Shown: positions 1 to 35,226 of the stretch, piece after piece
Layout of the letters: each line of letters starts with the position of its first letter
Position numbering within the stretch: position 1 is the first letter of the stretch
NCBI GenBank assembly: GCA_947175435.1
Contig: CAMWMS010000009.1
Location: 1-35,226, forward strand
Direction: 5' to 3'
Length of the DNA: 35,226 nt
From: an uncultured Lachnospiraceae bacterium
Lineage (GTDB): Bacteria; Bacillota; Clostridia; Lachnospirales; Lachnospiraceae
Notes under the pieces: generated by a model
What the model was told of the DNA's origin: nothing
The model's input: the letters and a program-made list of their open reading frames with translations, nothing else
Database searches by the model: none
Translations under genes and position numbers: made by a program

Positions 1-677
1 TCGGAGCGGAGGCATTACTCAGGTGGGGATGCGAGCAGTACGGCAATGTATCTCCCGCGGTGTTCATTCCGATTCTGGAGGAGAGCGGACTGATCATTCC
101 GGTCGGAAAATATGTCATGTGGCAGGCGGCTCAGACATGCCGTAAATGGAGGGAGATTATCCCGCACTTCCATGTCAATGTGAATCTGTCCTATGTCCAG
201 ATGAACAAGAGTGATCTGATCGAGGATGTGGAGAAATGCATCAAGGAAGTAGGTATTCCGCCGGAAAGCCTGGTGCTGGAGCTGACAGAGAGCGGCTATA
301 TTGAGACAGACAGCAGGATCAAGAGCCTGTTTAAAGATCTGAAGGAGAAAAACATTGATCTGGCGCTGGATGATTTCGGAACAGGTTATTCCAATATGCG
401 TTATCTGAAGGAGATACAAGCGACTACAGTCAAGATTGACAGAAGTTTTGTCGTGCAGGCGCTTAAGAATGATCATGACTATAATATTATCAATCATATT
501 ATTGACATGGTGCACAGCTTGGGATTTTCCGTATGCATGGAAGGCATAGAGGAAGAAGATGAGCTGAACAAGATGATGGAGACGAAGCCGGATATGATAC
601 AGGGATATTTCTTCGGAAAGCCCTCGCCGGCCGACCAGTTTGAGGAGCAGTTCCTACATACTACAAGTTTTCTTTGA
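1..677 (+). CDS. EAL-domain cyclic-di-GMP phosphodiesterase, C-terminal part (5' end outside window)
   Basis: Frame open from base 3 reads GAEALLRWGCEQYGNVSPAVFIPILEESGLIIPVGKYV...; EALLR motif, LVLELTES, DDFGTGYSN, KIDRSFV, EGIE and QGYFFGKP are canonical EAL motifs. Confidence 0.93.
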   Translation, partial: GAEALLRWGCEQYGNVSPAVFIPILEESGLIIPVGKYVMWQAAQTCRKWREIIPHFHVNVNLSYVQMNKSDLIEDVEKCIKEVGIPPESLVLELTESGYIETDSRIKSLFKDLKEKNIDLALDDFGTGYSNMRYLKEIQATTVKIDRSFVVQALKNDHDYNIINHIIDMVHSLGFSVCMEGIEEEDELNKMMETKPDMIQGYFFGKPSPADQFEEQFLHTTSFL

Positions 678-1689
678 TCCGGATATCGATGTCCACATAA
701 TCATTGCAGACGGCGGGAAGTTCGCCGGTGGTCAGATAGGTAAACAGAATAGCAAGGGGCTTAGAACCCTGTAAGAAGGGCTGTTGGCAGATAGTAGCTG
801 CGATCAGTCCTTTTTCTATATACTCTCTTGTAGTATCGACGATATCGTTGGTGATGACGGTAATCCCGTTCTGACGTCCTGAGTCGGTCACGGCACGACA
901 GCCGCCGTAGACGCCGCCGGCGGTAAAATAGAGCGCATTGATCTCGGGATGGCGCACGAGCAGCGAGGCAGTGAGGTCGTAGCTTTCCGATTCATTGTCA
1001 TTATTATTGACGATATCCACTATGCGGATATTGCCGTAGGCAGCCGTGGCATGACGAAAGCCTGCGATACGTTCGGTGTGGCACAGGATATTCCGGGAAC
1101 CGGATATGATACCTACACGGACATCACCCTGAATGTGATTACAGGTCATCAGGTGCATGAGACCGCCGGCAGTTTCTCCCGAACGATAGAAATGACAGCC
1201 GATATAAGCGATACGCCTGGAGTTCTCGATATCCGTATTCAGCGTAACTACGGGGATACCGAGGGCGTGAAGTTCATCGATTTTCTCCCGTACGGCGGGA
1301 TCGTTGTAGGGGGAGAGTGCGAGGCCGTTGATACCTTCGGCGACAAGTTGGTCGATGGCATGTAGTTGCTGCTTTAGATCATAGTCGGTCTGACGAATCA
1401 GCACGGAACAGTTATAGTCTATAAGTTCCTCCGCCTTGGCGTTGACACCTGCCAGAATGTCATCATAGAAGACTGTTCCCAGCCCCAGCAGGACGACTCC
1501 GAGCTTCAGATTCTTCTTGCGGGCGGCGAGAACGATCCCGGCCTTATTGGGTTTATAGTCCAGAGTCTGTGCGATTTCCAGTACTTTCTGCCGCGTCTGT
1601 GCATTGACAGAACCGCGGTTGTTCAGTACGCGGTCTACCGTGCCGCGGGATACGCCTGCAAGGGCGGCGATCTCTTTGATGGTTGCCAT
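661..1689 (-). CDS. LacI-family transcriptional regulator
   Basis: MATIKEIAALAGVSRGTVDRVLNNRGSVNAQTRQKVLEIAQTLDYKPN is a LacI HTH, followed by a periplasmic-binding-like sensor domain. Internal ATG at 1689 preferred over the ORF-track start. Confidence 0.92.
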   Translation of the reverse strand: MATIKEIAALAGVSRGTVDRVLNNRGSVNAQTRQKVLEIAQTLDYKPNKAGIVLAARKKNLKLGVVLLGLGTVFYDDILAGVNAKAEELIDYNCSVLIRQTDYDLKQQLHAIDQLVAEGINGLALSPYNDPAVREKIDELHALGIPVVTLNTDIENSRRIAYIGCHFYRSGETAGGLMHLMTCNHIQGDVRVGIISGSRNILCHTERIAGFRHATAAYGNIRIVDIVNNNDNESESYDLTASLLVRHPEINALYFTAGGVYGGCRAVTDSGRQNGITVITNDIVDTTREYIEKGLIAATICQQPFLQGSKPLAILFTYLTTGELPAVCNDYVDIDIRIKENL

Positions 1690-1936
1690 GGGGAGTTCCT
1701 TTCTATAGATCGTTTGTGTGATTTTTGGCTGCATTTAGAGTAGCATAATGGGGGTGGGAAGTCAAATGCGGGGATAGGCCACTCGGACGCACCGCAATTC
1801 TGCGCTGTGCATTGGCTGGGGGATAAGGAGTAACGAAATAGACAATATGGAAGGTTACGTTTTGTGTATTATTACGAAAAAATTTTATGGTCTTGATTTT
1901 GCGTCGGGCAAAGATTATCATGAAATTAATAGGTAG

Positions 1937-1950
1937 CGTGCACGTGCACG
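1937..1950. promoter_or_regulatory. 14-bp perfect palindrome CGTGCACGTGCACG, candidate operator
   Basis: Perfect self-complementary 14-mer in the divergent lacI-kinase intergenic region; the half element GCGTGCA is repeated directly ~20 bp downstream. Confidence 0.45.
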
Positions 1951-2000
1951 GTCGAGCGTGCAAGATAGATTTGCAGGCTGAGTAAGAATGGAGGGTTACC

Positions 2001-3476
2001 ATGTTGTATATTGGCGTAGACTTAGGAACCAGCGCCGTGAAACTTCTGCTGATGGAGGGAAACGGTAAGATCGTAAATATTGTATCAAAGGAATATCCGC
2101 TCTATTTCCCGCATCCGGGCTGGTCGGAACAGAAGCCGGAGGATTGGTATGAGCAGAGCGTGGCAGGAATCAAAGAATTGATTGCCGGTGTGGACAGAAG
2201 TCAGATTGCGGGAATCAGTTTCGGCGGACAGATGCATGGACTTGTCATTCTGGACGAGAATGATGAAGTAATTCGTCCGGCTATCCTGTGGAATGATGGG
2301 AGAACTACGGAGGAATGCGATTATCTGAATCAGGTGATCGGCAAGGACAAATTGTCGGCTTATACCGCCAATATATCTTTTACGGGATTTACCGCGCCGA
2401 AGGTACTCTGGGTGAAAAATAAGGAACCCGAGAACTTTGCCAGAATCAGGAAGATCATGCTTCCCAAGGATTACATTGCCTATAAGCTTACGGGAGTCCA
2501 CTGCACCGATGTGTCAGATGCGTCAGGCATGCTTCTTTTCGATGTGAAGAACCGCTGCTGGTCTAAGGAGATGTGCGAGATCTGCGGGGTGAAGGAAGAG
2601 CAGCTGGCGAAAGTGTATGAGAGCTATGAGACGGTGGGGACGGTACTGCCTGAAATTGCGGAAGAACTGGGTATTCCGGCCACAGTAAAAGTGGCGGCCG
2701 GAGGCGGTGACAATGCGGCGGCAGCCGTGGGAACCGGTACGGTGGGTGACGGAATGTGTAATATTTCGCTGGGCACCAGCGGTACGATCTTTATTTCTTC
2801 CGGTAAGTTCGGCGTGGATAAGTATAATGCGCTTCATGCTTTTGCACACGCGGACGGGCATTATCATCTGATGGGGTGCATGTTAAGTGCGGCCTCCTGT
2901 AATAAATGGTGGATGGACGAAATCATCGGCACCACGGATTATGCGGCGGAGCAGAAAGCGATAACCGATGATAAGCTGGGGGAGAATCATGTATATTTCC
3001 TGCCTTATCTGATGGGAGAGCGTTCTCCTCACAATGATCCTAATGCACGGGGCACTTTTATCGGCATGACGATGGATACCACCAGAGCGGACATGACGCA
3101 GGCGGTACTGGAGGGTGTGGCTTATGCCTTGCGGGACTCGTTGGAAGTGGCGAAGTCTCTGGGAATTAAGATAGAACGGACGAAGATCTGCGGCGGCGGC
3201 GCGAAGAGCCCGCTGTGGAAAAAGATGATTGCCAACATCATGAACCTGAAGGTGGATGTGATCGAGAGCGAGGAGGGACCCGCTATGGGCGGCGCGATGC
3301 TCGCGGCGGTTGCCTGCGGTGAGTATACAAGCGTGGAAGAAGCGGCGGCGAAGATCGTCAAAGTAGTGGATACGGTAGAGCCCACGCTTGAACTTGTGGA
3401 GAAATATGAGGCCCGATATCAGAAATTCAAGAAGATCTATCCGGCGTGTAAGGAACTGTTCGGCGCTATCATGTAA
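2001..3476 (+). CDS. xylB: FGGY-family carbohydrate kinase (xylulokinase-like)
   Basis: MLYIGVDLGTSAVKLLLM..., GISFGGQMHGLV, SLGTSGTIF, PYLMGERSPHNDPNARGTFIGM, CGGGAKSPLWKKMIANI; GAGGG Shine-Dalgarno upstream. Confidence 0.88.
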   Translation: MLYIGVDLGTSAVKLLLMEGNGKIVNIVSKEYPLYFPHPGWSEQKPEDWYEQSVAGIKELIAGVDRSQIAGISFGGQMHGLVILDENDEVIRPAILWNDGRTTEECDYLNQVIGKDKLSAYTANISFTGFTAPKVLWVKNKEPENFARIRKIMLPKDYIAYKLTGVHCTDVSDASGMLLFDVKNRCWSKEMCEICGVKEEQLAKVYESYETVGTVLPEIAEELGIPATVKVAAGGGDNAAAAVGTGTVGDGMCNISLGTSGTIFISSGKFGVDKYNALHAFAHADGHYHLMGCMLSAASCNKWWMDEIIGTTDYAAEQKAITDDKLGENHVYFLPYLMGERSPHNDPNARGTFIGMTMDTTRADMTQAVLEGVAYALRDSLEVAKSLGIKIERTKICGGGAKSPLWKKMIANIMNLKVDVIESEEGPAMGGAMLAAVACGEYTSVEEAAAKIVKVVDTVEPTLELVEKYEARYQKFKKIYPACKELFGAIM

Positions 3477-3591
3477 AAGCGCTATAAATAAATAGTAACT
3501 GTTCAGAAGGTGCAGCTTCGTAACTGTGAAGAACAGAGTTATGAACAGCTATAATAAATATTGCAAACGTACAGAAAGGAGCGTATTACCA

Positions 3592-4215
3592 ATGGAGATC
3601 AAAAAAATTACAGACTCCGCATTTCGTAAATACGGCAGAGTCGTGCAGGGAATCGACTTCAGTGATCTGATGGAGGCTATTAAGAAAGAAACGCCGCTGC
3701 CGGAAGGCGTTGCCTATGAACCTTCGGTTAAGGTGTTAGAGGCGACGACCGCGGCGAAAGAATTACAGAAGAGAACATACGGAGAGCTGCCCATTGAGGT
3801 GGGATATTGCAACGGTCATAATTATAAGCTGAATGCGGTAGAGTACCACAGAAGCTCCGAGATCAATGTGGCGGCCACGGATGCGATTTTAATCGTCGGT
3901 ATGCAGCAGGATATTACGGATGATTTTACATACGACACGTCCTTAATGGAAGCATTCCTGGTGCCTGCGGGCACAGCAGTAGAAATTTATGCCACAACGC
4001 TTCACTATGCACCCTGCAGTGCAGACGAAGGCGGATTTCAAGTAGGGATAGTACTGCCTGCGGGCACGAATTACCCCTTGGACGAGGCACACGCGGATTG
4101 GGAGGATGCCCTGATCACGGCGAAGAACAAGTGGTTGATCGGTCATGCGGAAGGCGGACTGGATGCAGGTGCACATATCGGACTGATCGGAAAGAATCTT
4201 GATATCAGAGAGTGA
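3592..4215 (+). CDS. DUF4867-type protein, probable sugar-metabolism cupin-like enzyme
   Basis: MEIKKITDSAFRKYGRVVQGIDFSDL...; position between FGGY kinase and FucI-like isomerase; AGAAAGGAG SD before ATG 3592. Confidence 0.65.
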   Translation: MEIKKITDSAFRKYGRVVQGIDFSDLMEAIKKETPLPEGVAYEPSVKVLEATTAAKELQKRTYGELPIEVGYCNGHNYKLNAVEYHRSSEINVAATDAILIVGMQQDITDDFTYDTSLMEAFLVPAGTAVEIYATTLHYAPCSADEGGFQVGIVLPAGTNYPLDEAHADWEDALITAKNKWLIGHAEGGLDAGAHIGLIGKNLDIRE

Positions 4216-4308
4216 TGCGAGAAGTGCACAAATAGCTGAGATAACAAACTCGAAACAGCAGAAATATTGTAATGAAACCGGGCAACCCGGATAAAGGAGG
4301 AAAATAAA

Positions 4309-5793
4309 ATGAACAATTTACCCAAAGTAAAAATTGGTATCGTAGCCGTAAGCCGTGACTGCTTCCCGGCTTCGCTGGCAGTTAACAGAAGAAAAGCTCT
4401 TGTGGAGGCATACAAGGCAAAATATGATGCGGCGGACATCTATGAGTGTCCTGTCTGCATTATCGAGAGCGAGATCGACATGGTGAACGCCCTTAAGGAC
4501 ATCAAAGATAACGGGTGTAATGCTTTGTGCGTATATCTGGGCAATTTCGGACCGGAGATTTCGGAGACATTGCTGGCGAAGCACTTTGAAGGACCTAAGA
4601 TGTTTGTGGCAGCTGCGGAGGAATCACAGGAAGATTTGATTCAGGGACGCGGCGACGCATACTGCGGTATGCTGAATGCAAGTTATAACTTAAAGCTGCG
4701 CAATGTGAGAGCATACATTCCGGAATATCCGGTAGGCGATGCGGAGGACTGTGCGGATATGATCCATGAGTTTGTTCCGATCGCGCGTGCTGTTGCGGCA
4801 CTTGCAAGCTTGAAGATCATTTCCTTTGGCCCCAGACCGCTTAATTTCCTGGCTTGTAATGCGCCGATCAAGCAGCTTTATAATCTGGGTGTTGAGATTG
4901 AGGAGAACTCTGAGCTGGATCTGTTTGAAGCTTTTAATAAACATGAAAATGATCCGCGAATCCCTGATGTGGTAAAAGATATGGAAGCGGAGCTCGGTGA
5001 TGGCAATAATAAGCCCACCATCTTGCCGAAGCTGGCGCAGTACGAGCTGACGCTTTTAGACTGGATCGAGGAACATAAGGGATATCGTGAATATGTAGCG
5101 ATTGCCGGAAAATGCTGGCCTGCATTCCAGACACAGTTCGGATTCGTGCCCTGCTATGTGAACAGCCGCTTGACGGGAAGAGGCATTCCGGTATCCTGTG
5201 AGGTAGATATCTACGGCTGCTTAAGTGAGTTTATCGGCGAGGCGGTCAGCGATGATATCGTAACGCTTCTGGATATCAATAACTCCGTACCGAAGGATAT
5301 GTATAAAGAATCCATCGAAGGTAAGTTTGATTATAAATTCACCGATACTTTCATGGGATTCCACTGTGGTAATACCTGCTCCAAGAAGTTGTCCAAGTGC
5401 AGCATGGAATATCAGATGATTATGGCGAGAACACTTCCGGAAGAAGTGACACAGGGCACGCTGGAGGGCGATATCGTTCCCGGCAATATCACATTCTATC
5501 GTCTGCAGAGTACGGCTGACAATATCCTGCGGGCTTATGTGGCAGAGGGTGAGGTTCTGCCGGTAGCTACCAGGTCATTCGGCGGTATCGGTGTATTCGC
5601 GATTCCGGAGATGGGAAGATTCTACCGTCACGTGCTGATCGAGAAAAATTATCCTCATCACGGTGCGGTTGCGTTCGGTCACTATGGCAAGGCATTGTTT
5701 GAGGTATTTAAGTATATCGGCGTGGATGTGAGTGAGATCGGTTATAATCAGCCGAAGAACATACCCTATCCGACGGAGAACCCGTTCGCATAA
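4309..5793 (+). CDS. L-fucose/L-arabinose isomerase family protein
   Basis: 494 aa; KVKIGIVAVSRDCFPASLAVNRR..., GRGIPVSCEVDIYGCLSEFI, FHCGNTCSKKL, GDIVPGNITFYRLQSTADN; AAAGGAGG SD. Confidence 0.85.
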   Translation: MNNLPKVKIGIVAVSRDCFPASLAVNRRKALVEAYKAKYDAADIYECPVCIIESEIDMVNALKDIKDNGCNALCVYLGNFGPEISETLLAKHFEGPKMFVAAAEESQEDLIQGRGDAYCGMLNASYNLKLRNVRAYIPEYPVGDAEDCADMIHEFVPIARAVAALASLKIISFGPRPLNFLACNAPIKQLYNLGVEIEENSELDLFEAFNKHENDPRIPDVVKDMEAELGDGNNKPTILPKLAQYELTLLDWIEEHKGYREYVAIAGKCWPAFQTQFGFVPCYVNSRLTGRGIPVSCEVDIYGCLSEFIGEAVSDDIVTLLDINNSVPKDMYKESIEGKFDYKFTDTFMGFHCGNTCSKKLSKCSMEYQMIMARTLPEEVTQGTLEGDIVPGNITFYRLQSTADNILRAYVAEGEVLPVATRSFGGIGVFAIPEMGRFYRHVLIEKNYPHHGAVAFGHYGKALFEVFKYIGVDVSEIGYNQPKNIPYPTENPFA

Positions 5794-5815
5794 TTAACAG
5801 GTAAGCATAAAATAA

Positions 5816-5856
5816 AACTGCCGCTTCACGAAAATGTATTCGTTGAAGCGGCAGTT
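5816..5856 (+). terminator. Hairpin terminator of sugar operon
   Basis: AACTGCCGCTTCA / TGAAGCGGCAGTT arms right after the isomerase stop, then TGTTATTCT. Confidence 0.8.
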
Positions 5857-5914
5857 GTTATTCTATTAGGAAATTACTCGTTCATGCACGAGTTTGCAAA
5901 GCGGATCTCGCAAT

Positions 5915-5944
5915 GTTAATTTGCGAAGCAAATTAACTTTTTTT
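5915..5944 (+). terminator. Second hairpin terminator
   Basis: GTTAATTTGC-GAA-GCAAATTAAC followed by T7; abuts the stop of the opposing gene. Confidence 0.7.
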
Positions 5945-7166
5945 ACATGGTCGTATCTAACACAGAACCGGTGCTTGCGGCATTATAGCTGCCCTGACTC
6001 GTGTAGGTCTGATTATTCAGGGATTCACCCTGCGTAGCATAGCGGTAGATCTGGTTGACACGATCTGTCATCTTCTCTGCAAAAGAATACGCGCCGGAGA
6101 ACAGATTCTTCACACTGCTCATATCGGATTCCATAAATTTCTCTTCATCAATGGATAAAGACTTGTCGGAACCAACCGTGATCCCCATCTTGGCAAAAGC
6201 GCTCTTGTTGTCGGCCACCAGCTCCTTCAAATAATCAGTCTGCTTGATGACATTGGAGTTCTCACTCTCAGAAGACTTCTTAATCAGTTCATTGTAGTCT
6301 TTTACGAGACCGGACAGAGCGTCAAATATATTGCTTTTGTTATCATTACTGATCGTCATGTTGCCCAAGTTCTCTACAGACTTATAAAGCGCGCTTGCCA
6401 GTTTAGCCGAAGCAGCGTCCTTGGCAGTCTTGGAAGTTCCTTTGTTGGAAGAAGTGCTGTCCGTTTTGTCACTTGAAGAAACACTTCCCATTGTGCCGGC
6501 ATATTTTGCTTTGGAAGAAGTAACTGCTTCGCCTTCCCCAGCCTCACGGTAGATTTTGCTCGCTCTGTCAGCTGCCTTATCTGCGAAAGAACCAATGCCT
6601 TTAAACAGAGTAGTCAGCGTAGGCACGGTGGTTGCACCCGTCTTTTCGTTTACTTTCTTGAAAGTGTCTTCATCAATTGATAATGTACGGTCTGAATTCA
6701 TCGTGATTCCGACTTTGGCAAATAATTTGTAATTCTGATAAGTATAGTCGTTCAGTGCGTCAGCCTGCGCCTGTACCTTGGCGTTTTTACTATTGGAAGC
6801 GCTCTTCATCATGGCATTGTAATCCTTGACGAATGCGGATACACTGTCATACAGCTTATCGATGTTATCTGCGCTGTAGTCGAGACCGCTCATACTTGAT
6901 GCGGTTTCATAGAATTTCCTTGCTGCGCTGGCAGAGGCAGCATCCGTCTCCTTTGTCTTGGAGCTCTTTTTAGAAGAGGTTTCATCCTCCTCGTCTACCT
7001 TGGCATAATAAGACTTCAACATTTTGCCATAGCTGCCGTTCTTGATGGAAGCGTAGTCTGATAATAAGGAAGACATGTCTGATGAACCTGAACCTGATCC
7101 CCCGCCCAGCAGACTGGAATAAGTGTCTGTGAGACCGGAACCTAAACCGTTTAATCCAATACCCAT
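5943..7166 (-). CDS. Secreted/surface-type protein with two FliD C-terminal-like repeats
   Basis: Two homologous modules: LYDSVSAFVKDYNAMMKSASNSKNAKV..FAKVGITMNSDRTLSIDEDTFKK and IFDALSGLVKDYNELIKKSSESENSNV..FAKMGITVGSDKSLSIDEEKFME. Resembles the FliD hook-associated C-terminal pattern. Confidence 0.6.
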   Translation of the reverse strand: MGIGLNGLGSGLTDTYSSLLGGGSGSGSSDMSSLLSDYASIKNGSYGKMLKSYYAKVDEEDETSSKKSSKTKETDAASASAARKFYETASSMSGLDYSADNIDKLYDSVSAFVKDYNAMMKSASNSKNAKVQAQADALNDYTYQNYKLFAKVGITMNSDRTLSIDEDTFKKVNEKTGATTVPTLTTLFKGIGSFADKAADRASKIYREAGEGEAVTSSKAKYAGTMGSVSSSDKTDSTSSNKGTSKTAKDAASAKLASALYKSVENLGNMTISNDNKSNIFDALSGLVKDYNELIKKSSESENSNVIKQTDYLKELVADNKSAFAKMGITVGSDKSLSIDEEKFMESDMSSVKNLFSGAYSFAEKMTDRVNQIYRYATQGESLNNQTYTSQGSYNAASTGSVLDTTM

Positions 7167-7344
7167 ATGATATCCCTCCATGTTGTGAAATAAAATAGTG
7201 ACATCCGTGTCCTATTATTACGTTAATGTGATCTGTTATGCCGCTAATGACGGCATTAAGACATAGATAGTCTTACATATATTATCTCGGCATTTCTTTG
7301 AATTTGTAAAGAGGAAAATCGAAAAAATTTAAGATTTTTATGAC

Positions 7345-7388
7345 AAAAATATGCCGCCTCACAACATTCTGTGGGACGGCGTATTTTT
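7345..7388 (-). terminator. Bidirectional hairpin terminator
   Basis: AAAAATATGCCGCCTCACA ... TGTGGGACGGCGTATTTTT downstream of the minus-strand gene at 7417. Confidence 0.75.
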
Positions 7389-7416
7389 GCGGGCAGAAAA
7401 GAAGATGTCTGTTTGC

Positions 7417-8469
7417 CTAATTTTCCAGTTTTAAGTCGTTTTCTTTGATCCAGCCGATCTTACGCAGAAAGTTGCCTACAAACAGAGAGATAAGCGCAGG
7501 CAGAATGAAACTGATCATGATCAGACTGATCCAGTCCATGGCAGTAATGGATATTTTATTGCCCAGCGCCATGTCGTTTAACCATCCCGTGTAGACACCG
7601 ATCTGGCCTACCAGACCGCAGGTGCCCATACCGGAAGCGACGGGAGTGCCGTTCATCTGCAATTTGAATATACAGGTTGCGAGAGGGCCGGTGGCAGCGG
7701 AAGCAATGATCGGCGGTATCCAGATTCTGGGGTTCTTAATGATATTGCCCATCTGGAGCATGGAAGTGCCCAGTCCTTGAGAAACCAGACCGCTCCATTT
7801 GTTTTCTTTAAAACTCATCACTGCGAAGCCTACCATATTAGCGCAACAGCCGGCCACGGCAGCACCGCCGGCAAGACCGGTGAGTGACAACGCGGCGCAG
7901 ATCGCGGCGGATGAGATCGGCAGAGTCAGCGCGATGCCGACTACTACGGATACGATGATGCCCATAAGGAAGGGCTGTAAGTCCGTCGCCCACATGATCA
8001 GACGTCCGAGAGAGCTTGCCACTGTGCCGATGCCCGGTGCCAGCAGAGTGGAAAATGCCACACCGACATAAATTGTTACAAAAGGAGTGACGAGAATATC
8101 GACCTTGGTCTCCTTGGAGACCAGTTTGCCGCATTCCGCAGCCAGAATCGCTATGATCAGGACTGCGAGAGGGCCGCCCGCACCGCCCAGCTCGTTGGCG
8201 GCTCCGCCCACTGCAGCAAGGGAAAAGAGTACGAGCGGCGGAGCCTGCAGGGCAAAGCCGATGGAGATCGCCATAGCCGGGCCGGCCATATTGGTAGCGT
8301 AGGTGCCTATAGTTACCAGATACTCCATGCCGATCTGCTGACCCAGCGTCTTAATGATCGTACCGATCAGCAGGGAGCAGAACAGACCCTGCGCCATGGC
8401 GCCCAGACAGTCTACCCCATATCGTTTCATAGAGAAAATAATGTTCTTGCGTTTGAGAAATTCTTTCAT
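7417..8469 (-). CDS. PTS sugar transporter subunit IIC-like membrane protein
   Basis: Polytopic; MKRYGVDCLGAMAQGLFCSLLIGTIIKTLG..., GGAGGPLAVLIIAILAAECGKLVSKETKVDILVTP, ...NGTPVASGMGTCGLVGQIG resembles the stand-alone EIIC_2 family. Confidence 0.75.
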   Translation of the reverse strand: MKEFLKRKNIIFSMKRYGVDCLGAMAQGLFCSLLIGTIIKTLGQQIGMEYLVTIGTYATNMAGPAMAISIGFALQAPPLVLFSLAAVGGAANELGGAGGPLAVLIIAILAAECGKLVSKETKVDILVTPFVTIYVGVAFSTLLAPGIGTVASSLGRLIMWATDLQPFLMGIIVSVVVGIALTLPISSAAICAALSLTGLAGGAAVAGCCANMVGFAVMSFKENKWSGLVSQGLGTSMLQMGNIIKNPRIWIPPIIASAATGPLATCIFKLQMNGTPVASGMGTCGLVGQIGVYTGWLNDMALGNKISITAMDWISLIMISFILPALISLFVGNFLRKIGWIKENDLKLEN

Positions 8470-8646
8470 GATGGTTGATTCCTTTCCTGGAAACATGAAT
8501 GATTGACGAGACAGGTGTAAAGACTTCTGTCTTGTCAGTTACGTTACATCATATTGTAATGGAATGTGGGGGAATGTCAAGGGGATTTACACGGCGCACA
8601 AAATCAGATATACTGGTTGTAGGCACAGGAAGACGGGAGGTATGGG

Positions 8647-9135
8647 ATGAAGAAAGCAAGAAACGAATTACTGCAGTTCCTGGCGGGGCTGGCGATGCTG
8701 ATCGCTGGGCTGTTTATTTTTTCGCAGAAGGTCATGGTATCTTCCGGATTCTTCGGATACGGATTCAGCCTTGGTGGTTTTCATATGGGCAACGGTCTGA
8801 TTATGGTGCCTTTTATCATCGGGGTAGTCTGGATGTTTGCATCCGGGGGGAGTATTGCGTCGAAGATATTTACGGCGGCGGGGGTATTTATCGTTGTCGT
8901 GGCGGTCATCATGACTACACATATTTCTCTGGTACATGTTACTCTGTACGAGTGGGTGGTGATCTTAGTGCTGATTTTCGGCGGCGCAGGATTGCTTGCG
9001 AGGATTCTTTTCAGGGCAAGGCCCGCATCGGATGATAGACGGCAGGATGATCCCGGTCGTCAGATCGAGGAGACGAAATCCAGAGTCGACGCAATTGAGG
9101 ATGAATTGGAGTGTATGAAAAGGGAGAAGAGATAA
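8647..9135 (+). CDS. Small membrane protein with charged/coiled C-terminus, unknown function
   Basis: GGGAGG SD before ATG 8647; four hydrophobic segments then RQIEETKSRVDAIEDELECMKREKR. Confidence 0.7.
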   Translation: MKKARNELLQFLAGLAMLIAGLFIFSQKVMVSSGFFGYGFSLGGFHMGNGLIMVPFIIGVVWMFASGGSIASKIFTAAGVFIVVVAVIMTTHISLVHVTLYEWVVILVLIFGGAGLLARILFRARPASDDRRQDDPGRQIEETKSRVDAIEDELECMKREKR

Positions 9136-9146
9136 TAAAAAATATG

Positions 9147-9188
9147 ATACCCTGCATATACTTGTAATAACAATAGTATGCAGGGTAT
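9147..9188 (+). promoter_or_regulatory. 12-bp perfect-stem hairpin overlapping the putative ribosome-binding region of the deacetylase gene
   Basis: ATACCCTGCATA (9147-9158) pairs with TATGCAGGGTAT (9177-9188); ATG 9193 lies 4 nt beyond the stem. Confidence 0.5.
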
Positions 9189-9192
9189 TATT

Positions 9193-9640
9193 ATGCGTAA
9201 AAAGAAAACACATTGGAACGATAAGATTAAACTTGCGATGTGTGAATTAGAAGGAAAAATGCAGAAAGATTACGCAACAGGCGGGAATGAGCGGGTATGG
9301 CCGGCACCGGATCAGGTAGAAGCATGGACAGCACAGCGGCAGAGAGAGAAAAGCAGCGGCCGGTATTGCGGCAGTCAGCACTGTGGCAGCAGTGTGCCCT
9401 CCGAATACCGGACAAAGGAGGAGCAGAAACGAAAGGGATTTGTGCAGAATGTATTGATGCAGGTGGCGAAGTCGGCGGCATTTGCGCTGGCAACCGTTGC
9501 GCTGATACAGGGAGTGGTTAAGGTGCTGCCGGATTCCATTACGGTCAGCAGCTCCGTGGGCGGTCGGGAACTGCCGATCTATTGTGTGGAGACGGATAAA
9601 AAACAGGTGGCCCTCAGCTTCGATGCTGCATGGGGGAATG
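9193..9640 (+). pseudogene. N-terminal part of interrupted PdaB-like polysaccharide deacetylase
   Basis: MRKKKTHWNDKIK...; TM segment ...FALATVALIQGVVKVLPDSIT; ELPIYCVETDKKQVALSFDAAWGN is the start of a NodB domain, cut at AWGN and continuing in frame at 21147. Confidence 0.9.
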
Positions 9641-9840
9641 GTCGGTTGATGGAACGGGATTTCCGTGATAGAGTGCATATTTGTGTAGCAGTGAAATAAG
9701 GATTTGTGACTGGCAGGAAGGTATCGGCGAAAAAATCGTGGATACTTTTTTTGTGTTTCCCTGCTTTTGTGTTCCTGCGCTTCCTCATGTACAAAGCACA
9801 GTCCCTGTGCCGGGTACTCCCGAGAAAGGAGGGCTAAAAG

Positions 9841-10038
9841 ATGAATGACACAGCAAAAAGAAGGCTCAGGCTGAAAGAAATCCATAATAACACCTACGAC
9901 ACGGACGAGGTTCTTGAACTGCTTAAAGGTTTTGAGGGAACGAACCATTATGGTGGTGCTGCGGCGTTCGTATGTGCGTTGCTGAGCATACAGCCCGAAA
10001 ATATCTGGTCGCTATTTGAATACGTTAAGGGAAAATAG
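9841..10038 (+). CDS. Small hypothetical protein of mobile element
   Basis: AGAAAGGAGG SD shortly before ATG; 65 aa MNDTAKRRLRLKEIHNNTYDTDEVLELLKGFEG... Confidence 0.6.
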   Translation: MNDTAKRRLRLKEIHNNTYDTDEVLELLKGFEGTNHYGGAAAFVCALLSIQPENIWSLFEYVKGK

Positions 10039-10108
10039 AGATTCTATCCGGACGAGTGGATAAATATGGAAATTCCGTACACAACAGAGAAAGGAGATTA
10101 TTACACAA

Positions 10109-10444
10109 ATGAACAACGTAAAGTATTACAGTATCAATGAAGACGCAGCTCGCTGCGCAAAGGAGCTAAACAGTTTTTATGGAATGCATATCAGTTACAA
10201 ACCGCTTTGGCACACGTTGATAGAGCGCAACATGAGGAAAGAAGACTTAAGGCTTGCCGCCGGACTGACCACAAATATGATTGCCAATATGGGTAAGGAA
10301 GGGAAGAATATCAGCATGGACAAACTTGCCCATATCTGCGTGGCACTGGATTGTGATATTACGGACGTGATTGGGTTGGCCAGCGACGAGCCTTCCACCA
10401 TAGGAGGGAACGATAATGGGGAAATTAATAGAAAGAATTACTGA
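10109..10444 (+). CDS. XRE/Cro-type HTH regulator with extra N-terminal YSINEDAARCAKELNSF segment
   Basis: MHISYKPLWHTLIERNMRKEDLRLAAGLTTNMIANMGKEGKNISMDKLAHICVALDCDITDVIGL is the common mobile-element XRE domain; GAAAGGAG SD upstream. Confidence 0.8.
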   Translation: MNNVKYYSINEDAARCAKELNSFYGMHISYKPLWHTLIERNMRKEDLRLAAGLTTNMIANMGKEGKNISMDKLAHICVALDCDITDVIGLASDEPSTIGGNDNGEINRKNY

Positions 10445-10786
10445 GAACAGCATTGATTATATTCTGGTAGGCGATTACTATATTCCGGACTTAAAATTGC
10501 CAGCGGAAAATCGCCCCATCGGACGTTATGGGCGGCTGCACAAGGAATATCTCAAGCAGGAGCATCCGGCACGGTACACTTCCCTATTCTTGACTGGGGA
10601 GTTATGGACATACCTTGCCGACCTGAGCGAGCAGGCTGAGGAACGGCTGCTCTTATCATAGAGCAAATGAAAGCTGCCGAGGGAGTGACTGAGGGACTGA
10701 AAAGCCGAAATCAATGGGTAGGGCAGATGAATAATATCCGTAACCGGGCAGAGGAAATTATAAGGAGTGAATTGATATATATTTGA
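10416..10786 (+). pseudogene. tnpV: tnpV-like transposon gene, frameshifted
   Basis: Frame 1: ...YYIPDLKLPAENRPIGRYGRLHKEYLKQEHPARYTSLFLTGELWTYLADLSEQAEERL then stop; continues in the other frame from ~10652 as LIIEQMKAAEGVTEGLKSRNQWVGQMNNIRNRAEEIIRSELIYI*. Confidence 0.75.
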
Positions 10787-10827
10787 TTGCGACATGGAGC
10801 GACCAGATGGATGAATGACTGGTTCCT

Positions 10828-11154
10828 CTAATTCTTTTTACGATCTAATACCGCCTGAATCATGATGGCAGCGATTTCCTGTTCGCCGGGTGATGTGTTT
10901 TCCCAAAGCTCTGTCAATTCCCTGATTTTACTGATTTCATTATTTGCCAGAGAATCTTGGAGAAGATAATCAGGGGAGATTTTTAGTGCATTGCAAATAT
11001 TTATAAATACTGGCAAGCTTGGAACCTTCGTCCCACCTTCAATCTGCCGAAGATAGGTTGCGTTGACGTTGCATAGCTCTGAAAGCTTGTCAGCCGTGAG
11101 TCCCCGGTTCTTTCTCACTATGTTAATCCGTTTGCCTAATCCTTTACTTTCCAT
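10828..11154 (-). CDS. XRE-family transcriptional regulator
   Basis: MESKGLGKRINIVRKNRGLTADKLSELCNVNATYLRQIEGGTKVPSLPVFINICNALKISPDYLL is a canonical Cro/CI HTH. Confidence 0.88.
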   Translation of the reverse strand: MESKGLGKRINIVRKNRGLTADKLSELCNVNATYLRQIEGGTKVPSLPVFINICNALKISPDYLLQDSLANNEISKIRELTELWENTSPGEQEIAAIMIQAVLDRKKN

Positions 11155-11200
11155 TTGTTCACCCATTTCATAAGCTGTTAGCATTTATTTTGTTCTCTTT

Positions 11201-11270
11201 TAGACTATATTAAACATAGGGATTGCAATAGATACTATAAGACTATATAATATAAGCCAATAGACTATAA
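11201..11270. promoter_or_regulatory. Cluster of (T/A)AGACTATA direct repeats upstream of the minus-strand XRE gene
   Basis: TAGACTATAT (11201), GATACTATAA (11231), AGACTATATA (11240), TAGACTATAA (11261). Confidence 0.4.
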
Positions 11271-11462
11271 AACATGAATAAGGAATAGTAAAATGGAATG
11301 GGACTACTTTAAAGACAAATTTTTGTTTTACTGAATGACAGGGAGGATTTGTGAATTGTTATTTTGGACGCAGACGAGCGGAATAATCTGCTTACTGGCA
11401 GGACGGGCGGGAATGTAGTTGAACTTGTGTGCTGGGAAGCCACAGATAAAGAGGACAAATGG

Positions 11463-11654
11463 AAGAACACAAACTGACGGTTTTTATGGGCGTGGTGTTA
11501 TTAAAAAAGCGCTGCCACGGATTCGTTTGCAAGGCAAGTGGTTGGAACGGGCAGGATTTGTACAGGAGATAAAATCAAAGTGAATTGTCAGTCGGGGCAG
11601 CTTATTATCACAAAGGATGATCCGGAACCAGGCATCGGAATGAAAAATAGATAA
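11463..11654 (+). pseudogene. SymE-like toxin remnant, frameshifted
   Basis: PRIRLQGKWLERAGFVQ | (1-nt shift) GDKIKVNCQSGQLIITKDDPEPGIGMKNR*, matching the SymE pattern (R-I-R-L-x-G-K-W-L-x-x-A-G-F-x-x-G-x-x-(I/V)-x-V). Confidence 0.6.
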
Positions 11655-11871
11655 ATATGGAGATTTTAGGATGTATTTCTTAGATAGCCTATTCCATCTG
11701 GAAAAGTATTTTATAAGGTCACATATCAGGATGAAGACAAGGATTCTTACATTCCATATTTATGTGATCTTTTTTTGCGATTGGAAAGGAGGATAGAATC
11801 AGAGTCAAATTACGGAGAATTATATAAGAGTTGCTTGAAATGTGTGAATGCAGGAAGAAAGAAAAGAGGGA

Positions 11872-12405
11872 ATGACAGTGAGGAATTTGAAAAAAACAAC
11901 AAGCAGAACAATATGTGTGCTTTTGACTGCGGTGATGCTGTGTGCGGATACGGGAGTGACAGTATATGCGACATCGGGAGCGGAGCAAAAAGTTTTAGAG
12001 GGAGTCGTGGAGGAAATTTCGACGGGAGAAAAGCAAACAGAAGAAGGCCAGGCAGAGGAGCCTTCCAAGGAAGATGAGCGAACAGAAGGGGATATAACGA
12101 AAGAAGGAGAGACAGGAGAATCTTCTTCGGAGAAAATGCCGGTGAAAGGAGAAAATACGGACGAAAAATCCGATGAAGAGAATGCGGAAACAGGTGTAAC
12201 AGAAGAAAATCCTGTGACGAAAGAAGGGACGGAGGCAGAGAATCCTGATGTTGAAGATGAGGAAAACATAGGGGATGCGTCGATAGAAGAATCTGTGTCG
12301 GAAAATGATGTAGAAGGAGATTTGGAAGATAATTTGGAGGTCGAAGTTAATGCTTTCAGAGATAATATTGCAAGTGGTGAGTATAAAAAAATGGCAACAA
12401 TATAA
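11872..12405 (+). CDS. N-terminal segment (signal peptide plus acidic Glu-rich region) of BspA-like surface protein; ends by frameshift in an A7 tract
   Basis: MTVRNLKKTTSRTICVLLTAVMLCADTGVTVYA signal peptide, then a long E/T/S-rich region. Stop arises only because of the phase of A7 at 12385-12391. Confidence 0.75.
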   Translation: MTVRNLKKTTSRTICVLLTAVMLCADTGVTVYATSGAEQKVLEGVVEEISTGEKQTEEGQAEEPSKEDERTEGDITKEGETGESSSEKMPVKGENTDEKSDEENAETGVTEENPVTKEGTEAENPDVEDEENIGDASIEESVSENDVEGDLEDNLEVEVNAFRDNIASGEYKKMATI

Positions 12406-15400
12406 TCTGGACCATTACTGCGGATGGGATATTGACGGTAGAGGGAGAAGGTGATTTTTCGGATAATTACAGGATACCTTGGCGTGATTATAGCCACTCT
12501 ATTAAATCTGCTGAAGTAAATGTTAAAGGTATGACGAATGCTTCCTATATGTTTTATGACTGCAGCAACCTGACGAGTGTAGATGTGAGCGGCTTTGATA
12601 CGAGTGAAGTAACAGATATGAGTTATATGTTTCATCAATGTAGTAGTCTGACAAATTTAGATGTGAGCGGTTTCGATACGAGCAAAGTAACAGATATGGA
12701 TCATATGTTTAGTTATTGTAAAAATCTGATAAATTTGGATGTGAGTGGCTTTGACACGAGTCAAGTAACAGATATGGATCATATGTTTGGTGGCTGTATC
12801 AACTTGATGAGCTTGGATGTGAGTGGTTTTGACACGAGTGAAGTAACAAATATGTGGGCGATGTTTAATGGATGTGTCAGCCTGATCAACTTGGATGTGA
12901 GCGGCTTTGACACAGGTCAAGTAACAAGTATGGGTTGGATGTTTAACCGTTGTATCAGTCTGACAAGTTTGGACGTGAGTGGCTTTGACACGAGTCAAGT
13001 AACAGATATGAGGTACATGTTTAAAGATTGTATCAGTTTGACAAGTTTGGACACAAGTGGCTTCACTGGTAATATTTCAGAGATGTATGCTATGTTTAAA
13101 GGCTGTGGCAATTTGACAAGCCTTGATTTAAGTGGGCTGGCTGTTAGTAAAGGGGTTCAGACTGATGATGTGTTTACAGGGTGCACAAGTTTGACTACAA
13201 TTCATACCCCGCTTAATCTTGAACGGTCAATTACGCTGCCCGGGGAATCGACAGATATATGGTATCAGATGGATGGAGCAGAAATTACAGAACTCCCGAT
13301 GTATTTAAATTACAGTATTGTGATAAGCAAAAATGAAATACCGGTTATTAAATCAGCGTTAACGGCAACGAAAACAAAGACAAATTATGGCTGTGGAGAT
13401 CGGGTGGATATCGATGATTTGACTGTAACGTATTATGATGCTGACGGTATAGGAACTAAAATAACAGAGGGCTATTCTACAAATGCGGATGAGATAGATA
13501 TGTCTACCTTGGGCATCAAGATATTGAAGATAACTTATAATGGTTTGACCGCAACAGTGATGTTAAATGTCAAAAGCGGTTTCAATGGAAGTTTTGGCGC
13601 TATTACATGGGTCATTGATGTGGATGGGAAATTAACGGTGGATGGAACGGGTGATTTTTCAGATGATGACGGTTATTTCAATCAGGAGAGAGCACCGTGG
13701 TATGATTATGCGGATGATATCATATCTGCGGAAGTAAATGTTACAGATATGACGAACGCCTCTTATATGTTTAACGGGTGCAAGTATATTACAAGTATAA
13801 GTTTAGCGGGGGTTGATACGAGCAGAGTAACAAATATGGGCGGGATGTTTTATGATTGTGAGAGTCTGAAACGTTTGGATTTGAGCGGTTTAGACACGAG
13901 TCAGGTAACAAATATGTCTGAGATGTTTTATAATTGCAATAGTCTAAAAAGTTTGAATGTGAGCGGCTTTGATACAAGCCAAGTAACGAATACGAGAAGG
14001 ATGTTTTATGATTGTGAGAGTATGAAAAGTTTGGATGTGAGCGGCTTAGACACGAGTCAAGTAACGGAAATGGCTGGTATGTTTAGCGGGTGTAGCAGCC
14101 TAACAACCTTGGATGTGAGTGGCTTTAACACAAGCCAAGTAACAAGTATGTGGGATATGTTTAATAATTGCGAGAGCTTAACCAACTTGGATGTGAGCGG
14201 TTTAGACACGAGTCAAGTAATAGATATGGCTGGTATGTTTAGTGGGTGTAGCAGTCTAACCAACTTGGATGTGAGCGGCTTTGACACGAGCCAAGTAACA
14301 GATATGGCTGATATGTTTAGTGAGTGTAACAGTCTAACTAGCCTAGATGTGACTGGTTTCGATACAAGTAATGTAATAGATAGAGAATATGGTGGATGGC
14401 AAGGTATGGATGGAATGTTTTCATCTTGTAGCAATTTGGCAAGCTTGGACATAAATAGTTTCAATATGAGTAAATTAGACAGCGTATCTGGTATGTTTAT
14501 TGGTTGCACAAGCCTTGCAACAATTTATACTCCATGCAATATAAAATGTCCAGTTTCCCTCTCAGGGTCGTGGAATACAAAAGATATTTGGTATGATGAA
14601 GACGGGAATAAATATACAGAATTACCACAGAATCTGGACTACAGCATTCTCATCAGAAGAAATAAAATGCCTACTTTCGGTGAAATTGAGGCAAAAAAAG
14701 TAGAAACCGATTATATCTGCGGTGATACGGTCCATATTGATGATTTAACGGTATTATATTATGATGATTACGGCGTAGCGCATACACTTGGGAGCGGTGA
14801 ATATGCAACTAACGTTGATGAAATCGATATGTCAACGGCAGGAGAGAAAACATTAATTATAACCTATAATGATGGCTGGGACATTCTCACTTATAGAATC
14901 AAACTGACTGTAGCAAAGTATATGTTGAATGCTGACAATGTAATGATAACGCTGTCAGACACCTCGGATTATGTTTATGACGGAAATCCCAAAATACCTG
15001 AGGTAACGGTAGTGTATGTACTTGACAGTTACGCTGTAAGCGAAAATTCCACAACTGGCAGATATATCACATTGGAGAAAGACAGAGACTACACCGTAAC
15101 CTATGAAAACAATACAGACGCATTTGAAACCAATGCGGATATAGAGATGGCGAAAAATGCTCCCAGAGCCATTATTACAGGAAAGAATCAGTATGGCGGA
15201 ACAATCAGCAAATACTTTTCCATTCGAAAAGCAGAAGCGCCAAGGGGAGAGGAACAGGCTGTATTGATTCAGGACTTTGGTGAGGTACAAGAAGGACGTA
15301 CATTTGATCTCTCGGGATGTTTTGCAGATTATGGCAGTAAGACCAGATATTCGGTGGGACTGCCTATAGAGGACAATACGGTGCCCGGCAGTGTGCTTTC

Positions 15401-17933
15401 CGGGAAAGTTTCAGTGGATAAGAACGGCATTTTAACCTACGGAACAAATGCGGGAAAGGCCGGGGATTTTGCAATCATTCCAATCGTGGTTTCTTTCTCC
15501 AATTATAAAAGTGCCGGTCTTAATGTGAAAATCATATTTGATAAGCTGACACTGACGGTAGCCGATCCCATGGCTGTCCCAGAATCTGAAAGGCAGCTTG
15601 TTGCAGGCTCAAAGGTCACCCTGACATGCGAAACGGCAGGCGCGGGGATTTATTATACGACAGGTGACAGTGAGAAAGCATTGGCAGATCCGACGAAAAA
15701 AGACATTCGATATACAGAACCGATTACCATCGACAAAGATATGTATATAAAGGCAGTGGCCATAAAAGACGGCAACCGGAGCAAAATAGTTACGCTTCAT
15801 TATACTGTAATTGATGCGGCAGATAAAGTTTTAAGACCTTATGCTGTTCCGGGACAGGGTACAGTCGAGAACGGGACGAAAGTGGAATTAAAGTGCGATA
15901 CACCTGCTGCGGAAATTTATTATGTGACGGGTCAGAATGTGGATATGCTCGGCGCTGTGCCTGTGGATGATGCCCATAAGTATACGGAACCGATTGAGAT
16001 TACTAAGGATATGGTAATTAAAGCGATTGCCAAAAAAGACGGTATGAAGGACAGTGACCTTTCGACATTCAAATATAAGACCAAAGTGATACTTGATGCG
16101 CCTGTGGCTGATCCGGATCCCGGCATAGTTGACCGGGGAAGTTACATATCTTTGAAAGCTGGCAGCAATGTCAACATTTACTATACAATGGATCTGAGTA
16201 ATCCAGTGACGTCAGGATCGGCAAAGCTTTATGAGAAAAAGATTCGGGTTGACGGTGATCCAGGCAGTTCCATAGTTATTAAGGCCGTTGCGGAAAAGGA
16301 CGGTATTTATAGTGAGACTGCTGTCTTTACCTACACGGTTTCCGAAAATATAGTAAAAGGTTTACAGGTTATGCTGGCAGGCGATGACGAATTTACCTAC
16401 ACTGGAAGAGCCATTACTCCCGCAGTCATCGTTACTTATAATGGGGAAGAACTTACGGAAGGCAAAGACTATACGGTACGGTACAGCAATAATGTGAAAG
16501 CGGCGGATAAAAATGCGGGCAAGGCACCCAAGATCACGGTAACCGGCAAAGGCAATTTGACCAATAGCAGAAGTGTTACTTTCTGCATTGCACCCAAGGA
16601 CATTGGAGATGAAGTGGATGTAGTGGGTGGAAACATTGTGGTTGTGCAAGGAAAGACTGCTTCGCCTGTACTGTTTTATGACGGTGTGAAGCTGACTGCG
16701 AAGGATTTTGTGAACCCGGATGCTAAGAAGAAATATAATCAGGATGATACGGTGACGATTACAGGGAAGGGTAACTTCGAAGGGACGCGCGATATCGATG
16801 TCAAGGTTGTCAATAAGGCGGATTTGAAGAAATTCACTGTTACTATCAATAATCAGGCATTAAAAGAGGAACCCTTGGTTTATGACGGTGAAGCAAAAAC
16901 ATTAGATGGTTATTTCGAGGTTTTTGACAAAGCAGATAAATCAAGTCCTTTAGAAGAGTCTAGTGATTATACAGTCATTTATCCTAGGAATAATATCAAT
17001 GCGGGCAAAGTAAAGTTTACGGTTATAGGATTAGGTGAATATTACGGAACGGTTACTAAGACTTACACGATTAAGCCCAGAGTTGTTAAAACAGAGGCGG
17101 ACGGCAATATGGAAGTGAACGTAGATGATGGTGATAATTACTCTTTCAGAAATGGCGGTGTTACAATACCTGATTTAACTGTCATCTGCGATGGCGATGT
17201 CCTGGTTCCGGGAAAAGATTATAAGGTTACATATAGCAACAACAAGAAAATCTGTACGGATAGCAAGGCAAAATGCACCATATCCTTCACGGGCAATTAT
17301 AAAGGTAGCAAAGCGCTTACGCGGAAATTTAATGTTATTCCTGCTGTGCTGGATGATGTCGATCAGGTTAACGGATCGGAAATCGTTGCAGTCGGCGACA
17401 TGGTTTATAAAGGCAAACCCGGCGCTTATAAGTCAGTGCCTTATGTGACTGCAAACGGTGTACTGCTGAAATCCGCTGATTATAAGGTGTCTTATTATCA
17501 AGATCAAGACATGACACAGGTGATTGACGGCAAGACTGATTCGAGTTCGGTTGATCTTGCTGAAAGCGATAAGCAGACTGTGTATGTGAAGATTGAAGGT
17601 AAGGGGAACTACGAAGGCACTTTAACTGCGGCGTACAATGTCTACAGATTAACGGAGGATGTCATTGATCTTTCAAAGGCAAAGATAAATTTTGTTGGAG
17701 GAAATAGAGTAGCATATACCGGGGAAAGCGTTGAGCCTGAAATAGAGGTTATGTACAAGTCAGGAAAAGAATGGAAAAAAGTAGATGCCGATGATATTGG
17801 GGCATACGTGAAGGTTACTTATATCAATAATTTGAACAAGGGCAAGGCATCTGTAATGATCAATGGCAACGGCGGCAAATACGCGTGCAGCAAAACCGCA
17901 GTGTTCAGCATTGTGCCAAAGAGCATGAAGTAA
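12406..17933 (+). CDS. BspA-family (DUF285-type) leucine-rich-repeat surface protein, main body, with Ig-like/chitobiase-type C-terminal repeats
   Basis: Many copies of LTxLDVSGFDTSQVTDMxxMFxxCxS at a 26-aa period; later modules of type ...LTCETAGAGIYYTTGDSEK.. / ..LKCDTPAAEIYYVTGQ.. and FTYTGRAITPAVIVTYNGEELTEGKDYTVRYSNN. ORF track first Met is 12432. Confidence 0.9.
12540..13190 (+). repeat. LRR-coding tandem array 1 (78-bp period)
   Basis: GATGTGAGCGG-type repeat starts at 12582, 12660 and 12738, i.e. 78 bp apart, and continues. Confidence 0.9.
13750..14530 (+). repeat. LRR-coding tandem array 2 (78-bp period)
   Basis: Second run of LDVSGFDTSQVT..MFxxC repeats, flanked by homologous entry (ITWVIDVDGKLTVDGTGDFS) and exit (WYDEDGNKYTELPQNLDYSI) motifs. 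Confidence 0.9.
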
Positions 17934-18324
17934 AAAAGAAATGATTTACGAGAAAAGTACCGAAATCTTCGGGTTGCGGTACTTAAGATAATAAAAGCGT
18001 AGCGGTATGCGGATAGTATGATAACCAAATAAGGATTCGGGAAAGCAGTTATCTTGATGGCGGTGTGGATCGTCAAGGTGGCTGCTTTCTTTTGCTTGGA
18101 CGGGCTTCACAGATAGTATTCGGTAGAACCCTATACAGGTTCAGATAAAGACCATTACAGGCAGAATTTCCATGAGGGCGGCTAAGAGTGGTAGCCTATT
18201 TCTAAAAAAACGGTATGATTGCGTGACCGATATTGAGTAAAAATATATGTGATTGCAGACTATACAGTTCGCATATAAATAACAAAACGGAACCTGCTAC
18301 AAAATCAAATAAGGAGGTTAACAG

Positions 18325-18501
18325 ATGAAAGAGCCAAGCACATATAAAGTCGTCAGGGAATATGGCAATCAATACGGGTTGGAAGAACTAATGCGGCGGA
18401 TTATACGTTGTCATCTCGGGGAAAGTAATTATGCCGAAAGGGCAGGTGTGCAATTCCCGGAATCCAAGGTAGATGATTATGGCGTGCAGCTTACCGGATA
18501 A
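18325..18501 (+). CDS. 58-aa small protein just upstream of the recombinase (below ORF-track cutoff)
   Basis: ATG 18325 preceded by AAGGAGGTTAACAG (strong SD); MKEPSTYKVVREYGNQYGLEELMRRIIRCHLGESNYAERAGVQFPESKVDDYGVQLTG*. Confidence 0.6.
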   Translation: MKEPSTYKVVREYGNQYGLEELMRRIIRCHLGESNYAERAGVQFPESKVDDYGVQLTG

Positions 18502-18508
18502 AGAGCAT

Positions 18509-20101
18509 ATGCCTGAAAATAATAACCAGTTAAAAACAGCATTATACATTCGTCTTTCGAGAGAAGACGGCGACAAATCGGAGAGCCTGAGTATAAGCAA
18601 TCAGCGTTTGCAACTGATGGAATATGTCAGCAGGAAGACGGATTTGTACCTGTATGATACATACATAGATGATGGCTATACAGGAACTAATTTTAATCGT
18701 CCTGCTTTCGAACGGATGATTAAGGATATTGAGTCCAGAAATGTACAGTGTGTGGTTGTCAAAGATTTGTCCAGACTGGGCAGAAACATGCCAGAGGTTT
18801 CAAGGTACATAAACGAGTATTTCCCGGCTAAAAAAGTTCGCTTTATTGCCATAAACGACAGTGTGGATAGAAAGTATTACGATAACGACGCCAGTGAAGA
18901 TATGATGATTGATGTCAAAAATATGTTTAATGGTTTTTATCCAAAAGATATATCCAAAAAGGTACGCTCGACTTTCAGAACCAAACAAAGCAATGGTCAG
19001 TTTATAGGTGCGTTTGCCAGCTTTGGATATGTTAAGTCGACCAAGGACCACAACAAACTGGAAGTTGATGAGTATGCGGCCGGTATCGTAAGGCGTATTT
19101 TTGCCATGTATGTCAAAGGCATAGGACAGAATACAATCGCAAAAATTCTAAATGAGGAGAACATACCATGTCCGTCAGAATACAAGAAGCAGCAAGGGCT
19201 CAACTATCATAACAGCAACCGGCTTGATGCAACCTCTTATTGGACATATTCTACGATAAGAAATATTTTAAAGAATGAAATTTATATTGGAAATATGGTG
19301 CAGAATAAGAGCTTTAGGCAGATGTGCAAGAAAAGTGCGGTAAGCCTTCCCAAGGAGCAGTGGATTGTTGTTGAGAACACGCACGAGCCGATTATAGATA
19401 GGGATACATGGGATAAAGTTCAGGACTTGTTGAAGAGAAATACAAGGCATACCAGTCTTACAGAAAATGTCCACATGTTTGCAGGTTATTTGAAGTGCGG
19501 TGACTGTGGGCGTGCCATGGTTAAAATTAGACGTAAAGGTGTCTGCTTCTTTAACTGCGGCAGTTATAACCGGTACGGAAAGAAATTCTGCAGCATTCAC
19601 AGTATCACGGAACAGGAGCTGGAGGGAATCGTACTGGATGATTTGAATCTGATTATCAGTTCTGTAAAGGATATCAGCCGGCTGATTGAAGAAGAAAACC
19701 AGAAGCAAAGAAAGAATCATGCAGATTTTCTGGGAGATATCTCTAAGTATCAGGTAGAAATTGACCGACTCGTAATGAAGAAGGAACGTGCCTACGAAGA
19801 TTATTCAGACGGCCTCATTACAAGAGATGACTACATGAGGTACAGAGATAAATATGAGCAACAGATTAGTACTGCCCGCTCTGCGATTGAAAAAATCAAT
19901 CAGTTGAAAAGCCAGGTGCCTGCAAAGAATCCATGGATTGAAAAACTGCTGCAATATGAGAAGCTGTACCGCCTTGACAGGGATATAGTAGTGGAAATGA
20001 TTTCCATGATTTACATCTATGAGGACAATACGATTAAGATTGTCTATAACTTCTCTGACGAATTGGAAGCATTATTAAACCGGCATGCCTGCAGTGATTA
20101 G
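18509..20101 (+). CDS. Large serine recombinase (resolvase + recombinase + zinc-ribbon domains)
   Basis: TALYIRLSREDGDKSESLSISNQRLQL, DTYIDDGYTGTNFNRPAFERMIKDIE, VVVKDLSRLGRNMPEV; FAGYLKCGDCGRAMVKIRRKG..FNCGSYNRYGKKFCSIHSI zinc ribbon; C-terminal coiled coil. Confidence 0.96.
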   Translation: MPENNNQLKTALYIRLSREDGDKSESLSISNQRLQLMEYVSRKTDLYLYDTYIDDGYTGTNFNRPAFERMIKDIESRNVQCVVVKDLSRLGRNMPEVSRYINEYFPAKKVRFIAINDSVDRKYYDNDASEDMMIDVKNMFNGFYPKDISKKVRSTFRTKQSNGQFIGAFASFGYVKSTKDHNKLEVDEYAAGIVRRIFAMYVKGIGQNTIAKILNEENIPCPSEYKKQQGLNYHNSNRLDATSYWTYSTIRNILKNEIYIGNMVQNKSFRQMCKKSAVSLPKEQWIVVENTHEPIIDRDTWDKVQDLLKRNTRHTSLTENVHMFAGYLKCGDCGRAMVKIRRKGVCFFNCGSYNRYGKKFCSIHSITEQELEGIVLDDLNLIISSVKDISRLIEEENQKQRKNHADFLGDISKYQVEIDRLVMKKERAYEDYSDGLITRDDYMRYRDKYEQQISTARSAIEKINQLKSQVPAKNPWIEKLLQYEKLYRLDRDIVVEMISMIYIYEDNTIKIVYNFSDELEALLNRHACSD

Positions 20102-20248
20102 CGGGCTGCCGGTTTTGTGTGAATCCATTAGTGGAAATATTAACGGCTTTTGCATAACAGAATCAATGAAATAAGATATCCATAGTGAGGTAAAGCGGTT
20201 GTATTTGCAGTGAATATTGCCTATAATAGAATCAAGAGCGGAGATGTG

Positions 20249-20352
20249 AAGGGTGGATGTGTTGAAACTGTAAAGTCTATGCGGCTCCGTTTGCTGTATT
20301 TTGAACGAGGATGATATCAATTATGTGGAAGCGAATAAGTTGGATAAAGGCA
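20249..20352 (+). pseudogene. Degraded Uma2 (DUF820)-like gene remnant
   Basis: GCGGCTCCGTTTGCTGTATTTTGAACGAGGATGATATCAATTATGT matches the intact gene at ~24735 (GCGGCTCCGTTTGCTGTATTTTTGAATGAAGATGATATAAATTATGT), with an internal deletion and a T-run frameshift; upstream ~140 bp also align. Confidence 0.8.
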
Positions 20353-20433
20353 TAGATTCTATTAAATCGACCGAACTGTGTCACACGAAAAGGCAATGCG
20401 AATGATACAGGAGAAATTAAAGGAGGGTTGAGT

Positions 20434-20865
20434 GTGAAAATTTATTTAGATAACTGTTGTTATAACAGACCTTTTGATGACCAGAGTCAGATAAAAATTC
20501 ATCTTGAGGCACAAGCCAAATTATATATTCAAGCTAAGATTAGAGAAGGAGCCTATGATTTAGTTTGGTCTTACATTTTGGATTATGAAAATGGGAAAAA
20601 TCCATATGAGGAAAAACGACTTGCGATTGCTCCATGGAAGACGATTGCATCCTCGTGTATCGCGGAAGAAACAGAGGATATTCTCTCATTTGCAGAATCA
20701 CTTGCTTCCAAGGGAATAAAGACATTTGATGCTTTGCACATTTCCTGTGCGGTAGCGGCTGAGTGTGAATATTATTTAACTACTGATAAAAAGTTGTTGA
20801 ATACACCAGTACCGGAAATAAAGATTGTTAATCCTGTTGTTTTTGTAAGTGAAATGGAGGGATAA
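20434..20865 (+). CDS. PIN-domain protein, probable toxin
   Basis: MKIYLDNCCYNRPFDDQ...; ..LVWSYILDYENGKNP..; KGIKTFDALHISCAVAAECEYYLTTDKKLL is a PIN-like acidic pattern. GTG 20434 is 8 nt after AGGAGG. Confidence 0.75.
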   Translation: MKIYLDNCCYNRPFDDQSQIKIHLEAQAKLYIQAKIREGAYDLVWSYILDYENGKNPYEEKRLAIAPWKTIASSCIAEETEDILSFAESLASKGIKTFDALHISCAVAAECEYYLTTDKKLLNTPVPEIKIVNPVVFVSEMEG

Positions 20866-20867
20866 AT

Positions 20868-21071
20868 ATGAGAACAGATACTGTGGTTAAGCAGGAAGGG
20901 ATAAATGCGTTAATTGCCCAATTAGGTTATGTTGATGCGGAACGTTTTATTGCTTTGATAAACAGCGAGTCTTTTGATTATACAAAATGGCGAGAACAGT
21001 TTTTGGATGCAGAATCTAGTGTGCGTGAACTAAGCCGAAAGGCTATGATGTATTCTGAAAAAAATGTTTAA
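20868..21071 (+). CDS. Small partner of PIN protein, candidate antitoxin
   Basis: 67 aa starting 2 nt after the PIN gene stop, GGAGGG upstream; MRTDTVVKQEGINALIAQLGYVDAERFIALIN... Confidence 0.6.
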   Translation: MRTDTVVKQEGINALIAQLGYVDAERFIALINSESFDYTKWREQFLDAESSVRELSRKAMMYSEKNV

Positions 21072-21081
21072 CTGTTAGTTT

Positions 21082-21118
21082 GGAAAAAGGACAGTGTCAT
21101 GGGGTCCTGTCCTTTTCC
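21082..21118 (+). terminator. Hairpin at right end of element (terminator of PIN pair)
   Basis: GGAAAAAGGACAG ... CTGTCCTTTTCC. Confidence 0.6.
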
Positions 21119-21146
21119 ATTAACAGTCCATCACCGTGGGGGAATG

Positions 21147-21718
21147 AGGATACTGGCCGGATTCTGGAGATTCTTAAGAAGCATAATGTGAAAGTGACGT
21201 TCTTCATGACCGGCGGATGGGTGGAGAGCTACCCGGATGACGTGAAGGCAATTCTGGCGGACGGGCACGACCTGGGCAACCACAGCGAGAATCATAAAAA
21301 TATGTCCCAGCTTTCCGACGAACAGTGTCAGGAAGAGCTGATGAAAGTACATACTAAGGTGCAGGAGCTTACCGGCTATGAGATGTGCCTTTTCAGACCG
21401 CCTTATGGAGATTATGACAATCATGTCATAACAAATGCACATAAATGCGGTTATTATCCGATTCAATGGTCGATCGATTCTCTCGATTGGAAGGACTACG
21501 GAGTGGACGACATCGTCAAGCGCGTGGTGGAGTCTGATAAGTTGAATAACGGAGCGATTATACTTATGCATAATGGGGCAAAATACACGGCGGACGCGCT
21601 GGAGTCGGTCATTACCGGACTGCAGGATAAAGGGTATGAGCTGGTGCCGATCTCGCAGCTGATTTACAAGGACAAATATCACATGAAGGCGGACGGGACG
21701 CAGGTGTCAGGGCAGTAA
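21147..21718 (+). pseudogene. C-terminal part of interrupted PdaB-like polysaccharide deacetylase
   Basis: EDTGRILEILKKHNVKVTFFMTGGWVESYPDDVKAILADGHDLGNHSENHKNMS...LFRPPYGDYDNHVITNAHKCGYYPIQWSIDSLDWKDYG is the NodB domain minus its first strand. Confidence 0.92.
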
Positions 21719-21744
21719 AGGAGTGCAAACGGCACTCTATGAAA

Positions 21745-21784
21745 GAGGCTGTGCATTAAGCATGCTTAGTGCGCAGCTTCTTTT
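21745..21784 (+). terminator. Hairpin terminator after deacetylase
   Basis: GAGGCTGTGCATTAAGCATGCTTAGTGCGCAGCTTC followed by TTTT. Confidence 0.7.
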
Positions 21785-21826
21785 CGGTTAACGGGATACT
21801 GCCGTGGAAGATACTTTAATCAAACC

Positions 21827-21840
21827 TTGTATATATACAA
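21827..21840. promoter_or_regulatory. Perfect palindrome TTGTATATATACAA upstream of glgC
   Basis: 14-bp self-complementary sequence ~120 bp before the glgC start. Confidence 0.3.
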
Positions 21841-21959
21841 AATACACATAATTTTTTTGACGTCCATAAATTTTCTGCATAAATTTAACAATTTTTCTGT
21901 AAATATTCTCCAGTATGTTATATAATCTGTTTATCAAGAAAAATAGGAGGAATCGTATT

Positions 21960-23165
21960 ATGGCAAAAGAAATGATTGCAATGCTTCTTGCCGGCGGACA
22001 AGGTTCACGCCTTTATGCACTTACAGAGAAACTTGCAAAACCAGCAGTTCCTTTTGGCGGTAAATATCGTATCATCGATTTCCCGCTTTCTAACTGCGTC
22101 AATTCAGGTATTGATACCGTAGGTATCCTGACCCAGTATCAGCCGCTGGAGTTAAACGAATACATAGGCAACGGCCAGCCGTGGGATTTGGATCGTCTCT
22201 ATGGAGGAGTGCATGTACTGCCGCCTTATCAGAAAGCGCATGGGTCAGACTGGTATAAAGGCACGGCAAATGCGATTTATCAGAATATATCGTTTATCGA
22301 GCGCTATGACCCGAAATACGTTATCATTCTTTCCGGTGATCAGATCTGTAAACAGGACTACAGTGATTTCCTTGAATTCCACAAAGCGAAAAACGCGGAA
22401 TTCAGTGTTGCCGTTATGGAAGTTCCGTGGGAGGAGGCATCCCGTCTCGGTCTAATGGTAGTGGACGAGAACGATAAGATTACGGAATTTCAGGAGAAAC
22501 CGAAAAATCCTAAGTCCAATCTGGCTTCCATGGGTATCTATATTTTCAACTGGGATATCCTGAAAAAATATCTGGAAGAGGACGAGGCTGATCCGGAATC
22601 CGATAACGACTTCGGTAAGAACATAATCCCTAATCTGCTCCGTGATAATCGTCAGATGTATGCTTATCATTTCGGCGGATACTGGAAAGACGTAGGAACC
22701 ATTTCTTCCCTGTGGGAAGCGAACATGGAAGTTTTGGACCCTGAACATAGCGGTATTAACCTTTTTGACGAGGGTTGGAAGATCTACAGCCGCAATGCAG
22801 GTATGACAGGACACAAGATCAGTGCAGGCGCAGTTGTAGAGAATGCAATGATCACCGATGGGTGCCGGGTCAAGGGTACGGTAAAGCATTCCATTCTTTT
22901 TGCCGGCGTAAAGGTAGAAGCCGGTGCGGTGGTGGAAGACGCTGTTATCATGGGCGGCACGACAATCAAGGCGGGCGCGGTTGTGAAGCACTGTATCGTG
23001 GCGGAAAATGTGACGATCTGTGAAAATGCCGTAGTAGGTGCAATGCCCACCGGGGACGAAAAGGGCGTAGCGATCATCGCTTCGGGTGTTACCATAGGTG
23101 AAAATGTCGTGGTAGGTCCTAATGCTATGGTGAATAATAATGTAGAAGGTGGTGAAGTACAATGA
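21960..23165 (+). CDS. glgC: Glucose-1-phosphate adenylyltransferase catalytic subunit GlgC
   Basis: [62 protein letters not shown]...; AGGAGG SD. Confidence 0.97.
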
Positions 23166-24307
23166 TAAAATCAAGCACAAATGTAATCGGTATTATTTTC
23201 CCTAACAGTTATGACGCTCTGGTTCCGGAGCTGGTCAGTGTGCGTTTGATGGCTTCTATTCCTTTTGCCAGTCGTTATCGTATCATTGATTTTATCCTGT
23301 CCAGTATGACGCACTCAGGCATTGATAATATTTCCGTTATCGTAAATCAGAACTACCATTCATTGATGGACCACTTGGGCTCCGGCCGTGAGTGGGATCT
23401 GGTTCGTAAGAATGGTGGTCTGCATATTTTCCCGCCTTTTGCAGAGAAAAAAGTAGACGGGCCTTATGTCGGACGTGCCGGCGCTCTGGCGAATCTTCTG
23501 AATTTCTTAAAAGCACAGAAGGAAAAATATGTGGTCATGTCAGATACCAATGTTGTGGTCAATTGTGATTTCAATGCCATGCTTCAGGCACATGCAGACA
23601 ACAAGGCGGATATCACGATCGCATACAACGAGCAGGAATTGCCGAAGGAACTGCTGGATTATCAGACCAGCGACAGAGTCTTCTATTACACCTTTGATGT
23701 GGAACAGGGGCGTATCCGTAAAGTGTACATTAATCCGAAGACAGACGGTGTGCAGAATACTTCCATGAATATTTTTGTCATGGAGCGTGAACTGCTGATC
23801 GATCTTGTCAGCAATGCATATATGCAGGGACGGTCCTTCTTTATGCGCGATATTATCATGCCCCAGCTCGGCAAGCTGAACGTACAGGCTTACAAGTATA
23901 CAGGTTATGTAGCGCGTATCAGCGGTATGAAGAGTTACTTTGAAGAGAATATGAAGCTTCTGGATGACTATAATCTGGACGCTCTGTTTGCGGGAGCTCC
24001 TATATATACGAAGATTCGTGGCGATAACCCGACGCATTACAAGGACGGAGCAAAGGTGCAGAACGCGATGATGGCAGATGGCTGTGTGATTGAAGGTGAA
24101 GTGGAGAACAGCGTGATCTTCCGTGGCGTTAAGGTCGGCAAAGGCGCTAAGATCAAGAATTGTATCCTGATGCAGGATACCGTGGTGGAGGCCGGCGCGA
24201 ACGTGGAATATCTCATCACTGACAAGAATGTCACCATCACAGCGGGCAAAGAGATGAAAGGCACCGATACTTTCCCGGTTTATATTGAGAAGTTTAAGAC
24301 GGTATAG
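23162..24307 (+). CDS. glgD: Glucose-1-phosphate adenylyltransferase subunit GlgD
   Basis: Overlaps glgC by ATGA; ..[48 protein letters not shown].., degenerate N-terminal nucleotide-binding loop. Confidence 0.95.
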
Positions 24308-24362
24308 GCAGGCTGCAGGTGCCGAGTCAGTAACATGAACTCTGATAAACCAGTAATATTAT

Positions 24363-24405
24363 AAAGCCGACAGATCTGTGACGAGTAGCAGACTGTCGGC
24401 TTTTT
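24363..24405 (+). terminator. Terminator of glgCD
   Basis: AAAGCCGACAG ... CTGTCGGCTTTTT. Confidence 0.85.
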
Positions 24406-24536
24406 GTGGAACTGCTGGCGGAAGTATTAACTGTTTTTCACAATGAAATTGATGAAATAAGATACTGGAATGGTGAAAATGGTTGTATATACGGAGAATA
24501 TTGTCTATAATAGAATCAAGAGTGGAGGTGCGAAGG

Positions 24537-25070
24537 ATGGATGCATTGAAACATGAAGAAACTTATACCATAGATGATATTTATGCTTTACCGGATGGAG
24601 AGCGTGCAGAGCTGATTGATGGAAAGATATATTATATGGCTCCGCCGAGTTGGACGCATCAACGAATAAGTAGTAGATTGCATCAAGTAATCGCGAATTA
24701 TATTGACAGTAAAAATGGAACATGTCAAGTTTTAGCGGCTCCGTTTGCTGTATTTTTGAATGAAGATGATATAAATTATGTTGAACCGGACATTTCTGTG
24801 ATTTGTGATGAGTCTAAATTAGATGAAAAAGTCTGTCATGGCGCACCGGATTGGATCATTGAAATTGTATTGCAAAGCAGTAAATCGAGAGATTATATGA
24901 CAAAGCTGTTTAAATATCGTACAGCAGATGTCAGAGAGTATTGGATTGTTGATCCGGAAAATCGGATGGTTATGGTTTATGAGTTTGAAAAAGATATAGT
25001 GGAACAATATAATTTTGGTGAAGAGGTGCCGGTTGGAATATATGATGGTTTTTCAATAAAAGTAGAGTAG
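24537..25070 (+). CDS. Uma2-family (DUF820) endonuclease-like protein
   Basis: YTIDDIYALPDGERAELIDGKIYYMAPPSWTHQRISSRLH...NYVEPDISVICDESKLDEK..GAPDWIIEIVLQSSKSRDYMTKLFKYRTADVREYWIVDPENR. Confidence 0.92.
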   Translation: MDALKHEETYTIDDIYALPDGERAELIDGKIYYMAPPSWTHQRISSRLHQVIANYIDSKNGTCQVLAAPFAVFLNEDDINYVEPDISVICDESKLDEKVCHGAPDWIIEIVLQSSKSRDYMTKLFKYRTADVREYWIVDPENRMVMVYEFEKDIVEQYNFGEEVPVGIYDGFSIKVE

Positions 25071-25177
25071 TTAAGGCAAAATATAAAGATGAATTAGAAA
25101 ACGAGTATACTCAGAGCGGACAGCAGTATGGTGCCGGAATCTGTCAGACAAAGCTAATCTGTACGGGGAGGTTACGT

Positions 25178-25393
25178 ATGAATAAAGAATCCTTTTCATT
25201 TGTTGTGTATATGATTCATGCCTGTGCCGATAAGTGGAATATGATGCCCTCCGAGGTTTATCGGACATTACAGAGTGTAGGGTGCATTGATGGTTTCCTT
25301 GTACCACATTATGATATTCTGCATACACAAGGAACCGGATATATTGTGGATGATATCAAAAAATATCTGAAAGTGCGGGGTGTGGCAGTATGA
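25178..25393 (+). CDS. DUF3791-type small protein
   Basis: MNKESFSFVVYMIHACADKWNMMPSEVYRTLQSVGCIDGFLVPHYDILHTQGTGYIVDDIKKYLKVRG; overlaps the next gene by 4 nt. Confidence 0.75.
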   Translation: MNKESFSFVVYMIHACADKWNMMPSEVYRTLQSVGCIDGFLVPHYDILHTQGTGYIVDDIKKYLKVRGVAV

Positions 25394-25827
25394 TCGTTTA
25401 CCATGGATCAACAGAGATTGTGAGAAATCCGGATATAGGACATTCCTATCGGTCGCTTGATTTTGGCATGGGTTTCTATGTAACTACAGTCAGAGAGCAG
25501 GCGGAAAGATGGGCAAGGAGAAAGGCACATATTCTTGGAAAAGATAACGCGGTTCTGAATATTTATCGGATGAATGATGTTGCCAGTGAGTTTGTGGTAA
25601 AATCTTTTGATGAAGATTTGGTGGAATGGATTGATTTTGTGTGTAAATGTCGGGATGGGAAGAAGGACTATCTGAAGTATGATTTGATATTTGGAAAAGT
25701 GGCAAATGATAAGGTGTTTCGGGTAGTAGATATGTATCATACGGGGATCTGGGATAAGGAGCGAACTGCATTGTTAAAATGCAGTTTTTTTAATATACTT
25801 AAAGCCGGATACAGCGAATCCGTTTGA
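25390..25827 (+). CDS. DUF3990-type (ADP-ribosyltransferase-like) protein, apparently 3'-truncated
   Basis: MIVYHGSTEIVRNPDIGHSYRSLDFGMGFYVTTVREQAERWARRKA...FGKVANDKVFRVVDMYHTG; the last ~20 codons run through a terminator hairpin. Confidence 0.75.
   Translation: MIVYHGSTEIVRNPDIGHSYRSLDFGMGFYVTTVREQAERWARRKAHILGKDNAVLNIYRMNDVASEFVVKSFDEDLVEWIDFVCKCRDGKKDYLKYDLIFGKVANDKVFRVVDMYHTGIWDKERTALLKCSFFNILKAGYSESV
25763..25791 (+). terminator. Rho-independent terminator embedded in the 3' end of the DUF3990 ORF
   Basis: AACTGCATT-GTTA-AAATGCAGTT then TTTTTT. Confidence 0.75.
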
Positions 25828-25837
25828 GGAGGTAAAC

Positions 25838-28417
25838 ATGGATAACAGAGCAGTAGCGAAGAAAATTGCAGGGGAAGCAATCGTACTATTAAAAAACAAT
25901 GAACACCTTCTACCTTTTCCAAAGGGGCAGAAGGCGGCATTTTTCGGAAGAGCGCAGATTGATACCGTCTATTCCGGAAACGGGTCGGGTGCGGCTCACA
26001 AATCGGGATGTAAGACGATATTAGAGGAATGTGAGAAAAAGGGAATTTGTGCAGAACACAGGCTGAAAGAGTATTATGCAGAGCAAATTGCCAAAGATGA
26101 GAGTACAAAAGAAAATGAATTCGATTGGGCTGATATAGGCAAAGTGATCGCCAGCGGCGCTATGTATGAAATCTTCGGAAAGTATCATGCGCCCATAGAG
26201 GAATATGAGATATCGGAAGAACAGATGAAGACTGCTGGACAGTATACGGACACAGCGGTTCTGGTGCTCGGAAGGAATTCCGGCGGTGAGGAATGCGACA
26301 GACATCTGCAGGGAGATTATTATTTGACGGATTCGGAGAAAGATTTGACGGAGCAGGTGTGCGGACATTTTGAAAAGGTAGTCCTGATCTTAAATGTCAA
26401 TGGACTGGTGGATTTATCATGGGCGGAGGACTATCCGCAGATTAAGAGTATTCTGTTTGCCGGGATTTTAGGGGAGGAAGGCGCTGCTGCACTGGCAGAA
26501 ATTCTGACCGGAACAGTCAATCCGTCGGGCAGGCTGGCATTTACCATTGCAAGAGAATATGGGGACTATCCGGCAGCCAGACACTTTTCATGGGATAAGG
26601 AAAACGAAGAAAGTTTGCTTACCTATGAAAGTTATGGATTAAGCGCAGAGGAAAATGGAAGCACGGGATATGCCAAAAGTCCGGTTACTGTTTACTATGA
26701 AGATATCTATGCAGGATATCGATATTTTGATACCTTTGCAAAGGAACCGCTGTATGCCTTCGGCTATGGATTATCTTATACGGAATTTGAAATTAAGTGC
26801 CTTGGTGCAGTAAAGGGACAAGAGGGTATTGAAGTACGGGTGTGTATAAGGAATATTGGAAATACAGCAGGTAAGGAAGTCGTACAGCTATATCTGGCAA
26901 ATAGCAACAGTGCTTATGAACATGCTTTTCAGGAATTAAAAGGATTCGAAAAGACAGAGTTTATACAGCCGGGAGAGGAAGAACAGCTCTGCATTACGGT
27001 TCCGTGGAAGGATTGGAGCAGTTATGATGAAGAAAAGGCGGCTTATCTGATCAGGCAGGGGGATTACCGGATTCTGATCGGGAATTCCTCGCGAAATACA
27101 AAAGTTGCTGCGCTGGTGCGGGTAGAGCAGGATATTCTCATGGAGCAGTGTACAAACCGCCTCGGTATTAAGGAATGCAATCGTGTGAAGCTGGAATTTC
27201 TGACTTGTTTAGGGAAGCGGGGAGAAAGTATCGCTCAGGATAAGGTGATAGAAGGAAACACTCTGGGGAAGATTTTGGAGGGAAATTCTCAGGAGGAGAT
27301 GATAGAAGGAAATACTCTGGGGAGGATGATGCCGGAGCAGAAGCCGGGCGAAAATACATCGAAATGGGATTCATGTGTACCGGAAATTAGTATAAATCCT
27401 GAAGACGTTAAAGTGATGGAGCATATGAATGTTCCGGAAACCTGTGACAGCATAAGGGAAAAGGTTAAGAACCTGTCTGTCGAACAGCTTGCGGCACTCT
27501 GCGTGGGATATGGGCCGGGTACGCCATTTGCTGCTTTCCGAGAGGAAAACGATCCGGAAACGATTTACGACCGGAATGGGAAACCGATTACAACCAACAG
27601 CCATCCCATCGGATATAATGGTTATGTTTCGCCGGCGATCGAGGAAGCGGGAATCTATTCTGTGTCATATAAGGATGGCCCGGCGGGGATCGGTGAGATG
27701 GCATGGCCGTCGGAAATGCTGATGGCTTGTGCATTTAATAAGAAGATGTGGTATGAATTCGGGAACGCCGTAGGAGCGGAGTGCGAAAAACAGCAGGTTG
27801 ATGTCTGGCTGGCACCGGCGGTAAATCTGTTGAGACACCCTTTGGGTGGGAGAAACTTTGAGTACTTTTCGGAAGATCCCTATTTAACCGGAATCTGTGC
27901 CTGTGAGGTGACGAAGGGGGTTCAGAGAAATCATCCGGTTCTGGTCTGCCCCAAGCATTTTGCGGTAAATGAGCAGGAGACCTTCCGCCGGGGAAGCAGC
28001 AATAAACATTATGACGCGGCGGATTCCATTTTAAGCGAGCGGGCGGCAAGGGAGATATATCTGAAACCTTTTGAAATGCTGGTAAGAGAGGCGGATGTTG
28101 CCTGCCTGATGACATCTTTTAATAAGATCAACGGTGTGTTTGCGGCAGGAAATGCAGACCTTTGCACCCATATCTTAAAGGAGGAATGGGGATACAGAGG
28201 TGTGGTCGTCACGGACTGGGGCGATATGGATGTGGTAGTGGACGGCGCGGATGCCGTTGCGGCGGGCAACGATGTGGTCATGCCCGGAGGCCCTCCGGTA
28301 ATTATGCAGATTCTGCAGGGGTATCAGGAAGGCAGGGTGTCCCGGGGAAATCTGGAGGTCGCGGTCGGGCATTTATTGTATATGACTGAGAAAATATCCG
28401 ATTCAGCGGGCCATTGA
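25838..28417 (+). CDS. Glycoside hydrolase family 3 beta-glucosidase-like protein with inverted domain order
   Basis: Begins with the GH3 C-terminal domain (AVAKKIAGEAIVLLKNNEHLLPFPKGQKAAFFG), then an Fn3-like region; ends with the GH3 TIM-barrel (YKDGPAGI, WLAPAVNLLRHPLGGRNFEYFSEDPYLTG, CPKHFAVNEQET, VVVTDWGDMD). GAGGAGG SD. Confidence 0.92.
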   Translation: MDNRAVAKKIAGEAIVLLKNNEHLLPFPKGQKAAFFGRAQIDTVYSGNGSGAAHKSGCKTILEECEKKGICAEHRLKEYYAEQIAKDESTKENEFDWADIGKVIASGAMYEIFGKYHAPIEEYEISEEQMKTAGQYTDTAVLVLGRNSGGEECDRHLQGDYYLTDSEKDLTEQVCGHFEKVVLILNVNGLVDLSWAEDYPQIKSILFAGILGEEGAAALAEILTGTVNPSGRLAFTIAREYGDYPAARHFSWDKENEESLLTYESYGLSAEENGSTGYAKSPVTVYYEDIYAGYRYFDTFAKEPLYAFGYGLSYTEFEIKCLGAVKGQEGIEVRVCIRNIGNTAGKEVVQLYLANSNSAYEHAFQELKGFEKTEFIQPGEEEQLCITVPWKDWSSYDEEKAAYLIRQGDYRILIGNSSRNTKVAALVRVEQDILMEQCTNRLGIKECNRVKLEFLTCLGKRGESIAQDKVIEGNTLGKILEGNSQEEMIEGNTLGRMMPEQKPGENTSKWDSCVPEISINPEDVKVMEHMNVPETCDSIREKVKNLSVEQLAALCVGYGPGTPFAAFREENDPETIYDRNGKPITTNSHPIGYNGYVSPAIEEAGIYSVSYKDGPAGIGEMAWPSEMLMACAFNKKMWYEFGNAVGAECEKQQVDVWLAPAVNLLRHPLGGRNFEYFSEDPYLTGICACEVTKGVQRNHPVLVCPKHFAVNEQETFRRGSSNKHYDAADSILSERAAREIYLKPFEMLVREADVACLMTSFNKINGVFAAGNADLCTHILKEEWGYRGVVVTDWGDMDVVVDGADAVAAGNDVVMPGGPPVIMQILQGYQEGRVSRGNLEVAVGHLLYMTEKISDSAGH

Positions 28418-28420
28418 TTC

Positions 28421-29599
28421 TTACGCTTTCGGTTTCCGAAGCACCAGAATGCCGGTCACCAGCAATACGGGGAAGATGACTGCTGTCAGAATACCCATTT
28501 TAAGTTCATCCGAAGCGATGCTTGAAATATATCCTACCAGTGTGGGACCGCTGGAGCACCCCAGATCGCCGGCCAGCGCCAGCAGTGCAAACAGGGCGGT
28601 TCCGCCGTTTCTAATCGACGCGGCAGCCTTGCTGAAGCTGCCGGGCCACATGATGCCCACGGACAGCCCGCAGATGCCGCAGCCCACAAGAGACAGGGCA
28701 GGGGAGGGCGACAGAGAGATCATCAAGTAGGAAAGGATACAGAGGATTCCGCTTCCGATCATGAATCTGTCCAGATCGATCCGGTCCCCGAATTTGCCGT
28801 AGAAGGCTCTGGCGCTTCCCATCAGGACGGCAAAGGTCATGGGACCTGCCAGATCGCCCAGCGTCTTACTCACGCCAAGTCCTCTCTCGGCAAAGGTAGA
28901 CGCCCATTGGCTCACGGACTGTTCGCTGGCGCCTGAACACAGCATCATGAGCATGAGCAGCCAGAAAACTCGGTTTCGGCACAGATCCAGCATGGACATG
29001 CCGGCTTCGCCTTCGTCTACCAGCGGCGCGATAGGCGCTTTGGCGAAGATAAAAGCGTTTACGACGGGAATAGTGATCCAGATACAAGTCAGTATTTTCC
29101 AATTGGCAATTCCGAATATTCTAAAGAAGAGCGTGGAGAGAAGTACGACTCCCACATGACCCCAGCAATAGAAAGAATGGAGTAGGCTCATCGCCTTTTC
29201 CTTATTATCCGTAGGGCAGCTCTCCATGATCGGGCTGACCAGTACTTCCAGCAGCCCGCCTCCGAGGGCGTAGATCATAACGGAGACCAGTAACCCGGCG
29301 TAAGTGCTGGGCAGTAGTTCCGGCAGAACGGCGAGCCCCAGGAGCCCTGCCGCGGACAGAATATGGGCGAGCAGAATGGAAGCCCGGTAACCGATCTCAT
29401 CCACGAAGCCAGCAGACAGCAGATCCACCAGTAGCTGGATACCGAAGTTGAAGGTGATTAGCATGGTGATCTGACTGAGAGGGATGCCGTATACGCTTTC
29501 GAAGGTTAAAAACAGTAGAGGAACGAAGTTATTGACGATCGCCTGTACGATATATCCTACGAAACATGCGTAGATTGTCTTTTGATAGTTGGGATTCAT
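28421..29599 (-). CDS. Major facilitator superfamily transporter
   Basis: MNPNYQKTIYACFVGYIVQAIVNNFVPLLFLTFESVYGIPLSQITMLITFNFGIQLLVDLLSAGFVDEIGYR...; 12 TM-like pattern; AGGAGC upstream. Confidence 0.88.
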   Translation of the reverse strand: MNPNYQKTIYACFVGYIVQAIVNNFVPLLFLTFESVYGIPLSQITMLITFNFGIQLLVDLLSAGFVDEIGYRASILLAHILSAAGLLGLAVLPELLPSTYAGLLVSVMIYALGGGLLEVLVSPIMESCPTDNKEKAMSLLHSFYCWGHVGVVLLSTLFFRIFGIANWKILTCIWITIPVVNAFIFAKAPIAPLVDEGEAGMSMLDLCRNRVFWLLMLMMLCSGASEQSVSQWASTFAERGLGVSKTLGDLAGPMTFAVLMGSARAFYGKFGDRIDLDRFMIGSGILCILSYLMISLSPSPALSLVGCGICGLSVGIMWPGSFSKAAASIRNGGTALFALLALAGDLGCSSGPTLVGYISSIASDELKMGILTAVIFPVLLVTGILVLRKPKA

Positions 29600-29853
29600 G
29601 GGACTGCTCCTTGTGTTTTCATATTCTATCAATAAAGCCTTATGATGAAATGTTCCGTTTCATTAAGTCCATGCCTATTATACTATCAGGACTGTCTTTT
29701 GCACAGATAATCTTTCTTTTTCTTTCACACTTACATCTTGCTTGTGAATGTGTGAACAGTAACAATATTTTCTTATTTTCCGAAGTGGGGTGTCATTCTT
29801 GTTTTTTTCGATTCCCTAGAGTAGAATAGTTGTATCGAGGGGAGGAATTGGTT

Positions 29854-32058
29854 GTGAAAAAAAGAACAATTGCAGCGTTTATGGCGATGGTGCTGCTTAC
29901 CGGTACGCTGAGCGCGTGCGGCGCGGGACAAACGAACGATGAAGCTATAACGGAAGAGACTTCTGACGGGCAGCAGGAACAGGCGAAAAACGAAAGCGGG
30001 GAAGCAGCCGAAACGGCTGCAGGCGATACACAGTTCGGTCAGAGCACGGCAACGATTCGGGAGATCGGGATCACGCCCTGCGTAGAGCCCTATACGGTGG
30101 AACCTGATCTGAGCAATATAGATAACTCGTGGCAGTTCTGGTACGACGATGATGTCAGGGAGAAGCTGGTGAAGAATGGATTTGTCGTGCGCGCAGGGGG
30201 CAGCGCCGAGTTTTTTGAGGAATATGAGCAGAATCGGTATCTGCAGCAGGCCAGCTTCGTGACGGTGGATTCTTTGATGCATACCTATCATTTGTATTTC
30301 GGGCATCTTCTGAAAAATGTGGAGCGGGACTATCTGTCGGACCGGCTAGGACAGTTGAGCCGGCAAATGCTGGCGGACAGCAAGGAAGCTTATGATCGGC
30401 TGAAAGGCAGTGAGTGGGAGAGCGCGGCAAAGCGCAACGTCGCTTTTTTCACCGTAGGAGCGAAGCTGCTTGATGACAGCACGGAGGTAGAGGATTATGT
30501 GAAAGACTCCGTGCAGTATGAACTGGGCTGTATCGAAGAGTCGGAGGATATCTTCGAGTCATCGATTACCGGTGAGATGGAGGATTATACGCAGTACATA
30601 CCGCGAGGCTATTATGAGGGTGATGAGGCGCTGGAACGGTATTTTAAGGCGATGATGTGGTATGGCAGGATTCACTTTGAGCAGGATAAGGAGGACCTGG
30701 ACAGAAGCGCACTGTTGATTTCACAGGCACTTTCGGAGGATAAGCAGGCTTATGAGCTCTGGCAGTCGATCTATGACGTGACGGCCTTTTTCACAGGAGA
30801 GAGTGACGATGCGGACGTGACGGATTATCTTCCGATCATACGGGAGGCATACGGAGAGAATATCACAACTGACACACTTGTCGGAAATGAAAAGGCGTTT
30901 GAACAATTTCATTCCATGACGGCTATGCTGCAGATCCCGCAGATCAATTCCGTGCCCATCGGGGACGGGGAGGACAATGTGATTCCGGGTTTCCGGTTTA
31001 TGGGACAGCGGTTCAGTGTGGATGCCGCAATCATGCAGAAGCTGATCTACAGCGATGTGAAGGAGAACAGTGCCGGGGATAAGCGTATGCTTCCGGACGT
31101 GCTGGATGTTCCGGCGGCGCTCGGCAGTGATACGGCGCTTGCGATTCTGGAGGAGAGCGGTGCGGCAGAGTATCGCCGATATTCCGAGAATATGGAGCGG
31201 CTCAGGAGTGTTCTGGGAGAGGAAGATCAGGACAGGTGGTCGGCAAGCCTGTATGCCGGCTGGCTCAATACGCTCCGTCCCTTATTGGAGGTAAAAAGTG
31301 AGGGATATCCGATGTTCATGCAGGGAGAAGAGTGGGCGAAGAAGAATCTGGAGTGCTTTGCGGGCAGCTTCACGGAGTTAAAGCACGATACCATACTTTA
31401 TACGAAGCAGGTTATGGCCGAGATGGGCGGCGGTTATGAAGAGGAACCGGACGACAGAGGATATGTGGAGCCGGAACCGCTGGTGTATGCCAGATTTGCC
31501 GAGTTGTCAGACAGGACAGCAGAGGGACTGAAGAAATATGGAATGCTCAGTGCTGCGGAGGAAGAGAATCTCTCCCGTCTGTCACAAATCGCGGATCAGC
31601 TGTTGACGATCTCGAAGAAAGAACTCCTGGATGAAGTGCCCACGGAGGAAGAATTTGAGTTTATCAGAAGTTACGGCGGTAATATCGAGCATTTCTGGTA
31701 TGAGGCAGTTAAAGATCAGGCAGACGATCCCGATCAGATATTCAGTGAGGAGTATCAGGCGGCGATCGTGGTGGATATCGCAACAGACCCTAACGGCACC
31801 GTGCTGGAAGCGGCGACGGGAAGACCTTCCTTTATGGACGTGATCGTGAAAGTAGACGGTAAGCTGAAGATCGCCAGAGGAAGCGTCTATACCTTTTATC
31901 AGTTTGACTGGCCGATGAACGACCGGCTGACAGATTCGAAGTGGCAGACGATGATGGGCATACGGCCCGACGAGGAAGGAGTCTATCACTATGAGAACAA
32001 GCCGGTAAAACAGCCGGCGTGGACGGACAGTTATCGGTATCGGTATGAATGGGAATAG
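29854..32058 (+). CDS. DUF3160-type lipoprotein
   Basis: GTG start; VKKRTIAAFMAMVLLTGTLSAC lipobox; ..FVTVDSLMHTYHLYFGHLLKNVE.., ..GSEWESAAKRNVAFFTVGAKLL.., ..LYAGWLNTLRPLLEVKSEGYPMFMQGEEWAKKNLECFAGSFTELKHDTILYTKQ. Confidence 0.82.
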   Translation: MKKRTIAAFMAMVLLTGTLSACGAGQTNDEAITEETSDGQQEQAKNESGEAAETAAGDTQFGQSTATIREIGITPCVEPYTVEPDLSNIDNSWQFWYDDDVREKLVKNGFVVRAGGSAEFFEEYEQNRYLQQASFVTVDSLMHTYHLYFGHLLKNVERDYLSDRLGQLSRQMLADSKEAYDRLKGSEWESAAKRNVAFFTVGAKLLDDSTEVEDYVKDSVQYELGCIEESEDIFESSITGEMEDYTQYIPRGYYEGDEALERYFKAMMWYGRIHFEQDKEDLDRSALLISQALSEDKQAYELWQSIYDVTAFFTGESDDADVTDYLPIIREAYGENITTDTLVGNEKAFEQFHSMTAMLQIPQINSVPIGDGEDNVIPGFRFMGQRFSVDAAIMQKLIYSDVKENSAGDKRMLPDVLDVPAALGSDTALAILEESGAAEYRRYSENMERLRSVLGEEDQDRWSASLYAGWLNTLRPLLEVKSEGYPMFMQGEEWAKKNLECFAGSFTELKHDTILYTKQVMAEMGGGYEEEPDDRGYVEPEPLVYARFAELSDRTAEGLKKYGMLSAAEEENLSRLSQIADQLLTISKKELLDEVPTEEEFEFIRSYGGNIEHFWYEAVKDQADDPDQIFSEEYQAAIVVDIATDPNGTVLEAATGRPSFMDVIVKVDGKLKIARGSVYTFYQFDWPMNDRLTDSKWQTMMGIRPDEEGVYHYENKPVKQPAWTDSYRYRYEWE

Positions 32059-33493
32059 AGCGCGAATGAGAAAAGTACTGTTGTGCATAATGGCGTTGGT
32101 GGGAACCGGCGCCGTTTTGTATATGCTGTGGATGAACGGAACTTTTTTGCCCCGCTGGATCAGGTGGGAGAGTGGGATAAGCTGTGATCCGGCAGGAAAA
32201 TATGAAATTACGCTGGAACAGAAAAAGGTTTCTGTTATATATGACACAAATGTCATATGGACTTCTCCGAAGGGAGTCAAAGTGCAGAGCGTTTTATCTG
32301 CGGATATAGACGGCGATAAGACGGAGGAAATGATTCTGCTTTGCTGGAAAATCGGACGGTATGGCAGGAGCAAACCGTTCTGGGTGGAGAAGGATGAGAA
32401 GAAGTGGTCTCAGCATATCTTCGTATACGGACTGCATGAAGGGGAAGTCAGACCGAAGTGGATGTCTTCGTATATCGGGCAGGATGTCGTAGAGATGACC
32501 GTGCGGGAGGGCACAAGGCAGCTTCTGCTGACTGATCCTGATGGTGGATTGAGCAGTTGGATCTGGGATTCGTGGGGATTTGCAAAAGAAACGACAGAAG
32601 TGTCATTTGTTGCGTTTGGTGATAACTTGATTCATGAACCATTATATCGGTATAGCTTACATAATGATGGAAACTTTGACTTTTTATTTGAAAATATAAA
32701 GGAGACCATTGCTAAGAGCGATATTGCCGTGATCAATCAGGAGACCCCGCTTACCGATGATCCTGCCATGTACGGTGATTATCCGCGGTTCGGCACACCG
32801 GCGCAGGTGGGGGAGGCAATAGCGGATGCCGGGTTTGATGTGGTGGCATGTGCCACTAATCATGCCCTTGACCGGGGAATGGCGGGGATTGATTTTACGA
32901 AGAAGTTTTTTGAGGAGCGTAATATTATTTGTCTCGGGATACAGACCGGAGAGGAGAGGGAATACAAACCATATGACATGATTGTCAGAAATGGAATCCG
33001 GTTTGCGATGCTCAACTATACATACGGCACAAACGGAATCGGGATTCCTGAGGAGGTCCCTGATTCGGTGCATCTGCTTGCCGACGAAGACAGGGTCAGA
33101 GAGGATATCGGGGAGGCAAAATCACAAAGCGATGTCGTAATCGTTTTTGCACATTGGGGGACGGAATATGAGGAGGAACCCGATGATTTTCAGAAGAAGT
33201 GGGCGGAGATTTTCCTGGAGAGTGGAGTGGATGTAGTCATCGGCACCCATCCTCATGCGCTGCAGCCTTATGAAGTCCTGCGGGATGACAGCGGACATGA
33301 GATGTTGGTTTATTATTCCATCGGAAACTACATCAGCGCCCAGCCGGAGCAGTCCTGTGTGAAGGGCGGCATGGCTGAATTTACCGTATCGCTCACGGCC
33401 GACGGGTACGCGGTTACCGAATATAATCTCAGGCCACTTGCGATAACGTGGCAGGAGGGCGGGAAGTGCACGGTGGATTTTGCACAGCCGTAA
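32045..33493 (+). CDS. CapA-family (PGA_cap) protein with N-terminal membrane anchor and VCBS/FG-GAP-like segment
   Basis: EVSFVAFGDNLIHEPLYR...; DIAVINQETPLTDDPAMYGDYPRFGTPAQVGEAIADAGFDVVACATNHALDRGMAGIDFT; VIVFAHWGTEYEEEPDDFQ; VDVVIGTHPHALQPYEVL. Confidence 0.9.
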   Translation: MNGNRARMRKVLLCIMALVGTGAVLYMLWMNGTFLPRWIRWESGISCDPAGKYEITLEQKKVSVIYDTNVIWTSPKGVKVQSVLSADIDGDKTEEMILLCWKIGRYGRSKPFWVEKDEKKWSQHIFVYGLHEGEVRPKWMSSYIGQDVVEMTVREGTRQLLLTDPDGGLSSWIWDSWGFAKETTEVSFVAFGDNLIHEPLYRYSLHNDGNFDFLFENIKETIAKSDIAVINQETPLTDDPAMYGDYPRFGTPAQVGEAIADAGFDVVACATNHALDRGMAGIDFTKKFFEERNIICLGIQTGEEREYKPYDMIVRNGIRFAMLNYTYGTNGIGIPEEVPDSVHLLADEDRVREDIGEAKSQSDVVIVFAHWGTEYEEEPDDFQKKWAEIFLESGVDVVIGTHPHALQPYEVLRDDSGHEMLVYYSIGNYISAQPEQSCVKGGMAEFTVSLTADGYAVTEYNLRPLAITWQEGGKCTVDFAQP

Positions 33494-33551
33494 GAGACGG
33501 CTTGCATATTTCCACAAAATATAGTATATATAGATAGACCGTAGTGCAACA

Positions 33552-33657
33552 GAATAACAGGGGCGCTGGACACAAGTCTGGCTGAGATGCAGAGGCGTAA
33601 TGTCGCTTCCGGTCCCTTGAACCTGATCCGGGTAATGCCGGCGTAGGAAGAATATTC
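33552..33657 (+). ncRNA. TPP (THI-box) riboswitch
   Basis: ACAGGGGCGCTGG..GGCTGAGATGCAGAGGCG..CCCTTGAACCTGATCCGGGTAATGCCGGCGTAGGAA with closing GAATA/TATTC stem. Confidence 0.97.
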
Positions 33658-33687
33658 GACGTAGCAGTCTGACTGTAGGTCGGACTG

Positions 33688-33724
33688 TGACTATTTGAGC
33701 AACAGAATAGTAGTCGTTTTTTTC
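33688..33724 (+). terminator. Terminator of TPP riboswitch expression platform
   Basis: GACTATTTGAGCAACAGAATAGTAGTC followed by GTTTTTTT; preceded by another stem CAGTCTGAC/GTCGGACTG. Confidence 0.65.
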
Positions 33725-33777
33725 GTACCGCGTTATGCCTGAATGCACGCGGTACATTTTATCAGGAGGAAACGACT

Positions 33778-34368
33778 ATGGCACAAAAAACAAACAAAAT
33801 CCGTGCGCTGACTGAGGGCGCTATCATGATCGCTGCGGCGACTGTACTGGGATATTTTCGGATATTCCGTTTTCCGTTCGGCGGTTCCGTTGATCTGGCA
33901 CTGGTACCGATTCTGGTGTACTGCTTACGCTGGGGACCGCGGTATTCGCTGCTGTGCTGTTTTGTCAACGGTGTGCTGCAGTATTTTCTGGGCGGAGGCA
34001 TTGCGATCTCATGGCAGTCCATGCTGCTTGATTATGTGGTGGCTTATACGTTAGTATTCTTATGCGGATTCGGCGCCGGTAAGAAATTGGGCTGGCTGTG
34101 GGGCACCGTTCTGGGGTCCTTCGGACGATGGATATCACTGACCCTGTCAGGGGGACTATTGTGGTATATGTATATGCCTGAGACTTTTCTGGGGATGCCG
34201 ATGGTGAACCCGTGGGTATATTCCATATTGTTAAACGGCGTGCTTGTGCTTGCCGTGATGGCGGTTGATCTTGTCGTGCTGGGCGCCATGCAGAGTGTTC
34301 CGGCGCTTCGACGGCTGGTTTTAGCCTGTCAGACGGAAAAGAAGTGCAAGTCTGAAACAGAACAATAG
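33778..34368 (+). CDS. thiT: Energy-coupled thiamine transporter S component ThiT
   Basis: IRALTEGAIMIAAATVLGYFRIFRFPFGGSVDLALVPILVYCLRWGPRYSLLCCFVNGVLQYFLGGG...; downstream of TPP riboswitch; AGGAGG SD. Confidence 0.95.
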   Translation: MAQKTNKIRALTEGAIMIAAATVLGYFRIFRFPFGGSVDLALVPILVYCLRWGPRYSLLCCFVNGVLQYFLGGGIAISWQSMLLDYVVAYTLVFLCGFGAGKKLGWLWGTVLGSFGRWISLTLSGGLLWYMYMPETFLGMPMVNPWVYSILLNGVLVLAVMAVDLVVLGAMQSVPALRRLVLACQTEKKCKSETEQ

Positions 34369-34472
34369 CTTCGGTTGACTTCGCGTTCAGAGCAGGCGTG
34401 TTCAGGCATTATGAAATGTATGGGAGATATTCTGTCAGGCAATGTGCAAAAGAGACGGCGGAGGGGCGTATT

Positions 34473-35226
34473 ATGTTCAAGAAATATAGACAAACAGACT
34501 TTTTATCCGGAGATATTTTCCTGCCGATGATACAGTTTGCGATTCCGCTTCTTTTTTCTACGTTGTTTCAGCAATTATATAATACGATCGACACGCTGAT
34601 TGTCGGGCGTACATTAGGAGAGGCGGCGCTGGCGGCGATCGGTGCATCCTCGCCGATTTATGATATGTTGATAGGGTTTGCGCTGGGATTCGGCAACGGT
34701 CTTGCCATTGTGACGGCCCGGTGTTTCGGTTCCCGAGATGAGAAGATGTTAAAGGATTCCGCTGCCGCGGCTATGGTGATCGGTGTGGCTGTCGTGGTGC
34801 TGATTACCTTGCTGTCGCAGGTTGTGTTGAGGCCACTATTGCAGATCTTACATACGCCGGAGGAAGTGATAGATGAGGCGTACCGGTATATCTCTATCAT
34901 CACGCGATATACGCTGGTTATGTTTGCTTACAATTTATGTGCGGGATTGCTGCGGGCGATCGGCAACAGCCTTATGCCGCTCATCTTTCTGATTATTTCG
35001 TCCTTTGCCAATATTGTGCTGGATTATGTGTTTATTGTGGTCATGGGCAGAGGACTTGGCGGGGCTGCCGAAGCGACAGCGATTGCACAGGGCATTTCCG
35101 TGCTGCTCTGCCTGATTTATATTGCGAAAGCAGTACCCATTTTGATACCGAAAAAGGAAAACTTCAAGGTCGATATGCCTTTATATAAGGAAATGACGGC
35201 GCAAGGGTTTTCCACGGCATTTATGA
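34473..35226 (+). CDS. MATE family efflux transporter, partial (3' end outside window)
   Basis: MFKKYRQTDFLSGDIFLPMIQFAIPLLFSTLFQQLYNTIDTLIVGRTLGEAALAAIGASSPIYDMLIGFALGFGNGLAIVTARCFGSRD; absent from the ORF track because it runs off the window. Confidence 0.93.
   Translation, partial: MFKKYRQTDFLSGDIFLPMIQFAIPLLFSTLFQQLYNTIDTLIVGRTLGEAALAAIGASSPIYDMLIGFALGFGNGLAIVTARCFGSRDEKMLKDSAAAAMVIGVAVVVLITLLSQVVLRPLLQILHTPEEVIDEAYRYISIITRYTLVMFAYNLCAGLLRAIGNSLMPLIFLIISSFANIVLDYVFIVVMGRGLGGAAEATAIAQGISVLLCLIYIAKAVPILIPKKENFKVDMPLYKEMTAQGFSTAFM

Follow-up and report, generated by a model that had tools for sequence, protein, structure and literature searches.

The window analysed here (35,226 nt; contig C9 of a 293-contig, 3.17-Mb, 82%-complete assembly that is probably a metagenome bin) contains a frame-broken member of the BspA-type/DUF285 LRR surface-protein family, in which a run of seven adenosines (A7) lies between the signal peptide and the LRR body. 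The break is rather likely to represent a lineage-specific OFF allele that arose by slippage or deletion within the A7 run of a gene with an ancestrally joined frame. Such an allele would revert at a low rate at best, and nothing indicates that its tract was selected as a switch.

An A7 run separates the signal peptide from the LRR body

The initial annotation had placed the A7 run between a signal peptide and a BspA-like body of about 1,850 aa, and both its coordinates and its reading proved correct (Table 1). The upstream frame was listed as an open reading frame at 11848-12405; its likeliest start is the GTG at 11878, which aligns with the ATG of the ortholog described below and is closely preceded by the SD-like motif AGAGGGA. 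The frame ends with ..ASGEYKKMATI* at a TAA (12403-12405). The body frame (-1) is shut on its 5' side by a TAA at 12384-12386 and stays open from there to 17933 without a further stop. These two stops confine the shift to 12387-12402, and alignment to the ortholog puts it inside the A run. The window sequence at the break is TATAAAAAAATGGCAAC. As at contingency loci, the tract thus lies where a change of its length toggles the frame of a coding region. The proposed homology between the peptide IIWTITADGILTVEGEGDFS and the second-module opener ITWVIDVDGKLTVDGTGDFS was also confirmed.

Table 1. Features of the surface-protein gene and its leader in the window
Feature	Coordinates	Strand	Remarks
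Leader hairpin (CACATA..TATGTG) followed by T7	11717..11777	+	Terminator-like; also found 5' of the ortholog
Upstream frame, cut off early	11878..12405	+	Signal peptide (MRNLKKTTSRTICVLLTAVMLCADTGVTVYA) and acidic linker; ends ..EYKKMATI*
A7 run	12385..12391	+	Site of the frame break; A3-G-A4 in the ortholog, one base longer with open frame
Body frame	12387..17933	+	1,848 codons and stop; two LRR modules without in-frame signal peptide
Second-module opener ITWVIDVDGKLTVDGTGDFS	13601..13661	+	Internal paralogue of the peptide directly 3' of the A7 run

Pfam searches of the body returned DUF285 (E = 2.9e-94, 6 stretches) and LRR_5 (E = 2.3e-25, 4 stretches), the repeats that define the BspA-type/DUF285 family, together with Big_3, CHB_HEX_C_1 (CHB_HEX_C), Fn3_assoc and further C-terminal repeats. 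No Pfam domain was detected in the linker. Signal peptide and repeats share one frame in the ortholog and do not in the window. In a joined frame, the gene would encode a secreted LRR protein of the DUF285/BspA type, about 2,000 aa long and displayed at the surface.

The ortholog reads through the tract in one frame

The C-terminal 777 residues were used as a query against 77 genomes of the same genus. A single clear ortholog was obtained (G058:C124; 76% amino acid identity over these residues), which is encoded by an open reading frame of 2,336 codons without stops, and the remaining matches showed at most 51% identity. All 53 genus matches to the C-terminal region were free of internal stops. 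The window DNA aligns with G058 from the leader up to the tract, across both the signal peptide and the linker, and at the tract the ortholog has TATAAAGAAAACGGCAAC (EYKENGND) in frame with its own signal peptide and body. The body of G058 starts with EYKENGNDITWVID, and two further modules begin with GEYKENG and GEYTENG. A scaffold gap of 301 N lies directly 3' of EYKENGND, with an identical stretch of 24 bases on either side, possibly because one copy was divided in two during assembly. Linker and body are linked across the gap and the frame is consistent on either side. As G058 reads the signal side and the body in one frame, the joined frame is ancestral, as judged from one ortholog with halves linked across a scaffold gap. 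Compared with G058, a single base is missing from the window, and the loss falls within the tract itself. The initial annotation had reached the same view from the internal module similarity, and G058 supports it independently.

The C-terminal parts of G058 and the window differ with a dN/dS of about 0.10 at a dS of 1.38, which indicates purifying selection between the species, even though such a pairwise value cannot date the break. The LRR part was left out of this estimate because its dS was saturated and its repeat register uncertain. Decay of a pseudogene would be visible as additional lesions and relaxed constraint; the body shows neither, with 1,848 codons free of any other stop and the low C-terminal dN/dS, but decay may still underlie the break. 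Since the body is otherwise free of lesions and its C-terminal part is under purifying selection, the break, if real, would be recent. Plain nonsense decay or error is also found in the LRR family: a surface protein gene in another genome of the genus (G039:C52; L070, reverse strand, about 7196-7198) is interrupted by an in-frame TAG that is flanked by stretches of 635 and 1,394 open codons.

The A7 tract itself is ordinary

Run lengths were counted in a 435-kb sample of the window genome, which also served for the frame-break statistics given below. A/T runs of lengths 4 to 9 occurred 3007, 982, 306, 94, 18 and 2 times, a smooth fall in which the 94 runs of seven place the A7 at genomic background. 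The gene itself holds three A7 runs, the one at 12385 and two others at 11890 and 14693. The tract is also not conserved, as G058, the sole ortholog found, has an interrupted A3GA4, a type of tract that seldom slips. Because of this interruption the A7 is lineage-specific and not a conserved switch. An A-tract break was sought in the other surface-protein genes retrieved from the genus and was absent from all of them. The frame break is unusual and the tract is ordinary. The interpretation that had been suggested for this site is therefore supported only in part: the break and the ancestral frame hold, whereas a dedicated ON/OFF switch finds no support in a tract that is unconserved and of background length in a genus in which G8-G10 tracts are switch-like instead.

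In Mycoplasma hominis, the frame of the vaa adhesin gene is turned ON and OFF by a short A tract close to its 5' end, as had been suggested for the A7; reversibility was shown there in clones, unlike for the window A7, which is known from sequence alone. A close parallel is offered by inlA of Listeria monocytogenes, which also encodes an LRR surface protein and has a short A run early in the gene (PMC2831843). In-frame alleles carry either the interrupted A2GA4 or an uninterrupted A7, and the one-base-shorter A6 allele is out of frame, yields a truncated product and can be reverted by slippage (PMC2831843). The change from A6 to A7 occurs at a rate of about 5.5e-7 and that from A7 to A6 at about 3.9e-8, whereas deletions in the interrupted run stay below about 3e-10 (PMC2831843). 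The two genes differ in that the inlA tract follows 8 aa and the window tract a secreted linker of ~170 aa, and in that reversion was measured in Listeria and the species studied here is represented by one sequence (PMC2831843).

Given these allele rates, a two-step route in which the interruption was lost before a slip is plausible. We infer that either the interrupting G was lost, or that it was changed to A with subsequent slippage, leaving the A7 OFF allele. This allele could yield just the secreted linker peptide, and the body of 1,833-1,848 codons would then be left without a signal peptide. Replication slippage could revert the A7 at low frequency, as with the short A runs of inlA. Most likely, the site would thus hold an OFF allele that reverts slowly if at all, and not a hypermutable switch.

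Alternative explanations for the frame break

The main rival explanation is an error of consensus or assembly, in which case the true genome would have the joined frame and an intact gene. The assembly is indeed fragmented, and a 5.5-kb body that is otherwise free of lesions and under purifying selection has the appearance of an intact gene. This explanation was nevertheless judged unlikely after proteins of the related genome G055 were aligned to the 435-kb sample (121 well-aligned queries, 112 kb). In the 95-112 kb of coding sequence compared in this way, a small sample, none of the nine A7 and 31 A6 runs within conserved alignments was broken, and the one other frame-break candidate (L123, about 2957) lies outside any homopolymer. 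Within the limits of this sample, homopolymer errors are not widespread in the assembly, and a short-read consensus is usually correct at an A7. Another possibility is that some full-length protein is made from the A7 allele as it stands, by programmed -1 ribosomal frameshifting or by transcriptional slippage. An A7 is mildly slippery and the body is intact, but the zero-frame codons TAT AAA AAA ATG are out of phase for a tandem slip on X XXY YYZ, downstream RNA structure is at chance level compared with shuffled sequences (z -0.15), and the ortholog joins the frames at the DNA level. Programmed frameshifting was dropped for its wrong codon phase and absent downstream structure. Efficient transcriptional slippage usually requires about 9 or more A, and its occurrence at the A7, which the initial annotation had considered, found no positive evidence here. 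The whole explanation is regarded as highly improbable.

Slipped-strand phase variation, in which the tract length would flip within the population and turn the surface protein ON and OFF, fits the architecture well, with the tract placed between signal peptide and body. BspA-type LRR surface proteins of Candidatus Mycoplasma girerdii are likewise frame-broken by simple repeats and 'off' in the dominant genotype, and are phase-variable via dinucleotide repeats; these are of the (CA)n type with at least 5 units and show read-level length variation, whereas a single A7, seen in an assembly alone, is present here (PMC5476646). The window genome and its relatives also show the same architecture with G8-G9 tracts, both in-frame and out-of-frame. 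Against a switch at the A7 itself stand the unconserved A3GA4 of the ortholog, the background length of the tract and the published A6/A7 rates of ~1e-8 to 1e-6 per cell, well under those of typical contingency loci; furthermore, the switch-like tracts of family members are G8-G9 and none consists of A. Phase variation at this site was consequently rated as quite unlikely, and the slowly reverting OFF allele is preferred.

G8-G10 tracts are candidate switches of the genus

Long G tracts are distributed differently from A tracts. In G055 (1.2 Mb; L127-L186), G/C runs of lengths 4 to 10 were counted 3289, 449, 13, 0, 3, 25 and 3 times, a bimodal distribution with a mode at 9 and none at 7. The 31 tracts of G8 or longer in this genome were assigned by a crude rule to an open frame (9), to a position before an out-of-frame body (7), near a frame end (10) or to non-coding sequence (5). 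The genes concerned include those for an acyltransferase, a polysaccharide deacetylase, a glycosyl/pyruvyl transferase, a methyltransferase and GGDEF-EAL proteins. Runs of G9 or longer are present in 73 of the 77 genomes of the genus. Across the order, exact G9 runs mostly number 0-2 per genome, with higher values in a few other genera.

Seven G8-G10 tracts were located in the window genome (G000), at C17:17314, C28:14959, C89:7101, C93:54, C114:68, C126:2769 and C139:3877 (L207, L210, L211, L213, L215, L218 and L219). In C89, a G9 lies between signal peptide and surface body, all in one frame, and in C126 the signal peptide and a body of CBM26, PUD and CBM48-type starch-binding modules are in different frames at a G8. 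The G8 in C28 splits an ATP-grasp sugar-transfer gene. In large surface proteins of relatives, G9 tracts were found out of frame (G047:C172, L190; G113:C13; G113:C19) and G8 tracts in frame (G113:C3; G107:C4, L206). The three G113 loci on C3, C13 and C19 correspond to L196, L199 and L203, and G003:C11 (L202) was also listed among the G-tract loci of the genus. The layout of signal peptide, tract and body that had been guessed for the A7 is thus found in this genus built from G. By their placement and lengths, the G8-G10 tracts are probably the real phase-variation layer of the genus.

The literature that was searched contained no description of G-tract switches in the Lachnospiraceae. A comparable system is the pilus switch of Bifidobacterium breve, a surface gene of a gut Gram-positive bacterium that is switched when a homopolymer slips during replication; its G tract of demonstrated length plasticity is unlike the A7 and resembles the G8-G10 tracts of the genus (PMC9187656). 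Taken alone, the A7 break adds a further case, after inlA, of an LRR surface-protein gene with an OFF allele caused by a short homopolymer. Its main value is in pointing to the G8-G10 tracts, of which some genomes hold dozens in surface and glycan genes, and their putative phase variation is directly testable in metagenome reads. That the A7 is itself a live, population-polymorphic switch and forms part, together with the G8-G10 tracts, of a genus-wide homopolymer phase-variation programme is doubtful and given little credence. If true, gut Lachnospiraceae would use this programme to toggle giant surface proteins of the LRR and polysaccharide-binding types, by splitting the signal peptide from the body.

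Genomic neighbourhood

The leader hairpin lies about 100 nt 5' of the start codon and may be an attenuator or mark where the upstream unit ends. Its folding (z -1.36) is not significant by itself, and its conservation was judged by eye. Directly downstream of the surface-protein gene, a large serine recombinase (Resolvase, Recombinase and Zn ribbon domains) is encoded at 18473-20101. Control by an invertible promoter was considered and dropped, since a search for inverted repeats at 10600-12000 and around the recombinase gave no more than a single short palindrome and two pairs of 12-14 nt, both weak. A scan of viral contigs for the general tract pattern gave no match, and an exact 21-mer match in a viral contig (L076) was rejected as it encodes an unrelated peptide. 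Further downstream in the window, at 25838-28414, a glycosyl hydrolase family 3 protein shows a permuted domain order, with its C-terminal and Fn3-like domains ahead of the N-terminal catalytic domain.
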